Source: Cohnella sp. OV330
GTDB taxonomy: Bacteria > Bacillota > Bacilli > Paenibacillales > Paenibacillaceae
Length of the DNA: 64,000 bases
Reading direction: 5' to 3'
Assembly (NCBI RefSeq): GCF_900112065.1
Contig: NZ_FOKE01000004.1
Location: 434,001 to 498,000 of the forward strand
Shown here: positions 1 to 64,000 of the stretch, piece by piece
How positions within the stretch are numbered: the first letter of the stretch is position 1
Layout: the number at the start of each line of letters is the position of its first letter
Translations under genes and position numbers: made by a program
The notes under the pieces: generated by a model
The model's input: only the letters and a program-made list of their open reading frames with translations
What the model was told of the DNA's origin: nothing
The model's database searches: none

Positions 1-301
1 CAGGCCATCCAGCCTTGAAGGCTTGTTCCCAGCAGTCCGACACCGTCTCCCCGGTCCCGGACGCAAGGCGGGCGGACGCCTCCGCGAACAGCGCCGACAC
101 CGGCGCCGTTAACGCTGCGGCGATCCGGGCGAGCGCTCCCGGCAGCGGCGTCTGGCCGTAGCCGATCTCCGTCTCCAGCCGCTGGAGCGCATGGAGCAGC
201 TGACGGATCTGCTTGGGCCGCTGCGCGAACTTCGCGGCTTGCATGAAGCCGATCATCGTGCCCGCGAACAGAATGAGCGCCGCGCCCGCCAGCTTAAGCA
301 T
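1..301 (-). CDS. spoIIIAB: Stage III sporulation protein AB (partial, C-terminus outside window)
   Basis: About 100 codons are visible. The protein opens with a hydrophobic segment (LKLAGAALILFAGTMIGFM), followed by a basic, amphipathic stretch beginning AAKFAQRPKQIRQLLHALQR and the motif LETEIGYGQTPLP. That is the layout of SpoIIIAB, a membrane protein of the SpoIIIAA-AH complex in the mother-cell membrane that links mother cell and forespore. Its ATG overlaps the end of spoIIIAA by 8 bases, so the two are probably translationally coupled. The gene runs off the left edge. The assignment rests on this pattern and on its position directly after spoIIIAA. Confidence 0.88.
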   Translation of the reverse strand, partial: MLKLAGAALILFAGTMIGFMQAAKFAQRPKQIRQLLHALQRLETEIGYGQTPLPGALARIAAALTAPVSALFAEASARLASGTGETVSDCWEQAFKAGWP

Positions 302-1328
302 GGCGCACCCCGTCCCCGTTCGGCGACCGGATGACCGGCACGGACCGGCAGCCGGAAGACTTGCGCGCCTCCGCCTCCGCTTCGTCGGCGCCGACGACGC
401 GATGCCGCACGACGCCGCCGGACCGGGACAGCAGGACGTAGGCGCCGAACATGCCTTCGGCGGCGAGCTCAGCCAATACGGGCCTGGCGAACACGTCGCG
501 CAGGTCGAGCGCATGCGCGGTCGCCACGACCCGCACGCCGGCATGCAGCGCTTCCTTGAGCGCGTAGGCGTCCTCCGGCCGGCCGATCTCGTCGGCTACG
601 ACGACCTCCGGCGACATCGAACGCACCAGCATCATGAGACCCTCCGCTTTCGGACAAGCATCGAGCACGTCGGTGCGCGGACCGAGATCGAACGCCGGCA
701 CGCCTCGGTCGCAAGCCGCGATCTCGGAGCGCTCGTCCACGACGCCGACCTTGCGGCCGCCCCAGCGCTGCGCCTGCGGGTGGTACCACTGCCCCGCGCT
801 GATCGAGCGAGCCAGATCCCGCAGCAGCGTCGTCTTGCCTTGCTGCGGCGCGGATACGATCAGCGTATGCCTCACGGTCCGCGCGACCGGGTCCAGCAGC
901 TCTGGCAGCAATCCCGCCGCGCAGCCGGCGCGCGCCCTCGCGATCCGGATATTGAAGCTCGCGACGTCCCGCAGATGGCGCACATGTCCGCCCTCGAGCA
1001 CCGTGCGGCCCGCCAGGCCGATCCGGTGGCCGCCGGCCACGGTTACGTAGCCGCGCCTCAGTTCCTCTTCAACCGCGTACAACGAATGGTTAGTCACGCG
1101 TTCCAGCAATGCCCTGCAGTCTTCGCGAGTCGGGCGGTAGGCTTCGGCGCTGTCCGTCACGGCTTTCCCTTGCGGGCAAACGAATGCCGAGCCGCCTCCG
1201 AAGCCGATCTCAAGCGGTCTTCCTTCTCTGACGCGAATCTCCTCGAGCGACTGCAGCAGCGTCTCCGGCAGCTTTTCCAGCCGCCCCCGCAGACCGGCGG
1301 GGAACAGTTCCAGCAACGGCAGCGACAA
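294..1328 (-). CDS. spoIIIAA: Stage III sporulation protein AA, ATPase
   Basis: A 344-residue P-loop ATPase. The Walker A region is SAPQQGKTTLLRD and the Walker B region is VVVADEIG, as in the secretion-type ATPase SpoIIIAA, thought to energise the SpoIIIA-SpoIIQ channel during engulfment. An in-frame ATG exists at 1376, but a strong ribosome site (GGGGGAGG) sits just before the TTG at 1328. That TTG is taken as the start and gives a length closer to the family. It is followed by spoIIIAB with overlap. Sigma-E control is expected from the family; only a weak match to a sigma-E promoter is visible upstream. Confidence 0.93.
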   Translation of the reverse strand: MSLPLLELFPAGLRGRLEKLPETLLQSLEEIRVREGRPLEIGFGGGSAFVCPQGKAVTDSAEAYRPTREDCRALLERVTNHSLYAVEEELRRGYVTVAGGHRIGLAGRTVLEGGHVRHLRDVASFNIRIARARAGCAAGLLPELLDPVARTVRHTLIVSAPQQGKTTLLRDLARSISAGQWYHPQAQRWGGRKVGVVDERSEIAACDRGVPAFDLGPRTDVLDACPKAEGLMMLVRSMSPEVVVADEIGRPEDAYALKEALHAGVRVVATAHALDLRDVFARPVLAELAAEGMFGAYVLLSRSGGVVRHRVVGADEAEAEARKSSGCRSVPVIRSPNGDGVRHA

Positions 1329-1452
1329 TCGTCCTCCCCCTCTCCGGCGTAAGCAAGTTGTCCTTCGCTCTTCCATGCATATGCTTGGACGCTTCTCTTT
1401 TATGCTTGGGAAGTCTCTTTTTTCCGTTAATAGATTGGGGACCCCGATCCGC

Positions 1453-1716
1453 TTATTTTTTAAGGATGCCGATTAGCAGGCAAGCGACTCCCGCGCCGAT
1501 CCAGACTAATTTGACGGGAGAAAGCTTGTCCGACATGCCGACGAGGCCGATCGTCGTCGTGGAGATCAGAATCAGCGGTCCGACCAGCGCCAGCATCGCG
1601 TTTACGCTTAGCGCCTTGGTGACGTCGTTCAGCTTCAGCATGACCAGCGCGGCCGTCAATTCGATGCTCCCGGACAAAATCCGGAGCAGCGCCATGCTGA
1701 ATACGGATTTATCCAA
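1453..1716 (-). CDS. yqhV: YqhV family small membrane protein (DUF2619)
   Basis: An 87-residue protein made of three predicted membrane segments, near residues 5-27, 37-57 and 65-85. The start is TTG at 1716, preceded by a full AAAGGAGGTG ribosome site at 9 bases. In Bacillus subtilis yqhV lies directly before spoIIIAA, and the same order holds here. The sequence and length agree with the DUF2619 family. No function is known. The gene probably belongs to the sporulation block by position, although about 120 bases separate it from spoIIIAA. Confidence 0.85.
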   Translation of the reverse strand: MDKSVFSMALLRILSGSIELTAALVMLKLNDVTKALSVNAMLALVGPLILISTTTIGLVGMSDKLSPVKLVWIGAGVACLLIGILKK

Positions 1717-1824
1717 GCCGCTCTCACCTCCTTTCGCTCACTCGAATCATGTCCGTGGTATACGCTATGCGGCGGAGTCGGACAACTTGCCTATGTTCTC
1801 GAAAAATGAGAGATTCATTTGAAA

Positions 1825-1857
1825 AGCAAAAAAAGACCCGTCCGATCCCGGACGGGC
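1825..1857 (-). terminator. Rho-independent terminator of the coiled-coil gene
   Basis: On the minus strand, CCCGTCC / GGACGGG form a 7-bp stem with a 6-base loop, followed by a run of seven T. It sits 17 bases after the stop of the gene ending at 1874. Confidence 0.85.
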
Positions 1858-1873
1858 CTGTCATGTCTTGCTA

Positions 1874-2230
1874 CTATTTTGCTCGCTTTAACGCTCTGAT
1901 CTCCGTATCGTGCTCCAGCACGCGGAAGGCAAGCGCTTCGATCGCTTTCCCTTGCCTGGATTGCTCGGTCTGCAGCGAATCGAGGGCGATCGCGTGCTCC
2001 TTCTGAACGTCCATCACCTTCGATAACCGTTCGTTTGTGTCCATGACTGCGGACGCGACTTGATTCAACGTTGTCTCGATCACGTCGAATCGCCGATCCA
2101 TGCCGTCCAGACGCTGATCGATCGCGTCAAACCGCCGATCCATCCCGTCCAGCCGTTGATCGATGCCGTCCAACCGCCGGGACATCCCTTTCAACTCTAC
2201 CAAAATCGTATCCAGCACCTGCTCGCTCAA
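1874..2230 (-). CDS. Coiled-coil protein with 14-residue repeats, function unknown
   Basis: A 118-residue hydrophilic protein. Residues ~15-50 hold near-perfect tandem repeats of the type LDGMDRRFDAIDQR, with a 14-residue period (two heptads). This predicts a left-handed coiled coil. The rest is also helical and charged, ending ALKRAK. The start is set at TTG 2230 because AAGGAGG lies 7 bases upstream; an ATG 45 bases earlier has no ribosome site. There is no signal peptide or membrane segment. I do not recognise a characterised family. The repeats make the DNA tandemly repetitive with a 42-bp period. Confidence 0.7.
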   Translation of the reverse strand: MSEQVLDTILVELKGMSRRLDGIDQRLDGMDRRFDAIDQRLDGMDRRFDVIETTLNQVASAVMDTNERLSKVMDVQKEHAIALDSLQTEQSRQGKAIEALAFRVLEHDTEIRALKRAK

Positions 2231-2326
2231 ACTCGCTTCCTCCTTCAAAGGATAATACCGCCGACGACAAAACAAATCGTAATTCGACAGGCATGACCTC
2301 CATGGGGTCGGAAGGAGGCAGGGACC

Positions 2327-2349
2327 TTTGCTAAATAAAGATTAGCAAA
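2327..2349. repeat. 8-bp perfect inverted repeat downstream of aspartokinase
   Basis: TTTGCTAA and TTAGCAAA flank a 7-base loop in an AT-rich gap between aspartokinase and the coiled-coil gene. There is no clean T run, so it is at best a weak terminator. A second, looser hairpin (ACGCTAA / TTAGCGT) overlaps the aspartokinase stop codon. Confidence 0.4.
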
Positions 2350-2402
2350 AGCGCTATAAATATCCAATAATAACTTAAAACGCTAAAAAATCATTGACAA
2401 AC

Positions 2403-3656
2403 TTAGCGTCTGTCCTGCGGTCCGCCCACGAAAGCCGCGTCCGCCGTATCCAGACCGTACGCGGTGTGAAGCGCGCGCACGACTTCGTTCAAAGGCTCGG
2501 CCGCGATGACGCAGGAGCACTTGATCTCGGACGTGCTGACCATCTTGATGCTGACGCCCGCTCTCGAGATCACGTCGAACATCTTGGCGGCTACGCCAGG
2601 GTTCGACACCATGCCTGCGCCGACGATGGATACTTTAACGAGGTTTTCTTCGTAGGTCGCCTCGTCGTAAGGCACCTCTCCGCGCACGCGTTCGATGACG
2701 CCGAGCGCGCGCGCGCGATCCGCCAGGGACACGGTAAACGAAAAGTCCGCCTTGCCGTCCGAAATGCCGCTTTGCACGATGATGTCGACGTCGATCGACT
2801 CGTAGGCGAGCGCGCCGAAGATTTTTGCCAATACGCCCGGGATATCCGCCACGCCTACGATGCTGATGCGGGCTACATTTTTATCAAAAGCGATGCCGCT
2901 TACGACGACGCCTTGTTCCATTGCCGCTTCCTCCCTCACGAGCGTTCCTTCATTCTGGGTAAAGCTCGAACGCACCACGAGATGAACGTTGTAGTGCTTC
3001 GCGTATTCGACCGCGCGGGGGTGCAGCACCGCCGCGCCAAGATGGGCAAGCTCGAGCATCTCGTCGTACGAGATGACGTCCAGCTTTCGCGCGTTCTTCA
3101 CGACGCGGGGATCGGTGGAATAAATGCCGTCCACGTCTGTATAAATCTCGCACACGTCGGCTTTGATCGCAGCCGCGAGCGCGACCGCCGTCGTATCGGA
3201 GCCGCCGCGTCCGAGCGTCGTGATCTCGCCGTCTTCCGTCATGCCCTGGAAGCCCGCGACGATCGCGATCGCCCCGCCGTCCAGCGCAGCGTGAAGCCGA
3301 GTCGGCGCTATCTCGGATATTCTTGCTTTTCCGTGTACTGATTCCGTCACGATGCCGGCTTGCCAGCCCGTGAACGATTTGGCTTCATGGCCGAGTTTAT
3401 GAATAGTCATCGCGAGCAGCGCGACCGAGATCTGCTCGCCGGTCGTCAGCAGCATATCCATCTCCCTGGACGGGGGATTGTCGGTTAATTCCTTGGACTT
3501 GTCGATCAGATCGTCGGTCGTATCGCCCATGGCGGACACGACGACGACGACGCGATGGCCTTGCAGCTTTTTGTCGATAATCCGCTGGGCCACGCGCTGC
3601 ATCCGCTCAGAGGTCCCGACGGAACTGCCGCCGAATTTCATCACGATTAAGGACAA
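2403..3656 (-). CDS. lysC: Aspartokinase with C-terminal ACT domains
   Basis: A 417-residue monofunctional aspartate kinase, which phosphorylates aspartate in the first step to lysine, threonine, methionine and diaminopimelate. The N-terminal kinase motif KFGGSSVGT is present, with GRGGSDTTAVALA further on, and two ACT domains fill residues ~265-410. The start is TTG 3656 (protein MSLIVMKFGG, as in Bacillus aspartokinase II), placed 9 bases after AGGAG. Upstream lies a short leader of about 35 bases with an extended -10 promoter. There is no room for a lysine riboswitch. The gene stands alone between efp and yqhV, where Bacillus subtilis has none. Confidence 0.93.
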   Translation of the reverse strand: MSLIVMKFGGSSVGTSERMQRVAQRIIDKKLQGHRVVVVVSAMGDTTDDLIDKSKELTDNPPSREMDMLLTTGEQISVALLAMTIHKLGHEAKSFTGWQAGIVTESVHGKARISEIAPTRLHAALDGGAIAIVAGFQGMTEDGEITTLGRGGSDTTAVALAAAIKADVCEIYTDVDGIYSTDPRVVKNARKLDVISYDEMLELAHLGAAVLHPRAVEYAKHYNVHLVVRSSFTQNEGTLVREEAAMEQGVVVSGIAFDKNVARISIVGVADIPGVLAKIFGALAYESIDVDIIVQSGISDGKADFSFTVSLADRARALGVIERVRGEVPYDEATYEENLVKVSIVGAGMVSNPGVAAKMFDVISRAGVSIKMVSTSEIKCSCVIAAEPLNEVVRALHTAYGLDTADAAFVGGPQDRR

Positions 3657-3697
3657 CGCGGTTCCACTCCTCATCTACACTGTGCATACAGCAATAT

Positions 3698-3706
3698 ATT
3701 ATAGCA
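3698..3706 (-). promoter_or_regulatory. Extended -10 promoter of aspartokinase
   Basis: The minus strand reads TGCTATAAT, a perfect -10 with the TGn extension. It lies about 42 bases before the TTG start. The -35 region is poor, which is usual for extended -10 promoters. Confidence 0.65.
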
Positions 3707-3727
3707 TAAGCCCAGCGGCCCAGAAAC

Positions 3728-3767
3728 GAAAAAAAAATCCTCCGGTCCCGAAGGGAACGCGGAGGAT
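3728..3767 (-). terminator. Terminator after efp
   Basis: On the minus strand ATCCTCC / GGAGGAT form a stem, the enclosed bases can extend the pairing, and a run of nine T follows. It lies just past the efp stop and separates efp from aspartokinase. Confidence 0.9.
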
Positions 3768-3778
3768 CGAGGTCGAAA

Positions 3779-4336
3779 TTAGGCGCGGGAGATATACTTG
3801 CCTTCTGTCGTATTGATGAGCAGTACGTCGCCTTCGTTGATGAAGAGGGGTACCTGCACGTTGTGGCCGGTCTCGAGCTTCGCGTTTTTCGTTGCGCCCG
3901 TGGCCGTATTGCCCTTGATGCCCGGCTCGGTCTCGACGACCTTCAGGTCGACGTTGTTCGGCAGGTTGATGCCGAGAATCTCGCCTTGGTAGCTGGTGAT
4001 GTTGACGGTCATGTTTTCCTTGAGGAAGTTGATCTCCCATTCGAGCTGCTTCTTGTCCAGGTTGAACTGGTCGTAAGTCTCGTTGTCCATGAACGTGTAC
4101 TCGCTGCCGGAGTTGTACAGGTATTGCACGGCGCGGTTTTCGATATGGGCGCGAACGACGTTCTCGCCGGCGCGGAACGTTTTCTCGATGACGTTGCCGT
4201 TGCGCAGGTTCTTCAGCTTGGAGCGGACGAACGCGGCGCCCTTGCCCGGCTTGACGTGCTGGAAGTCGATGACGGTGCATAGATCGTTGTCCACTTCAAT
4301 GGTAAGGCCTGTCTTAAAATCGTTAACGGAAATCAC
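3779..4336 (-). CDS. efp: Elongation factor P
   Basis: At 185 residues this has the standard EF-P length. The tip loop reads HVKPGKG, with Lys32 at the position that is modified or rests near the peptidyl-transferase centre. It ends ISRA, preceded by the family's C-terminal domain. EF-P rescues ribosomes stalled at proline runs. The start is GTG 4336, 10 bases after AGGAGG. It follows yqhT by 32 bases in the conserved order aroQ-yqhT-efp, so it is probably co-transcribed with them. Confidence 0.97.
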
Positions 4337-4368
4337 TGCTAAATTCCCTCCTGTAGGAACGTGGCTCC

Positions 4369-5448
4369 CTATTCCAGAACGATCAGTTCTTTCGGGGAAC
4401 GCGTAAGTATTTTAATCCCGTCATCCGTCAGAACGACGTCGTCTTCGATCCGTACGCCGCCGAAGCCCGGAACGTAAATACCCGGTTCGACCGTGACGAC
4501 ATGACCCGGGAGTAAAATCGTATCCGGCGCCGAATAGCTGAGCCGCGGCTCTTCGTGAATCTCGAGCCCGATCCCGTGACCGGTGCTATGGCCGTATTGA
4601 TCACCATAACCATACCGCGTGATGATATCTCTCGTCAAGGCGTCGCCTTCCCGTCCGGACATTCCCGGCTTCAGGTGCGCGAGCGCGTGCAGCTGGGCTT
4701 CGAGCACGATGCCGTAGATCTCTTTGTGACGATCCGTCGCCGGACCGACGACGACCGTCCGGGTCAGATCCGAGCAGTAGCCTTTGTAGTATGCGCCGAA
4801 ATCGAGCGTGACGAATTCGCCGGTCCCGATCACCCGGTCGCTCGCCACCCCGTGCGGCATCGCGGAGCGCTCGCCCGAAGCGACGATCGTATCGAACGAC
4901 GTGCCCGAGGCGCCCAGTTTCCTCATATAGAACTCCATCTCCAAGGCAATGTCGGATTCCTTCGCCCCCGGCTTGAGGAAGCCGAGAATATGCGAAAAGG
5001 TCCGGTCTGCGACGTCGGCGGCTTCCTGAATGACCGCTAGCTCCGATGCGTCCTTTACGGCCCGAAGCTTCTCCAGCGCCTTGCCCGCGGGCACGAGCTC
5101 GACCGGCGACAGCCGCTCCTTCAACATCGCGTATTGCGCGTAGCTGACCGTGCCGTCCTCGAACAACAGCCGCTGGACGCCGGCGCCGCGCAGAAGCTCC
5201 GCGACCCGATCGTGATAGCCCGTCGGCGGGTGCTCCGCGACTTCGACGCCTTCGGCTTGGGCATTCGCTTGCTCCGTATAACGGAAATCCGTAAACAGTA
5301 CGGCGCTTCCGGCCGTCACCAGCACGACGCCGGCCGTGCCGGTGAACCCTGTCAGATAACGACGATTGTGTCCGCTCGTTACGAGCATGGCATCCCCGCC
5401 AAGCCCCGCCATCTCGCCTCTTAATCTTGCGATTCTAGCTTCGCTCAT
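4369..5448 (-). CDS. yqhT: Xaa-Pro aminopeptidase, M24 family (YqhT type)
   Basis: A 359-residue metallopeptidase with the creatinase-type N-terminal domain and a pita-bread catalytic domain. Metal ligands are visible in [18 protein letters not shown] (two Asp), [13 protein letters not shown] (His), VEPGIYVPG (Glu) and VRIEDDVVL (Glu). It removes N-terminal residues that precede proline. The start is ATG 5448, 9 bases after GAGGAGG; an open frame extends further upstream but into aroQ. The gene lies between aroQ and efp as in Bacillus subtilis. A cytoplasmic location is inferred from the absence of a signal peptide. Confidence 0.94.
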
Positions 5449-5474
5449 TAATCGCACCTCCTCTTCCTTTAAAA

Positions 5475-5924
5475 CTACGGGCGAGCCGGCTGCCGGAGAT
5501 GCCGCAGCAGCGCGAGCAGGCCAAGCTCGTAGCCGTACGCGCCGAAGCCGGCGATCTGGCCGACGCACACCGGCGCGAGCATCGACGTATGCCTGAAAGA
5601 CTCGCGCTTATGTATGTTCGACAAGTGGACTTCGACGGTCGGGAGACCGACGGACGCGATCCCGTCGCGAAGCGCGATGCTCGTGTGCGTGTAAGCGCCG
5701 GGATTGATCAATATGCCGTCGTGCCGACCGAAGGCGGCATGCATCTCGTCCAGCAATCCGCCCTCGTGATTCGATTGATAAAAGAAAAGAGCAGCCCCTT
5801 CGCGCTCGGCCGCCTCTCTCAGATTCCGCTCGATGTCCGATAGCGTTGCGGTGCCGTACACCCCCGGCTCTCTGACGCCGAGCATATTCAGGTTCGGTCC
5901 GTTCAGAACCAAGATACTGGGCAA
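5475..5924 (-). CDS. aroQ: 3-dehydroquinate dehydratase, type II
   Basis: A 149-residue type II dehydroquinase of the shikimate pathway. The motifs [17 protein letters not shown] (active-site Arg and Tyr on the flexible lid), NPGAYTHTS (catalytic His) and [10 protein letters not shown] are intact. The start is TTG 5924, eight bases after AAGGAG. This gives the usual family length, whereas the upstream ATG would add 13 unusual residues. It is the third gene in the yqhR-aroQ-yqhT-efp order. Confidence 0.95.
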
Positions 5925-6025
5925 GTCCGGCACTCCTTCCTTGATTTTCAGCGATAAATTCATCAGTCATTGTATCACAACGGCCCAAGGAGGTGCCACA
6001 CGCGATCCTCGCGTTCAGCCGTCCG

Positions 6026-6565
6026 TCAAGCGGGCTCGGGATCGCTTGAGCGGCCGCCTTCTTCGCCGTTCGCCCGATTCGGCTCGCGCGCGGACTCGTT
6101 GTGGTATTCGAAAGCGAACGAATAGCCGATAAAGAGGCCCCACAGCAAGTACAAGGCGCCTTCCGTAAACATGCTGCCGAGACCGATTTCTTTATATGCA
6201 GGCACGGCGCCCGTCTTCGGTCCGATCCAGAAAAACAAAAGCACCCACCAGGCGGCGCCGAAAAACAAGCCGGGCCACGGTCCCCGAAGCTTGCCTAGGA
6301 TCAACCAATATAAATAGGCGGCAACGATGGACATGACGACAAACATCGCCAAACCTACGCAATGCCACGCGATCGTGTCCAGGCTCTCCCGCTTGACGAA
6401 CGGATCTGCCAAAAAAGCCTGCGGCACCTTGGTGAAATTCATCGCGACCGTCAGCCACCGGAGCGAACCCCAGATCAGTCCGGCGAACAAGCCGAGCGTC
6501 AGGCAATAAACGGCGGGGTGCTTCGTTCTCCCCGTACCCGCGCTTTTGTTTTCCGTTTGTTCCAT
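6026..6565 (-). CDS. yqhR: YqhR-type conserved membrane protein
   Basis: A 179-residue protein with four predicted membrane segments (about residues 22-40, 65-90, 100-120 and 135-155) and charged tails. The start ATG 6565 follows GGATGG; an upstream ATG lacks a site. Its position between divergent yqhQ and aroQ matches yqhR of Bacillus subtilis, and the motif GLFAGLIWGSLRW fits that family. Function is unknown. Confidence 0.78.
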   Translation of the reverse strand: MEQTENKSAGTGRTKHPAVYCLTLGLFAGLIWGSLRWLTVAMNFTKVPQAFLADPFVKRESLDTIAWHCVGLAMFVVMSIVAAYLYWLILGKLRGPWPGLFFGAAWWVLLFFWIGPKTGAVPAYKEIGLGSMFTEGALYLLWGLFIGYSFAFEYHNESAREPNRANGEEGGRSSDPEPA

Positions 6566-6728
6566 CTTTTTCGCACCATCCTTTCGGAAGCTCCCGCTTG
6601 TCGGCATAGTATGGGCTTCATGTCATGGGGCTAGTCGCTTCGCGGCCGGACCATGTAGCATTGCAGGCCCTTATCCTGTAAAATAAGAAGATACTCGAAG
6701 CCTTCAGCTTCAAGAGATTCGTCGAGAG

Positions 6729-7688
6729 ATGGTGAATGGTTTGGCAGAACAACCGACCTCCATATACGGGGGACAAGCGGTGATAGAAGGCGTCATGTTC
6801 GCCGGACGGAACGTCCACGTGACCGCGGTGCGGCGCAAGAACCAAGAAATTGCTTTTTTTGAAGTTCCCCGCAAGCAGCAGCAGAGCCAGGCGCTCAAGG
6901 TGCTGAAGCGGATCCCTTTTATTCGGGGCATCGTCGGCATCGTCGAGTCCTCGGCCAAAGGCTCTCAGCACTTGAACTTCTCGGCCGAAGCGTACGCGGA
7001 GGACGAAACGCAGCCGGAAGCGGCCGAAAAGCCGAAGGAAAAAGAAAAATGGAGCCTGTCCATGGTGCTCGGAGTGGCCGTCGTAGGCGTGCTGTCATTC
7101 GTCTTCGGCAAGCTGGTATTCACGACCGTCCCCGCCCTGCTCGAAGGCTTTCTGTTCGAAAACGTATTTAGCAGCATGATCCTGCATAACCTGTTGGAAG
7201 GCGTCATCAAGATCGCGTTGTTGCTCTTTTATCTCTGGTTCATATCAAAGACGCCTTTGATCAAGCGCCTGTTCCAGTATCATGGCGCCGAGCACAAGGT
7301 GATCAGCGCCTACGAAGCAGGCGTCGAGCTGACGGTCGAAAACGTTCAGCGGTTCACGCGACTTCATTATCGCTGCGGCAGCAGCTTTCTCGTGTTCACG
7401 GTCATCGTCGGCGTCGTGCTGTACTCGTTCCCGATTTTCCATTGGGACACGATATGGGAACGCGTATGGATTCGGATCGCTTTGCTCCCCGTCGTCATCG
7501 GCATTTCTTACGAGGTGCTTCGCTTGACGAACGCGGCTCGCGATATCCCGGGGCTGCGCGTGCTCGGGTACCCGGGACTGTGGCTTCAATTGTTGACGAC
7601 CAAAGAACCGAATGACGATCAGGTAGCCGTTTCCATCGCTTCGTTCAATCGCATGCGGGAGCTCGACCGCGAGATTCGGCCCGTATAA
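6729..7688 (+). CDS. yqhQ: YqhQ family membrane protein (DUF1385)
   Basis: A 319-residue DUF1385 protein. The conserved opening YGGQAVIEGVMF is present. Hydrophobic stretches near residues 115-140, 150-180 and 215-250 surround the motif QYHGAEHKVISAYE, whose histidines and glutamates suggested a metal site to earlier annotators. The biochemical role is not established. It diverges from yqhR across 160 bases and is followed 26 bases later by a small membrane protein gene. The start has only a weak ribosome site. Confidence 0.9.
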   Translation: MVNGLAEQPTSIYGGQAVIEGVMFAGRNVHVTAVRRKNQEIAFFEVPRKQQQSQALKVLKRIPFIRGIVGIVESSAKGSQHLNFSAEAYAEDETQPEAAEKPKEKEKWSLSMVLGVAVVGVLSFVFGKLVFTTVPALLEGFLFENVFSSMILHNLLEGVIKIALLLFYLWFISKTPLIKRLFQYHGAEHKVISAYEAGVELTVENVQRFTRLHYRCGSSFLVFTVIVGVVLYSFPIFHWDTIWERVWIRIALLPVVIGISYEVLRLTNAARDIPGLRVLGYPGLWLQLLTTKEPNDDQVAVSIASFNRMRELDREIRPV

Positions 7689-7714
7689 TTCAATTTCAAC
7701 GGGAGGGACGCTCA

Positions 7715-8041
7715 TTGCGCAAACGCAACCGAATGCCAACTTGGTTTGTCGTCGTCCTGGCGTTAGTCGCCATCGGAATCGCGTCCAGCATCTTGAACGG
7801 CGGCCAAGCGCTCATCATTCCCGTCGTCCTCATCGCGATCGTATGGATCTTGTACAAGTTTCCGCCGAACCGCTGGGCTCGCGGAGGAGCGCCTCGCTCG
7901 GACTATCAGCGCGCGGCGGCGCAGAGCAAGAAGCGCCAGCAAGCCAAGGAAACCGCCGCCAAGCCGCGCCGCAGCCCCTCGCCTTTCCGCGTCATCGAAG
8001 GCAGCAAGGGACGCGACGACGAGCCGCCGACCTATCATTGA
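7715..8041 (+). CDS. Small membrane protein at the yqhP position
   Basis: A 108-residue protein with two closely spaced membrane segments (about residues 8-26 and 30-47) and a basic, alanine-rich tail carrying the repeats KKRQQAKE and KPRRSPSPF. The start is TTG 7715, with GGGAGG 8-9 bases before it. In Bacillus subtilis yqhP sits between yqhO and yqhQ, and this gene holds the same place. Sequence similarity to YqhP cannot be confirmed by eye, so the symbol is left blank. Confidence 0.72.
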   Translation: MRKRNRMPTWFVVVLALVAIGIASSILNGGQALIIPVVLIAIVWILYKFPPNRWARGGAPRSDYQRAAAQSKKRQQAKETAAKPRRSPSPFRVIEGSKGRDDEPPTYH

Positions 8042-8067
8042 TCGACCGTTTTAACGACGCGCCGCGC

Positions 8068-8103
8068 AAAAAGGATTGAGGCTCCCGCCTCAATCCTTTT
8101 TAT
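8068..8103. terminator. Bidirectional terminator between convergent genes
   Basis: AAGGATTGAGGC and GCCTCAATCCTT form a perfect 12-bp stem with a short loop, with A before and T after. The yqhO-type gene, reading leftwards, ends inside the hairpin, so its stop codon lies in the stem. Confidence 0.9.
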
Positions 8104-9154
8104 TTGGCCGTTCGGGCGGCTTGGCATATCCGAACCGAACCTTGGGCGCGCTTGGCGCATGGATTGCATGCGGATGGATATTCGGCAGGTCGGGCGGGCA
8201 TACCCCCGTCCTGTAGTCGAACAGGTCGAAAAACTCGCTGCCCGCGTTTAACCCGGACTGATACAGGCTTTCGCTTTGCGCTTCCGACAAATGAAAGTCC
8301 GTCGTCCGTACGCCTAGCGTCGGGATCTTGATCGTCCGCACGCGGTTGTTTTTCTCGATATAGCGCTCGTCGTGGGCGCTCAGCATCGTTTCGAACATGG
8401 CATAGAACATCGTGAACGGCCCGCTGATCCGATGCCCTTTCGGATTCGGCCTGCCGACCATTTGGAAGCCGACCACCGGCAGCACGGGACCCTTCGCCTC
8501 GGGCTCCTCGAAAAGCCAAAGCGGAAAGTTGCTGAGCAGTCCGCCGTCGACGACATAGGAGCCGTGCGCGATCAAACTTTTGTCATCACGTTTGGCGCGT
8601 TTGAACGGGCGGTAGGCGGAGGCGCTGCGTACGATGACGGGATCGAAAAAATAAGGGATGCTCACGCTCATGCGGATCGCCTGGGCCACGCCTAGATCGC
8701 GGGGCTCCATTCCATAATCTGCGATGTCGTCGGGCAGTACGAGAATTTTGCCGTTCGTAATATCCGATGCGACGATGCGCAATCGGCCCGGGGGCAAGTC
8801 CCCGAACGTTCGGATTCCGCGAGCCGCCAGCAGCTTTTCGGCCCACGCTTCGAGCGTGTCGCCGCTGTACAGTCCTTTGAATATCAACAGGCGAGCGGCG
8901 GGACCGATCAGCTTCACGTTAAAGATGGGCGCTCGCTTCAAAAAAGCGGAAAAGGGCGTGCCGTCGATGATCATTTTCATCTCCGATGCGCTGTACCCGG
9001 CTGCGATCAACGCCGCCACGATGCTTCCCGCGGAGGTCCCCGCAACCTGGTTGAACCCGTAGCCGTTCAACTCCGCGGCCCGAACCGCGCCGGCGAGCGA
9101 AATGCCCTTCACCCCGCCGCCTTCGAAAACCGCATTGATCATTTTCAGGTGCAT
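8090..9154 (-). CDS. yqhO: Patatin-like phospholipase (YqhO type)
   Basis: A 354-residue patatin-fold hydrolase. The oxyanion-hole motif FEGGGVKGIS opens the protein, the nucleophile elbow is GTSAGS, and the second catalytic residue lies in VDGGLLSNFP. This serine-aspartate dyad acts on acyl esters of lipids in other family members; the substrate here is unknown. The start ATG 9154 is 6 bases after GGAGGT. Position next to mntR matches yqhO in Bacillus subtilis. No signal peptide is seen. Confidence 0.92.
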   Translation of the reverse strand: MHLKMINAVFEGGGVKGISLAGAVRAAELNGYGFNQVAGTSAGSIVAALIAAGYSASEMKMIIDGTPFSAFLKRAPIFNVKLIGPAARLLIFKGLYSGDTLEAWAEKLLAARGIRTFGDLPPGRLRIVASDITNGKILVLPDDIADYGMEPRDLGVAQAIRMSVSIPYFFDPVIVRSASAYRPFKRAKRDDKSLIAHGSYVVDGGLLSNFPLWLFEEPEAKGPVLPVVGFQMVGRPNPKGHRISGPFTMFYAMFETMLSAHDERYIEKNNRVRTIKIPTLGVRTTDFHLSEAQSESLYQSGLNAGSEFFDLFDYRTGVCPPDLPNIHPHAIHAPSAPKVRFGYAKPPERPNKKD

Positions 9155-9240
9155 CAAGCTACCTCCGTCCGCATTAAGCCGGTTACAGCAAGCTTATGCG
9201 GCAGAACTGAGGTACAGACCGATGCGGCTCATCCTCCGAG

Positions 9241-9267
9241 AAAAGCAAAAAGGACGCCTTCGCGTCC
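9241..9267 (-). terminator. Terminator after mntR
   Basis: On the minus strand GGACGC-GAAG-GCGTCC forms a tetraloop hairpin followed by TTTTTGCTTTT, just past the mntR stop. Confidence 0.88.
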
Positions 9268-9274
9268 TCTCTCC

Positions 9275-9697
9275 TTATTCGGTATCCAATTCGGTGCGTA
9301 TGCGCATCAATTCGGCCCGGCGCGCATCGTCCCGATTAAAATATTCGACCAGCGTCTCGATGCAGGTAATGGAATCCCAGCTCAAATGATGCTCGATTCC
9401 TTCCACGTCGCGGTAAATATTCTCATGCTGCACGCCGATCACGTTCAGGAACGATTCGAGCAGATGATGCCGGTCGACGAGCCGCTTTCCGATTTTTTTT
9501 CCTTTGCTCGTGAGGATAAGTCCCCGATACTTCTCGTAAATTAAATATTGATCCTTGTCCAGCTTCTGTATCATCTTGGTCACGGACGAGGGGTGCACTT
9601 CCAGTCCTTCGGCGATGTCGGATACGCGGGCGTATCCCTTCTCGTCGATCAGCCTGTAGATGCGTTCGAGATAATCTTCCATGCTTGGCGTCGGCAC
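9275..9697 (-). CDS. mntR: Manganese-responsive transcriptional regulator MntR
   Basis: A 140-residue DtxR-family repressor that controls manganese uptake and efflux genes. The sequence follows Bacillus subtilis MntR closely: [11 protein letters not shown] carries the ligands Asp8 and Glu11, the winged helix contains [19 protein letters not shown], and [10 protein letters not shown] supplies the Glu/His ligands of the dimerisation domain. The start is GTG 9697, eight bases after AAGGGGA. A sigma-A-type promoter overlaps a short palindrome upstream. The gene is monocistronic, with its own terminator. Confidence 0.97.
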
Positions 9698-9735
9698 CGA
9701 ACTGTCCCCTTTCCCGACGGTTAATAACTCTTTGT

Positions 9736-9764
9736 ATCATACAACGCTCGACCGGCGAGGGCAA
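9736..9764 (-). promoter_or_regulatory. Promoter of mntR with overlapping palindrome
   Basis: The minus strand reads TTGCCC, 17 bases, then TATGAT. The 13-bp palindrome TTGTAT-C-ATACAA at 9734-9746 covers the -10 element. It does not resemble the known MntR box, so its binding factor is open. Confidence 0.6.
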
Positions 9765-9862
9765 GCCGCCCGCTCCGCCCGCTTGAATCTCATCCAGAAG
9801 TTAACCGGTGTCCGCCGGCCTTGGCCGAAGCATACTACGGATTCAAAGGGGGCGAGTGTTCG

Positions 9863-10930
9863 ATGAGCGTCGGCGTCACCGAAAAACCGCGTAAAGCCGT
9901 CACGACCAAGCCGTTCGTTCCCGAGCTCGTCTACTTCGAGCCCGAAGCGCTGAACTATCCGATGGGCATGCGAATCCGCGATTGGGCGTTGCGCGAAGGC
10001 ATTCCGCACCGGATGACCACTTCGCATAACCGTATCACCAACCTGCCCGGAGAGACCGAGACGGAGCAGTACAAGATCGCGAAAAGAACGCTTGTCGTGG
10101 GCCTCCGCAAGACGCTGAAATTCGATACGTCCAAGCCTTCCGCCGAATATGCCATCCCTCTGGCGACCGGCTGCATGGGCCACTGCCATTATTGCTACCT
10201 GCAAACGACGCTCGGCGCGAAGCCCTATATTCGCGTGTATGTCAATATCGACGAAATTCTGGCTGCCGCCAAAGGCTACATCGACGAGCGCAGTCCCGAA
10301 ATCACCCGCTTCGAGGCGGCTTGTACGTCGGATCCGCTCGGCCTCGAGCATATAACCGGATCGCTGGCAGAAACGATCGCCTTTATGGCGAAGCAGCCGC
10401 TCGGCCGACTGCGGTTCGTATCCAAGTTCCATCACGTCGACTCGCTGCTCGGCATCGCGCACGGCGGTCACACGCGGGTGCGATTCAGCGTCAACGCCGA
10501 CTATGTCATCCGAAGCTTCGAGCCCGCCACGTCCCGGTTCGCGGAACGGATCGAGGCGGCCGGCAAAATCGCAAGAGCGGGCTACCCGCTTGGTTTCATC
10601 ATCGCTCCCATTATCTGGTTCGACGGTTGGGAAGACGGGTACGCGGAGCTGCTAAAGCGCCTGGCTGCAGAACTGCCGCCGGAGGCCGGGCGAGACCTCA
10701 CCTTCGAGCTGATTCAGCACCGCTTTACGAAGACAGCCAAGACCATCATCGAAAAGCGTTATCCGAAAACCAAGCTCGAGATGGACGAAGCGAAACGGAA
10801 AAAGAAATGGGGCCGCTGGGGGCAAAATAAATACGTTTATCCCGACGAGCAGGCCGACGCGCTGCGCATGTTCATAACCGAGCGCATCTTCGAAGCGTTC
10901 CCGACCGCGAAAATCGAATACTTCACCTAA
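9863..10930 (+). CDS. splB: Spore photoproduct lyase
   Basis: A 355-residue radical-SAM enzyme that directly reverses spore photoproduct (a thymine dimer) in germinating spores. Cys104, Cys108 and Cys111 in CMGHCHYC are the Cx3Cx2C ligands of the 4Fe-4S cluster. Cys154 in EAACTSDPLG lies 50 residues later, matching the essential Cys141 of the Bacillus subtilis enzyme. The start ATG 9863 follows AAAGGGGG; a longer frame begins upstream without a site. CATACTA at 9831-9837 fits a sigma-G -10 element, but the -35 is poor. The gene converges on ccdA with no visible terminator between them. Confidence 0.96.
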   Translation: MSVGVTEKPRKAVTTKPFVPELVYFEPEALNYPMGMRIRDWALREGIPHRMTTSHNRITNLPGETETEQYKIAKRTLVVGLRKTLKFDTSKPSAEYAIPLATGCMGHCHYCYLQTTLGAKPYIRVYVNIDEILAAAKGYIDERSPEITRFEAACTSDPLGLEHITGSLAETIAFMAKQPLGRLRFVSKFHHVDSLLGIAHGGHTRVRFSVNADYVIRSFEPATSRFAERIEAAGKIARAGYPLGFIIAPIIWFDGWEDGYAELLKRLAAELPPEAGRDLTFELIQHRFTKTAKTIIEKRYPKTKLEMDEAKRKKKWGRWGQNKYVYPDEQADALRMFITERIFEAFPTAKIEYFT

Positions 10931-10946
10931 GGTCGCGCTAGATGAT

Positions 10947-11657
10947 TTAGAACAAAAGCCAATCCGGCGTGATCCGGTTCAGCCAGATCGTGATCTCGGT
11001 CATTCGGTCCGTAAATAGCAAGATGCCCATCAAAATCATGAGCGCGCCGCCGATTTTCATCAGCTTGTCGGAGTACTTCAAGATCCATCTAGCCGATCCG
11101 ATAAAAAACGCGAGCACGAAAAACGGTACGCCGAAGCCTAAAGAATACGCGGCCGTCATGCTTGCCCACGTGCCTGGCTCGCTGGCGGCCAAAGCCAAAA
11201 TCGCGGTAAGAATCGGCCCTACGCACGGGGACCACCCGGCGGAAAAGCCGATCCCGAAAATAAAGGAGCCGATATAACCGGCGGGGCGCCAGCTCACGTT
11301 CATCTTGCGCTCCTTGAGCAGCAGCTGCGGTTGGAAGACGCCCAGCAAAAACAAGCCCATGAGAACGATGAGGATCGCCGAGATTTGACGGATCAGATCC
11401 TGATATTCCCGGAACGTATAGGCGAACGTGTTGGCCGTGTAACTAAGCGTGAAGAATACGGCCGAGAAACCCAAAATAAAAAAGAACGTATGCGCCATCG
11501 TTTTCGAGCGTATTTCTTTGCTCGTTTCGGATTTCAGGCGGGTCACCGATATTCCGGTTATGTACGACAGATACGACGGATATAACGGAAGGCAGCAGGG
11601 AGAAATAAAAGAAGCGAGTCCCCCCGCAAAAGCGATTCCGATGTTCAGTTGACTCAT
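10947..11657 (-). CDS. ccdA: CcdA-type cytochrome c biogenesis / thiol-disulfide transmembrane protein
   Basis: A 236-residue protein with six predicted membrane helices. The two family cysteine motifs are present: FISPCCLPLYPSYLSY near the start and GFSAGWSPCVGP in helix 4. CcdA carries electrons from cytoplasmic thioredoxin across the membrane for cytochrome c assembly and, in spores, cortex thiol proteins. The start ATG 11657 is preceded by AAGGAGG at 5 bases. It follows the hybrid kinase at 11710, read leftwards, but a terminator lies between them. Confidence 0.93.
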   Translation of the reverse strand: MSQLNIGIAFAGGLASFISPCCLPLYPSYLSYITGISVTRLKSETSKEIRSKTMAHTFFFILGFSAVFFTLSYTANTFAYTFREYQDLIRQISAILIVLMGLFLLGVFQPQLLLKERKMNVSWRPAGYIGSFIFGIGFSAGWSPCVGPILTAILALAASEPGTWASMTAAYSLGFGVPFFVLAFFIGSARWILKYSDKLMKIGGALMILMGILLFTDRMTEITIWLNRITPDWLLF

Positions 11658-11676
11658 AGGTTCCTCCTTACGAATA

Positions 11677-11703
11677 TAAAAGCGGGGCCGGAAAACCGGC
11701 CCC
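11677..11703 (-). terminator. Terminator after the hybrid kinase
   Basis: On the minus strand GGGGCCGG-TTTT-CCGGCCCC is a perfect 8-bp stem followed by GCTTTTAT, six bases after the kinase stop. Confidence 0.85.
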
Positions 11704-11709
11704 AACGCA

Positions 11710-14313
11710 TCAAGCTTCTACCTTCATCTGAGCGACCATGATGGATATGAGCTGCTGAACCTGAACCGGCTTGCTGATATAAGCGTTCGCTCCGGCCTCA
11801 AGGCATTTGTCCCGGTCTTCCTTCATCGCCTTTGCCGTCACCGCGATGATAGGCGTGTTCAGCTGCAGCGTATGCCGAATCTCGCGGATCGCCTGGAATC
11901 CGTCCATGTCCGGCATCATGATGTCCATCAGTATACAGTCGTAATTGTCGCCGCCGCGCAGCCGGTCCATACACTCCAGACCGTCGTGCGCGATCGTGAA
12001 CGTCATCTCGAGCGACTCGAGCACATGCGACAGCGCGAACAAATTGCGTGCGTCGTCGTCGACCAGAAGGACGCTCCGCCCCTTCAACGCCGCGGTACTC
12101 AGCGGCATCTCGGATACGGCGATGGACACCGGATCGGCAACGGACAGCGCCGCGGAGGACGTCGCTAGCTGCTTCGAAGCGACCGCCTCGTCCAGCTCGC
12201 CGATCGAACGCTGCGCCGGCAAATACAACGTAAATTCGCTGCCCTTGCCTTCCTTGCTCTGCACCTCGATCCGGCCGCCGAGCATATTCGCGAGGGAAGC
12301 AGAGATCGTAAGGCCGAGGCCGGTGCCTCCGTACTTGCGGGCGGTACCGCTGTCGGCTTGGGTGAAGGCTTCGAAGATCAAACCGAGCTTTTCGCTCGCG
12401 ATGCCCCTGCCCGTGTCCGTGACGGTGAACGCGATCTCCTGCTGTCCCCACGAATTGTTCGCGTGCACGCCGATCAGGAGATCGACTTTGCCGGCTTCGG
12501 TAAACTTGAACGCGTTGGACAGCAAGTTTTTCAATATCTGCTGCAGTCGGAATCCGTCGGTCTCCAGCCAGGCCGGCGTTGCCGGCGCGATCCGGACCGC
12601 GAAGTCCAGCTTTTTCTTGGCGGCGACTTCCTGGAAATTGCTCTGAATCGTGAGCTGAAGATCCGCCAGGATGATGTTTCCCATCTCGATATCGAGCTTG
12701 CCGGCCTCGACCTTGGACAGGTCGAGAATATCGTTGATCAGGTTCAGCAGATCGTTGCCGGCGCTGTAAATCGTATTGACGTAGCTGATATCGTCCTCGC
12801 TTAGATGGCCGTGCCGGTTCTCGGCCAGCATCTGGGACAGAATCAGCATGCTGTTAAGCGGCGTCCGCAATTCGTGCGACATGTTGGCGAGAAATTCGCT
12901 CTTGAAGTTGGAGCTGCGCTTGAGCTCGTCGTTCATCGTCAGCAGCTCGAGCGACTGGGCGTTAAGCTCTTCGGACTGGACCTGGAGTTCTTCGTTCGCC
13001 GCTTGCGCCTCCGTGTACAGCTGCTCCATCTCCATGCGGCTCTTGACGGATTGGATGGTCACGCCCAGCATGGACGCCAGCTGTTCCAACAGCTCGATAT
13101 CCGCCTTTTTGAAGGGCTTGAACGTGCCGATCTCAAGGACGCCGACGACGACTTTCTCGAAGAGTACCGGCAGCAGGACGATCTGCTTCGGCGCGGATTG
13201 ACCGATACCGGAGTGAATATTCACGTAGCCGTCGGGAATCTGATTGACGACCATCGTGCGAGATCCGGCCGCGCATTGCCCGACCAGTCCTTCGCCAATC
13301 TGAAATTCCTTCCGTCCGAAGTTCTCGAAGGCGTCCGCGTAAGAGGCGTTTTTGGCCAGCTGGTTCGCCTGGTCGCGGACGTACAAGACGCCGTAGGGGA
13401 TATCGAATACGCGGACCATCTGATTCATGAACAGGCGTCCGACGGCATCGATGTCGTTCTGCTCCTGCAGCAGCGTAGCGATCTCCGCAATCTGGTCTTT
13501 GCGAAGGTTTTGCCGCTCGATCGAATCCAGCAGGGCGTTGGTCGAGTCCCCGAGCTCCATCATCTCGTCTCTCGTGTTGATCTCGATCCGCTTGTCCAGG
13601 TTGCCGTCCTGCGAAGCGATCTGGCGGATCGTCGTGCTGACCTTGCGGATCGTCTTGATGACGGTACCGGAGATGAACCAGGCGATGGCGATCGCGATGA
13701 TCGCTACGAACAACCAAAGTAGATATAGGAAAAAGATTAGGGATGCGTTACTCTCCTTCAGATCCGTCACCCGTTGGTTGGTCAGACTCATCTCCGTATC
13801 CTTAATGTTTAGCAGCTGCTGCCGGAGCGCGTCTGTCTTGGACTTGCCGGTTTTCTCCCTAAAAAAACGGTCGAGGCTTTCCGTATCCCCGCCTCGCTTG
13901 AAACCGATCGCGTTTTCGCTCGCCGTGTCCGTCCATTCGCGGATGTTCGTCTTGATGCTATCCAGATTCCGCAGCTGCGCTTGGTTATCGATGACAAGCG
14001 CGGACAACGCATTGACGTCGGATTCCCATCTGGACTTGCCGGTATTGTAGGGTTCAAGGTAGTCTTCGTCTCCGCTGATGACGTACCCTCTCATCCCCGT
14101 CTCCATATCGAGCAAGTCCTTTTGAATCTGGTCGACCGTCTCGTGCACCTGAATGTCGTGCGTGCTGATGAATTCCACTTCGTTTTGCAAGGACGCGATC
14201 CGTACGGTCAAAGCGACGATCGCGATGCCCAAAAAGACCATTACGATCACGTTGCCCAACAGAATCTTGGTCCGAATGGATATTTTTCTCCTTCGCTCCG
14301 GGACGCTGTACAC
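11710..14313 (-). CDS. Hybrid sensor histidine kinase (CHASE3-HAMP-GAF-HisKA-HATPase-receiver)
   Basis: An 867-residue membrane kinase. The order is: helix at ~15-40, extracytoplasmic CHASE3-like helical domain (~40-185, with MRGYVISGDEDYLEPY), second helix ~192-215, HAMP, GAF domain ~280-420 (YGVLYVRD, GEGLVGQCAAG), coiled linker, HisKA with ANMSHELRTPLN (phospho-His near 478), and HATPase with NLLSNAFKFTE and YGGTGLGL. A C-terminal receiver carries LLVDDD and the acceptor Asp in LMDIMMPDMDG (near 795). The start is GTG 14313 after GAGGAGG. No separate response regulator lies beside it, so the output partner is unknown. Its ligand cannot be inferred. Confidence 0.92.
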   Translation of the reverse strand: MYSVPERRRKISIRTKILLGNVIVMVFLGIAIVALTVRIASLQNEVEFISTHDIQVHETVDQIQKDLLDMETGMRGYVISGDEDYLEPYNTGKSRWESDVNALSALVIDNQAQLRNLDSIKTNIREWTDTASENAIGFKRGGDTESLDRFFREKTGKSKTDALRQQLLNIKDTEMSLTNQRVTDLKESNASLIFFLYLLWLFVAIIAIAIAWFISGTVIKTIRKVSTTIRQIASQDGNLDKRIEINTRDEMMELGDSTNALLDSIERQNLRKDQIAEIATLLQEQNDIDAVGRLFMNQMVRVFDIPYGVLYVRDQANQLAKNASYADAFENFGRKEFQIGEGLVGQCAAGSRTMVVNQIPDGYVNIHSGIGQSAPKQIVLLPVLFEKVVVGVLEIGTFKPFKKADIELLEQLASMLGVTIQSVKSRMEMEQLYTEAQAANEELQVQSEELNAQSLELLTMNDELKRSSNFKSEFLANMSHELRTPLNSMLILSQMLAENRHGHLSEDDISYVNTIYSAGNDLLNLINDILDLSKVEAGKLDIEMGNIILADLQLTIQSNFQEVAAKKKLDFAVRIAPATPAWLETDGFRLQQILKNLLSNAFKFTEAGKVDLLIGVHANNSWGQQEIAFTVTDTGRGIASEKLGLIFEAFTQADSGTARKYGGTGLGLTISASLANMLGGRIEVQSKEGKGSEFTLYLPAQRSIGELDEAVASKQLATSSAALSVADPVSIAVSEMPLSTAALKGRSVLLVDDDARNLFALSHVLESLEMTFTIAHDGLECMDRLRGGDNYDCILMDIMMPDMDGFQAIREIRHTLQLNTPIIAVTAKAMKEDRDKCLEAGANAYISKPVQVQQLISIMVAQMKVEA

Positions 14314-14383
14314 GAATTGCTCCTCCTCGATGCCGTTACTCTATTAGTACTATCATACCTGAAAATAACGATCAATTAAAATG

Positions 14384-14416
14384 AAAAACCTGCGAATACA
14401 GAGATTCGCAGGTTTT
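14384..14416. terminator. Terminator between metG and the hybrid kinase
   Basis: AACCTGCGAAT and ATTCGCAGGTT form an 11-bp stem with a 6-base loop and A/T flanks on both sides. It ends metG leftwards and may act in both directions. Confidence 0.88.
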
Positions 14417-14426
14417 ATATCCGATA

Positions 14427-16463
<2,037 letters not shown>

Positions 16464-16496
16464 CTATAGGGGATATGGCGCAGACATCGGGCCGAA

Positions 16497-16801
16497 AACG
16501 CAAAAAGACTCCCGTCCGTCATGGGACGAGAGTCTGCGCTCACGTGGTACCACCCAAATTCCCTCCGCCGCATGCGCGCACGAAGGCTCATTCGCGCCGG
16601 TCGCCATCGACCGGCAGCTCCGTTAACGCCGGAACGCGTCGTACTCTCATCGCAGGACCGCGGCGGCGGCTGCGCTCGGGCACGAATCCTCCAGGACCAT
16701 CTTCCAAAGTCGATCTATGCCGGCTCGCAGCGTCCCCGGCTCTCTGAGATAGATCGTTGCCTTGTACTCATCGCTTCATCGGATCGGTATACGGTTGTAT
16801 T
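16497..16801 (-). promoter_or_regulatory. T-box leader of metG
   Basis: The leader holds the T-box sequence GGGTGGTACCACG (minus strand, 16543-16555), whose bases pair with the free CCA end of uncharged tRNA. It is followed by the competing terminator stem GACTC..CGTCC / GGACG..GAGTC and TTTTT at 16502-16534. Upstream sequence supports a long stem I. An ATG triplet followed by G at 16698-16700 is the likely methionine specifier, but its loop has not been folded. Uncharged tRNA-Met should favour read-through into metG. The leader is about 300 bases long, as is usual. Confidence 0.9.
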
Positions 16802-16807
16802 GGCCAA

Positions 16808-16837
16808 AATATAACGCAGCGCGAGGGCCGATGTCAA
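16808..16837 (-). promoter_or_regulatory. Sigma-A promoter of the metG T-box transcript
   Basis: The minus strand reads TTGACA, 18 bases, then TATATT. This is a near-consensus vegetative promoter whose start point would fall near 16801, just before the T-box leader. Confidence 0.82.
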
Positions 16838-17094
16838 GCGGACGGCCGCCCTACATCGCTTTTCCCCTTAGGCGGAGGAACCGGATCGAAGCCGCCGGGG
16901 TGAAAAGGGTGGCATTTGCAGATGCGTACCGCGGCCAAGCCCGCGCCCTTGATCGGTCCGTGCACTTCGATCGCCTCCAGCGCATAGGCGGAGCAGGTCG
17001 GAGCGAAACGGCAGGTCGGCGGCTTGAGCGGCGAGATGAACCGGCGGTAGAACAGGATGGGCAGCCGCATCGCCGCCACGATTGTCTCCCTCAT
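16834..17094 (-). CDS. yidD: Membrane protein insertion efficiency factor YidD
   Basis: An 86-residue protein of the YidD family, which aids insertion of membrane proteins by YidC. The family core runs [20 protein letters not shown], with three conserved cysteines counting [10 protein letters not shown] further on. The start ATG 17094 lies 9 bases after AAGGGGG; in-frame codons upstream lack a site. The stop overlaps the metG promoter's -35 element, so the gene and the metG leader are tightly packed. Confidence 0.95.
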
Positions 17095-17167
17095 CCCGTA
17101 ACGCCCCCTTGCGCCCTTTGTCCTCATGATGCAGGAAGCCCCCGACGAAGTCAAATCGGCGAACGGA

Positions 17168-17401
17168 TCAAGCGAACCACTCGTTTACGATAAAAATAAA
17201 CGCGGCGAGCGAGACGGCCGAGCCGATCAGATAGCCCCAGCCTTGTCCCTTTTTGCCCTGAAAAAAACGGAGTATGCCCATGCTGAGCAATCCTCCGACC
17301 AACAAAATAAAAATAACGCCAACGATAAACAGACCCGCGGACACTTCAGATACGTCGACCAGTTCCAAAAAAGCTTCCTCCCCATTCTCTGATGCATTCA
17401 C
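17168..17401 (-). CDS. Small two-helix membrane protein, unknown
   Basis: A 77-residue protein with two predicted membrane segments (about 22-46 and 54-73) joined by a short basic loop, [12 protein letters not shown]. The N-terminus is acidic. It reads in the same direction as yidD, which follows 73 bases later. I do not recognise a named family. The hydrophobic pattern and consistent codon use support a real gene. Confidence 0.6.
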
Positions 17402-17474
17402 GCGCCTAGCATGCGCGAATGCCGCTGTAAAGCATTATATCGAATCCGGGCATGATTGAACATCGTTACCCGTG

Positions 17475-17960
17475 CTATTCGCCGATAAAAAGCTCAACCT
17501 CGCCTTGTCTCGGCGGCTTTCGCCGGAATACGACGACCCATCTCCCGTTTTTCCAGGCGACCCTCCCCGTCTTCGGCAAAACGAGACTGGGCAGCTTCAG
17601 CGACGCGGTTGCGTCGCCGGGCAGACCGGACACGCGCAGCCTGTCGGCCGTCGCGTACAGACGGACGGCGCTCCTGTCCGTGCCCGGCGGCGGCTTGATC
17701 GTGGCGACGACGCGTTTTTTCTCTTTTCGCGCCTCCATTTGCGGACTCGCGGTGACGATGGCTTCGGGCCGTGCGCCCGCGACGGCCCCCGTCTTTTCCA
17801 GAGACTTGCCGAACCCGAGCTTCCGTATATAATCGTCGAGCCACGATTCGTCTTCGTGCCCCCATTGTTTGATCAAATCCCACGGCAGGTCCTTGCCGAT
17901 CAGCCGGCGGATCTCGCTCCAATCCGGCAGCGGTCCTTCGTCGAAAAACGCCATCATTCC
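17475..17960 (-). CDS. Hsp20/alpha-crystallin-like protein beside gerP
   Basis: A 161-residue protein. Residues ~80-161 resemble an alpha-crystallin domain: strands VVATIKPPPG, VRLYATADRLRVSG, a LPSLVL stretch and WKNGRWVVVFRRK. Residues 1-60 form a helical, acidic region (WSEIRRLIGKDLPWDLIKQW) that is unlike usual Hsp20 N-termini. The start ATG 17960 follows GGGAGGGCGG; in-frame codons upstream lack a site. It diverges from gerPA with facing sigma-K-like promoters. That suggests expression late in the mother cell and a coat-associated role. The Hsp20 call is by pattern only. Confidence 0.65.
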   Translation of the reverse strand, partial: GMMAFFDEGPLPDWSEIRRLIGKDLPWDLIKQWGHEDESWLDDYIRKLGFGKSLEKTGAVAGARPEAIVTASPQMEARKEKKRVVATIKPPPGTDRSAVRLYATADRLRVSGLPGDATASLKLPSLVLPKTGRVAWKNGRWVVVFRRKPPRQGEVELFIGE

Positions 17961-18035
17961 CGCCCTCCCTCGCAGGCAAAACGTCGCTGCGCCGCTTGCT
18001 CGCGGCGCGTCGTCCCGCCGGTTCCGAACCCTCAT

Positions 18036-18063
18036 CAGCTTATGCGGGCCTGGGCGAGGAAGT
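18036..18063 (-). promoter_or_regulatory. Candidate sigma-K promoter of the Hsp20-like gene
   Basis: On the minus strand AC is followed by 17 bases and CATAAGCTG, eight of nine positions of the sigma-K -10 CATAnnnTA. The start point would lie about 65-70 bases before the ATG. Confidence 0.45.
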
Positions 18064-18084
18064 GCGGAAAGCCGGAATTCGGGA

Positions 18085-18112
18085 ACATCTGGGCTCCTGC
18101 CTTCATACATTA
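18085..18112 (+). promoter_or_regulatory. Sigma-K promoter of the gerP operon
   Basis: AC at 18085 is followed by 17 bases and CATACATTA, a full match to CATAnnnTA. It sits about 33 bases before the gerPA ATG. The gerP operon of Bacillus subtilis is transcribed by sigma-K in the mother cell, which agrees. Confidence 0.75.
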
Positions 18113-18145
18113 AGACATGACCATTCAAAAGGGAGTCGTTGCCGC

Positions 18146-18370
18146 ATGCCCAGCATCGTAGGAGCTGTCAAAATCATCAGCATCGGCTCCAGCGGCGTCG
18201 TCCAATTCGGGGACTGCCTCCAAGTTTCTCCCTCCAGCACGACCAAAACTTTCGCGGGAGCAGGTTCCTTCGTTACCGGCGACTTGCCTAGAACCAACTC
18301 GATAAGCTCGACGAATACGAACGATCCTGACGTAGTCGATTCGAATTCAGCGGGAGGCGCCGTCGTCTGA
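18146..18370 (+). CDS. gerPA: Spore germination protein GerPA
   Basis: A 74-residue protein starting MPSIVGAVKI, with VQFGDCLQVSPSS and a Ser/Asn-rich tail containing NDPDVVD. GerPA and GerPF share this pattern; position at the head of the operon favours GerPA. GerP proteins sit in the spore coat and allow germinants to reach the inner-membrane receptors. The ribosome site is AAAGGGAG. The stop overlaps the start of gerPB (TGATG). Confidence 0.9.
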   Translation: MPSIVGAVKIISIGSSGVVQFGDCLQVSPSSTTKTFAGAGSFVTGDLPRTNSISSTNTNDPDVVDSNSAGGAVV

Positions 18371-18588
18371 TGGCATGGACGATCTATCAACAAATCTCGA
18401 TCGGCCAGCTGCGCGTGGATGCCGTCTCCAACTCTTCCGTCCTTCAGATCGGCAGCGCCGGAAGCATTCGGTCGCTCTCCCAGTTATATAATTCGGGAGG
18501 GTTCACCGAACCGGCCGCGCAACTGAGCGAGAGCCAGCCCAACGCGTCGCAGCCGCTATTTCTCGCGCCGTTGCCCAACCCAAGCTAG
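18370..18588 (+). CDS. gerPB: Spore germination protein GerPB
   Basis: A 72-residue protein with the family core LRVDAVSNSSVLQIGSAGSI and a YNSGGFTEPA stretch. It is translationally coupled to gerPA by a one-base overlap. It is a coat-associated factor for germinant access, as for the other GerP proteins. Confidence 0.92.
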   Translation: MAWTIYQQISIGQLRVDAVSNSSVLQIGSAGSIRSLSQLYNSGGFTEPAAQLSESQPNASQPLFLAPLPNPS

Positions 18589-18624
18589 CGAGTTACGCAT
18601 TTTACCGGCAGGAGGCGTATCGCA

Positions 18625-19323
18625 TTGAACTCGGTATGGCATTTTCCGAACGGGCATTCGGGTTTCGATTGCCAAGTCTGCGCAGGTCGAATTCGCGAGC
18701 TCGAATCTTGGGCCGGGTCGGCAGCGGAGCAATTGAAAGATTTCCAAAAGCAAATCGATAACCTGCGCCAGCAGCAAGCCGAAGCGCAATCGCGTATCGC
18801 CGAGATGCAGACCCGAATCGAGGACCTGCAGCGCCAGCCCCCGGTTCACGTCGAGTATCACTTCGACCAGCTGAAGGTGAGCAGGCTGGACGGCACGCTC
18901 AACATCGGCATTAGCCCGAACGCCAAAGGCGACGTCGACTCCTTCGAAGTTCCGGCAGCGGGCACCTGGCAGACGCCCGCCGTCGGATCCGAAGGACCCG
19001 AACCTCTTATTCCGCGACTAATCAAACAAAGCCGCGATATGTTCGACCAAGAGGCCGCAGCCGACCTGGCCGCGACCGCTGCGAAGAACGGCATTTCTTT
19101 CGAAGCCTCCGAGATCCGGCGGGTATCGGACGACGTAAAAGCGCAATTGGGACCCCGAATCCAGTATTACGCGCGCACGACGCCGCTGCCTAAGGAGAAC
19201 GGGGAAAAAGCGTTGGCGGATTGGGAACGGGAAGTAATCGAAAAAGTCAGGAAAGACGTGCGTGCCGCTTTTGAAAATTATGCGGCCAAGCGCGTGTCGC
19301 AAGCGCCGCCTGAAAGGCAGTGA
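18625..19323 (+). CDS. gerPC: Spore germination protein GerPC
   Basis: A 232-residue protein. Residues ~25-75 form a coiled coil (QLKDFQKQIDNLRQQQAEAQ), followed by the GerPC region HVEYHFDQLKVSRLDGTLNI and ISPNAKGDVDSFEVP, and a helical C-terminus. The start is TTG 18625 with GGAGG about 10 bases upstream. Two cysteines in DCQVCAG near the N-terminus are notable. It is third in the operon, as in Bacillus subtilis. Confidence 0.92.
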   Translation: MNSVWHFPNGHSGFDCQVCAGRIRELESWAGSAAEQLKDFQKQIDNLRQQQAEAQSRIAEMQTRIEDLQRQPPVHVEYHFDQLKVSRLDGTLNIGISPNAKGDVDSFEVPAAGTWQTPAVGSEGPEPLIPRLIKQSRDMFDQEAAADLAATAAKNGISFEASEIRRVSDDVKAQLGPRIQYYARTTPLPKENGEKALADWEREVIEKVRKDVRAAFENYAAKRVSQAPPERQ

Positions 19324-19328
19324 ATCCA

Positions 19329-19529
19329 ATGAAGCTTGGACAAATGATCGTAAACAACGAGCCGGTTCGGATCGGATCGATCCGCGTACTCGGCATTTCC
19401 AGTTCTTCCTCGATGCTCGTGGGGGACACGCAGAGCATGACGCTGTATTCGTATTTCGACACGCCGCCGGAATCCGTCATCATCGGACCGCTGGCGCCGC
19501 TGCCGGACCTTCCCGAAGAGAACCTATAA
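19329..19529 (+). CDS. gerPD: Spore germination protein GerPD
   Basis: A 66-residue protein beginning MKLGQMIVNNEP, with IRVLGISSSSSMLVGD and SVIIGPLAPLP, typical of GerPD. It starts six bases after the gerPC stop and has a weak ribosome site, so coupled translation is likely. gerPE follows one base after its stop. Confidence 0.88.
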   Translation: MKLGQMIVNNEPVRIGSIRVLGISSSSSMLVGDTQSMTLYSYFDTPPESVIIGPLAPLPDLPEENL

Positions 19530-19530
19530 T

Positions 19531-19938
19531 ATGAGTTTGTCGCGAAGGGTCTCGGCCGTCGGCCTCGTCTATATCAATTCTGCATCCGATTCGTCCGTCG
19601 TCCATTTTGGGGACAACCGCGACGGCGCGAGATTGAAGGCGCGCGTGCTTGCGGTACAGCGCAGCGTCGCGACGTTCAAGGACAATGAATTTCCTTTCGC
19701 CTCCTATTCGCTTTTTACGCGTCCCTTGCCCGTCCCTCCGCCCGACGAGGGACCGGCTGCCTTCTTCGAGTCATCTTGCGCGCCGATCGAGATCGGCACC
19801 GTTCAAATTACCGCCATCTCGGCCGCTTCGCACGTCAGGTTCGGCAACGGCGGACCGGAAACCGCCGAGACGCGAATCGTCAATATCCGCAATCGCATAC
19901 CCGGCGTCCAACCGCGCGTCGAAGTCGATTTTAAATGA
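19531..19938 (+). CDS. gerPE: Spore germination protein GerPE
   Basis: A 135-residue protein with SAVGLVYINSASDSSVVHFG and, in its second half, IEIGTVQITAISAASHVRFG, the GerPE pattern of two related beta segments. It closes the operon: no gerPF follows. No terminator is seen before the next small gene. Confidence 0.9.
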   Translation: MSLSRRVSAVGLVYINSASDSSVVHFGDNRDGARLKARVLAVQRSVATFKDNEFPFASYSLFTRPLPVPPPDEGPAAFFESSCAPIEIGTVQITAISAASHVRFGNGGPETAETRIVNIRNRIPGVQPRVEVDFK

Positions 19939-19999
19939 TCCTCCCGGCATAAACGGGCGAACGCACAAGCCGCCCGCCGACCTCCGCATATGATGACTG

Positions 20000-20016
20000 T
20001 GTGATCGCTCATCACA
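20000..20016. repeat. 17-bp inverted repeat before the YjcZ-type gene
   Basis: TGTGAT and ATCACA flank five bases, 26 bases before the ATG. The form resembles a dimer-binding operator; no factor can be named. Confidence 0.35.
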
Positions 20017-20041
20017 TAAACCTAATCGGGAGGTTGTTACT

Positions 20042-20161
20042 ATGGGATACGGAGTAGCAGGCGCAGGTTGCGGATACGGCGGCGGCGCCATGGCGGGTGC
20101 AGCGTTCGCGCTGGTTCTGTACGTACTGCTCGTCATCATCCTTAAAGCCGGCATTTTCTAA
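20042..20161 (+). CDS. YjcZ family sporulation peptide
   Basis: A 39-residue protein: a glycine-rich head with GYGVAGAGCGYGGG, then a single hydrophobic helix ALVLYVLLVIILKAGIF. This is the YjcZ/YhfH-like small spore-coat peptide pattern common in spore formers. GGGAGG lies 8 bases before the ATG, and a terminator follows. It could be co-transcribed with gerP, as no terminator separates them. Confidence 0.85.
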   Translation: MGYGVAGAGCGYGGGAMAGAAFALVLYVLLVIILKAGIF

Positions 20162-20199
20162 TCGATTTGCGGCGAAGCCGCGCCCGTTTCGATAGCGTA

Positions 20200-20240
20200 A
20201 AAAGCCTCCGGTCCGCATTCGCTGCGGCCGGAGGCTTTTG
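20200..20240. terminator. Bidirectional terminator between YjcZ-type and PucR-type genes
   Basis: AAAGCCTCCGG pairs with CCGGAGGCTTTT around a short GC-rich loop. Both strands show an A run before and a T run after, fitting two convergent genes. Confidence 0.9.
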
Positions 20241-20290
20241 AACGTTTAGCGGCGCTTTGAAGCGCTACGAGGGCTGCGGCGCCCCGGCGT

Positions 20291-21676
20291 TCAATAGCTG
20301 CCAGGCGATATCTGGCCGAGCTTCAGCGACAGCTGCAGTTGGAGCCTGTCTTCAGGATCGTCGAGCGATACGCCGAGGATGCTCTGGATTTTGTCCAGCC
20401 TGTAGACGATCGTATTGTAATGCGCATACAGCTTTTCGGAGGTCAGCTTGATGTTGCCGTTGCATCGGAAAAACATTTCCAGCGTTTCCGCGAGCCGGCC
20501 GCCGCCTTTACGGTCCGCCTGCTGCAGCGGGGCCATATAGCGGCGCAGAAACTGTTCGCGTTCTTCGCCTCCGGGAATCAAGTACAGCAGCGCGTACACG
20601 CCGAGGTTGTCGTATGAAACGACGTCGCCCGCCAATCCGCATACTTCCGCGACCTGCTGCGCCCTTCTCGCCTGCGACAGACTAGCCGGCAGCAGCTCCG
20701 GTTTCGCGACCGGACGGCCGGCGAACAGCCTGACGGCCGGCATGGAGAGCTCCGCGCGAAGCTCGTCGAGCAGCTCCCGAAGCGGCGCTTCCCTTTCCGC
20801 GTCGGACAAGTCATGTCCGTCGCCGTCGTCTCCGGACAGAATAAGCACCAGATCGCTGCCGTAGACGGCCGAGAGCAGCTCCCTCCCGGGCAGCCGCCTG
20901 CCAGACCTAAGCCGGCGGGATAGCTCCGCAAGCGTTCCGTCCGGCGCATCGCCGCCGGCTTTCTCCAAGCCGACTACGGCCACGCAAAGCCGGCCGGGGC
21001 GCTTGATCTCGCAGCCGCACACCTCTGCCCGCATCGTCCAGTCCCGCTCGGAGACGATCTTTCCCGAGAGCCAGTCCTGGAGGAACAGCTCGAGATATTT
21101 TCCTTCGACCTCGCGCACGGCATCGATATTAGCCATCTCCAAGTCTACGAACGCAGACAGACGCGCGAGCGTCAGCATATCCAGGGCGGTGGCCGGTCGG
21201 TTGTGCTCGAACAGCGCGATCGCAGTCGCGAGGTCTGCGTTCTTCGCGATGCAATGCACGTAGGCCCTTCGCCCGTTACCCGTGCCGATGAAACCGGAAG
21301 CGGCCGCCGGTTCTCCCCCGCGCCTGACTTGCGCCGCGACAGCCGCGAGGGACGGCGACGCGTCAGGCAAGCGAAGGCCGCTTGAATGCCACTCCCCCTC
21401 CCTGCTTCCGAAGACCGCGATCGGATTGCCCAGCGCTTCTTCCATTGCGTCCAACGCCTGCTCCAAGCTGCCGCCGTCCAGGAGCAGGCGGGACACCCGG
21501 CCGATCGCCGATTGAAGCTCGACCAATTGACCATAATCTTCAGCCAGCGATCGTTCCGGCGCCAAGCGCGCTTCGACCGCCATTTCCATAAGCTCTTCCT
21601 TCGGTTCCATGATCGGAAAGCTGACGCGGTTCGGCCTGCTATCGGGATGGGCGTCTTTACGGGACATTGCAGTCAT
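20291..21676 (-). CDS. PucR/CdaR-type transcriptional regulator
   Basis: A 461-residue regulator. The C-terminal ~60 residues hold the PucR helix-turn-helix: FRCNGNIKLTSEKLYAHYNT followed by IVYRLDKIQSILG. The middle (~170-300) looks like a GGDEF-like or CdaR linker, and the N-terminus (~35-165) like a GAF-type sensor. The start ATG 21676 follows GAGGAGGGGAGC; longer frames lack a site. PucR proteins control purine, sugar-acid or amino-acid use. The neighbours give no hint of its targets. A perfect palindrome lies 56 bases upstream and could be an autoregulatory operator. Confidence 0.85.
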   Translation of the reverse strand: MTAMSRKDAHPDSRPNRVSFPIMEPKEELMEMAVEARLAPERSLAEDYGQLVELQSAIGRVSRLLLDGGSLEQALDAMEEALGNPIAVFGSREGEWHSSGLRLPDASPSLAAVAAQVRRGGEPAAASGFIGTGNGRRAYVHCIAKNADLATAIALFEHNRPATALDMLTLARLSAFVDLEMANIDAVREVEGKYLELFLQDWLSGKIVSERDWTMRAEVCGCEIKRPGRLCVAVVGLEKAGGDAPDGTLAELSRRLRSGRRLPGRELLSAVYGSDLVLILSGDDGDGHDLSDAEREAPLRELLDELRAELSMPAVRLFAGRPVAKPELLPASLSQARRAQQVAEVCGLAGDVVSYDNLGVYALLYLIPGGEEREQFLRRYMAPLQQADRKGGGRLAETLEMFFRCNGNIKLTSEKLYAHYNTIVYRLDKIQSILGVSLDDPEDRLQLQLSLKLGQISPGSY

Positions 21677-21731
21677 ATTGCTCCCCTCCTCGCCATGCGC
21701 GGTTGTTTTTCTCAAATACAGCTCTTATATT

Positions 21732-21750
21732 ATGTTATATTTTATAACAT
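21732..21750. promoter_or_regulatory. 19-bp palindrome upstream of the PucR-type regulator
   Basis: ATGTTATA and TATAACAT are a perfect 8-bp inverted repeat around TTT, in a very AT-rich stretch. The gap 21677-21954 otherwise holds only the terminator of the zinc-ribbon gene. Confidence 0.45.
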
Positions 21751-21880
21751 TCATTATCAAATGTCTTCTTATATTTCGTCTTTCATCATTATAATTTTAT
21801 ATCAAACCTATTTTCGCGTTACTTTTAATGACACATTGCATCTTCGACCCGTAGATTACCGTACGATCCAAAACACGCAC

Positions 21881-21923
21881 AAAAAAAGCTGTCTAAGCGA
21901 CATGGATGCCGCTTCGACAGCCT
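21881..21923 (-). terminator. Terminator after the zinc-ribbon gene
   Basis: On the minus strand GGCTGTCGAAGCG pairs with CGCTTAGACAGC, followed by seven T. One internal mismatch is present. Confidence 0.82.
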
Positions 21924-21954
21924 TACAACTCCCCTATGCGTTGTCAGTCTGGAT

Positions 21955-22602
21955 TCAAGGATACATCGGATTGCCGCAATCCTGGCAGAATCTCGCTTCT
22001 TCAGGCATTTCCGACCCGCAGGCCGTGCACACTTGTACGGTCGGCTTAGGAGGCGGAGGAGGCTCGGCCGCCGCCGGCTCCTCCGCTGGAACGGTACGGC
22101 TAGCAGCCCAAGCTTCGTCCGCGGACTCGTCCTCAGGATAAATATCGATCGCCCGCGACGCGCGATCGGATGCCGCGTCTTCGGGCAGCACGGACAGCTC
22201 GTCTTCGGCCGGAATCTCGGCCGCCGGAGCCGGCGCCGGCTCCGGGAACGGCTTGCCGCAAGCCGGGCAGAAGCGGGTCTGGAACGGAACGCGCTGGCCG
22301 CACTCGCATTCCTTTTCGTTGCGCAGCTCGCGAATCCGGTCCTCCAATGCGTCGATCTCGCGGTCCTTGTCCGCGATGACCTGGCAAGCCGGGATGACTT
22401 CGCTCTCCGCCTTGGACAAGTCGCCGGCAACGTAAGCCTTGAAGACGGCTTCTCCGATTTCGTTATATTGACGTTCGATCTCCTTGCGCTTGCCCGCGAT
22501 TTGCGAGTGGAGCTTGGTGATCTCAACGGTCTGTTGGGCCTTCTCCGTGGCGGTGCTGACCCCTTTGCTGACTGTCTCCGTTAACTTTTTGAAGAAACTC
22601 AT
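21955..22602 (-). CDS. Double zinc-ribbon protein with helical N-terminus
   Basis: A 215-residue soluble protein. Residues 1-95 are helical and coiled-coil-like (TKLHSQIAGKRKEIERQYNE). A first zinc ribbon spans ~97-118 (CECGQ...CPACGKP), then a long Pro/Ala/Glu linker, and a second ribbon closes the protein (CTACGSEM...CQDCGNPM). The start follows AGGAGGCGG. Such proteins are common in Paenibacillaceae; the role is unknown. It is followed by its own terminator. Confidence 0.75.
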   Translation of the reverse strand: MSFFKKLTETVSKGVSTATEKAQQTVEITKLHSQIAGKRKEIERQYNEIGEAVFKAYVAGDLSKAESEVIPACQVIADKDREIDALEDRIRELRNEKECECGQRVPFQTRFCPACGKPFPEPAPAPAAEIPAEDELSVLPEDAASDRASRAIDIYPEDESADEAWAASRTVPAEEPAAAEPPPPPKPTVQVCTACGSEMPEEARFCQDCGNPMYP

Positions 22603-22641
22603 GAATTCCGCCTCCTAGACTCGAGCAACTATAACTATGTA

Positions 22642-23394
22642 CTATGATAACCCGCCGGCACCGTCCCGGGCAACGCCGCCGCTCTGACCCGGCCCGCGTT
22701 GGATGCCGAGGCCGTATAGCGACAAATAAACGATCAGGATGAGCATGCCGAACAAAATCGTCAAAATCGCGCCGTTCGAGTTGATGCCGCCGATGACGCT
22801 GTTCGCCAGCCTGAACGGACTGAATACGACGTCCCAGCTGTTCAGCCGTATGACTCTCCCCAAATAGACGCCGAACCCGCCGAGGAACGAGACGGCCACG
22901 ATAAACAGCCAGCCCGCCGCATCACCCAAATACCGGGAGACGAGACGATGGAATTGGCGCATCGACAAATAGCCGAGCAGCAAGCCGCACCAGGCGAACA
23001 GGAAAAAGACGATCAGATCGTACCAAAGGAGCAGCGATTCGGTGGACTGCAGCCAGCTATAGGTGGGATTCATGATCAAATGGATCAAGTCTGTCGTCAA
23101 ATACGGCGCGTTCGGATAAAGCAGCAGCCAGCCGAGCCCGAGGATCGGCAGCATCGCTCCGCGCGCAGCCGGCATCCCCGCTAGCAATCGGTCCGCCCCC
23201 GCGGCCGCCATCGAGACGACGAGCGGGAGCCAGGCCAAGAACAAATTCCATAGCAGGAACCGGTAGCGGGCATCGCCGACCTGCGCTTCCCTGACGACGA
23301 GCATGGACAGGCACAGCAGCGACGTGAAGCAAAGAATTAAAAAAGCCGGCGTGATAAGCGGCTCGGCTGCAGCGCGCACTTGATTGCGGCTCAT
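22642..23394 (-). CDS. DUF1361 family membrane protein
   Basis: A 250-residue protein with about seven hydrophobic helices and the DUF1361 motif LLYPNAPYLTTDLIHL in the middle. A conserved-looking segment, GVYLGRVIRLNSWDV, precedes the last helices. The start ATG 23394 follows AAAGGAGGG. The zinc-ribbon gene lies 39 bases upstream on the same strand. No function is known for the family. Confidence 0.82.
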   Translation of the reverse strand: MSRNQVRAAAEPLITPAFLILCFTSLLCLSMLVVREAQVGDARYRFLLWNLFLAWLPLVVSMAAAGADRLLAGMPAARGAMLPILGLGWLLLYPNAPYLTTDLIHLIMNPTYSWLQSTESLLLWYDLIVFFLFAWCGLLLGYLSMRQFHRLVSRYLGDAAGWLFIVAVSFLGGFGVYLGRVIRLNSWDVVFSPFRLANSVIGGINSNGAILTILFGMLILIVYLSLYGLGIQRGPGQSGGVARDGAGGLS

Positions 23395-23470
23395 CGTTGC
23401 GGTCCCTCCTTTCAATGCTTATTACTGTCCTATTTACACCGATTGGCGGGGAAAAGTTGCGTTTAAGCCC

Positions 23471-23514
23471 CAAAAATTAAAGAAACCATCCCGCCGGCTT
23501 CCGTCGGGGGATGG
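23471..23514 (-). terminator. Terminator of the glycogen operon
   Basis: On the minus strand CCATCCC and GGGATGG close a stem with inner CG pairs, followed by a T-rich tail (TTTCTTTAATTTTTG). It lies after the last gene of the operon, the GH15 enzyme. Confidence 0.82.
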
Positions 23515-23549
23515 CAGTCGACCTTCGCCATAGATTCGCTAAATGTGCC

Positions 23550-25541
23550 TTATACGGCGCTGCCCTTGCGCGCGGCTGCGGCGAGCTCCTCGTGTTTGCG
23601 AACGTAGAGGCATACGGTCTTGATATAGGTCGCGTGCGACCAGGTGAGCGGCGCCACGGAGAGAGGCGTGCCCTGGGTCGGATGAATCTGCTCCGGCATG
23701 TTGCCCCCCTCGAGCGTCGAATGAACGATCTTCTCGAGCGTGATGCGCGGCGCTTCGAGATCCGCCAGGCTGGTCGCGGTCTCGATCTGAAAGTACGCGA
23801 CCCATAGCGTGCAGATGATCCACGGGTTGCCGGGCACGCGCTCCAGGTCGTCGGACTGTTGAAAATAATAGTCGTTCGTGTACCTGGCGATACCGCCGAC
23901 GTCCGTCTTGATCGACAACCCCTGCTGAATCGCATGCATCGTGCGGACGACGCGGTCGTCGCTCGCCGGGAGCACGCCGAATTCGAACAGGCCGAACACG
24001 CTGCTCTCGATCGTCATGTCCTTCTCCCACTTGCCGTCCCGCAGCGCGAGACCGCGAGCGAAGCGGCCGGCTTCTTCGTCCCACAGATGCGTCAGCATGC
24101 CGAGCTTGATCCGCTCGGCCACGTTGCGATAGCGGTCGCTGCGCTCGTAATCGCCGAACAGGTCCGCGAAGTACGCGGCTCCCATCAGGCCGCCGTAGAC
24201 GGACGCAGAGGTGTACGTCCAGATTCCGTAGCGCTCCTCCCACAGATCGTAGCTCGGGAGCGGCAAACCGAGCGAAGGCTCGATATAGTCGCACAGGAAG
24301 GACGCAGCCTTGCGCACGAGGCTCGGATACAGCGACTGGGGCAGCTCGATCTCGCCGTGACGCTCGTAATCCTTCCAGAGCGCGAACAGCACGAGCGCCG
24401 TCTCGTCCTCCTGGATCGGCAGCCGGGGCAGGCCGTGCACGACGTACGGATGCCAGCTGGAGCCGACCGTGCCGTCCGGATTGTACTTGTGGTACAAATA
24501 GCCTTCGGGCGCGAGCGCATCGTTGCAGAAGTGGAAAAACGGCGCGATCGTGCCGTGATAGCCGGCCAGCGACATCGCGTCCGCGATGAGCGCGCCGTCG
24601 CGCGGCCACATGTAGCTGTAGTGGTCGCGGTTGTATTGCAGGATGTCGGTATCGTTGGCGGCCAGAATGGCGCCGCGCTCGTCGATCTGCGTACGCACGA
24701 TGAGCAGGCTGTGCTTGAACAGGCGCACGACCTCCGGCGGGAGATCGCCGAATTGATACTGCGTGCCAACCTTCGTCAGCCAGTGGTTCCAGTAAATGAC
24801 GATACGGCTCAGCAGCTTTTCGGGATGGCTCTCGAGCACGTATTGGTCGAGCCGCTTGACCTCTTCCAGGTCGCTGCCGACGGACATCCAGTAATACAGC
24901 GAGCTCTCGCCGTTCGCCTGCAGCTCCAGCCTGAAGCTGATCGTGCTGTCCACGGAGCCTTGGGCGATCGCGTTGCCCATCAGCTCGCCGTCCTCGGCGT
25001 CGCGCCAAGTCCCTTCGGCCGAATGGAACCGCTTGATGCCGGTCGTGAACTGGTAGATGCCGCCGGTCTGGGAACGGCCGTTGAACATGAAATAGGAGGA
25101 ACGCTTGTAATGGAAAACGGTACGGTTCATGGGGTAGTAGGCCGCCGTGTCTCCGACCTCGTTGCCGTCGATCATCAGGTCCTGGTGGAAGAACACGCGC
25201 ACGTCCTTCGGTTCCCCGGTCAGATTGCGAACGACGACGCGCTTCATATAGATGCTCTCCCGCTGGTGGATCCCGTCGTTGACGTACAGCTCGATGCCGA
25301 GTCCGTCATGTCTGGCGACCACGTTCGTGACGAGCGAATTTTCGATGTAGCCGAGCTCGATCCGCCAAGACGGATCGTCGAGCCAGACGAAGGAGCCGTT
25401 GCACCAGATGCCGAACCGGCACTGCTGCCCGCCGATATGGTTGAGCTGGCCTACGAACGGGAAATAAAGATCGCGGATGAAGCAATGATCGTCGAGATTG
25501 ATGAGCATCTTGCCGTTGCCGATCACGAGATGTCGGGCCAT
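23550..25541 (-). CDS. Glycoside hydrolase family 15 protein (glucoamylase-like)
   Basis: A 663-residue protein. The N-terminal ~270 residues are a beta-sandwich (GNGKMLINLDDHCFIRDLYF), and the rest an alpha/alpha barrel. Catalytic-region motifs are YSYMWPRDGALIAD and, near the C-terminus, WVAYFQIETATS and THLWDEEAGRFARG. GH15 enzymes release glucose or trehalose-type products from alpha-glucans. There is no signal peptide, so it acts in the cytoplasm, probably on glycogen. It ends the glgBCDA operon, 48 bases after glgA, where Bacillus subtilis has glycogen phosphorylase. Confidence 0.9.
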   Translation of the reverse strand: MARHLVIGNGKMLINLDDHCFIRDLYFPFVGQLNHIGGQQCRFGIWCNGSFVWLDDPSWRIELGYIENSLVTNVVARHDGLGIELYVNDGIHQRESIYMKRVVVRNLTGEPKDVRVFFHQDLMIDGNEVGDTAAYYPMNRTVFHYKRSSYFMFNGRSQTGGIYQFTTGIKRFHSAEGTWRDAEDGELMGNAIAQGSVDSTISFRLELQANGESSLYYWMSVGSDLEEVKRLDQYVLESHPEKLLSRIVIYWNHWLTKVGTQYQFGDLPPEVVRLFKHSLLIVRTQIDERGAILAANDTDILQYNRDHYSYMWPRDGALIADAMSLAGYHGTIAPFFHFCNDALAPEGYLYHKYNPDGTVGSSWHPYVVHGLPRLPIQEDETALVLFALWKDYERHGEIELPQSLYPSLVRKAASFLCDYIEPSLGLPLPSYDLWEERYGIWTYTSASVYGGLMGAAYFADLFGDYERSDRYRNVAERIKLGMLTHLWDEEAGRFARGLALRDGKWEKDMTIESSVFGLFEFGVLPASDDRVVRTMHAIQQGLSIKTDVGGIARYTNDYYFQQSDDLERVPGNPWIICTLWVAYFQIETATSLADLEAPRITLEKIVHSTLEGGNMPEQIHPTQGTPLSVAPLTWSHATYIKTVCLYVRKHEELAAAARKGSAV

Positions 25542-25589
25542 GCCAGCATTCCCCTCTCCTATTGGACCGCCCTTGCCGCGGACCGTCCT

Positions 25590-27020
25590 CTATTTAACGA
25601 GCTCTCTATATAGTAGTTCGTACTGCTTGGCCGAGCTACCCCAACCATAGTCCCGCTTCGCGCCGTTGTTCACGAGGCGTTTCCAGGCTTCGGGCTCTTC
25701 CCGGTAAAAACGGAGCGCGCGGCGCACCGTAAAGATCAGGTCGTGCGCGCTCGCCGGGCCGAAGGTGAAGCCGGTGCCGGTGCCGGCGAACTCGTTGAAC
25801 GGCTCGACCGTGTCCTTAAGCCCGCCCGTCTCCCGCACGATCGGCACCGTCCTGTAGCGCAGCGAGATGAGCTGGCTGAGGCCGCAGGGCTCGAAGCGCG
25901 AGGGCATCAGGAACATGTCGGACGAAGCGTAGATCCGCCTCGCGAGTCCCTCGTTGAAGCCGAACCAGACCGCGAGCTGTCCCGGGTAACGGCGAATCGC
26001 TTCGCCGAGCAGATGCTCGAAGTGCGGATCGCCCGAACCGAGCACGGCGAGCTGGGCGCCTTCGTCCATCAAGGCGGAGAGGCTGTCCAATATCAAGTCG
26101 AAGCCCTTTTGCCCGACCATTCGCGAGACGACGCCGATCAACGGGGCATCCGCGTCCTCGGCCAGCCCTAGCTCGCGCTGCAGCGCCGGCTTGTTCTGCC
26201 TCTTTTTCGCAAGCGAATCCCGGTACCGTACATGCAAGGCCGCATCGTTCATGGAATCGTACGACTGCGTGTCGATGCCGTTAAGAATGCCGACCAGATC
26301 GCCAGCCCGCTCGCGCAGCACGCCGTCGAGCTTCTCCCCGTATTCGGCCGTCTGAATCTCGAGCGCATAGGAAGGACTGACGGTCGTCAGCTTGTCCGCG
26401 AAGCGCAGTCCCGCCTTCATGCAGCTCGCGGCGCCGTAAAATTCAAGGCTGTCGCCAGTAAAAGCGTCGTCGCCGACGGAGAGCAGATCCTGCAGCAGCT
26501 CGCGGGAAAACACGCCTTGATATTGCAAATTGTGAATCGTAAATACGGTCCGCACGCGCTGTACCGCCGGCTCGTAGGCGTACCTCGTTCGAAGCAGGAA
26601 CGGCACGAGACCCGTCTGCCAGTCGTGACAGTGCACGACGTCGGGCAGCGCAGGCTCCCGCAGCATCGCCTCCACGGCCGCAAAGCTGAAAAATACGAAG
26701 CGCTCCGCGTCGTCGCCGTACCCGTACGGCGATTCGCGCCTGAAGTAGAACTCGTTGTCGATCAGAAGAAAGCGCACGCCGTCGGCCATAACCTCGTATA
26801 GCCCGCAATACTCCCTGCGCCATCCCATCGTGATATAGTAATAGCCTTTGAAAGCCGCGTTTTCCAAATAAGCGTCGGATATGCTCCCATACTTGGGGAG
26901 GACGACGGTCACGTCGATGCCGCGACCGCCGAGCGCCTTGGGCAGAGCCCCGATGACGTCCGCGAGCCCCCCCGTCTTGACGAGAGGGACGCCTTCGGAC
27001 GCCACGAACCAAACGTTCAT
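25590..27020 (-). CDS. glgA: Glycogen synthase (ADP-glucose)
   Basis: A 476-residue GT5 enzyme that adds glucose from ADP-glucose to the growing alpha-1,4 chain. The ADP-glucose site KTGGLADVIGALPKAL is near the N-terminus, and the C-terminal domain has MPSRFEPCGLSQLISLRY. The start ATG follows GGAGGTG. It lies 46 bases after glgD in the operon. Confidence 0.96.
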   Translation of the reverse strand: MNVWFVASEGVPLVKTGGLADVIGALPKALGGRGIDVTVVLPKYGSISDAYLENAAFKGYYYITMGWRREYCGLYEVMADGVRFLLIDNEFYFRRESPYGYGDDAERFVFFSFAAVEAMLREPALPDVVHCHDWQTGLVPFLLRTRYAYEPAVQRVRTVFTIHNLQYQGVFSRELLQDLLSVGDDAFTGDSLEFYGAASCMKAGLRFADKLTTVSPSYALEIQTAEYGEKLDGVLRERAGDLVGILNGIDTQSYDSMNDAALHVRYRDSLAKKRQNKPALQRELGLAEDADAPLIGVVSRMVGQKGFDLILDSLSALMDEGAQLAVLGSGDPHFEHLLGEAIRRYPGQLAVWFGFNEGLARRIYASSDMFLMPSRFEPCGLSQLISLRYRTVPIVRETGGLKDTVEPFNEFAGTGTGFTFGPASAHDLIFTVRRALRFYREEPEAWKRLVNNGAKRDYGWGSSAKQYELLYRELVK

Positions 27021-27066
27021 GGAACACCTCCGATGAGTTGAACTGTTTCGTGCCGAATCGAATATC

Positions 27067-28179
27067 TTAAATGATTTTGCGCTTCAGCGCGATGTACGGC
27101 AGGTCGGAAGCCCCCATCAGCTGCTGATCGCTGCGGATTTCCACTTCTTTGTCCAAGATGCAATTCGACAGCAGGCCGTGCTCGCCGATGACGCCGTTTT
27201 GCATGACGATCGAATTGCGCACGACCGCGTCCTTGTGCACCTTGACGCCGCGGAACAGGATGCTGCCCTCCACGCGGCCTTCGATGTCGCAGCCGTTCGC
27301 GACGAGCGAGCCGCTCACCGCGGAGCCGGCGCGATAGCGGGTAGGCGGTTCGTCCTTCACTTTGGTGAAGATCGGACCCGGTTCGAAGAACAGCTCGTTC
27401 CACACCTTCGGATCCAAAAGCTCGAGACTGTGCTTGTAATAGGACGGGATGTTGTTCACGACGCCCAAGAATCCGTCATGCATGTAAGCGTCGACCTTCA
27501 GCTCGCCGAGCCGCGGCATGACGGCGTGCCTGACGAAGTGGTCCTTGCCTTGCGCGAGCGAGGTGTCGACCAGGTCGAGGAGCAGCTCCTTGCGAAGAAC
27601 GTACATCTCCATCGAGACGACGTCGCTCGCGAGCCTGCCGAAGTGATCCTGCATGTCGACGATCCGGCCGTCCGCGTCCAGCTTCGCCTTGCGCGTCAGT
27701 CCCGTCACCGCGTTCGGCCATTCTTTGCATACGACCGTGATGTCCGAGCCTCGTTCGCGGTGCTGCTCGAGCACCTTGGCGAAGTCGATGTTGCATACCA
27801 TATGGCTGCGCGCGACGACGACGTATTCGAGCGGGCTGCGCGCGAAGTAATCCCGGTGCCGGTAAAACTGGTACAGGTCGCCTTTGCCGAAGTCGGACTG
27901 GTCCTCCATCGACGGAGGCAGTACGAACAGGCCGCTTTGCTTGCTGTGAAGGTCCCAGTTGCTGCCCGAGCCCAGGTGGTCCATCAGCGAGCGGTATTTG
28001 GTGTGGGCGAATACGGCGACCTTGTTCATGCCCGAATTCACCATCGAGGACAGGACGAAGTCGATCAATCGGTAGCGGGCGCCGAACGGCACCGTGGCGA
28101 GGCAGCGGGCGCTCGTGAGCGGACCCATGTCCTCCGTCTCGTGAATCAGGTTGATGACGCCCATGAGCGGCAGTTTCAT
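27067..28179 (-). CDS. glgD: Glucose-1-phosphate adenylyltransferase regulatory subunit GlgD
   Basis: A 370-residue relative of GlgC lacking the canonical ATP-site motif GGGEGRRL; the corresponding region reads MGVINLIHETEDMGPLT. In Bacillus GlgD partners with GlgC and raises its activity. Its ATG shares one base with the glgC stop (TAATG), and GAGGAGG lies in the glgC end, so the two are coupled at near-equal rates. The C-terminal beta-helix region (NGCDIEGRVEGSILFRGVKV) is intact. Confidence 0.94.
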   Translation of the reverse strand: MKLPLMGVINLIHETEDMGPLTSARCLATVPFGARYRLIDFVLSSMVNSGMNKVAVFAHTKYRSLMDHLGSGSNWDLHSKQSGLFVLPPSMEDQSDFGKGDLYQFYRHRDYFARSPLEYVVVARSHMVCNIDFAKVLEQHRERGSDITVVCKEWPNAVTGLTRKAKLDADGRIVDMQDHFGRLASDVVSMEMYVLRKELLLDLVDTSLAQGKDHFVRHAVMPRLGELKVDAYMHDGFLGVVNNIPSYYKHSLELLDPKVWNELFFEPGPIFTKVKDEPPTRYRAGSAVSGSLVANGCDIEGRVEGSILFRGVKVHKDAVVRNSIVMQNGVIGEHGLLSNCILDKEVEIRSDQQLMGASDLPYIALKRKII

Positions 28180-29342
28180 TAGGACTTCGCCTCCTCGAGT
28201 TCTGCTTCGGCTTCGATGCGGTCGCCGCTGCCGACGACGGCGATCTCGGCGGCTTCCACGCTGCCGATGACGCAGCCGTCTCCGACGACCGCCCCGTCGC
28301 CGACGATCGCGCGCACGATCCGCACGTTTTTGCCGATTTTCGCGTTCGGCATGATGACCGAATCCTCGATAAAGCTGCCTTCGCCTATGGAGACGCACTG
28401 GAACAGCACCGAACGGTTGACGGTCCCTTCGACGACGCAGCCTTCGTTGATGAGCGAGCTCTGAACGCTCGAGGACGGAGACAGATAATGCGCCGGCATG
28501 TTCGGATTGACGGAATAGATACGCCAGGACCGGTCATTGAGGTTCAGCGCAGGCTCATCCTCCAGCAGGTCCATATTGGCCTCCCAGAGCGAATCGATCG
28601 TCCCTACGTCCTTCCAGTATCCGTCGAACCGGTGCGTGAACAGGCGCGCGCCGTCTTCGAGCAGCGTCGGGATGATGTCCTTGCCGAAGTCGTTCGACGA
28701 GCCCTGCGTCGCTTCGTCGCGGATCAGCGCTTCCTTCAGCACCTTCCACGTGAAAATATAGACGCCCATCGACGCGAGATTGCTTTTGGGCTGCTTCGGT
28801 TTTTCCGCGAACTCGACGACCCGGTCGTCCTCGTCCACGCTCAGGATGCCGAAGCGGCTGGCCTCCGCCCACGGCACGGTGATGACCGCGATCGTCGCGT
28901 CGGCGCGGTTCCGCTTGTGGGACTCGAGCAGCTCGTCGTAGTCCATTTTGTAGATATGATCGCCGGAGATGATAAGCACGTACTCGGGCTCGTAGCCCTC
29001 GATGAAGCCCATGTTCTGGTAGATCGCGTTAGCGGTTCCTTTGTACCACGTGCCGCCCTTGGAGCGGACATACGGCGGCAGGACGTGCATGCCCCCGCCC
29101 CTGCGGTCGAGGCCCCACGGGCTGCCGATCCCGAGATATTGGTTGAGCACGAGCGGTTGGTATTGGGTCAGGACGCCCACCGTATCGATCCCTGAATTCA
29201 CGCAATTGCTGAGCGTAAAATCTATGATTCTGTACTTGCCGCCGAAATGCACGGCGGGTTTCGCAAGGTCCTTGGTCAATACGCCGAGCCGGCGGCCTTC
29301 GCCGCCCGCCAACAGCATGGCAATGCATTCGCTTTTATGCAT
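28179..29342 (-). CDS. glgC: Glucose-1-phosphate adenylyltransferase GlgC
   Basis: A 387-residue ADP-glucose pyrophosphorylase, making ADP-glucose from ATP and glucose-1-phosphate. Motifs are [20 protein letters not shown] at the N-terminus, [11 protein letters not shown] for catalysis, and [12 protein letters not shown]-terminal beta-helix follows. The start ATG is preceded by GGGGAGAG. It is the second gene of the operon. Confidence 0.96.
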
Positions 29343-29381
29343 CCTGCTCTCCCCGCTCTCTTGAGAATATGCCAGGCTTGA

Positions 29382-31292
29382 CTAGTCCTCCACGGACGCG
29401 TCCGGCTCGAAGAGCAGGAACGTCAGCGGAGGCAGTACGATCTCCATGCTGAAGGGCTGGCCGTGCATCGGATGCCGCTCCGCCTTGAACTTGCGGGGCA
29501 TCGCCGCGCCGGAGCCGCCGTAGTCGGCGGCGTCGCTGTTCATCGCCAGGCGGTACGAAGCGCCCGTCGGCACGCCCAAGCGAAAAACCGGATAGGCGGC
29601 TGCCGAAAAATTGCAGACGGCCACGAGATGCGATTTCCTTTTCTTGCCGAACCGGATATAGGAAAGCACGCTCTGGGCGGCATTATCCGCGTCGATCCAT
29701 CTGAAGCCTTCTGGCGAGTGATCCTGCTCCCACAGCGCCGCCTCGTTCCGGTAAAAAGAACCGAGGTCCCGCGTGAATCGCCGCATCGAATCGTGCAGCG
29801 GGTACCGGAGTACCGGCCAGTCGAGCTCGCCCAGGTCCTTCCACTCGTCGTACTGTCCGAACTCGCCGCCCATGAAGAGCAGCTTTTTGCCCGGGTGGGT
29901 CATCCAGTAGCCATAGAATAGCCGGAGATTCGAAAACTTCTGCTCGTAAGCGCCAGGCATCTTGTTCAGCAGCGACCGCTTGCCGTGCACGACTTCGTCG
30001 TGGGATAGCGGGAGCACGTAATTCTCGGCGTAAGCGTACATCATGGAGAAGGTCGCCAGGTTGTGCACCCCGGATCGATGCGCCGGCTCGGTCTCCATGT
30101 ACTTCAGCATGTCGTTCATCCAACCCATGTTCCACTTGTAATTGAACCCCAGTCCGCCCAGGTACACGGGAGCGGTGACGCCCGGCCAAGCCGAGGAATC
30201 CTCGGCGATGACGAGCGCGTTCGGGTAATAGCGGAACACGACCTCGTTCAGCTTGCGTATCCAAGCAAGCGCGTCGAGATTTTCGATGCCGCCGCGCTTG
30301 TTTCTCGTGTGCATCTCCGGCGGCTTGTCGAAGTTCAGGTCGATCATGCTCGCCACGGCGTCGACCCGGATGCCGTCGATATGATACACGTCCATCCAGA
30401 AGAGCGCGTTCGAGATAAGGAAGCTCTGAACCTCGGGCCTTCCGAAGTCGAAGGCGAGCGTGCCCCAGAGCGGTTTTTCGGCGACGCGCCAATCGGCGGG
30501 CTCGTAGAGCGGCTGGCCGTCGAACCGGCGCAGTCCGTGATCGTCCTTGCAAAAATGTCCTGGCACCCAATCCAGAAGTACCCCGATTCCGCGCTGATGG
30601 CACCGGTCCACGAGCTTTTTTAGTCCGTCGGGATGTCCATATCTGCTGGTGGCCGAGTAATAGCCGGTCGTCTGATAGCCCCAGGAACGGTCGAACGGGT
30701 GCTCCGTGATCGGCAGGATCTCGATATGCGTGTACCCGTTATCCGCGACATAATCGACGAGCTCGTGCGCGAGCCGCTCGTAGGACCAAAATTGCTCGGG
30801 GCCGTCGATTCGCCAGGAGCCCAGATGCACCTCGTAGACGAGCATAGGCCGCTCGTAGGGCTTGCTTCGGCTCCTCCTCTCCTGCCACGAATGGTCTCCC
30901 CAAGAATAATTATCCAAATTCGCCACCACGGAAGCGGTTCCCGGACGAAGTTCCGAGAAGAACGCGAACGGGTCGGATTTGAGGAAGACGCGCCCGTCGG
31001 CGTCCACGATCTCGTACTTGTATGCCGCGCCATCGCCAATGCCGGGAAAGAACGCTTGCCATACGCCGGTCGTGCCCGACAACGCGAGCGGATGCGACGC
31101 TCCGCGCCAGCCGTTAAAGTCGCCGGCGACCCTGACTTCGCGGGCATGCGGGGCCCACACGGCGAATCTCGTGCCGCGTTCGCCGTCCCGTTCGCACGGA
31201 TGCGCGCCGAATGCGCGATATGCGCGAAACAATTCTCCGTGGTTGTACAAATACAGATCATGCTGCGATACCGATGCCGTACCGGTCGTCAT
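29382..31292 (-). CDS. glgB: 1,4-alpha-glucan branching enzyme
   Basis: A 636-residue GH13 enzyme. The CBM48 module (FAVWAPHAREVRVAGDFNGW) is N-terminal. The catalytic barrel shows the nucleophile in GIRVDAVASM, the acid/base Glu in VIAEDSSAWPGV and the HD pair in LPLSHDEVVHG. It introduces alpha-1,6 branches in glycogen. It leads the operon. A -10-like TATAAT lies about 95 bases upstream on the minus strand (31385-31390) without a clear -35. The family is often under sporulation or stationary control. Confidence 0.96.
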   Translation of the reverse strand: MTTGTASVSQHDLYLYNHGELFRAYRAFGAHPCERDGERGTRFAVWAPHAREVRVAGDFNGWRGASHPLALSGTTGVWQAFFPGIGDGAAYKYEIVDADGRVFLKSDPFAFFSELRPGTASVVANLDNYSWGDHSWQERRSRSKPYERPMLVYEVHLGSWRIDGPEQFWSYERLAHELVDYVADNGYTHIEILPITEHPFDRSWGYQTTGYYSATSRYGHPDGLKKLVDRCHQRGIGVLLDWVPGHFCKDDHGLRRFDGQPLYEPADWRVAEKPLWGTLAFDFGRPEVQSFLISNALFWMDVYHIDGIRVDAVASMIDLNFDKPPEMHTRNKRGGIENLDALAWIRKLNEVVFRYYPNALVIAEDSSAWPGVTAPVYLGGLGFNYKWNMGWMNDMLKYMETEPAHRSGVHNLATFSMMYAYAENYVLPLSHDEVVHGKRSLLNKMPGAYEQKFSNLRLFYGYWMTHPGKKLLFMGGEFGQYDEWKDLGELDWPVLRYPLHDSMRRFTRDLGSFYRNEAALWEQDHSPEGFRWIDADNAAQSVLSYIRFGKKRKSHLVAVCNFSAAAYPVFRLGVPTGASYRLAMNSDAADYGGSGAAMPRKFKAERHPMHGQPFSMEIVLPPLTFLLFEPDASVED

Positions 31293-31445
31293 ATCGGACC
31301 CTCCTTGGCGGACGAAGCGGCGGGATCGCCAATCGCGTCAAATTTTTGTCATTTTTCCTCACATAAAACTTCTGTATTACGTTTATTATAGAGGAATATC
31401 CATGCCTTTTCATCCGCCTTTTCCAAAAAAAATTCCGGCAAAAGG

Positions 31446-31495
31446 GATAAAATAACCTCCCGCGTCAGTCCCCTCCGAAGGACTGGCACGGGAGG
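31446..31495 (-). terminator. Terminator after the chemotaxis receptor gene
   Basis: On the minus strand CCTCCCG and CGGGAGG, with inner CAGTCC / GGACTG pairs, form a long hairpin followed by TTATTTTAT. It lies in the 225-base gap between glgB and the receptor gene, which also holds the glgB promoter region. Confidence 0.82.
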
Positions 31496-31517
31496 CTGCA
31501 GCAGCCGCGCCATGCGC

Positions 31518-32792
31518 TTATCGGTTAAAATACGAAGCCTGCTCCTTGAGCGTCAGCGACTTGGCCCGCAGCGATTCGGACGAGGCCGCGATCTCCTCCA
31601 TCACCGCCGTCTGCTCCTGCGAGGAGGAGGACACCCGCTCGGCCCCGGCGCGAATCTCGCCCGCCACCTCAGCCACCCTGCGGGCCTCGCCAAGCGCCCG
31701 GCCGGCCTGCACGGCCTGCTCGGACATCCGGCTCGCGATCCGCTCGACGATCGAGCCGACTTCGGCGGCTTCCCTGGCCACGATGCCGAACGCTTCGGCG
31801 GAAGCTCTGCCCTGCTCCGATTCATGCTCCGCCACCTGGGCCTGACGCTGGATATGCCCGACGCACGCGCCGACTTCGGCTTGAATCTGCGCGATCAGTT
31901 GACGAATATCCTTAACCGCGCTTGCGCTCTGTCCCGCCAGCGTCTTGACGGCCTGGGCGACGACCACGAAGCCCCTGCCTTCCTCGCCCGCCCTTGCCGC
32001 TTCGATCGAAGCGTTAAGCGCGAGCAGGTTCGTCTGCTCGGCGAAGTCGCCGACGACGTTCGAGATGGATCCGATCTTGTCGGCATTGTCGCTCAGACGG
32101 TTCACGATCTCGAGCGCCGTGCGGTTCTGCTCGGCCAGTTGGTCCATGCCGGACACCAGCGAGCTGAAGACCGCTTCGCTCCGCGCGACCGTGCCGTTCA
32201 TGCGCTCCGTTTTGTCCTTGGCGGCCGCAGCGCTCTGGTCGGCTACCCGCGCGGCGTCGGCCAGCCGTTCGACCGACGCTTGCATCGCTTCTGCGGACGC
32301 GAACTGCCGCTCCGTGCCCTCGGTGATCCGTTCTGCATGGCGCGACATCTCCTCGATCCGGAGCGCCGCTTGCGAGATCGCGCCCTGGAGTTCGGCCGCG
32401 TGCTGGTCCGTCTGCGCCGAATTGTCCAGGATGCCGCCCGTGATCGTCTTCAACCGGTCGAGCATGCCCTGGAACGCCGCTCCGAGCTGCGCCAGCTCGT
32501 CCCCTGTTCCGCTCGCGTGCACGCGCACGCCGAGATTGCCTCGCTCCGCCTCCTTGGCGGCGGCCGTCAGCGAGAGCAGCGGACGCAGCAGCCATTTGGC
32601 CGCGAAAAAACCGAACAGTCCCGTCCAAAAAACGCCGAGCGCCAGCGTCAAAAGAACGAATACCCAAAAAGGCATGAAATCAAACGTTTCCTTCATTTCC
32701 AACAACACGAAAGCGCTGGTCGCATAGGTTATGCCGGACACCAGCGTAATGCCGACGACCATTTTCGCGACGATTCCCATCCCTTTGTTCAT
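31518..32792 (-). CDS. Methyl-accepting chemotaxis protein without an extracellular domain
   Basis: A 424-residue receptor. Two membrane helices (about 8-30 and 41-64) are joined by only ten residues, so there is no periplasmic sensor. HAMP follows at ~66-120, then the signalling hairpin ~150-420 with the tip motif [20 protein letters not shown]. Such receptors sense through the membrane or HAMP, or partner with other proteins. The start ATG follows GGAGG. No chemotaxis genes are nearby. Confidence 0.92.
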
Positions 32793-32954
32793 GTCGAAGC
32801 CTCCGTCATTCTGTCGATTCGTCTATTAGACAAAATTCGACTTCGGCCCAGCGCATCCTCTTGTCCATTCGGTGACATTCGCAGCCGATCCTGTGTCGAA
32901 TCAGCGTCTAATCTTTGTCCGCTTCGTGAACGAAGACCGACTCGGCATGTAAAA

Positions 32955-32991
32955 GCAAAAACCGCCGGGCATCGAAAGCCCGACGGTTTTT
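32955..32991 (-). terminator. Terminator after araA
   Basis: On the minus strand AAAAACCGTCGGGC pairs with GCCCGGCGGTTTTT around a short loop, with one mismatch. It ends araA, 12 bases after its stop. Confidence 0.88.
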
Positions 32992-33002
32992 CATACGGCG
33001 GA

Positions 33003-34484
33003 TCAGCGGCCCCAAGCGGCCTGGCCGAACCGAATCTCGTTTTTAAGCTGCCTCGCGTTCGTCGAAGCGTCGATGACGATCGTCTCGATGCCTGCAAGCT
33101 CGGCAAAATCGAGGAGCTGCTCCGTCGTCACGGCGAACGAATAAACGGTATGATGCGCCCCGCCAGCCAGAATCCACGCCTCCGCGCCCGCCGAGAGCGA
33201 AGGCTCCGGCTTCCACAGAACGCGCGCAACGGGAAGCTTCGGCATCTCGCGTTCGACAGGCACCCCGTTCACTTCGTTCACGATCAGGCGGAACCGGGTT
33301 CCCAGGTCGACGATCGAGGCGTTCAGCGCCTTGCCGCCCTTGCCGTCGAAAACGATGCGCGCCGGGTCGGCCTTGCCGCCGATGCCGAGCGGATGAACCT
33401 CGATGCGGGGCTTGGAAGCCGCGAGCGTCGGGCATACCTCCAGCATGTGAGCGCCCAGCACCAGCTCGTTGCCCGGCTCGAAGTGGTACGTGTAGTCCTC
33501 CATGAAGGAGGTGTCCTTGCCGCCCGCGATGATTTTCATCAAACGCGTGAGCGCCGCGGTCTTCCAGTCTCCTTCGCCGGCGAAACCGTAGCCTTGCTCC
33601 ATCAAGCGCTGCACGGCGAGGCCCGGCAGCTGCTCGAGCCCGTGCAGGTCCTCGAACGTCGTCGTGAACGCGGTGAAGCCGCCCTCTTCCAGGAATCGCT
33701 TCATCGCGATCTCCAAGCGGGCTTGGTAAGCGATCGCATTCCGCACGGCGCCTTCGGCGCGGCCCGCTTCGACGATCTCATAGCGTTCGGCGTACTCGCC
33801 GAGAAGCGCTTCGACTTCGGCGTCCGTCACCGCGTTGACGTATTGGACGAGGTCGCCTACGCCATGCGTATTGACTGACCAGCCGAATTTGATCTGCGCT
33901 TCGACCTTGTCGCCTTCGGTTACCGCTACCTGTCTCATATTGTCGCCGAACCGGACGACCTTAAGCCGCTTACTCTCGTTCCAGGCGACGGCCGTGCGCT
34001 GCCAGGCGCCGACGCGGGCATGGACGTCCTCATTCGTCCAATGGCCGACGACGACCTTGCGGGCGATGCCTAGACGAGCGCCGATGAATCCGTATTCGCG
34101 GTCCCCGTGCGCGGCTTGGTTCGTATTCATGAAGTCCATGTCGATCGAGTCCCAAGGGATGTCGCGGTTATATTGCGTGTGCAGGTGAAGCAAAGGCTTG
34201 CGCAGTTCCGTCAGACCCGCGATCCACATTTTGGCCGGGGAAAACGTATGCATCCACGTGATGACGCCGGCGCAATCCTCGTCGGCGTTCGCTTCGTTCA
34301 GAACGCGCCGGATCTCTTCCGGCGTGGTCACGACAGGCTTGAACAGGACCGGATAAGAGACGCGCTCGGTCAGCGCTTCTGCGATCTCGCGGGAGTGGGC
34401 GGCCACCTCTTCCAGCGTCTCCGGGCCGTACAGATGCTGGCTGCCGGTAATGAACCAAAACGTATAGGGCTTCACTTGAAGCAT
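33003..34484 (-). CDS. araA: L-arabinose isomerase
   Basis: A 493-residue enzyme converting L-arabinose to L-ribulose. Family motifs are FWFITGSQHLYG at the start, WMHTFSPAKMWI, and EDYTYHFEPGNELVLGAHML, which carries metal-ligand residues of the active site. The start follows AAGGAGGT. araB and araD are absent from the window, so the rest of the pathway must lie elsewhere. The promoter is flanked by AraR-type operators, giving a clear prediction of arabinose induction. Confidence 0.96.
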   Translation of the reverse strand: MLQVKPYTFWFITGSQHLYGPETLEEVAAHSREIAEALTERVSYPVLFKPVVTTPEEIRRVLNEANADEDCAGVITWMHTFSPAKMWIAGLTELRKPLLHLHTQYNRDIPWDSIDMDFMNTNQAAHGDREYGFIGARLGIARKVVVGHWTNEDVHARVGAWQRTAVAWNESKRLKVVRFGDNMRQVAVTEGDKVEAQIKFGWSVNTHGVGDLVQYVNAVTDAEVEALLGEYAERYEIVEAGRAEGAVRNAIAYQARLEIAMKRFLEEGGFTAFTTTFEDLHGLEQLPGLAVQRLMEQGYGFAGEGDWKTAALTRLMKIIAGGKDTSFMEDYTYHFEPGNELVLGAHMLEVCPTLAASKPRIEVHPLGIGGKADPARIVFDGKGGKALNASIVDLGTRFRLIVNEVNGVPVEREMPKLPVARVLWKPEPSLSAGAEAWILAGGAHHTVYSFAVTTEQLLDFAELAGIETIVIDASTNARQLKNEIRFGQAAWGR

Positions 34485-34532
34485 AACGCTACCTCCTTGG
34501 ATAAAAGCGAATCAACACGATAATCGATTTCA

Positions 34533-34546
34533 ACTTGTACGTACCT
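34533..34546. promoter_or_regulatory. AraR-like operator, downstream of the araA promoter
   Basis: CTTGTACGTACCTT carries the AraR core TTGTACGTAC. It lies between the -10 element and the araA start, where a bound repressor would block transcription. Confidence 0.6.
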
Positions 34547-34553
34547 TTACTCT

Positions 34554-34581
34554 AATATAATAACGAAGGTCGCGCATACAA
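34554..34581 (-). promoter_or_regulatory. Sigma-A promoter of araA
   Basis: The minus strand reads TTGTAT, 16 bases, TATATT, about 70 bases before the ATG. Confidence 0.55.
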
Positions 34582-34586
34582 TCAAC

Positions 34587-34608
34587 ACTTGTATGTACAT
34601 GTACGAAT
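34587..34608. promoter_or_regulatory. AraR-like operator, upstream of the araA promoter
   Basis: ACTTGTATGTACATGTACGA contains two overlapping GTAC-centred cores. With the site at 34533 it brackets the promoter, about 55 bases apart, a spacing that suits repressor looping. Confidence 0.5.
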
Positions 34609-34624
34609 AATTTTATCCGAAACG

Positions 34625-34670
34625 CAAAAACGCCGCCGAAGCCGCTTAAGGCAAGCGGTTTCGGCGGCGC
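34625..34670 (-). terminator. Terminator after the DUF3892 gene
   Basis: On the minus strand GGCGCCGCCGAAACCGCTTG pairs with a matching CGGCTTCGGCGGCG arm, followed by TTTTTG. It lies in the araA upstream gap. Confidence 0.85.
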
Positions 34671-34689
34671 CTCGGAAGCGCGTCTCCCC

Positions 34690-34920
34690 TCAGAATCCGG
34701 GCAGGTTGTCGAGATTGTTGTCTTCCCGTCCGTCCGGGTTCGAGCGCAGATGCTCGTCGCCGTCGCGGCCGCGGAAAACGTTGACGTTTTCGATCTGGTC
34801 GTTTTTGGCCATTTGCTGCGCTTCTTTGTAGCCGACCACTTGGCCCGAAGACAGCTTCAGTTCCACGATGTCGCCGTCTCCGTTTTTGCGAACGCCTACG
34901 ACTTGCTCACGATCCGCCAT
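34690..34920 (-). CDS. DUF3892 family small protein
   Basis: A 76-residue protein: REQVVGVRKNGDGDIVELKL, then SSGQVVGYKEAQQMAKNDQI and a polar tail. This agrees with DUF3892, a family of small Firmicute proteins of unknown role. The start ATG 34920 follows AGGAGGTGG; a frame beginning nine bases earlier lacks a site. Confidence 0.82.
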   Translation of the reverse strand: MADREQVVGVRKNGDGDIVELKLSSGQVVGYKEAQQMAKNDQIENVNVFRGRDGDEHLRSNPDGREDNNLDNLPGF

Positions 34921-34997
34921 GTCTTCCACCTCCTGTCGGGGTTTAGCATGCCTCCGATCGCGTCTATTTATTCGCCGTTGGCGCGTCCAACCGCCGC

Positions 34998-37028
34998 TCA
35001 GCTTCGGGCGGCGATGATCATCACGCCGCGCGCGGGCACTTCTACGCGTCCTGGCGCGTCAACGCCGGTCAGCAGTTCAGTGCCGTTCACGTCGAACTTG
35101 ACGACGGCGGGCTCGGGATTGTGGTTCAGCAGGAACAGGAAGCGATCTTCGCCCTTGACGCGCACGGTCGCCTCGACGCCGGCCGGCGCGCTGACGAGCG
35201 GCAGAATCCCCTTGTCCTCGCATAGCTGTCCGAGCAAATCCTCGAGGAAGGAAGCTTCGGGGCTCGTTGCGACGTACCAGGCCTCCCCTTCTCCGAAGCG
35301 ATTCACCGTTACGGAAGGCATGCCCGCATAAAAATCGCGGCCGTATTCGGCGACGACCTGCGCGCTCTCGGCATGAATCAAATCGCACAATATTCCGCAT
35401 TCGTAGCTGCCCGACAAGCGGCCTTGTCCCTCGTCTTTGACGACGATCGCGTTTTTCGTATCCGGGAACAGCGCATCGATCTCCTCCGCCCATATGCCGA
35501 GCAGCTTGCGAAGCTCGCCCGGATAGCCGCCGACCGTCACGATGTCGCTCTCGTTCACGATGCCGCTGAAAAACGTCGTCACGAACGTGCCCCCGGCAGC
35601 AGTAAACGCTTCGGCCCGCTGTGCGAAGCCCGGCTTCACCATATAGAGCACCGGCGCGATGACGATGTCGTACGCGGAGAGATCGTCCTCCACCCCGATC
35701 ATGTCGACGGGGATGTGCTGCCGGAACAAGGCATCGTAATATTTATGCACTTCGTCGACGTACTTTAGATGCACGGTCGGACCGCTCGACAGATCGAGCG
35801 CCCAGCGGTTTTCCCAATCGAACAAAATCGCCACGCGCGCGCCGCTCATGGCGTCGAGCAGCTTGTCGCCGAGCCGCCCGAGCTCGTCTCCCAACTCCGC
35901 GCACTCGCGGAATACGCGGGTATGCTCATGCCCCACGTGTTCGATGACGGCGCCGTGATATTTCTCGCAGGCCCCGATCGAACGGCGGAGCTGGAAGAAC
36001 ATCACGGTATCCGCGCCGCGCGCGACCGCCTGATAGCTCCAAAGGCGCATGACGCCCGGGCGCTTCAGCGAGTTGACCGGCTGCCAGTTCTGCTGGCTCG
36101 GCGTCTGCTCCATGAGCATGAACGGCTGTCCTTGCCGCAGGCCGCGCATCAGGTCGTGCGTCATCGCGGTCAGGCTGACCGGCGTATCGAGCGAAGGATA
36201 GTTGTCCCACGAGATGACGTCCAGGTACGGCGCCCATTTAAAGTAATCCAGCTCCGGATACAGCCCCATCAGATTCGTCGTAATCGGCAGATGCGGCGTA
36301 TGCTTCTTGATCTCGTCGTATTCGATGCGATAGCATTCGAGCAGGCTGTCGGACATGAATCGGCGAAAATCGAGAGAAATACCCTGGAAGTTCGTCCGGT
36401 TGCCGTCCCACTCCTCGCTCAGCGCGTTCGGCAGCACGATTTCTTCCCAATCGTAAAACGTGTGCCCCCAAAACCGCGTATTCCAAGCTTTGTTGAGCGC
36501 GTCAAGCGTCCCGTAGCGCGCCTGCAGCCACGTCCGGAAAGCTGCTTCGGACTGCTCACTGTAATCGTACCCGCCGTATTCGTTGGAAATGTGCCAGATC
36601 AGCACGGCCGGATGGTCCCTGTAACGCTCCGCGAGCTTGCCCGCGAGCGCCTTGGCGAACCGGCGGTAGACCGGACTGTTCGGATTGGAGTTGTGCCGGC
36701 CGCCGAATTTGCGCTTGCGGCCTTGATAGTCGACCCGCGTCACCTCCGGATATTTGCGAGCCATCCACGCCGGATGCGCGCCCGTGCCCGTCGCCAGACA
36801 GACGTACACGCCATTGCGGTAAAGCCGGTCGATCGTCTCGTCCAGCCAAGCGAAGTCATAGGTATCCTCGTCAGGTTGAATCAGCGCCCAGGAAAATACG
36901 TTAACGGTCGCGACGTCGATGCCGGCAAGCTTGAACATCCGATCGTCCTCGGCCCACGTTTGGGCATTCCACTGCTCCGGATTGTAGTCTCCGCCGTACC
37001 AGATTTTCGGCAGCTTATCGTTGATCAT
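34998..37028 (-). CDS. Beta-galactosidase, glycoside hydrolase family 42
   Basis: A 676-residue GH42 enzyme. The TIM barrel starts IWYGGDYNPEQW, the acid/base Glu lies in WHISNEYGG, and the nucleophile Glu in MLMEQTPSQQNW. The trimerisation and C-terminal domains are present. There is no signal peptide, so it acts on imported galactosides or arabinosides. The start ATG 37028 follows AAAGGATG at 10 bases. It is divergent from an AraC regulator that may control it. Confidence 0.94.
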   Translation of the reverse strand: MINDKLPKIWYGGDYNPEQWNAQTWAEDDRMFKLAGIDVATVNVFSWALIQPDEDTYDFAWLDETIDRLYRNGVYVCLATGTGAHPAWMARKYPEVTRVDYQGRKRKFGGRHNSNPNSPVYRRFAKALAGKLAERYRDHPAVLIWHISNEYGGYDYSEQSEAAFRTWLQARYGTLDALNKAWNTRFWGHTFYDWEEIVLPNALSEEWDGNRTNFQGISLDFRRFMSDSLLECYRIEYDEIKKHTPHLPITTNLMGLYPELDYFKWAPYLDVISWDNYPSLDTPVSLTAMTHDLMRGLRQGQPFMLMEQTPSQQNWQPVNSLKRPGVMRLWSYQAVARGADTVMFFQLRRSIGACEKYHGAVIEHVGHEHTRVFRECAELGDELGRLGDKLLDAMSGARVAILFDWENRWALDLSSGPTVHLKYVDEVHKYYDALFRQHIPVDMIGVEDDLSAYDIVIAPVLYMVKPGFAQRAEAFTAAGGTFVTTFFSGIVNESDIVTVGGYPGELRKLLGIWAEEIDALFPDTKNAIVVKDEGQGRLSGSYECGILCDLIHAESAQVVAEYGRDFYAGMPSVTVNRFGEGEAWYVATSPEASFLEDLLGQLCEDKGILPLVSAPAGVEATVRVKGEDRFLFLLNHNPEPAVVKFDVNGTELLTGVDAPGRVEVPARGVMIIAARS

Positions 37029-37143
37029 GCGCGCGCACATCCTTTATCATATAATTATATCTTCATCTTAACGCAGTCCGATGTCCCGCTGAATATAATC
37101 ATTGCCCGATTCGATATAAGAAAACAACAGGAAGTGCTGCGCA

Positions 37144-37974
37144 ATGCGGACATACAGAAGATTCGCGATCCCCTCCGGGCAGACAGGCCAGCTCCCCTTG
37201 TTCGTCGAGACGATCGGCACCGTGCTCGAGGAAGGAAAAATCGCCCGACCGACCGGTTACCCTTTTTACCACTGGCTGCAAACTTTAAGCGGCGAAGGCG
37301 CGTTTACCGTCGGCGGCAGAAAATTCAGCCTCCCTGCCGGCTCCGGCATCTTGGTCCCGTCGGAGGAGCCGCATGTCTACGAACCGGGCTCCGATGCGTG
37401 GGAGACGGCGTATTTAACGTTCGGCGGAACCGCGGCTGCGACGATGCTGATCGCGCTCGGCCTGGTCGAGCCCGTGCCGATTCGCTGGGAATGGGATTCC
37501 CCCTTAGCCGATTTTTTGGAGCGGATGCTGGATCGAATCGAGGCCGACGACGATCCGTTTGGCCTGGAGGCGTCCGCGGATGCCTACCGGTTCCTGCTCA
37601 CGCTGCGGCGGCACGGCCGATCGGGCAGACAGGACTCGGTCGACCGCGCGTCGGAGCGGCTGCGTCCGCTCATCGAGTGGATGGAACGGCGCTATGCCGA
37701 TCCCGACGCAGGCTTGGCCGACATGCGTGCGGTGCTCGGCATGCCGCCCAGCTCGATGAACGAACTGTTCAGGCGGGCGTTCGGCCAGTCCCCTTACAAC
37801 TATCTCATCGACCTGCGGATCCGCAAGGCGAAGGAGATGCTGATCGGGCGTCCGCAGGAGACCGTCTCGCGGATCGCCACGCTCGCGGGCTTCCGCGACA
37901 CGAGCCACTTCGTCGCCACGTTCAGGCGCAAAACCGGGCTGCCGCCGGATAAGTTCAGGCAGCTGTACGAATAA
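37144..37974 (+). CDS. AraC family regulator beside beta-galactosidase
   Basis: A 276-residue regulator. The N-terminal cupin (~1-95) binds an effector, and two helix-turn-helix motifs occupy ~175-276, with MPPSSMNELFRRAFGQSP and TLAGFRDTSHFVATFRRKTG. The start follows AGGAAG. Divergence from the GH42 gene over 115 bases suggests control of it; the effector is unknown. The stop lies at the edge of a terminator that reads the other way. Confidence 0.9.
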   Translation: MRTYRRFAIPSGQTGQLPLFVETIGTVLEEGKIARPTGYPFYHWLQTLSGEGAFTVGGRKFSLPAGSGILVPSEEPHVYEPGSDAWETAYLTFGGTAAATMLIALGLVEPVPIRWEWDSPLADFLERMLDRIEADDDPFGLEASADAYRFLLTLRRHGRSGRQDSVDRASERLRPLIEWMERRYADPDAGLADMRAVLGMPPSSMNELFRRAFGQSPYNYLIDLRIRKAKEMLIGRPQETVSRIATLAGFRDTSHFVATFRRKTGLPPDKFRQLYE

Positions 37975-38030
37975 AAACGCGGCATCCCGCCGAGCAGGCG
38001 CTTACGAGCCTGAGACACGGGATACCGCGT
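37971..38030 (-). terminator. Terminator of the eda-kdgK transcript
   Basis: On the minus strand ACGCGGTATCCCG pairs with CGGGATGCCGCGT around a loop holding a second small stem, followed by TTTTATT. Since it faces leftwards, the kdgK transcript would run through the 38.06-38.24 repeats before ending here. Confidence 0.72.
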
Positions 38031-38060
38031 ATATGAATACGAAGGCGATTCTGTTTTGGC

Positions 38061-38244
38061 GAAATAGCGATGTCGCGTATCGTTATTCCGTGCCGCGAGC
38101 CACTTTTCGGGAATTAACGATGTCGCGTATCGTTATTCCATGCCATGAGCCACGTTTCGGGATAATAGCGATGTCAGATGTCGTTATTTCGATCCACGAT
38201 CCGCTTTTCGGGCAAATAGCGATGTCCCGCATCGCTATTGCAGA
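38061..38244. repeat. Four-unit palindromic repeat array, period ~50-51 bp
   Basis: Units begin at 38061, 38111, 38161 and 38212 (the last partial). Each contains an inverted repeat with arms like AATAGCGAT and ATCGCTATT around 6-7 bases. Unit 4 is a perfect 9-bp palindrome; unit 1 has one G-T pair; unit 2 has a compensating A-T pair; unit 3 has wobble pairs. The linkers share GAGCCAC and TTTCGGG. The array fills the gap between kdgK and its terminator. An 85-codon open frame crosses it, but it has no ribosome site. Confidence 0.85.
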
Positions 38245-38271
38245 CGCAACGCGAAGCGTCCGCGCGCCTTT

Positions 38272-39252
38272 TCAGCGCGTCACTTCCTGACCGCCGTCTA
38301 GGAGACGAAGCATCTCTTCCCGGCGGGGCAAGCCCTCCCAGTCGCCTTTGAACTGCGTTGCCAGCGCGCCGAGCAGGTTCGCGCGATCGAGCGCGGACTT
38401 GAGGTACGCGCTGTCGCTTTGCCGCTCGTTTTCCAGCCATGCGGACAGGAAGCCCGCCGCGAAGGCATCCCCGGCGCCGACCGTATCGACGACGCGCTTC
38501 ACGACATGCGGCTCCGCCATGACGGCGGCTTGCGAGGAAAAGGCGACGGAGCCCTGCTCGCCCAGCTTCAGCACGACGGTCTTCGGCCCCATGCCCAGGA
38601 AGTCGGCGCCGTATTCGGCCTCGCTCTTCGTCCCGAGCAGAAACTCGGCCTCCTCGAGCCCCGGCATGAACACGTCGCAAAGCGGAATAAGGGACAGCAG
38701 CGTCTGACGCGCTTTTTCCTCGGACCAGAGCTTGCGGCGCAGGTTCGGATCGAAGGAGACGGACAAGCCTTCGTTGCGGGCGGCGATCATCGCGGCGCGG
38801 ATCGCGTTCTCGGCACCGTGGCTCAGCGCAGGCGTTATACCCGTCACGTGCAAATGGCCGGCGTTCGCGAACCACTCCGGACGGATCTGTTCCTGCGTCA
38901 GCATGCTGGCCGCCGAGCCTTTGCGGTAATAATAGACGTTGGGGTCGCCGTAACCTTTGAATTCTTTGAAATAGATCGCGGTCGGATGATTGTCGTCGCG
39001 TTCGGCCAGGCTCGTGTCCACGCCTTCGCCCGCCAGCGTCGACAGGATCAGATCGCCGAACGGGTCTTTGCCGAGACGGCTGATCCAGCGCACCTTCAGC
39101 CCCATGCGCGACAAGCCGATCGCCACGTTCGACTCGGCGCCGGCGACGGAGCGCGTGAAAAGCGGCGCGTAGGCCAGCGGTCCGTCGTGGATGGGCTGCA
39201 TAAGCACCATGCTCTCGCCGATCGTGACGACGTCCGCCCAGTTCGCGCTCAT
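38272..39252 (-). CDS. kdgK: 2-keto-3-deoxygluconate kinase (PfkB family)
   Basis: A 326-residue sugar kinase that makes 2-keto-3-deoxy-6-phosphogluconate. The PfkB features are GESMVLMQPIHDGP at the N-terminus and VVDTVGAGDAFAAGFLSAWL, with the catalytic Asp in GAGDA. Its ATG overlaps the eda stop by four bases. The pairing with eda supports KDG rather than a fructose or ribose substrate. Confidence 0.9.
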   Translation of the reverse strand: MSANWADVVTIGESMVLMQPIHDGPLAYAPLFTRSVAGAESNVAIGLSRMGLKVRWISRLGKDPFGDLILSTLAGEGVDTSLAERDDNHPTAIYFKEFKGYGDPNVYYYRKGSAASMLTQEQIRPEWFANAGHLHVTGITPALSHGAENAIRAAMIAARNEGLSVSFDPNLRRKLWSEEKARQTLLSLIPLCDVFMPGLEEAEFLLGTKSEAEYGADFLGMGPKTVVLKLGEQGSVAFSSQAAVMAEPHVVKRVVDTVGAGDAFAAGFLSAWLENERQSDSAYLKSALDRANLLGALATQFKGDWEGLPRREEMLRLLDGGQEVTR

Positions 39253-39896
39253 GCTCCCGCTCCTTCGCGTACGGCGTCGGCGAACGCGCGCGCGCGCGCC
39301 GTCAGCTCGTCGAACCGGCCCTCCGCGATCAATTGCTTGTCGACGAGATTGCCGCCCAAGCCGACCGCCACCGCGCCGGCGTCGAATACGGATTGAATGT
39401 TGCCCAGGTTGACGCCGCCCGTCGCGATCATCGGGATGTGATTAAGCGGCGCGCGGATTTCCTTTAGATAGCCCGCCCCCAGCGATGCGAACGGGAACAC
39501 CTTGACGGCCGACGCGCCGGCCTTGTACGCCTTGACGATCTCGGTCGGCGTCATCGTGCCCGGCCACACCTCAATGCCGTTCTCCGCGCCGTAGTAGACG
39601 ATCTCTTCGTCCAGGTTCGGCGAGATGAGGTACTCGGCGCCCGCCGCCACCGCTTCCTTGGCCTGCCCGATATCCAGCACCGTGCCGGCGCCGATCCGAA
39701 GCTTGCCCGCATAGCCTTCGCGGAAACGGGAGATCATCCCGAGGGCGCCGTCCGTATTGAGCGTAACCTCCAGGAACACGATCCCCCCGTCCGCCAGCGC
39801 CTTCGCCGTCCGGTCGCCGTTCGCTTCGTCGATGCCCCGGATGATCGCCACGATTTTTTCGCGGGATAGCTCCTCAAGCAGCTTTTTCATCTCCAA
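39249..39896 (-). CDS. eda: KDPG/KHG aldolase
   Basis: A 215-residue class I aldolase splitting 2-keto-3-deoxy-6-phosphogluconate to pyruvate and glyceraldehyde-3-phosphate. The Schiff-base lysine lies in AVKVFPFASLG, and the catalytic Glu in FLEVTLNTDGA. The start is TTG 39896 (GGGGAG five bases upstream) or ATG 39890; the two cannot be separated by eye. It forms a two-gene operon with kdgK for uronate degradation. Confidence 0.93.
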   Translation of the reverse strand: MEMKKLLEELSREKIVAIIRGIDEANGDRTAKALADGGIVFLEVTLNTDGALGMISRFREGYAGKLRIGAGTVLDIGQAKEAVAAGAEYLISPNLDEEIVYYGAENGIEVWPGTMTPTEIVKAYKAGASAVKVFPFASLGAGYLKEIRAPLNHIPMIATGGVNLGNIQSVFDAGAVAVGLGGNLVDKQLIAEGRFDELTARARAFADAVREGAGA

Positions 39897-39995
39897 CCAC
39901 TCTCCCCATACGATTCAAAACGCCAATATTTTCAGTTTATCACCATCATCGGCCAAGATAAAGTTAGGAATGCGACTTAAATAAACTTAAATAAA

Positions 39996-40038
39996 CGCAA
40001 ATAAACCGCATCTCCGTCTTTAAATACGGAGATGCGGT
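39996..40038 (-). terminator. Terminator after the lipoprotein gene
   Basis: On the minus strand CCGCATCTCCGT pairs perfectly with ACGGAGATGCGG, followed by TTTATTTG. Three 10-bp direct repeats of the type ACTTAAATAA precede it at 39976-40006 on the plus strand. Confidence 0.88.
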
Positions 40039-40075
40039 CCAAATGACGCCGATTTAGCCTTATATAATGCCTCGG

Positions 40076-40822
40076 TCAGGCGCCGGCCGCAGACTGCTGT
40101 CCGTCCGTTTGAGCTTGCCCTTGACCCTGTCCTTGACCGCCGCGCATGCCGCCGCCGAAGCCGCCGCCAATTCCGCCTAGGCGGATCGATTCGGCTTCCT
40201 GCGTGCCTTCCTTCAACGTCACCGTGATGACGTCGTCCGCCTTCAGGTCCCCGATCGCGATCTCGGTCTCCGTCCGTTGGCCGTCGGTCGTCTCGGTCTT
40301 GTAGATTTTCGTAGCGTCGGTGACGGTGATGTCCTCGGTTTCTTCGGTGAACATATTGGCCATGTCGGGACGCTGCCCCCCCTGGCCCGCTTGTCCGCCT
40401 GCCCCGCCTTGTCCCGCCTGCCCGCCGGCTTGGCCGTCCACGCCCTGCTGCGGCGGATCGCCGCTCGGCGGCTGCGCGTCTTCGCTTGGCGCGGCGCCGT
40501 CGCCCGCATTTTGTCCGCCGTCCTGGCGGTTGCCGCCCATCCGTCCGCCGCCTTGTCCGGGTTGGAACGACGACTTGTAGATCGTGATCGTATTGCCGCT
40601 TACGCTCTTGATCTTGCCGAGCGTCCCCATCGCCTGCATGCCGCCGAAGCCTCCGCCTTGACCGGCCGCAGCCCGATCGCCCGCGGCTGCGCCGCCGGAC
40701 TGGACGCCGGCAGCCGCCTGCGCAGGCGCCGCAGTCCCGCTATCGTCGGCTTTAGAACCGCAGCTCGCCAGCAATGCAACCGTTAACGCCGCCGCGGCGA
40801 GCATCGTCCATTTTTTGTTCAT
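40076..40822 (-). CDS. Gly/Gln-rich lipoprotein
   Basis: A 248-residue protein. The signal peptide ends in the lipobox LLASCGS, so the mature protein is anchored by a lipid-modified cysteine. Two short beta-type segments are visible, MGTLGKIKSVSGNTITIYKS and DVITVTLKEGTQEAESIRL. They are joined and flanked by low-complexity stretches rich in Gly, Gln and Asp. The first segment resembles DUF5666-type repeats. The start ATG 40822 follows GGGAGGAG. It lies 95 bases after the ABC exporter genes on the same strand, so a link is possible but unproven. Confidence 0.72.
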   Translation of the reverse strand: MNKKWTMLAAAALTVALLASCGSKADDSGTAAPAQAAAGVQSGGAAAGDRAAAGQGGGFGGMQAMGTLGKIKSVSGNTITIYKSSFQPGQGGGRMGGNRQDGGQNAGDGAAPSEDAQPPSGDPPQQGVDGQAGGQAGQGGAGGQAGQGGQRPDMANMFTEETEDITVTDATKIYKTETTDGQRTETEIAIGDLKADDVITVTLKEGTQEAESIRLGGIGGGFGGGMRGGQGQGQGQAQTDGQQSAAGA

Positions 40823-40916
40823 TCGCCCAACAACTCCTCCCATGTCCTATCAGCAAGGTATCACGGGCAAATGAATGGATCATGAACAAACTCTGAAATT
40901 TGGATAAAACTTCCCG

Positions 40917-42812
40917 TCAGCTCGCGTCTTCCGAAAATTTGCCGCCGGAAAATTGACTATTGTACAGATCGGCGTAAAAACCGCCTGCGGCGAGCAACGC
41001 TTCATGCGTACCCTGCTCGATCACGGTCCCCTTGTTCATGACGAGGATCAGGTCGGCTTCCCGGATCGTCGACAGACGGTGCGCGATGACAAAGCTCGTT
41101 CGGCCCTGCATGAGACGGTTCATCGCCGTCTGAATGTTGGCTTCGGTACGCGTGTCGACGCTGCTCGTCGCTTCGTCGAGGATCAAAATCGCAGGATCGG
41201 CCAGGATGGCGCGGGCGATCGTGAGCAGCTGCTTTTGTCCTTGCGAAAGGTTGGAGGCTTCCTCGTTCAGCACGGTGTCGTACCCGTCGGGCAGCGTCCG
41301 AATGAAGTGGTCCGCGAACGCCGCTTTCGCGGCATCCACCACCTCCGCCTCGGTCGCGCCGGCCCGGCCGTAGGCGATGTTGTCGCGAATCGTCCCGCCG
41401 AACAGCCAAGTATCCTGCAGCACCATGCCGAACAGGCTGCGAAGGTTGCCGCGCTTCAGCTTGGAAATATCGGTCCCGTCGACCGTGATCGACCCGCCGT
41501 TCACCTCGTAGAAGCGCATGAGCAGGTTAACGAGCGTCGTCTTGCCCGCGCCGGTCGGCCCGACGATCGCCACGGTCTGACCGGCCTTCACGTCGATGTT
41601 CATGTCCGCGATGAGCGGCGCGTCGTCCTTGTAGCTGAAGTCCACGCGCTTGAAGGCGACATGGCCCGCCACGCGGGACGGATCGAGCTCCTTGTTTTCC
41701 TCGGGCATCTCTTCGCGCTCGTCGAGCAGCTCGAACACCCGCTCCGCGGAGGCGATCGTCGACTGAATGATATTGGCGATATTCGCGGTCTGGGTAATCG
41801 GCATCGTGAATTGGCGCGCGTATTGGATAAAAGCCTGAATGTCCCCGATGTTGATCGCTTGCCGCGTAACGAGCACGCCGCCCACGACGCTGATCGCGAC
41901 GTAGCCGATATTGCCGATGAAGCTCATGAGCGGCATCATGATGCCGGACACGAACTGCGCGCGCCAGCCGGCATCGTACAACCGATCGTTGATGGCGTCG
42001 AATTTCTCGACCGCCTTCCGTTCGTGGCCGTATGCCTTAACGATCTGATGGCCGGTATACATCTCTTCGACGTGGCCGTTCAGCTCGCCCAGGTTTTTTT
42101 GCTGGCCGATGAAGTAGCCTTGCGACTTGCCTGCGATCGCTTTGATGACAAGGAAGCTGAGCGGAAGCGTCAGCAGCACGATGACCGTCAGCAATGGACT
42201 GATCGTCAGCATCATGACGATGACGCCGACGATCGTGACGACGGACGTGATGAGCTGCGTCAGGCTCTGCTGCAGCGTATTGCTGATATTGTCCACGTCG
42301 TTGACGACGCGGCTCAAGATCTCCCCGTGCGTTCGCGAATCGAAAAACTTGAGCGGCAGCCGGGCGAGCTTCTCGTTGACGTCGTTGCGCAGCTTGTATA
42401 CGGTTCGCTGGGCGACGCCGGCCATCAGGTACTGCTGAATGTAGCTGAAGACGGCGCTCAGCACGTACAATCCGATCAGCCAGGCGATGATCATCTCGAT
42501 GCCGTGCCAGTCGATCTTGGCGTTCGGATCAATGATGCCAGCGAACAGCTTCGTCGTCGCATGCCCGAGAATCTTGGGACTTAAAATGGAAAAGATCGTA
42601 CTCACGATCGCCGCAGCGAACACGGTAATCAACGTGAAACGGAACGGCTTCAAATAGCCGACCAGCCTGCGGAATGTGCCCTTGAAATCCTTGGCTTTCT
42701 GAACCGGCATGCCCGGTCTCCCGCCGGGATGACCGCCGAACGGGCCGGGGCCGCCAGGGCCGCCGTCCTGCCGCGGAGGCCCCCCTCTGCCTGCGCCTGC
42801 TTGCTGACTCAT
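40917..42812 (-). CDS. ABC exporter subunit B (canonical ATPase site)
   Basis: A 631-residue half-transporter with a Gly/Pro-rich N-terminus (~1-40), six helices and a C-terminal nucleotide-binding domain. Walker A is VGPTGAGKTTLVNLLMRF, the signature is LSQGQKQL, Walker B with catalytic Glu is ILILDEATSS, and the switch His lies in VIAHRLST. It overlaps the partner gene by four bases (ATGA). The pair fits heterodimeric multidrug exporters of the BmrCD/YfiBC kind; the substrate is unknown. Confidence 0.93.
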   Translation of the reverse strand: MSQQAGAGRGGPPRQDGGPGGPGPFGGHPGGRPGMPVQKAKDFKGTFRRLVGYLKPFRFTLITVFAAAIVSTIFSILSPKILGHATTKLFAGIIDPNAKIDWHGIEMIIAWLIGLYVLSAVFSYIQQYLMAGVAQRTVYKLRNDVNEKLARLPLKFFDSRTHGEILSRVVNDVDNISNTLQQSLTQLITSVVTIVGVIVMMLTISPLLTVIVLLTLPLSFLVIKAIAGKSQGYFIGQQKNLGELNGHVEEMYTGHQIVKAYGHERKAVEKFDAINDRLYDAGWRAQFVSGIMMPLMSFIGNIGYVAISVVGGVLVTRQAINIGDIQAFIQYARQFTMPITQTANIANIIQSTIASAERVFELLDEREEMPEENKELDPSRVAGHVAFKRVDFSYKDDAPLIADMNIDVKAGQTVAIVGPTGAGKTTLVNLLMRFYEVNGGSITVDGTDISKLKRGNLRSLFGMVLQDTWLFGGTIRDNIAYGRAGATEAEVVDAAKAAFADHFIRTLPDGYDTVLNEEASNLSQGQKQLLTIARAILADPAILILDEATSSVDTRTEANIQTAMNRLMQGRTSFVIAHRLSTIREADLILVMNKGTVIEQGTHEALLAAGGFYADLYNSQFSGGKFSEDAS

Positions 42813-44545
42813 GCGATCTCCTCCTCCGTCAGCTGCGAAGACACGATTTCTTTATAGATCTCGCTCGATTGCAGCAGTTCCTTATGCGAGCCCGTTGCGG
42901 CGATCTCGCCGTCGTCGAGCACGATGATCCGGTCGGCGTCCATGACCGTGCTGACGCGCTGCGCGACGATCAAGACGGTCGCCTCCGTCGTCTCGCTCTT
43001 CAGCGCGGCTCTAAGCTTCGCATCCGTCTTGAAGTCGAGCGCCGAGAAGCTGTCGTCGAAAATATAGATGTCCGGCCGCCGTACGAGCGCGCGGGCGATG
43101 GATAGCCGCTGCTTCTGCCCGCCGGATACGTTGGTGCCGCCCTGGGCGATATGCGCGCCGAACCCGCCTTCCATTCCCGAGATGAAGTCGGCCGCTTGGG
43201 CGACCTCGGCGGCATGGCGCAGCTCCTCGTCGGTCGCGTCTTCTTTGCCGTAGCGGATATTGTCCGCGATCGATCCCGTGAAAAGCACCGCCTTCTGCGG
43301 GACGAGACCGATCTGCGATCGAAGCTCCGATTGCGGACGCTCCCGCACGTCGGTACCGCCGATCCGGATGCTGCCTGAATCCACGTCGTAAAAACGGGGG
43401 ATCAGATTGACGAGGGTCGACTTGCCGGAGCCTGTCCCCCCGATGATCGCGGTCACCTCGCCCGGCTCCGCCCGGAAGCTGACGTTCTTGAGCGCCGGCT
43501 GCTCCGCGCCCGGATAGCTGAACGTAACATCGTCGAACTCGACGACGCCGCGCAGCTCCGTACGGCCTGTGCGCGCATGCGGCGCGTCGTTCACGACGGG
43601 CGACATCTCCAGCACCTCGTTGATGCGGACGGCCGAAGCCGACGCGCGCGGCACCATGACGAACATCATCGACAGCATGAGCATCGAGAACATGATCTGC
43701 ATGGCGTATTGGAGGAACGCCATCAAGTCGCCGACTTCCATATGGCCGTGGCTGACCCGGAGACCCCCGAACCAGATGATCGCGACGCTCGAAAAGTTCA
43801 TGATGAGCATCATGAGCGGCCAGAGGACGGCCATGATCTGATTGACCCGTACGGACGTGTCCGTGAGATCGCGGTTCGCTTCGACGAATCGCGCCTGCTC
43901 GTGCCCGATGCGTCCGAACGAGCGGATGACGCGAATGCCCGTCAGCCCCTCCCGAAGCACGAGATTCAGCTTGTCGAGCTTTTTCTGAATGACTCTGAAC
44001 AAAGGGATGCCCTTGCGCGCGACCAGGACGATCGTCAGGACGAGCACCGGAACGGCTACGACAAGCACGAGCGACAGCTGGGCATCCTTGGATACGGCCA
44101 TGATGATGCCGCCGATGCTCATCATCGGCGCCATGACCATCATCCGCAGCATCATCATGAGCACCTGCTGCACCTGGTTGATGTCGTTGGTCGTGCGCGT
44201 GATCAGCGAGGCGGTGCCGATCTTGTCGAATTCCTGGAGCGAATACTGCTCGACGCGGGAAAACACATTGCCCCGGACGAGCCGGCCGAAGCCAGCCGAG
44301 ATGCGCGACGAGTAATAGCTCGCCAGGATCGATACGCCGGTGCCGACGAGCGCCACGGCGAGCATGAAGCCGCCGATCCGCATGATGTAAGCGGTATCGC
44401 CGCCGCGCTTGACGATGCCTTCGTCGACGATGTCCGCCATTAAGGTCGGCAGGTACAGCTCGGACAGCGACTGCAGCAGGATCAGCGCCATGACCAGGAC
44501 GACGAGGGCCCGGTACGGCGCGAGCAATCTGAACAGCTTTAACAT
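42809..44545 (-). CDS. ABC exporter subunit A (degenerate ATPase site)
   Basis: A 578-residue half-transporter with six helices and a nucleotide-binding domain. Walker A is IGGTGSGKSTLVNLIPRF and the signature is VSGGQKQRLS. The residue after Walker B is Asp, not Glu (IYIFDDSFSALD), and the switch His is Gln (IVAQRVST). These changes mark the non-hydrolysing site of a heterodimer. The start is set at ATG 44545 (GGAAGG eight bases upstream). It is the first gene of the pair. Confidence 0.92.
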   Translation of the reverse strand: MLKLFRLLAPYRALVVLVMALILLQSLSELYLPTLMADIVDEGIVKRGGDTAYIMRIGGFMLAVALVGTGVSILASYYSSRISAGFGRLVRGNVFSRVEQYSLQEFDKIGTASLITRTTNDINQVQQVLMMMLRMMVMAPMMSIGGIIMAVSKDAQLSLVLVVAVPVLVLTIVLVARKGIPLFRVIQKKLDKLNLVLREGLTGIRVIRSFGRIGHEQARFVEANRDLTDTSVRVNQIMAVLWPLMMLIMNFSSVAIIWFGGLRVSHGHMEVGDLMAFLQYAMQIMFSMLMLSMMFVMVPRASASAVRINEVLEMSPVVNDAPHARTGRTELRGVVEFDDVTFSYPGAEQPALKNVSFRAEPGEVTAIIGGTGSGKSTLVNLIPRFYDVDSGSIRIGGTDVRERPQSELRSQIGLVPQKAVLFTGSIADNIRYGKEDATDEELRHAAEVAQAADFISGMEGGFGAHIAQGGTNVSGGQKQRLSIARALVRRPDIYIFDDSFSALDFKTDAKLRAALKSETTEATVLIVAQRVSTVMDADRIIVLDDGEIAATGSHKELLQSSEIYKEIVSSQLTEEEIA

Positions 44546-44644
44546 GGACGTCATCCTTCCCGATTTCTAGATTTGTGGCTTTTGAACAAACGGATACCCA
44601 TACCCTATCCTTCAATTATGAATTCAATATGAACCAAAGCGAGT

Positions 44645-44673
44645 TTGTCCGCAAGTCTCAAATGGCATAAAAT
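44645..44673 (+). promoter_or_regulatory. Sigma-A promoter of lplA
   Basis: TTGTCC, 17 bases, TAAAAT, about 36 bases before the TTG start of the gene. Confidence 0.6.
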
Positions 44674-44708
44674 AGAGAGGACGCACATTCGACGGGAGGC
44701 AGACGGCA

Positions 44709-45698
44709 TTGCTTTTTATCGACAACGGCGGCGGCAACGATCCCGCCCTTAATCTGGCTCTCGAGGAGTATACCCTTCGCAAGCTGTCCGGGGATGAGCC
44801 GATCCTGCTTTTTTACGTCAACAGGCCTTCCATTATCATCGGAAAAAACCAGAACACCGCCGAAGAAGTCAATTCGGCCTATACCGAGGCGCACGGCATC
44901 GACGTCGTTCGCAGGCTGTCCGGCGGCGGCGCCGTCTATCACGATCTCGGCAATTTGAATTTTAGCTTTATCACCAAGGACGACGGCAATTCGTTCCATA
45001 ACTTCCGCAAGTTCACGGAGCCGGTCGTCAAAGCGCTCCGCGGCATGGGCGTCGAAGCCGAGCTGTCGGGCCGCAACGACATTCAAGTCGGCGAACGCAA
45101 AATATCGGGCAACGCGATGTTCGCGACCGGCGGACGGATGTTCTGCCACGGCACGCTGCTGTTCGACTCCCACATGGAGGACGTATCCGCGGCGCTGAAG
45201 CCGAATCCGCTCAAGTTCGAGTCGAAGGCGACCAAGTCGATCCGCGCGCGCGTCGCCAACATTTCGGAGTTTCTTGCGGAGCCGATGACGATGGAAGCCT
45301 TCAGAAGCCGGATCCTCACCTCGATTTTCGACGGCGCCTCCGACATTCCTCAGCTTCGGCTGACCGAGGCGGATTGGGAAGCGGTTCGCAAGCTGGCGGA
45401 CGAGCGGTACCGGAGCTGGGATTGGAATTTCGGCTTGTCGCCGGCATTTAACGTCCAGCAGCGCAAGCGACTGCCCGCCGGAACCTTCGATATCCGAATG
45501 AACGTGCAGGATGGCCGCATCTCGGAAGCCGCCGTGTACGGCGACTTCTTCGGCAGAGGCGAGATCGGCGACGTGACCGAGATGCTTCAAGGGCTGCGTT
45601 ACGACCGGGAGTCGCTCGCGGCCGCGTTCGAAGGCGTGGACTTGGCCTTTTACTTCGGCGCGGTCACGATGGAAGAATGGCTGGATCTGCTGATCTGA
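44709..45698 (+). CDS. lplA: Lipoate-protein ligase
   Basis: A 329-residue LplA/LplJ enzyme that attaches free lipoate, via lipoyl-AMP, to the E2 and GcvH proteins. Motifs are RRLSGGGAVYHDLGNLNFS in the binding site and KISGNAMFATGGRMFCHGTL with the conserved Lys. The small C-terminal domain is present. The start is TTG 44709 after GGGAGG. It probably leads an operon with the reductase that follows 68 bases later. Confidence 0.95.
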   Translation: MLFIDNGGGNDPALNLALEEYTLRKLSGDEPILLFYVNRPSIIIGKNQNTAEEVNSAYTEAHGIDVVRRLSGGGAVYHDLGNLNFSFITKDDGNSFHNFRKFTEPVVKALRGMGVEAELSGRNDIQVGERKISGNAMFATGGRMFCHGTLLFDSHMEDVSAALKPNPLKFESKATKSIRARVANISEFLAEPMTMEAFRSRILTSIFDGASDIPQLRLTEADWEAVRKLADERYRSWDWNFGLSPAFNVQQRKRLPAGTFDIRMNVQDGRISEAAVYGDFFGRGEIGDVTEMLQGLRYDRESLAAAFEGVDLAFYFGAVTMEEWLDLLI

Positions 45699-45766
45699 AG
45701 CCGATGCGCAAATCGTTCTCAACTTAGATTACCCCATCACCCATACACGACTGGAGGCACTGTACG

Positions 45767-46594
45767 ATGACCAACTCTCTTCAATCCTGCACCGTGCTGC
45801 GGGGCGGCGTCCGCATGCCATGGCTGGGACTCGGCGTTTGGAAAATGGACAACGACGCGCAGGTCGTCTCCGCCGTGCGTGCCGCGCTCGACGCCGGTTA
45901 CCGGAGCATCGATACGGCCGCGATCTACAGAAACGAAGCGGGCGTCGGTCAGGCGATTCGCGAAGGCGGCGTCCCGCGTTCGGAGTTGTTCGTCACGACG
46001 AAGATTTGGAACGAGGATCAGGGCTACGACAAGACGCTGGCAGCGTATGATGCTTCGCTTGAACGCCTTGGTCTCGACCATGTCGATCTGCTGCTCATTC
46101 ACTGGCCGGGCACAGACAAGTTCGTCGATACTTGGCGAGCGTTCGAGAAGCTGTATGCGGACGGACGCGTGAGGGCCGTCGGCGTCAGCAACTTCAACAT
46201 CCGTCATCTGGAGGAGCTGAAGCGGCACAGCGATCTCGTCCCGATGGTTAATCAGGTCGAATACCATCCGCTGTTGTCCCAGCGCGAGCTCCGAAGCTAT
46301 TGCCAGGAAAACCGCATCCAGCTTGAGGCGTGGAGCCCGCTTATGCAGGGCAACCTCGATCACGAGGCGCTGCGTTCGATCGGCGCGAAGCACGGCAAAT
46401 CGCCCGCTCAGGTCGTGCTGCGCTGGGACATCCAGCATGGCGTCGTGACGATCCCGAAGTCTGTCACACCGGCCCGGATCGCCGAGAACGCGAACGTGTT
46501 CGACTTCGAACTGAGCGCGGACGAGATGGCGCTCATCGACGACCTGAACCGGGACCAACGGTTCGGCCCTGATCCGGAGAAGTTTCTGTTTTAA
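45767..46594 (+). CDS. Aldo/keto reductase
   Basis: A 275-residue NADPH-dependent reductase of the AKR5 type (YvgN or 2,5-diketogluconate reductase-like). The catalytic tetrad is visible: Asp in SIDTAAIYRNE with the adjacent Tyr, Lys in VTTKIWNED, and His in LLIHWPGTD. Cofactor-binding residues lie in the C-terminal VVTIPKSVTPARIAEN. The start follows GGAGGCA at about 10 bases. The substrate is unknown. Confidence 0.93.
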   Translation: MTNSLQSCTVLRGGVRMPWLGLGVWKMDNDAQVVSAVRAALDAGYRSIDTAAIYRNEAGVGQAIREGGVPRSELFVTTKIWNEDQGYDKTLAAYDASLERLGLDHVDLLLIHWPGTDKFVDTWRAFEKLYADGRVRAVGVSNFNIRHLEELKRHSDLVPMVNQVEYHPLLSQRELRSYCQENRIQLEAWSPLMQGNLDHEALRSIGAKHGKSPAQVVLRWDIQHGVVTIPKSVTPARIAENANVFDFELSADEMALIDDLNRDQRFGPDPEKFLF

Positions 46595-46601
46595 CAGAAA
46601 A

Positions 46602-46650
46602 GTAGCCTTCCCCGCAGACCCAATGGCCAGCGGAGGCGGCTTCTTTTTTT
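46602..46650 (+). terminator. Terminator after the aldo/keto reductase gene
   Basis: GCCTTCCCCGC pairs with GCGGAGGCGGC, with small mismatches, followed by TTCTTTTTTT. Confidence 0.8.
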
Positions 46651-46678
46651 GCTTACGATGCATCTAGTGAGGCGAAGC

Positions 46679-47050
46679 GTTCCTAATTAGGAACAGCGCT
46701 GGCCCTTGCTGCGCCATGGGTGCTCGTTTGTTCCTAGTTAGGAACAACGCTTGCTTCTCTTGCGCCCAAGACTTCCGTTTGTTCCTCGTTAGGAACAACG
46801 AAATCCACTGTTGGGACATGTGCGCCCGATTGTTCCTAATTAGGAACAACGCCTGCTTCTCTTGCGCCCAAGGCAGCCGTTTGTTCCTAGTCAGAAACTA
46901 TGATGCCCTCCCGCTTGCAAACGGCGCCGGCTGCTCCTCTTCAGGAATAATTCTGCCCTCTCCCATGCAACAGGCACCCGGCTGTTCCTCGCCAGGAACA
47001 ATACCGTCCTTCCCCCTGCTAAAGGCCCCCGGCTATTCCTAATGCTATCC
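46679..47050. repeat. Eight-unit GTTCCTAATTAGGAAC palindrome array, 51-bp period
   Basis: Palindromes start at 46679, 46730, 46781, 46832, 46883, 46933, 46984 and ~47035, each 50-51 bases after the last. Units 1-4 are intact 16-mers (GTTCCTAATTAGGAAC or with GT/CG centres). Units 5-8 are progressively degraded. The 35-base spacers differ, except that those after units 2 and 4 are nearly the same, so a two-unit block was duplicated. The array lies after the reductase terminator and continues into a second repeat family. Both strands carry an open frame with 17-residue repeats but no ribosome site. Confidence 0.92.
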
Positions 47051-47240
47051 TGCAAAAGTGCATCATCCAAGGCTGGTATGGAGCGTTTTTGCGATCTATC
47101 GCGCAAAAGTGCACGGTAGCTCGTCTCTTTAAGCGGGACCCCGGCGTTTCGGGCAATAATGCTGCACTTTTGCGCGATAGCTCGCTAGGGACGTACGGGC
47201 GTCGCTCTCGATCTTGTACTTTTGAGCGATAGCCCCGTAT
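47051..47240. repeat. GCAAAAGTGCA repeats with an 18-bp inverted pair
   Basis: Direct copies at 47052 and 47103 are 51 bases apart. Inverted copies lie at 47163 and 47215, 52 apart. CTATCGCGCAAAAGTGCA (47096-47113) and its exact complement at 47163-47180 form a perfect 18-bp inverted repeat around 49 bases. The rest of the gap to the next gene at 47326 holds nothing recognised. Confidence 0.85.
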
Positions 47241-47325
47241 CTCAAGCAAACGATGTCGCAATTCCCGTCAGGAACCATTCGTCCCTTTCCTGCGCCGTCC
47301 GTTCGATCGGCAGCTTACAAACCGC

Positions 47326-47883
47326 TTACCTCGCGTAGCTGACGCCGGGCCAGATCCGATCCCACCGCTTGGCGTCGATTCTGCGCTCGAAGATCGCATG
47401 GAGCGCAGGATCCGCCGCGAATGCCGGCGTCGGCGCGACCCGCATGGCGACGGCATCGGCGAGCCCATGCGGCGCGCCGAGTATGGGCATGCCCGCGTCA
47501 TCCAACTTCAAGGCCAGCGCCGTGGCGGTCTCCGGGTAGTTCGCGACGGCGTCGAGCGATGACCGGTAAGGCGCACGGCCGTTAACGGCATGCATGCGCG
47601 CCTGGTTTTTGACAGACCACGGTACGTTCGGCATAAGCTTGCGAAGCTCCGCCTCATAGCGCTTTTCGGTCGCTTCGTCCGGATCGCCGGCGTCGAAGTA
47701 AATCACGTCGACATCCGGCAGGCGCGTGCGCGAAGCCGAGCCGGACAGGACGTCCCGCAGCTTGCTTCGCACGAACCCGGCGGCGATCCACCAGTCGGGC
47801 AGGTTCAGCGATCCGGCCGTCCGCAGCGCACACATCATCTCTTCGTCCGCTTGAACGAGCGACAGCAGCATGCGTTCGTCCAT
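47326..47883 (-). CDS. Nucleotidyltransferase family protein
   Basis: A 185-residue protein of the DUF925/NTP_transf_6 type. Visible features are the N-terminal WWIAAGFVRSKLRDVL and the metal-binding LPDVDVIYFDAGDPDEATE, with a C-terminal FAADPALHAIFERRIDAKRW. The substrate is unknown. It starts four bases after the pseudouridine synthase stop and is probably coupled to it. Its end faces the repeat locus, with no terminator hairpin seen. Confidence 0.8.
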   Translation of the reverse strand: MDERMLLSLVQADEEMMCALRTAGSLNLPDWWIAAGFVRSKLRDVLSGSASRTRLPDVDVIYFDAGDPDEATEKRYEAELRKLMPNVPWSVKNQARMHAVNGRAPYRSSLDAVANYPETATALALKLDDAGMPILGAPHGLADAVAMRVAPTPAFAADPALHAIFERRIDAKRWDRIWPGVSYAR

Positions 47884-47887
47884 CGTC

Positions 47888-48826
47888 TCAAATACCCTCG
47901 AGCCGCAGCTTGTCCGCCGTTCGCTTCAGAATCGGCGGTGCCGGCGCGCGGAATTCGCGTCCGTCCGGCAGCACGACGCGCCACGCGTGCAGCAGCTGAT
48001 GGTTGATGCCCGCGTAAATTTTCCCGCCGTACTTCACATCCCCGAGCAGCGGATGGCCGATGCTCTGGAAGTGCGTGCGGATCTGATGCGTGCGTCCGCT
48101 AACGAGCTCGATCTCGACGAGACTGTAGCCGTCGCCCTGGGAGAGCGCCCGGTATCGCGTCGTCGCGGACAGCCGCTTTTCGTCGGCGGCGTTCGCTGCC
48201 GAGGCGACCCGCGTGCGATTGCGCTTTTCGTCGCGCACAAGCTCGTCCGTCAGCTCGCCTTCGCCTTCGAGACGGCCTTCGACGATCGTCACGTAATACT
48301 TCTTCAGCTCGTGCTTCTGGATCCACTGATTGAGCTGATGCAGCATGCCCGCAGTCTTGCCGACGAGCACGAGGCCGCTCGTGTTGCGATCGAGCCGGTT
48401 GGCCGTCGCGGGCATGAACATCGGACTGTCGAGCTCACCTTTGCGGTACAAGTAGGCATGCACGCGATTGATCAGCGTGTCCCGCTGATCCGTCTGATCC
48501 GGATGCGTGAGCATACCCGCGGGCTTCAGCGCGACGAGCAGCTGATCGTCCTCGTAGACGACGTGAACGTCGGCGTTGACGCCGACGTACTTCGTCTTCT
48601 GCTGCCCGATCGAAGCTTCCTTGTATTGCTCTTCTTCCATATAGATCGCCAGTTCGTCGCCGGCAGCCAGCTCGTAGTCCTGCTTTTTGCGCTTGCCGTT
48701 CACCCGGACCTTGCCCGAGTCGATCATCTTGTAGATCTGGCCGAGCGGGACGTTCGGCAGCAGGTTTCGGAGAAAGCGGTGCAGGCGCTTGCCGCTCTCC
48801 GAGGGAGTAACCTTGCGATTGATCAT
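47888..48826 (-). CDS. RluA-family pseudouridine synthase
   Basis: A 312-residue enzyme isomerising uridine in ribosomal RNA (RluC/RluD type). An S4 RNA-binding domain fills ~1-70 (GQIYKMIDSGKVRVNGKRKK). The catalytic Asp lies in ATANRLDRNTSGLVLV, and ELVSGRTHQIRTHFQSIGHP is the second motif. The start ATG follows AGGAGC. The exact target base is not deducible. Confidence 0.92.
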   Translation of the reverse strand: MINRKVTPSESGKRLHRFLRNLLPNVPLGQIYKMIDSGKVRVNGKRKKQDYELAAGDELAIYMEEEQYKEASIGQQKTKYVGVNADVHVVYEDDQLLVALKPAGMLTHPDQTDQRDTLINRVHAYLYRKGELDSPMFMPATANRLDRNTSGLVLVGKTAGMLHQLNQWIQKHELKKYYVTIVEGRLEGEGELTDELVRDEKRNRTRVASAANAADEKRLSATTRYRALSQGDGYSLVEIELVSGRTHQIRTHFQSIGHPLLGDVKYGGKIYAGINHQLLHAWRVVLPDGREFRAPAPPILKRTADKLRLEGI

Positions 48827-48909
48827 TCGGTGTACGCTCCTAGCTTCAATTCAATCGATCCTTTATGCGGTCGCTATTGCCGATTATACCTGATTTTTGC
48901 ATCGATCAA

Positions 48910-48950
48910 CAAAAAAGCCGCCGGATCCGATTGGATCCGAGCGGCCTTTA
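48910..48950 (-). terminator. Terminator of the nucleoside transport operon
   Basis: On the minus strand AAAGGCCGC with CGGATCC / GGATCCG arms and CGGCTTTTTTG form a strong hairpin and T run, after the last permease gene. Confidence 0.88.
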
Positions 48951-48964
48951 GGGAATGCGGACAG

Positions 48965-49924
48965 CTAACGTTTCGACGGATCGTATGCTTCTCCGGCTGC
49001 CGCCGGTCCGCGGACCGACTTGCCGACCGCGCCGGCAAGTACGATCAGGGTCAGCACGTAAGGCAGCATGTAGAGGAACTCGGTCGGAATCGATTGGGAA
49101 AATTCGAACCTGGTCAGGAAGTTCCGAAGCGCCTGCGCCATGCCGAAGAAGAAGGCGGCGCCGAATACGCCGTACGGATTCCAGCGACCGAAGATGAGTG
49201 CGGCGATGGCGATGAAGCCTTGGCCCGAGATCGTGCTGTGCGAAAAGTTGCTCGTGGTCGTGAGCGTGATCGTCGCGCCGCCGAGACCCGCGAGCGCGCC
49301 GCTGATCAATACGCCGATATAGCGGTATTTGGTGACGTTGATGCCGACCGTGTCCGCGGCGCCCGGATGCTCGCCGACCGAACGCAAACGCAGTCCGAAC
49401 GGCGTCCTGAACAGCAGATACGAACTGAGCGGCACGAGGATGTACGCGATGTAAGTCGTCGGGTAGCTGTTGAAAAACGCTCTGCCGAGAAACGGAATGT
49501 CCGACAGCAGCGGAATCGGCCACTTGGCGAATACTTGCTCGAGCTGCGCGGTGTCGCCGGCCCCCTCGAAGATGATTTTCACCAAATACAAGGTGACGGC
49601 GACCGCGAGAATGTTGATGACGACGCCGACGATCGTCTGATCGGCTTTGAGCGACACGGTCGCATAGGCGTGCAGCAGCGCGAATACGAGTCCGCAAAAG
49701 ACGCCCGCGATCAATCCGACCCAAGGCGAGGAAGTCGTCGCGCCTCCGTCCGTCTCCATATAATAGCTCGCGATAGCGGCGCCGAATGCACCGGCGGTCA
49801 TCATGCCCTCGAGGCCGATGTTGAACACGCCCGACCGTTCGCTGAACACACCGCCGAGCGCGGCGAAGATGAGCGCGACGGAAAAGACAAGCGTAGAACT
49901 GATCAGATCAGCCAACGTTCCCAT
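48965..49924 (-). CDS. nupQ: Nucleoside ABC transporter permease NupQ type
   Basis: A 319-residue permease of the BmpA-dependent nucleoside importers, with about eight helices and the conserved SGVFNIGLEGMM. Further motifs are GEHPGAADTVGIN and GQGFIAIAALIFGRWNP. It overlaps nupP by 17 bases. With nupN, nupO and nupP it forms a complete guanosine or purine nucleoside uptake system. Confidence 0.92.
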   Translation of the reverse strand: MGTLADLISSTLVFSVALIFAALGGVFSERSGVFNIGLEGMMTAGAFGAAIASYYMETDGGATTSSPWVGLIAGVFCGLVFALLHAYATVSLKADQTIVGVVINILAVAVTLYLVKIIFEGAGDTAQLEQVFAKWPIPLLSDIPFLGRAFFNSYPTTYIAYILVPLSSYLLFRTPFGLRLRSVGEHPGAADTVGINVTKYRYIGVLISGALAGLGGATITLTTTSNFSHSTISGQGFIAIAALIFGRWNPYGVFGAAFFFGMAQALRNFLTRFEFSQSIPTEFLYMLPYVLTLIVLAGAVGKSVRGPAAAGEAYDPSKR

Positions 49925-51011
49925 TCATGTCAGCCCCTTTCCGCTCGCGCGATTTGCGCTTTTTGAACAACGGCTGAATCACGGTGCGGATCAGGCCGTG
50001 AGAGGCGACGAAGAAGATGATGCTGCCGATGACGATCCGAACGATCTCCGACGGTACGTCGGCTTCGAAGTTCATCCCCGCCGAGCCATAGGTAAGTCCG
50101 CCGAACAAGATCGCGCCGAGCAAGATGCCGATCGGATGGTTGCCGCCGAGCAGCGCGACGGCGATGCCGTCGAAGCCGTAGCCCGCGGATGCGGCTTGTA
50201 CGACCTGATAGTGGAATACGCCGAGCACCGAGAAGACGCCGCCAAGTCCGGCGAACGCGCCCGAGATCATCATCGTCTTGATGAAGCTGGCCTTGATGTT
50301 GATGCCCGCGGCTTTGGCGGCATCGGCGTTGTGCCCGACGGCGCGCAGCTCGTAGCCCTGCTTCGTGCGCCACAACAGCACGTAGAAGATGACGACGCAG
50401 AGCAGGCCGATCCAGATGCCCCAGTCCATCCGCGCGCCCTCCATGAAGTTCTGGAGCCAGCCGATGGACAGCGAAGCGGTATCGTCGATGTTCGGCGTCT
50501 TTTGCTCGCCTTTCTTGACGAGGAAGTCGCGGAGAATGTAGTTGGACAAATAAAGCGCGATCCAGTTCAGCATGATCGCCGAGATGACCTCGTTCACGCC
50601 GCGGTAAGCCTTCAGCCAGCCGACTAGCGCACCCCAGAGCGCGCCGCACAGCATGCCGACGATCAGCGCCAGCGGCGCGTGAATGAACGCGGGCAGATGC
50701 ACCTTAAGGCCGATGAACGTCGCAGCCGTCATGCCGATGATGTATTGGCCGTCCGCGCCGATGTTGAAGATCCCGGCACGAAAGGCGAAGCCGACGGCGA
50801 GTCCCGTGAACAGGATCGGCGTGATGGCGACGATCGTCTCTCCGAAGTCGTACTTGGTGCCGAATACCGTTTTCCAAAGCGCGCCGTATGCCGCGAAGGG
50901 GTCGTAGCCGCCGATCCACATGACGATCCCGCCGCACAGCAATCCGAGCACGATCGCGATAAACGGGATGTAGGTGGACGGTTTATTGAAAATATCAGCC
51001 GCTTTATTCAT
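49908..51011 (-). CDS. nupP: Nucleoside ABC transporter permease NupP type
   Basis: A 367-residue permease with the matching motif AGIFNIGADGQYIIG and, near the middle, KQGYELRAVGHNADAAKAAG, which contacts the ATPase. Its C-terminus is basic (KKRKSRERK). It overlaps nupO by four bases. Confidence 0.92.
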   Translation of the reverse strand: MNKAADIFNKPSTYIPFIAIVLGLLCGGIVMWIGGYDPFAAYGALWKTVFGTKYDFGETIVAITPILFTGLAVGFAFRAGIFNIGADGQYIIGMTAATFIGLKVHLPAFIHAPLALIVGMLCGALWGALVGWLKAYRGVNEVISAIMLNWIALYLSNYILRDFLVKKGEQKTPNIDDTASLSIGWLQNFMEGARMDWGIWIGLLCVVIFYVLLWRTKQGYELRAVGHNADAAKAAGINIKASFIKTMMISGAFAGLGGVFSVLGVFHYQVVQAASAGYGFDGIAVALLGGNHPIGILLGAILFGGLTYGSAGMNFEADVPSEIVRIVIGSIIFFVASHGLIRTVIQPLFKKRKSRERKGADMNGNVG

Positions 51012-52549
51012 GCCGACGCTCCTTTGCCAGCCTGCATTTTGCCCGCCATCATAAGTCCGATCTCATCGTCCGCCGCCTTCTCGGGATCGACCTCGCCCAT
51101 GATTCGTCCGTCGAAGATCACCTGGATGCGATCCGAAAGCCGGTGAAGCTCATCCAGCTCGTAGGAGATCAGAAGAACGGCCTTGCCTTCGGCCCTCGCC
51201 TGCAGGAGCCGGTCGTGAACGAACGAGATCGCGCCGATATCGAGCCCCCGCGTCGGCTGGACGGCGATGAGCAGCTGCGGGTCGCGTTCCATCTCCCGCG
51301 CGATGATCGCCTTCTGCTGGTTGCCGCCGGAGAGCGAGCGCGTCTTGTTATGAATATCCGGCGTCCGCACGTCGTAAGCTTCGATCAGCTTCGAGGCGTG
51401 CCGGTCGATTTCGGATTTATTCAGGAAGCCGCCCTTGAAAAACCGTCCTTGCTCGGGGGATCCCAGGATTAAGTTTTCGCTGACGCTGAAATCGAGCACG
51501 AGTCCGTGCTTCTGGCGGTCCTCGGGAATGTTCGACATGCCCGCTTTGATCCGATTCTTGATTGAAGCCTGCGTAATGTCCCTTCCGTTCAGTCGGATGC
51601 TGCCGCTCTGTACCGCTCGCATGCCCGTTAGCGCTTCCACCAGCTCGTGCTGTCCGTTCCCGTCGACGCCGGCGATGCCGACGATCTCGCCCGCCCGGAT
51701 GCGGAAGGACACGCCGTCGACGACCGGCTTGCCTTTATCGGCGCCCGCGACCGTTACGTCCGACAGTTCAAGCACCGTCTCGCCGGGTTTCGCGGCTTCC
51801 TTCGGCTTGTCGAGCGACACGCGCCTGCCGACCATTTTCTCGGCGAGCTCGCTCTCGCTAGTCTTTGCGGTGTTCACGGTGCCGACGACCTTGCCTCTGC
51901 GAATGATCGTCACGCGATCCGATACTTCCATGATCTCCTTGAGCTTGTGCGTAATCAAGATGATGGATTTCCCTTCGTTCGCGAGCCGCTTCAAAATTTG
52001 CATCAGCTCGTGAATCTCCTGCACGGTCAATACGGCCGTCGGTTCGTCGAAAATCAAAATTTCGGCGCCGCGATAAAGGGTTTTCAAAATCTCGACGCGC
52101 TGCTGCATGCCGACCGTGATGTTCTCGACCTTGACCGTCGGTTCGACCATAAGCCCGTACCTTTCGGACAGCTCCTTTACCTTGGCGTTAGCCTGCCGGT
52201 AGTTGATGGACAGACCTTTGGAGGGCTCGATGCCGAGCACGATATTCTCGGCGACCGTGAACGGCTGGACCAATTTGAAGTGCTGGTGAACCATCCCGAT
52301 GCCGAGCTCGATCGCTTTGCCGGGTCCGTCGATCGCCTGGGGCTTGCCGTTTACGCGGATTTCGCCCTCGTCAGGCTGATACAGGCCGAATAAAATGCTC
52401 ATCAGCGTCGATTTGCCCGCGCCGTTTTCCCCGAGCAGCGCGTGAATCTCGCCCTTGCGCAGCTCCAGGCTGATGGCGTCGTTCGCGACGATGCCGGGAA
52501 ACCGCTTGGTGATGCCCCTAAGCTCGACCACCGGTACCGCTTGCTCCAT
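51008..52549 (-). CDS. nupO: Nucleoside ABC transporter ATP-binding protein NupO type
   Basis: A 513-residue fusion of two nucleotide-binding domains, like sugar and nucleoside importers. The first Walker A is LGENGAGKSTLMSILFGL with Walker B ILIFDEPTAVLT. The second domain has VDGNGQHELVEALTG in place of a full Walker A and signature LSGGNQQKAIIAREM. The weakened second site is normal in this family. An attenuator-like hairpin lies between nupN and this gene. Confidence 0.94.
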   Translation of the reverse strand: MEQAVPVVELRGITKRFPGIVANDAISLELRKGEIHALLGENGAGKSTLMSILFGLYQPDEGEIRVNGKPQAIDGPGKAIELGIGMVHQHFKLVQPFTVAENIVLGIEPSKGLSINYRQANAKVKELSERYGLMVEPTVKVENITVGMQQRVEILKTLYRGAEILIFDEPTAVLTVQEIHELMQILKRLANEGKSIILITHKLKEIMEVSDRVTIIRRGKVVGTVNTAKTSESELAEKMVGRRVSLDKPKEAAKPGETVLELSDVTVAGADKGKPVVDGVSFRIRAGEIVGIAGVDGNGQHELVEALTGMRAVQSGSIRLNGRDITQASIKNRIKAGMSNIPEDRQKHGLVLDFSVSENLILGSPEQGRFFKGGFLNKSEIDRHASKLIEAYDVRTPDIHNKTRSLSGGNQQKAIIAREMERDPQLLIAVQPTRGLDIGAISFVHDRLLQARAEGKAVLLISYELDELHRLSDRIQVIFDGRIMGEVDPEKAADDEIGLMMAGKMQAGKGASA

Positions 52550-52587
52550 CTGATATCAGCTCCTGTCCCCATATCAAAGCGTTAAAA

Positions 52588-52624
52588 CGGAAGAAAGGAC
52601 AAGGCTCGCGAAAGCGGCCTTGCC
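52588..52624 (-). terminator. Attenuator-like hairpin between nupN and nupO
   Basis: On the minus strand GGGCAAGGCCGC pairs with GCGAGCCTTGTCC around TTTC, then TTTCTTCC. The T run is imperfect, so partial read-through is likely, which would give more binding protein than ATPase and permeases. Confidence 0.6.
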
Positions 52625-52652
52625 CTTGCGGAGATTCCGTGCAGCGCGGAAT

Positions 52653-53795
52653 TTATTCCGTCGGAACCTTGATTTCTCCGCTGATGATCTTGTTCTTGTA
52701 TTCTTCAACCTTGTCGAGGATCTCTTTGGAGACGTTCGGGTTTTCGACAGGCAGGCCGACGCCGCCTTCGGCAAGACCGAGCTCGACCGTCTGGCCGCCG
52801 TGGAAGTTGCCGGCGAGCAAGTCGTTGGAGACGCGATATACGGCTTCGTCGACCTTTTTGACCATCGAAGTCAACGTCACGTCGTTGCCGAATTCGATCG
52901 ATTGGTCTTTGTCGACGCCGATGACCCATACTTTTTTGCCGGCCTTGAAGCGATCCTTCGCTTCATTGAACACGCCGTTGCCGGAGCCGCCGGCCGCGTG
53001 GAAGATGATGTCGGCGCCGCCGTCGTACATGGTTGCGGCAGCCAGCTTGCCTTGGTCCGGCTTGCTGAAGTCGCCGACGTAGTTCACATCGATCGTCGCA
53101 TTCGGATTGACTGCCGCGACGCCGGCCTTAAAGCCCGCTTCGAACTTCTTGATGACCGGCAGCTCCATGCCGCCTACGAAACCGATCTTGTTCGTCTTCG
53201 TCGTCAGACCTGCGACGACGCCCACGAGGAACGAGCCTTCGTTTTCCTTAAACAGGACGGACTCGACGTTCTGCAGCGACTCGGTCGGCGTCGTGTCGAT
53301 CAAGGCGAGCTTCGATTCCGGGTTGGCTTTGGCTACGGTCGTAGCCGCGTCCGCGAACAGGAAGCCGATGCCCCAAGTCAGGTCGTAGCCGTCTTTGACG
53401 AACTTCGTCAGGAGCGGGATGTAGTCGCTGTCCTTTTTGCTCTCTTGATACTTAGTATCGGCACCCGTATCCTTCGCGATCTTCTGCAGGGCTTCCCAAG
53501 CTTGCTGGTTAAACGACTTGTCGTTGACCCCGCCAAGGTCGGTAACCATGCCGATCTTCTTGCCCTTGCCGTCGGCAGGAGCCGCGGATTCGCTAGCGGG
53601 CGCGGACGCGGAAGCCGATGGCGAAGCCGATTCGGAAGCGCTCGGGCTTGCGGACTCGGATGCCGGCGCGCTCGCGCTTGGAGACGCTGCGCCTTCGTTA
53701 TTGTTGTTCTTGCTTCCGCAGCCGGACAGCACCAGCAGCATCGCCATCATGGCGACCAGCATCAGGCTAAGCGGCTTCATCGTGCTCTTTTTCAT
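52653..53795 (-). CDS. nupN: BmpA-family nucleoside-binding lipoprotein NupN type
   Basis: A 380-residue lipoprotein with lipobox LVLSGCGS, then a Ser/Ala/Glu-rich spacer (~30-75). The BmpA fold starts GKKIGMVTDLGGVNDKSFNQ, with IIFHAAGGSGNGVFNEAKD and KVWVIGVDKDQS. It binds purine nucleosides outside the cell and hands them to NupPQ. The nucleoside hydrolase gene lies 113 bases upstream on the same strand. Confidence 0.94.
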   Translation of the reverse strand: MKKSTMKPLSLMLVAMMAMLLVLSGCGSKNNNNEGAASPSASAPASESASPSASESASPSASASAPASESAAPADGKGKKIGMVTDLGGVNDKSFNQQAWEALQKIAKDTGADTKYQESKKDSDYIPLLTKFVKDGYDLTWGIGFLFADAATTVAKANPESKLALIDTTPTESLQNVESVLFKENEGSFLVGVVAGLTTKTNKIGFVGGMELPVIKKFEAGFKAGVAAVNPNATIDVNYVGDFSKPDQGKLAAATMYDGGADIIFHAAGGSGNGVFNEAKDRFKAGKKVWVIGVDKDQSIEFGNDVTLTSMVKKVDEAVYRVSNDLLAGNFHGGQTVELGLAEGGVGLPVENPNVSKEILDKVEEYKNKIISGEIKVPTE

Positions 53796-53908
53796 GCTTG
53801 ATTCTCTCCCCGTCTCTCATACTTGTATTTGCATCTACGGCGCGAGGGCCGCTCCGGAACCGCTGTACGAGCCGGCGAAACGGTGGCCGCGAGCCGCGGT
53901 AGCCGAAA

Positions 53909-54847
53909 TTAGTCCTGCTTCAGCAGTTCGGTCATGTAAGCGAAGAAGCCGTCTCGGTCGACGTCGTAAATCAAGTTGACCGGTCTGCCGCCTTCCGACA
54001 ACTCCGTCCGTCCCTGCGCCGTGCCGTCGGTCCTGACGATGCTGTTCACCGTCTTGACCTTGACCAGGTCGGGCTTGCCGACATAGGCGGCGGTGAGCAC
54101 GTCCCATAAATAGTAAGTCGAATTGGTCGCATGGAAAATGAGCGGCGGCACGAGCGCGTAGCACTGGCCGACGAAGTCGATCGCCTCGTGCCTGCGGAGC
54201 TTGGCCCAAGCGTCTCTTGCCTCCAGCGTGAGCGGCACCTGGTTCGTGCTCTCCAGCGCGACCATATCGATCCGAAGCCCGCTCGCCCACACGCGCGCCG
54301 TTCCTTCGGGATCCCAAAACGCATTCCATTCGGCCGTGCCGTCATGCTCCGGCTCCTCGACGTTGCCCTTAGGCAAGAACGTCCCGCCCATCCATACGAC
54401 GCGCTCGATTCGCGCTTCGATATCGGGCGCTTCGTCGAGCGCACGGGCGAGATCCGTGAGCGGTCCCGTGAAGACGAGCGTCGTTCTCCCTTCGCCCGCG
54501 CGCACGCGATCGATGAGATGAAGATGCGCGGGCTTGTCCGAGATCGGCGTTAGGACGGCCTCCGCTTCGTTTAGAATCGGGAAGGCGTCAACATAATAAG
54601 ACATGATACGCCATGCCGCAGGGAAAGGATTTTTGCCTCGCGAATGGGAACGGGAAAGATCGAGCCCTTCGCGCCTCGCGCCGCCGAACCGGTCGATAAT
54701 CTTCCGGCTGGCTTGTACGGAAGGCTCGAGATAGCCGTCGGCCCCGATGACCGAGACGCCCGTCAACTGTACGTCCGGCATGCGGAGCAGCAGGAGCAGC
54801 GCGACGAAATCGTCGCCGCCGCCGTCATGATTCATATAAACTCTCAA
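53909..54847 (-). CDS. Nucleoside hydrolase, Asp-to-Asn variant
   Basis: A 312-residue enzyme of the inosine-uridine hydrolase family, releasing base and ribose. The N-terminal motif reads NHDGGGDDF, where most enzymes have DxDPGxDD; the first Asp is Asn. GPLTDLARAL and WMGGTFLPKGN are intact. The start is TTG 54847 (AAGGATGG seven bases upstream). It heads the nupNOPQ cluster, so imported nucleosides are its likely substrates. Such variant motifs occur in other Firmicute members to my memory, so the enzyme may still be active. Confidence 0.87.
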   Translation of the reverse strand: MRVYMNHDGGGDDFVALLLLLRMPDVQLTGVSVIGADGYLEPSVQASRKIIDRFGGARREGLDLSRSHSRGKNPFPAAWRIMSYYVDAFPILNEAEAVLTPISDKPAHLHLIDRVRAGEGRTTLVFTGPLTDLARALDEAPDIEARIERVVWMGGTFLPKGNVEEPEHDGTAEWNAFWDPEGTARVWASGLRIDMVALESTNQVPLTLEARDAWAKLRRHEAIDFVGQCYALVPPLIFHATNSTYYLWDVLTAAYVGKPDLVKVKTVNSIVRTDGTAQGRTELSEGGRPVNLIYDVDRDGFFAYMTELLKQD

Positions 54848-55142
54848 CGTTCGACCATCCTTCGTTGAACCTTTTTGCATTCCGTTTTGAACGAATGTCC
54901 TGTTATCTTTTATAACCCATTAATCACACAAACGCCAGACCCAAATGAAAATACCTTTTACCCCCGCACCCGATTTGTGAACCATGCTGAAATTGCATTC
55001 GAAAATTGGTCAATGTTGACTATAGTCATCTAATCCGGTCGGCATAAAAGGCTTAATACCGAAGTTCGATGTCAACTAAATTAACAAGATCGAGCCGATT
55101 CATCGCGCTCTTACTTCAATCAACCGTTTAACCCTGATACAA

Positions 55143-55151
55143 TGCTATAAT
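55143..55151 (+). promoter_or_regulatory. Extended -10 promoter of the DUF1992-add pair
   Basis: TGCTATAAT, a perfect extended -10, lies 26 bases before the ATG. The rest of the gap 54848-55142 is AT-rich and holds the divergent promoter region of the nucleoside hydrolase, but no clear element was found there. Confidence 0.6.
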
Positions 55152-55176
55152 AACACAAGCAAAGGACGGTGAGCAG

Positions 55177-55572
55177 ATGAATTGGATTGTCTCCATTGCC
55201 GAGCAAAAAATACGCGAAGCCGAAAAATCGGGACTTTTCGACGGACTGTCCGGACAGGGAAAACCGCTTCCCGATGACGACCTGGCGGGCGTGCCCGAGG
55301 AGCTGCGCCTCTCCTACAAGCTGCTCAAAAACGCAGGCGCGCTGCCCGAAGAGCTGCAGATTCGCAAGGATCTCGTCTCGCTGTCCGATCTGCTCGAAGC
55401 GTGCCGGGATCCGGAGCAATCGGCGAAGCTGAAGGGCGAACTGTCGGAAAAGCGGCTGCGCTACCGACTCATGATGAACGAGCGGGGCTGGACGCACCAA
55501 GACGCCTACGAACAATACGCGGACGCGGTCTATGCCAAGCTGACGCGCACGGATGCCGATAAAGCGCCTTGA
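55177..55572 (+). CDS. DUF1992 (DnaJC28-like) protein
   Basis: A 131-residue soluble helical protein beginning NWIVSIAEQKIREAEKSGLF, with DGLSGQGKPLPDDDLAGVPE, the DUF1992 signature. The family's role is unknown. The ribosome site is GACGGTGAG. Adenosine deaminase follows 37 bases later. Confidence 0.88.
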   Translation: MNWIVSIAEQKIREAEKSGLFDGLSGQGKPLPDDDLAGVPEELRLSYKLLKNAGALPEELQIRKDLVSLSDLLEACRDPEQSAKLKGELSEKRLRYRLMMNERGWTHQDAYEQYADAVYAKLTRTDADKAP

Positions 55573-55609
55573 TGGCGCCAACAGAAGATAGACGACAGGA
55601 GAGATCGGG

Positions 55610-56653
55610 ATGGACAACTGGCTCGAAGCGCTGCCGAAGGCGGATCTGCACCTGCACCTGGACGGATGCGTGAAGCCCGCTACGCTGCTCGAATTGGCAG
55701 CGGACCGCGGCTATCCTCTGCCCGCGGACCGGGCGGAGGATCTTCTGCCCTTCATGCAGGTCGATGAGGACTGCGACAGCCTGAAAACGTATTTGGAAAA
55801 GTTCAACTTCGTCCTCCCGCTGCTGCAGGATGCGGCCGCCCTCGCGCGTGTCGCCGAGGAGACGGTCGAGCAGTCGGCCGCGCGCAATTGCCTGTATATA
55901 GAGGTCCGCTTCGCGCCCGCGCTCCATACGAACGAAGGCATGACGCCCGACGACGCCATCGCCGCCGTGCTGGAAGGCCTGAAGCGCGGAGAGGCGGCCT
56001 ACGGCGTCGTCGCCCGACTCATCGTCATTTGCATGCGGCATCAAGACGAAGCGATCAATCTGCCCGTTATCCGCGCCGCCATTGCCCGGCGGGACCAAGG
56101 CGTCGTGGCTGTCGATTTGGCAGGCGACGAAGCCTCCCACCCTGCGGCCAAATTCCGAGCCACGTTCGCCGCCGCCATCGAAGCCGGCATCCCGATCACG
56201 ATTCATGCCGGCGAAGCGGCCGGCCCCTTCAATGTCCGCGAAGCCGTCGAGGGGCTGGGCGCGACGCGCATCGGCCACGGCATCCGGCTGCGGGAAGACC
56301 CCGGGCTGCTGGACTGGATCCGGGAGCGGCGCATCCCGCTCGAGCTGTGTCCGACGAGCAACGTTCAGACGAAGGCGATCGCGTCGTGGGACGATTACCC
56401 GATCCGCGGCTACTACGACGCCGGCGTCTACGTCACCGTCAACACGGACAATCCGACCGTGTCCGGCACCGATATGACGCGCGAATGCGAGACGATCGCG
56501 ACGCGTTTCGGGTTCGCGCCGGCCGAGCTGGCGGATCTGATGCGCGGCGCGCTGCTGGCGGCCTTCGCAGAGCCGCCCGTCAAGGAGCGGCTGCTGGCCC
56601 GGTTCGACGAGCTGGTCGAACGCTTGATGACAGACGTCTCCCGCGAGGATTAA
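55610..56653 (+). CDS. add: Adenosine deaminase
   Basis: A 347-residue metal-dependent deaminase turning adenosine to inosine. Metal and catalytic motifs are complete: DLHLHLDG (His14, His16), IPITIHAGEAAGP (His and catalytic Glu), RIGHGIRL, and VNTDNPTVSG (Asp). The start follows GGAGAG. It lies close to the nucleoside importer and hydrolase, so the region handles purine nucleoside salvage. Confidence 0.95.
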   Translation: MDNWLEALPKADLHLHLDGCVKPATLLELAADRGYPLPADRAEDLLPFMQVDEDCDSLKTYLEKFNFVLPLLQDAAALARVAEETVEQSAARNCLYIEVRFAPALHTNEGMTPDDAIAAVLEGLKRGEAAYGVVARLIVICMRHQDEAINLPVIRAAIARRDQGVVAVDLAGDEASHPAAKFRATFAAAIEAGIPITIHAGEAAGPFNVREAVEGLGATRIGHGIRLREDPGLLDWIRERRIPLELCPTSNVQTKAIASWDDYPIRGYYDAGVYVTVNTDNPTVSGTDMTRECETIATRFGFAPAELADLMRGALLAAFAEPPVKERLLARFDELVERLMTDVSRED

Positions 56654-56666
56654 ACGCCAGAAGCGT

Positions 56667-56704
56667 CAAAAGTCCGGCCCTGAGACAGGGACCGGACTTT
56701 TTTG
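56667..56704. terminator. Bidirectional terminator between add and the alarmone synthetase
   Basis: AAAAGTCCGG with an inner CCCTG / CAGGG pair and CCGGACTTTTTT form a long stem with A and T flanks. Confidence 0.92.
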
Positions 56705-56741
56705 CTACATTATAGTAACGCTTTCACGCGTCTCTTCCCGG

Positions 56742-57371
56742 CTATTCGTCCGACCGGTATTTTTGCACCTCTTCGTTCAGCGCGAACATGCGCTTGTCCA
56801 GCGAATTGATCAAGTCCGCCGTATCCTTCAGCTGCAGGCCGATCTCGTGCGGTACCTGCGCGTTGAATTTGTAGTAGATCTTATGCTCGAGGCTTGCCCA
56901 GAAATCCATGGCGATCGTGCGGATCTGGATCTCGACGGGCACCTGCTCCATCCGGTCGGTCAGGAACACCGGCACCAGGATGATCAAGTGCAGGCTCTGA
57001 TAGCCGTTCGGCTTTGGATTCGCCACGTAATCTTTGACTTCGAGCACGGTGACGTCCTGCTGCTTGCTGATCATCTCGTACATTCGATAAATATCGGTAG
57101 AGAAGGAACAGATGACCCGAATGCCCGATATATCGCGAATGTGGTTCACCGCGTTGTCGATCGTCACCGCGAGCCCTTTGCGGATCAGCTTGTCCCGGAT
57201 GCTCTCGGGAGACTTGATGCGCGTCTTCATATGCTCGATCGGGTTGTAGTTCTGAATGAAGTGCAATTCCTCGTTCAAAATATTAAGCTTCGTGCTCACT
57301 TCGTCGAGCGCGAACTTGTATGTCAGCAGCATCTTGCCCCATTCCCGCATGCTGCTCGGATCCATTGCCAT
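56742..57371 (-). CDS. relP: Small alarmone synthetase (GTP pyrophosphokinase), YwaC/RelP type
   Basis: A 209-residue single-domain (p)ppGpp synthetase without hydrolase or regulatory domains. It follows YwaC: LLTYKFALDEVSTKL, NPIEHMKTRIKSPESI, ISGIRVICSFSTDIY, YVANPKPNGYQSLHLII and IRTIAMDFWASLEHKI. It makes alarmones in response to stress, usually cell-envelope stress for RelP. It starts 40 bases after the TerC gene on the same strand, so the two may be co-expressed. Confidence 0.92.
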   Translation of the reverse strand: MAMDPSSMREWGKMLLTYKFALDEVSTKLNILNEELHFIQNYNPIEHMKTRIKSPESIRDKLIRKGLAVTIDNAVNHIRDISGIRVICSFSTDIYRMYEMISKQQDVTVLEVKDYVANPKPNGYQSLHLIILVPVFLTDRMEQVPVEIQIRTIAMDFWASLEHKIYYKFNAQVPHEIGLQLKDTADLINSLDKRMFALNEEVQKYRSDE

Positions 57372-57411
57372 CTTCGTATGTCTCCCTTAAACGTGTTCGC
57401 AGAGCTTGAAT

Positions 57412-58092
57412 TTAGTGTCTGTGCCGCCAAACGCGCCGCGCGCGCCAAAACGACAGCGCCCCGTATGCGAGAAAAAGCACGCCCAGCAGTATCGGCAAAA
57501 TCTCGGGCAGCGCCGGAGCGGCCTCGTCCATATAGTCGCCGACCCAGGGATCGCCGGCCAGCATCTCTCCCGCGGAATAGCCGAGCAAGCCGGCCCCCAC
57601 CCATACGAGCGGCGGAAATCGCGTCATCAGCTTAGTCAGGAACTGACTGCACCAGATAATCAGCGGGACGCTGATCGCAAGACCGATGACGATAAGCGTG
57701 AAATTGCCGTGCGCCGCGCCGGCGACGGCTACGACGTTGTCGAGGCTCATGACGAGATCCGCGATGACGATCGTCCGGATCGCGCCGCCGAGCGTCGTCT
57801 TCGCCTCGATCTCTTCTTCGTGCGAATCCTCGTTCAGCAGCTTCCACGCGATGAACAGCAGCAGCAGGCCGCCGCACGCCTGTACCAGCGGGATCCTCAG
57901 CAGCGTTACCGCGGCGAACGTCAGCACGATTCGAAGACCCACCGCGCCGAACGTCCCCCAGAAGATCGCCTTTTTCTGGTGCGCCGGATCCAAATTTTTG
58001 CTCGCCATCGCGATGACGACCGCATTGTCGCCGCTCAGGACGATGTTGATCAGAATCATATCCAGCAATGCAAACATCCAGTCGCTTCCCAT
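57412..58092 (-). CDS. TerC family membrane protein
   Basis: A 226-residue protein with seven helices. The two TerC motifs are SGDNAVVIAMASKNL and MSLDNVVAVAGA, whose Asp-Asn pairs probably bind the metal. Bacillus relatives (YjbE, YkoY) export manganese during metallation of exoenzymes. The start follows AAGGAG. I found no yybP-ykoY riboswitch in the 185 bases upstream. Confidence 0.92.
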   Translation of the reverse strand: MGSDWMFALLDMILINIVLSGDNAVVIAMASKNLDPAHQKKAIFWGTFGAVGLRIVLTFAAVTLLRIPLVQACGGLLLLFIAWKLLNEDSHEEEIEAKTTLGGAIRTIVIADLVMSLDNVVAVAGAAHGNFTLIVIGLAISVPLIIWCSQFLTKLMTRFPPLVWVGAGLLGYSAGEMLAGDPWVGDYMDEAAPALPEILPILLGVLFLAYGALSFWRARRVWRHRH

Positions 58093-58202
58093 GTTGCGCG
58101 CTCCTTGTCCGATTCGAACCGTGCCGCTGCCGCGAAGGCGAACCGAGCAGCCGGTCGTATTTACGCCTCAAGTTTCCATTTTACCCGAATCGGGGGCACG
58201 CG

Positions 58203-58232
58203 AACAAACCCGTCCCATGAGGGACCGGGCTT
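58203..58232 (-). terminator. Terminator after the YfiT-type gene
   Basis: On the minus strand AAGCCCGGTCCC-TCAT-GGGACGGGTT with one mismatch, followed by TGTTCG. The T run is short. Confidence 0.65.
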
Positions 58233-58278
58233 GTCCGATGTCCTTCAGTCCAATCGTCGTATCGATCTTATGCCTGGC

Positions 58279-58806
58279 TCACCAGCCCATGCGATCTCTC
58301 AGCCTTTCGATATGCGCGGTATGATGCTTGCCATGCCATACGTACATGCCAAGACAGCGATCGAGACGCGTCGTCTCCCCGCTGCCGGGATGGTAAAATT
58401 CGCGAGCGAACTGCTCGTCCGACAGCGATGCCAGCAGCGCGGTCCAACGCACGTGAACGGCACCGATCAGCGCTAGCGAAGGCGCGACCGGCAAATCCCG
58501 CGAGTCGGCGAGCTCCGCCCACAGGTGCTCCTCGTAAGGCTTGATCGTCGGCCGGTCTTCGGTCAGCGCCAGCTTGAACCGCGTCAGGCTGTTCATATGG
58601 CTGTCTCCGATATGGTGCACGACCTGCCTGACCTTCCATCCGCCTTCCCGGTAAGGCGTATCGAGCTGCGCGTCGTCCAGCCCGCGCACCGCCTCGGACA
58701 GCAGGTCCGGCAGCGCCGCGATCTCCTGGATCCACTGCCTGCGCTGGTCGGGGGAAACGTCGCCTTCAAAATCGAACTTGCCCATCGGGTAACGTAAATC
58801 GTCCAT
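58279..58806 (-). CDS. DinB-fold metal-dependent hydrolase, YfiT type
   Basis: A 175-residue four-helix protein. The three metal histidines lie in VVHHIGDSH and YVWHGKHHTAHI. YfiT-like proteins of the DinB superfamily include bacillithiol S-transferases. The start ATG 58806 follows GGAGCG; the upstream frame lacks a site. Confidence 0.9.
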   Translation of the reverse strand: MDDLRYPMGKFDFEGDVSPDQRRQWIQEIAALPDLLSEAVRGLDDAQLDTPYREGGWKVRQVVHHIGDSHMNSLTRFKLALTEDRPTIKPYEEHLWAELADSRDLPVAPSLALIGAVHVRWTALLASLSDEQFAREFYHPGSGETTRLDRCLGMYVWHGKHHTAHIERLRDRMGW

Positions 58807-59057
58807 TTTCTTTCGCTCCAGTCCTGCGTCGGTTTTTTTCAGTATAGCACATCTCGCTGGACGCTCCCGCACGATGCCGCGTGCCGATGTGCTTCTGCCA
58901 TTACGCTGCGGACTTCGCCAAAATAAGGGGGCTAATCGGCCTTTCGTTCTTATCGAATATCGCCGTCTCGACGACTATCGGCCGACGACGTGAAAAAATC
59001 CAAAAAATCATGTGCGATTTCACAAAATAACGCTAGCCAAGACAAAGTCCCATGCGT

Positions 59058-59063
59058 TATAAT
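59058..59063 (+). promoter_or_regulatory. -10 element of the LytTR-like gene
   Basis: TATAAT at 59058-59063, about 47 bases before the ATG. No good -35 is seen. The gap 58807-59057 holds nothing else recognised. Confidence 0.5.
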
Positions 59064-59076
59064 GAAAGCGCTACCA
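59063..59076 (+). promoter_or_regulatory. cre site (CcpA operator) at the LytTR-like promoter
   Basis: TGAAAGCGCTACCA matches the cre consensus TGWNANCGNTNWCA at 13 of 14 positions. It begins at the last base of the -10, so bound CcpA would repress. Confidence 0.65.
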
Positions 59077-59109
59077 CCCAAACTTTCGATGACAGGGGGA
59101 TACGAAAAG

Positions 59110-59451
59110 ATGGATGCAGCGATGAATTTATACGATCAGTTCGAACCGCGGAACGATTGCTACTTCTTCCGCATCGGCGCCCAAGGGCAAATTTGTTGTC
59201 ACGGCCGCAACTATACGATAAAAAAGCGAATGACGGCCGAGCAGGCCGAAGCATTGACGAGAGACGCTCTCTTCGTTCGGATCACCTCGGACTGCTACGT
59301 CAACGTCGCCAAGATCACCTATGTGACGGACAATGCCGTATACTTCGGCGACGGTCCGGCCTTGAACCATATGCTCCCCGTACCGAAGCGCAAGCAGCAC
59401 CTTATTCGCCAAGGCATCTCCCAGCTTCAGGGACTCCGCATCAGCGTCTGA
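59110..59451 (+). CDS. Stand-alone LytTR-like regulator
   Basis: A 113-residue protein. Residues ~15-110 look like a LytTR DNA-binding domain: YFFRIGAQGQICCHGRNYTI, then the typical FVRITSDCYVNVAKITYVTD and VPKRKQHLIRQGI. It has no receiver domain, so it does not belong to a classical two-component pair. The start follows AGGGGG at 10 bases. It is placed alone, between a YfiT-type gene and a YesN-type regulator, with a CcpA site at its promoter. The assignment is by pattern. Confidence 0.65.
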   Translation: MDAAMNLYDQFEPRNDCYFFRIGAQGQICCHGRNYTIKKRMTAEQAEALTRDALFVRITSDCYVNVAKITYVTDNAVYFGDGPALNHMLPVPKRKQHLIRQGISQLQGLRISV

Positions 59452-59457
59452 ACGGAC

Positions 59458-59501
59458 AAAAGGCCATCCGCAGAGCGATTCTGCAGCGGAAGGCCTTTTT
59501 T
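59458..59501 (+). terminator. Terminator after the LytTR-like gene
   Basis: AAAAGGCC with inner TCCGCAGA / TCTGCAGCGGA pairs and GGCCTTTTTTG, directly after the stop. Confidence 0.9.
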
Positions 59502-59547
59502 GTATGGAATCGGCCGCGGCGTCGCGAACGGGTAGGCGTCTTGCCGT

Positions 59548-61155
59548 CTACGCGCCTCGGACGGCTTTGCGGTAATCGTGCGGAGACATGCCGTACACTT
59601 TGCGGAACAGCCGGGCGAAGTACGAAAAATTGCCGTAGCCGAGGCTGTCCGCGATTTCGCTGATCGTGCGCTCGGTACCCACGAGCAGGTCCGAAGCCCG
59701 GCGCATTTTCTCCTGAAGCAGGTAATCGGTCAACACCATCCCCGTCTCCTTGCGGAATAGCCTCGATAGATACGCCGGATTCAGATACACGTGCGCCGCT
59801 AGCTCCTCGCGCGTCAGGTCGCGATCCAGATGCGAGGCGATATAGGCTTTGACCTGGCGGACGGCGGGACTCTCGCTGTCGCCGCCGGACAGCAGCGCGT
59901 AAGCCGCGTCCAGCACTTCGCCCGCCCACTGCCGGAGCCTTGCAACCGAGCGCGTAGCCGTCTCGGGACCGGTCGCTCCTTTGCCGCCGTACAACAGATG
60001 CGCGGAAAAGCCCTTGCGCTGCAGCGCGTAATAAACCGCCTGGAGCAGCGCGTGATAACAGGCCGCAAGCGTTTCAGGCGTCAGCGCGCTTCCGCGCTCC
60101 TCCTCCAGCTTGGCATCCAGGGCGCGCATCACGCTGTCCTTGTCCCGCCGCTCGATCAGGTCGGCCGCGTCGAGCAGCATGCCCGCGCCCCAGCCTTCGG
60201 CGAGATCCGGCGTCTCCTGCCGGCCGGATACGAGAATGGCTTCGCTCGTCCGGCTCACGTTGCGGTATTCGGCGCCGAGCAGCAGCAAGTACGTTCGGCG
60301 CGCGTCTTCGATCGGTACGGCGCCGCTCGCGTAGCACGACACCTTGCAATAAAAATAGGCTCTGCACGCAGAAATATAGGCGCGGCAGTCGTCTATCAGG
60401 CGATTGACGTCGCCGCGTCCGCCGCCGGCGTGCACCGCGACAAAAGCGTTTCCGCGGCGGTCGCGGAAGACGCTGCCGGCGCGCCCATCCAGCAGCACCT
60501 CCTCGGCGGCCTTGCGCAGCGCGAACTCCATGATCTCTTCTTCCCGTTCGCTGAGCGGCTTCAGCCACTCCTCGACGCTAAGCAGGACGAATGCCGCTTG
60601 TCCGAGCTCGTCCGCGCTCACGTCGAAGCCGTTGAGCGCGGACGCCACGGTATCCTTCGAGGGCCGGATATCGCCATCGAACAAGTCCTGCCAGAAGCGC
60701 TCGAGGAGAATCGGCTTGCGGCCTTTCCACAGCGCGGCGTATTTATGGTACAGCTCCCCCGTTTCTTCGCGCTTGCGCCGGTCCTCCACCTTGCGGATCG
60801 TCTTGCGCAGTACCTCTTCGAGCTCTTCATAAATGACCGGCTTCAAGAGATAGTCGCTCCCGCCGAGCTGAAGCGCCTTTTGCGCATAGGCGAATTCGGA
60901 GTGGCAGGTCAGCACGACCGTCTCGATGGCTAGCCCTTGCTCCTGTACCCAAGCCATCAGCTCGAGCCCGCTGCCTTCCGGCATCTCGATGTCGCAGATC
61001 ATGACGTCGATCTCCTGGCGCGAGAGCAGCTCTCTGGCCATCTCGGCATGGAACGCCTCGAATACTTCGTCTACGCCCGCAGCTCGCCAATTCACGCCGG
61101 ACTGCAGTCCTTTTACCGCGTAATATTCGTCATCGACGATGAGTGCCCGAATCAA
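59548..61155 (-). CDS. YesN-type response regulator (receiver plus AraC output)
   Basis: A 535-residue regulator. The receiver domain (~1-120) has ALIVDDEYYAVKGL, the acceptor Asp in VMICDIEMPEGSG and Lys in DYLLKPV. The middle (~130-420) is a helical linker. The C-terminus has two AraC helix-turn-helix units: EELAAHVYLNPAYLSRLFRK and IADSLGYGNFSYFARLFRKV. The start is TTG 61155 after AGGAGGGG. It overlaps the kinase gene by 26 bases. Confidence 0.93.
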   Translation of the reverse strand: MIRALIVDDEYYAVKGLQSGVNWRAAGVDEVFEAFHAEMARELLSRQEIDVMICDIEMPEGSGLELMAWVQEQGLAIETVVLTCHSEFAYAQKALQLGGSDYLLKPVIYEELEEVLRKTIRKVEDRRKREETGELYHKYAALWKGRKPILLERFWQDLFDGDIRPSKDTVASALNGFDVSADELGQAAFVLLSVEEWLKPLSEREEEIMEFALRKAAEEVLLDGRAGSVFRDRRGNAFVAVHAGGGRGDVNRLIDDCRAYISACRAYFYCKVSCYASGAVPIEDARRTYLLLLGAEYRNVSRTSEAILVSGRQETPDLAEGWGAGMLLDAADLIERRDKDSVMRALDAKLEEERGSALTPETLAACYHALLQAVYYALQRKGFSAHLLYGGKGATGPETATRSVARLRQWAGEVLDAAYALLSGGDSESPAVRQVKAYIASHLDRDLTREELAAHVYLNPAYLSRLFRKETGMVLTDYLLQEKMRRASDLLVGTERTISEIADSLGYGNFSYFARLFRKVYGMSPHDYRKAVRGA

Positions 61156-62917
61156 GCGCGATCCCCTCCTTTGCGGTCGATTGAAACGGAAGCGTAAGCC
61201 GCACTACGGCGCCGCGCGGCTCGCCGTCCGCGAACCGCAGCTTCACGTTCGTCTTGTAAAACAACCGGCATCGGCGCACGATGTTCCACAGTCCGACATG
61301 TCCGTCCTTCGGACTTGCGGCCGCCGCCATTTCCTCCAGCGCCGCCGCCTGCCCTGCGGCCAATCCCTTGCCGTTGTCGGCGACCTCGATGCAGACCGAT
61401 TCCTCCGTCCCTTCCCGCGTCGCGTACACGCGCACCGCGATCCGGTACGCTTCGCCGCCTTTGAACGAAAAACCGTGCACCATCGCGTTTTCGACGAGCG
61501 GCTGCACCGTGAGCGGAGGGAGCTGGAAGTCCGCAAGCGCCGGGTCGACGTCGAAGTCGAAGATAAGCGCCTCGGGGAACCTGAACTTCTGGATCGACAA
61601 ATAATCGTTGATGTGCGCCATCTCGTCCCCGATCGTGATCGACGGCGTCTGCGTCCGGGTCGCGTAGCGGAAGTAACGGACTAGGTGCAGCGCCATGCGC
61701 TGGATGATGTCGTAGCTGCGCGTCTGCGCGAGATGGTAGACGATGTTCAGCGAGTTCATGAAGAAGTGCGGGTGAATTTGCGCCTGCAGCGCGCTTAGCT
61801 CCGCCTTTTGCGTACGGATCTGCTCCTCGTAAATATCGATTTTCAAATGCTCGATCTGCGTGGCCATGCCGTTAAACGTCTCGTTGATCGCGACGAATTC
61901 CACGAGCCGGTTGTCCTCCAGCCTGGCGGTCAAATCTCCCGAACGGATGCGGCGCATCCCTCTGATGAGCCCTACGATCGGCTTGACGATGGCCCGTTGC
62001 AAGAAGATCAGGTAGACGGCGAGCAGCCCCGCGGCGACGACGGGCACCAAATACGTCAGCACGCGAAAATAAGGCAGGCCCTCCAGCACGCGCCGCTCGG
62101 GCAGCAGGAGCGACAAGTGCAAGCCGGCGTTTCTCGACGCTTTGCCGATCAGCAGATACCGTTGGTCCAGCTTGACGATATTGTAGACGGCCGGGTTTTG
62201 ACCGGACGCCGGCAAGGCTTGCAGCGCCCTCGGCGTCTCGCCCGACAGGGGACCGTCGCTCTGCGACAGCAGCCTGCCCGAATCGTCGGACAATACCGCC
62301 TGGCCGCCCCCGTCCCTCGTGAGACTATGGAAGGGCTCCATCAGCCGGTTAAGGTCGACCCATGCGCCGATATAGGAGCGATAGCCGGTATCCACGATCC
62401 GAACGAGCGCATAGGACCCTTCCAGTTCGACGACGTTCCAGCCGGAATAGCTGGGACGGCTCCCTTCCGCCTGCGCGAGCAGACGCCGCAGCGCCTCCTG
62501 GACGAGCAGCTTGCGCGCGTACGGCACCGAAGTTTGCGGCGCGAGCAGCAGATTGTCGGATGCCGCGCCGTAAGCGAACAGCACGTCCGCCGCTTCGTAA
62601 TAATTGGTATTGAAAAACAAATCGTTCACCGTATGCGTCTGCGCGAGGTAATACGCCCAGGAGCCCTTCGCGTTTTGCCCGAGCGCGATCAGGCTGTCGT
62701 CCTGCTCGGCGGTTTTGTACAAATAGTTTTCGATCTCTTCAAGCGCTTTGTCCATATCGTTGACGTACATCGTCAGCAGGCTCTCGTTGGACTGGGCGAC
62801 CTGCGAATGCACGACTCGCGTCGCGTAAAGATTGTTCCAGATCAGCAGCACGACCAACGGCACGGTGACGAGCGCGAAGCCGAGCACGAGCCTCGACCGA
62901 AGCGTGGCCGGTCTCAT
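61130..62917 (-). CDS. YesM-type sensor histidine kinase
   Basis: A 595-residue kinase. Helix ~8-28, extracytoplasmic double-Cache-like domain to ~290, second helix ~295-315, HAMP, then the His_kinase box with IHPHFFMNSLNIVYHL and the HATPase with LVENAMVHGF and GHVGLWNIVRRC. The start ATG 62917 follows GGGAGGG and overlaps the binding-protein stop (ATGA). Kinases of this family sense sugars or oligosaccharides, often through a partner binding protein, which here is the gene before it. Confidence 0.93.
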   Translation of the reverse strand: MRPATLRSRLVLGFALVTVPLVVLLIWNNLYATRVVHSQVAQSNESLLTMYVNDMDKALEEIENYLYKTAEQDDSLIALGQNAKGSWAYYLAQTHTVNDLFFNTNYYEAADVLFAYGAASDNLLLAPQTSVPYARKLLVQEALRRLLAQAEGSRPSYSGWNVVELEGSYALVRIVDTGYRSYIGAWVDLNRLMEPFHSLTRDGGGQAVLSDDSGRLLSQSDGPLSGETPRALQALPASGQNPAVYNIVKLDQRYLLIGKASRNAGLHLSLLLPERRVLEGLPYFRVLTYLVPVVAAGLLAVYLIFLQRAIVKPIVGLIRGMRRIRSGDLTARLEDNRLVEFVAINETFNGMATQIEHLKIDIYEEQIRTQKAELSALQAQIHPHFFMNSLNIVYHLAQTRSYDIIQRMALHLVRYFRYATRTQTPSITIGDEMAHINDYLSIQKFRFPEALIFDFDVDPALADFQLPPLTVQPLVENAMVHGFSFKGGEAYRIAVRVYATREGTEESVCIEVADNGKGLAAGQAAALEEMAAAASPKDGHVGLWNIVRRCRLFYKTNVKLRFADGEPRGAVVRLTLPFQSTAKEGIALDSGTHRR

Positions 62918-64000
62918 CGGCGTCCCTCCCGATCCACGAGCCAGGCGTCCAGCTGCCGCTGCTTCTCGGCGATGACGGCGTCCGCGCCCGCTTCCTTCAG
63001 CTTCTGGCGGTACATCGGAAGGACGAGCGCCGGGTCGAGCGCCCCTGTGTTGATCGCCGGCGCAAAGTCCTCGTCGACGCTGGCGACGGCGGCGATCTCG
63101 TTTTTCACCAGCTCCGGATCGAAGACGAAGCCAAGCGCCTTCGATTTGTCCGCCTCCGCATTGAACGCGCGGTACTGCTCCCACAGCTTGGAATCCTCGT
63201 TGCTCCACAAGTAAGAGTTCAACTGATTGCCGAACATCCACGACTGATTGAGATTGTAGCCGACCGTCTTGGCGTCCACGCCTTCCGGATAATCGATCTG
63301 CCCGTCGGGCTGCTTGACGTAGTGCTTGCCTTCGATGCCCCAATCGAGCAGGTTGAGCAAATACGGATCCGTATACAGCAGGTTCAGCAGCATCATCGCC
63401 TTTTCCGGGTGCCTCGCGTTTTTGGTGATCGCGAACATCGCGCTCGTCGTGTCCGCCGTCGTCGTATAGGGCTTGGTCAGCTCGACCGCGGTCATCGGCA
63501 TGCCGGTATTGCGGGAAGCCTGGATCTCGAAGCCCGGCTTGAGCGATTCGGCGAAGGCGAACGCCTTGCCCGCCTTGACCGCCTCGTACTCGCTGTCCTT
63601 GGACGCCGCCGCGTCCGGATTGAAGTATCCCGCCGCGTTCCAGGCATGCATCAGCTTGGCGCTCGCTTCGAATTCGGGCGTATCCGCCAGATTGACGACC
63701 CGAAGCGAACCGTCCGCGCGGGACAGTACCCCGGGGCCATCCCCCAGCATGTCGAACAAACCGTATTGCAGCACGAAAGTCAGCGGGCTTCGGTCGGCTC
63801 TGGCTTGCAGCGGCGCGATGCCGGGCTCGTTCTCCTTGATCTTGGCGAAAACGGGCGTCAGATCCGACAAGGCGCGAACCTGCGTCAAATCGATGCCGTA
63901 CTTGTCGACAAGGTCCTTGCGCATGACCAGACCCTTGCTGGAAGCGAACTCCTTGTTCGCGACGATGCCGTAGACGCTGCCGTTCACCTTGCCCGCCTCG
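62914..64000 (-). CDS. Extracellular sugar-binding protein (partial, N-terminus outside window)
   Basis: 362 codons are visible, running off the right edge. The start is not seen: the first in-frame GTG lies inside the protein (EAGKVNGSVYGIVANKEF). The pattern, including KGLVMRKDLVDKYGIDL and GMPMTAVELTKPYTTTADTT, is typical of LipO-like solute-binding lipoproteins of ABC carbohydrate importers. It overlaps the kinase gene by four bases, so the three are one operon. This order suggests that the binding protein and the two-component system act together. Confidence 0.9.
   Translation of the reverse strand, partial: EAGKVNGSVYGIVANKEFASSKGLVMRKDLVDKYGIDLTQVRALSDLTPVFAKIKENEPGIAPLQARADRSPLTFVLQYGLFDMLGDGPGVLSRADGSLRVVNLADTPEFEASAKLMHAWNAAGYFNPDAAASKDSEYEAVKAGKAFAFAESLKPGFEIQASRNTGMPMTAVELTKPYTTTADTTSAMFAITKNARHPEKAMMLLNLLYTDPYLLNLLDWGIEGKHYVKQPDGQIDYPEGVDAKTVGYNLNQSWMFGNQLNSYLWSNEDSKLWEQYRAFNAEADKSKALGFVFDPELVKNEIAAVASVDEDFAPAINTGALDPALVLPMYRQKLKEAGADAVIAEKQRQLDAWLVDREGRR

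Follow-up and report, generated by a model that had tools for sequence, protein, structure and literature searches.

The window analysed here, a stretch of 64,000 nucleotides from Cohnella sp. OV330 (genome G000, 7.47 Mb in 29 contigs), carries a tandem array of palindromes between two convergent genes encoding an aldo/keto reductase and a nucleotidyltransferase (Table 1). The unit has the form GTTCCT-NNNN-AGGAAC, and seven units and a half unit were read from the window letters, with successive starts separated by 51, 51, 51, 51, 50, 51 and 51 bp, which confirmed the eight palindrome starts at 50- or 51-bp spacing reported in an earlier note on this DNA. That note regarded the first four units as intact and the rest as degrading. 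The fifth and sixth cores are indeed damaged, but the seventh is an exact copy of GTTCCTNNNNAGGAAC like the first four, and the eighth retains only its left half, being cut by a dispersed element. Exact GTTCCTNNNNAGGAAC occurs five times in the 64 kb, always inside the same 321 bp, against about 0.004 sites expected by hand arithmetic from base frequencies alone.

TRF independently detected the array at period 51 and a higher repeat at 102. The spacer following unit 2 equals that following unit 4 at 31/35 positions, in agreement with the duplication of a two-unit block proposed earlier. The remaining five spacer pairs among the first four share 18–21/35 positions. Most spacers thus differ, as had been noted, but they seem to be related to one another and to have diverged. 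A search of Rfam at gathering scores gave no match.

Table 1. Features in and around the palindrome array (positions in the window)
Feature	Position	Strand	Remarks
Second 51-bp array, four units	38045..38239	.	other palindrome, AATAGCGAT...ATCGTTATT; also between convergent genes
Aldo/keto reductase gene	45767..46594	+	PF00248; convergent neighbour
Terminator-like hairpin with T-run, belonging to the aldo/keto reductase gene and preceding the array	46600..46650	+	fold -21.1 kcal/mol, z -1.80
51-bp palindrome array	46679..47042	.	units at 46679, 46730, 46781, 46832, 46883, 46933 and 46984, left half at 47035
Dispersed inverted-repeat element, ~194 bp	47043..47236	.	DNA search; boundaries approximate; cuts unit 8
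Decayed core ATTCCCGTCAGGAAC past the dispersed element	47261..47275	.	sequence reading
Nucleotidyltransferase (NTP_transf_6) gene	47326..47883	-	PF06042; convergent neighbour

The second array had been overlooked in the earlier note. The hairpin preceding the main array was given no score by a stricter terminator scan. The dispersed element contains CAAAAGTGC at 47053 and 47104 and reverse copies at 47164 and 47215, each pair being 51 bp apart, and its ends resemble GCTATC..GCAAAAGTGCA. By DNA search, the element recurs at eight other places in the genome and at more in G012, G036, G028 and G005.

Occurrence and turnover of the arrays

When the distance between two GTTCCT cores was left open to 36–66 bp, 8, 31, 40, 34 and 9 forward matches were found in G000, G012, G036, G005 and G028, respectively. 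The remaining 32 of the 37 genomes of the genus searched had between 0 and 3 apiece, and the backward pattern, run as a control, had between 0 and 2 in any one genome. Spacings were nearly all 50–52 bp among the matches listed and in the chains built from them. Random spacing, or occurrence at this locus only, had been named by the earlier note as the outcome that would speak against its reading, and this outcome was not obtained, five genomes having 8–40 matches each. In 20 chains sharing the core with different spacers, 121/145 spacings were exactly 51, under a procedure in which chains could form only at 47–55; one of the 20 comes from Heyndrickxia and contributes two of the 145 spacings. 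Among 18 oriented array consensuses, the core agrees and the spacer does so only loosely, and no match of the GTTCCT family was obtained at periods 67–97 in five genomes. Exact TTCCTNNTNAGGAA sites lie at four loci of G000, three of which are 51-bp arrays.

In a set of 84,980 species genomes, which may lack close relatives of the window, two exact cores 40–60 bp apart were found in 15 stretches, 12 of them from Cohnella. The Heyndrickxia match (L062:3278-3480) consists of three GTTCCTNNNNAGGAAC-like sites at 52-bp intervals. It precedes an open reading frame in an AT-rich region, looks like a set of operators and was not counted as part of the same system.

The orthologous locus in G012, G036 and G005 contains both the array and the dispersed element (shortened in G005), and that in G028 has three units and lacks the element. 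Conservation in close relatives, the other point of the earlier note, is therefore partial: the array locus is kept in four relatives, but in a fifth, G035, the two genes lie close together with no array. The second array numbers, by eye, about six copies in G035, four in G000, three in G028, where one stands away from the others, and two in G012. In G036 it has decayed and in G005 it cannot be recognised; its units appear concerted within species. In G036, a GATGTC hexamer microsatellite lies within the decayed array, in the region (L197) orthologous to window positions 37975–38271. The arrays hold their position between species but not their copy number, and since the first is absent from G035 and the second from G005, neither locus is essential.

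Repeat length and helical phase

The preference for one repeat length extends over many unrelated sequences. Over 464 kb of G000 (the window and 20 pieces taken at even intervals, overlapping rows left unmerged), TRF rows with a period of at least 20 comprised 14 of period 51, four of 52 and one of 50, and the next commonest periods, 21 and 24, had five rows each. An intergenic self-match scan of this genome gave 22 hits, 16 of them with period 50–52, and 0/222 regions reached the threshold in the shuffled control. A larger scan of 2.06 Mb, to which G000 contributed 864 kb, G036 and G012 500 kb each, and G028 and G006 100 kb each, yielded 90 intergenic arrays, 48 of which have a period of 50, 51 or 52 (7, 34 and 7, respectively). 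Intergenic regions were defined with our own simple gene caller, so some will hold missed genes. The unit sequences vary widely, including GTTCCT, GTTTCTGGTTGAGAC, AATARCGAT, TAGCGGAA, ATCCCCTTCAC and CTGTA...TACAG, among others. Eight genomes from other families of the order served as a weak control, and their 284 kb contained four arrays free of open frames, with periods of 41, 42, 53 and 152.

Off-phase arrays also exist at 47–48 and 90–91 bp; G036 has a family of 47 bp, and duplications of 90–91 bp occur several times. The 47-bp repeat family at L084:9683-10183 (G036:C5) has a sequence relative among the 51-bp families of G000 (ATCCCCTTCAC). On the same contig, the 51-bp array at L085:4938-5374 begins with GGCGCT...AGCGCC units and continues with AGTCCCATATAGAACT units in the same place, spacer and period being kept. 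Another 51-bp array (L034, ~15130–15180, G000:C22) ends in a long G run that is possibly an assembly artefact.

A palindrome family that is not confined to five helical turns was provided by TAGCGCAA, whose periods with the reverse arm were read over 38–99 bp in five genomes, with controls of 0 or 1. Among the matches listed, 65 arrays were distinguished by clustering by eye, G028 being the least complete: 55 at 71.7–74, four at 62, one at 82–83, two homologous ones at 92–94, one at 51, one at 75 and a single pair at 88. Four independent multi-unit arrays among the matches listed lie off the main mode, at 62, 62, 82.5 and 92.9, and at 10.4 bp their phase matches that of the main mode (mean cosine 0.99, p 1e-5); the fitted line has a slope of 10.28 bp per turn and an intercept of 0.36. 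The whole-turn classes were noticed first and tested afterwards. This strict test omits the 51-bp entry of G000:C16, which is another palindrome, the 62-bp pair at G000:C19:310064, which involves a damaged unit, and all single pairs. A 60-bp pair of G000:C22 that lacks a hairpin had been left out of an initial tally, whose seven-turn bin had taken in two 74-bp arrays. Restoring the single and damaged cases (60, 88 and a 53-bp unit) gave p 0.00085–0.00155, and restoring 74, 74 and 75 as well gave 0.00045–0.0007. A 60-bp unit of G005:C589 with a shortened hairpin loop and another 62 there stand outside all phase tests.

The TAGCGGAA family has periods of 51–53 in nearly all cases among the matches listed, with five hits at 61–91, and the GTTCCT and TAGCGGAA families taken alone display only the five-turn class among the matches listed. 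In the TAGCGGAA search, the backward pattern gave 33/42 in G000 and 27/22 in G028, exceeding the pattern itself, which gave 4/10 and 0/0. The backward control detected AAGGCGAT pairs 30–60 bp apart in G000 and G028, where these letters may belong to a further repeat. Mixed families gave R 0.44–0.55 for 10.0–10.5 bp (n 16), entries that are not independent; only the single-family phase test is usable.

The earlier note had left a choice between selection on spacing and growth by exact 51-bp slippage. The whole-turn periods support selection on spacing, and unit duplication also occurs, copy number differing between orthologues. Gap openings amount to 0.059 per substitution in the GTTCCT arrays (355/6009, counted over all unit pairs, which are not independent), and three alignments of ordinary intergenic DNA gave 3/127, 4/41 and 37/206, a comparison that lends no support to selection on spacing.

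Placement, stems and related repeat classes

Arrays of 49–53 bp are concentrated behind converging genes. They were found in 20/140 convergent, 23/700 co-directional and 2/180 divergent intergenic regions, corresponding to 0.36, 0.10 and 0.03 per kb. Per base pair, the convergent excess has a p of 6e-6 and the divergent depletion a p of 0.007. A function as terminators was rejected, as only 7/48 arrays hold a terminator-like site.

Inverted repeats are commoner in the units than in shuffles, in Cohnella and in the published Bacillus units alike. A significant stem (p≤0.05) is present in 14/48 Cohnella consensus units and in 15/27 of the published Bacillus units. The idea of two dyads per unit, the second being a spacer hairpin, was abandoned with a significant second stem in only 4/48 units. 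In 35 distinct hairpins of the AATARCGRT family, which are not independent because both strands were read, pair 8 is A-T in 30 and G-C in five and never mixed, though the pattern allowed mixing; at pair 5, 22 of them have G-T or A-C.

Subirana and Messeguer described tandem repeats of 52 (51–53) nt with constant length and variable sequence in Bacillus and Paenibacillus (PMC8161180). According to that paper, these repeats are non-coding, form several families per species, occur in roughly 30% of the Bacillus species surveyed, are abundant in Paenibacillus and differ in copy number between relatives; short signals and their reverse often lie in one unit, and a 20–21-nt class was noted to equal two turns. 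Their function was unexplained in the 2021 paper, where a nucleoid protein or a small RNA was proposed (PMC8161180), and the repeats of B. coagulans were reported with RNA-seq signs of transcription (PMC8161180; PMC8625621). The main text of the former makes no mention of Cohnella, palindrom-, hairpin, inverted repeat or terminator, and whole-turn periods for the class and the convergent-end bias appear, relative to that text, to be additions.

The window array belongs to this constant-length class. Its period of 51 with one 50, like the genus-wide distribution given above, accords with a unit length of 52 and occasionally 51 or 53; its seven full units with 6/7 spacings of 51 compare with a detection rule of at least four repeats, at least 60% of equal length. 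Several families of one length also coexist in a Cohnella genome, and conservation between species is partial with variable copy number. The present arrays differ from the published ones in their host genus, in being mostly 51, in the recurring exact palindrome core and in one family at 62/72–73/82–83/92–94.

REP/BIME elements are short intergenic palindromes, often behind genes, and are associated with a RAYT-type transposase. The window arrays resemble them in lying behind genes as short intergenic palindromes, but have a fixed spacing of about 51 bp and many unrelated cores, and where a GTAG or CGTC tag would stand, the window cores have AGCG, AACG or similar letters after them. The dRS3/NIME elements of Neisseria are short palindromic repeats separating other repeat sequence; the likeness is again in the palindromic repeats, and by description only, the Cohnella arrays are set apart as tandem with a constant period. 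With CRISPR, the arrays share a conserved repeat, a more variable spacer and even intervals. However, the window spacers are mutually related (18–31/35) rather than unique, the repeat is a 16-bp palindrome, and no cas gene is present among the five neighbouring genes.

Explanations considered

The favoured reading, to which about even credence is given, is phased binding of a putative double-stranded DNA-binding protein, probably an architectural one. The arrays would act as double-stranded DNA. Each palindrome core would be the putative target of a protein dimer, and the length of the repeat would set successive cores whole helical turns apart, five (51–52 bp) in most families and six to nine in one. 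Bound dimers would then lie on one face of the helix and may contact each other or wrap the DNA, and an array behind gene ends, densest between convergent genes, could serve as an architectural or insulating element. Copies would be gained and lost through ordinary tandem duplication and deletion, and in-phase arrays would be kept. A period that steps by one B-DNA turn is expected if the helix face of successive palindromes matters, i.e., if a double-stranded DNA-binding protein is involved. Against phased binding, 34/48 units have no significant stem, arrays exist off phase (47–48, 90–91, 75 and 88 bp), and 51 is slightly below five turns of 10.4; the GTTCCT and TAGCGGAA families keep to the five-turn class among the matches listed, and either window array can be lacking in a relative; moreover, in the AATARCGRT family one pair covaries, yet another is mismatched or G-T in 22/35 hairpins. 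Among the possibilities raised in the earlier note, a protein-binding array or nucleoid element fits best, and a folded RNA is not favoured by the strand comparison.

The main rival, which seems distinctly less probable, holds that the birth mechanism sets the length: replication, repair or a transposase-like process would make duplications of fixed or whole-turn length, and the arrays would be idle. In one variant, whole-turn duplications could arise because DNA that is looped or wrapped has to close in phase. That unrelated units share one length, that 11/29 arrays of at most two copies are already at 50–52 and that copy number turns over all agree with such an origin. On the other hand, the share at 50–52 rises with copy number, from 19/50 below to 29/40 above three copies, as expected if in-phase arrays are kept; two-copy repeats come in many other lengths, and the convergent-end bias is a further objection, none of the three being decisive. 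Ordinary minisatellites growing by slippage, with unconstrained length, would account for the duplicated two-unit block (31/35 spacer identity) and for units that appear, by eye, concerted within species. They are nevertheless the least probable of the explanations weighed, offering no reason for one length over many unit sequences, which the period histogram disfavours, or for the whole-turn classes.

Transcription of the arrays into RNA hairpins, as mRNA 3' ends, small RNAs or protein sponges, is improbable. Folding potential is high, the first 153 bases of the arrays having z < -2 in 23/48 on the plus strand and 18/48 on the minus strand against 4/48 controls, and the transcribed B. coagulans repeats point the same way. 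But no sense-strand preference was found in co-directional arrays, the sense strand being more stable in only 9/25 and the antisense in 16/25 (p 0.23), and a hairpin of the upstream mRNA was rejected on this ground. Terminator-like sites between stop codon and array occur at the usual rate (20/60, compared with 221/707 at other 3' ends and 13/300 in shuffles), and folding gives no reason for whole-turn periods. Slightly less probable again is a mobile or selfish REP-like palindrome that spreads core by core and accumulates behind genes. One core at many loci with different spacers, and a dispersed inverted-repeat element adjoining the array, would suit it; however, solo copies look few, as the TTCCTNNTNAGGAA loci of G000 illustrate, the spacing is fixed, and both window arrays hold their place across species.

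The whole-turn periods in one family and the convergent-end bias point to a DNA-bound protein, not to RNA. More broadly, and as a tentative proposal, the equal-length arrays of Bacillales might constitute a chromatin-like system of palindrome satellites with a whole-turn period, located behind genes, in which one face of the helix would be bound by putative dedicated proteins, insulating convergent transcription or holding supercoils. A whole-turn rule would explain how length can be fixed while the sequence is free.
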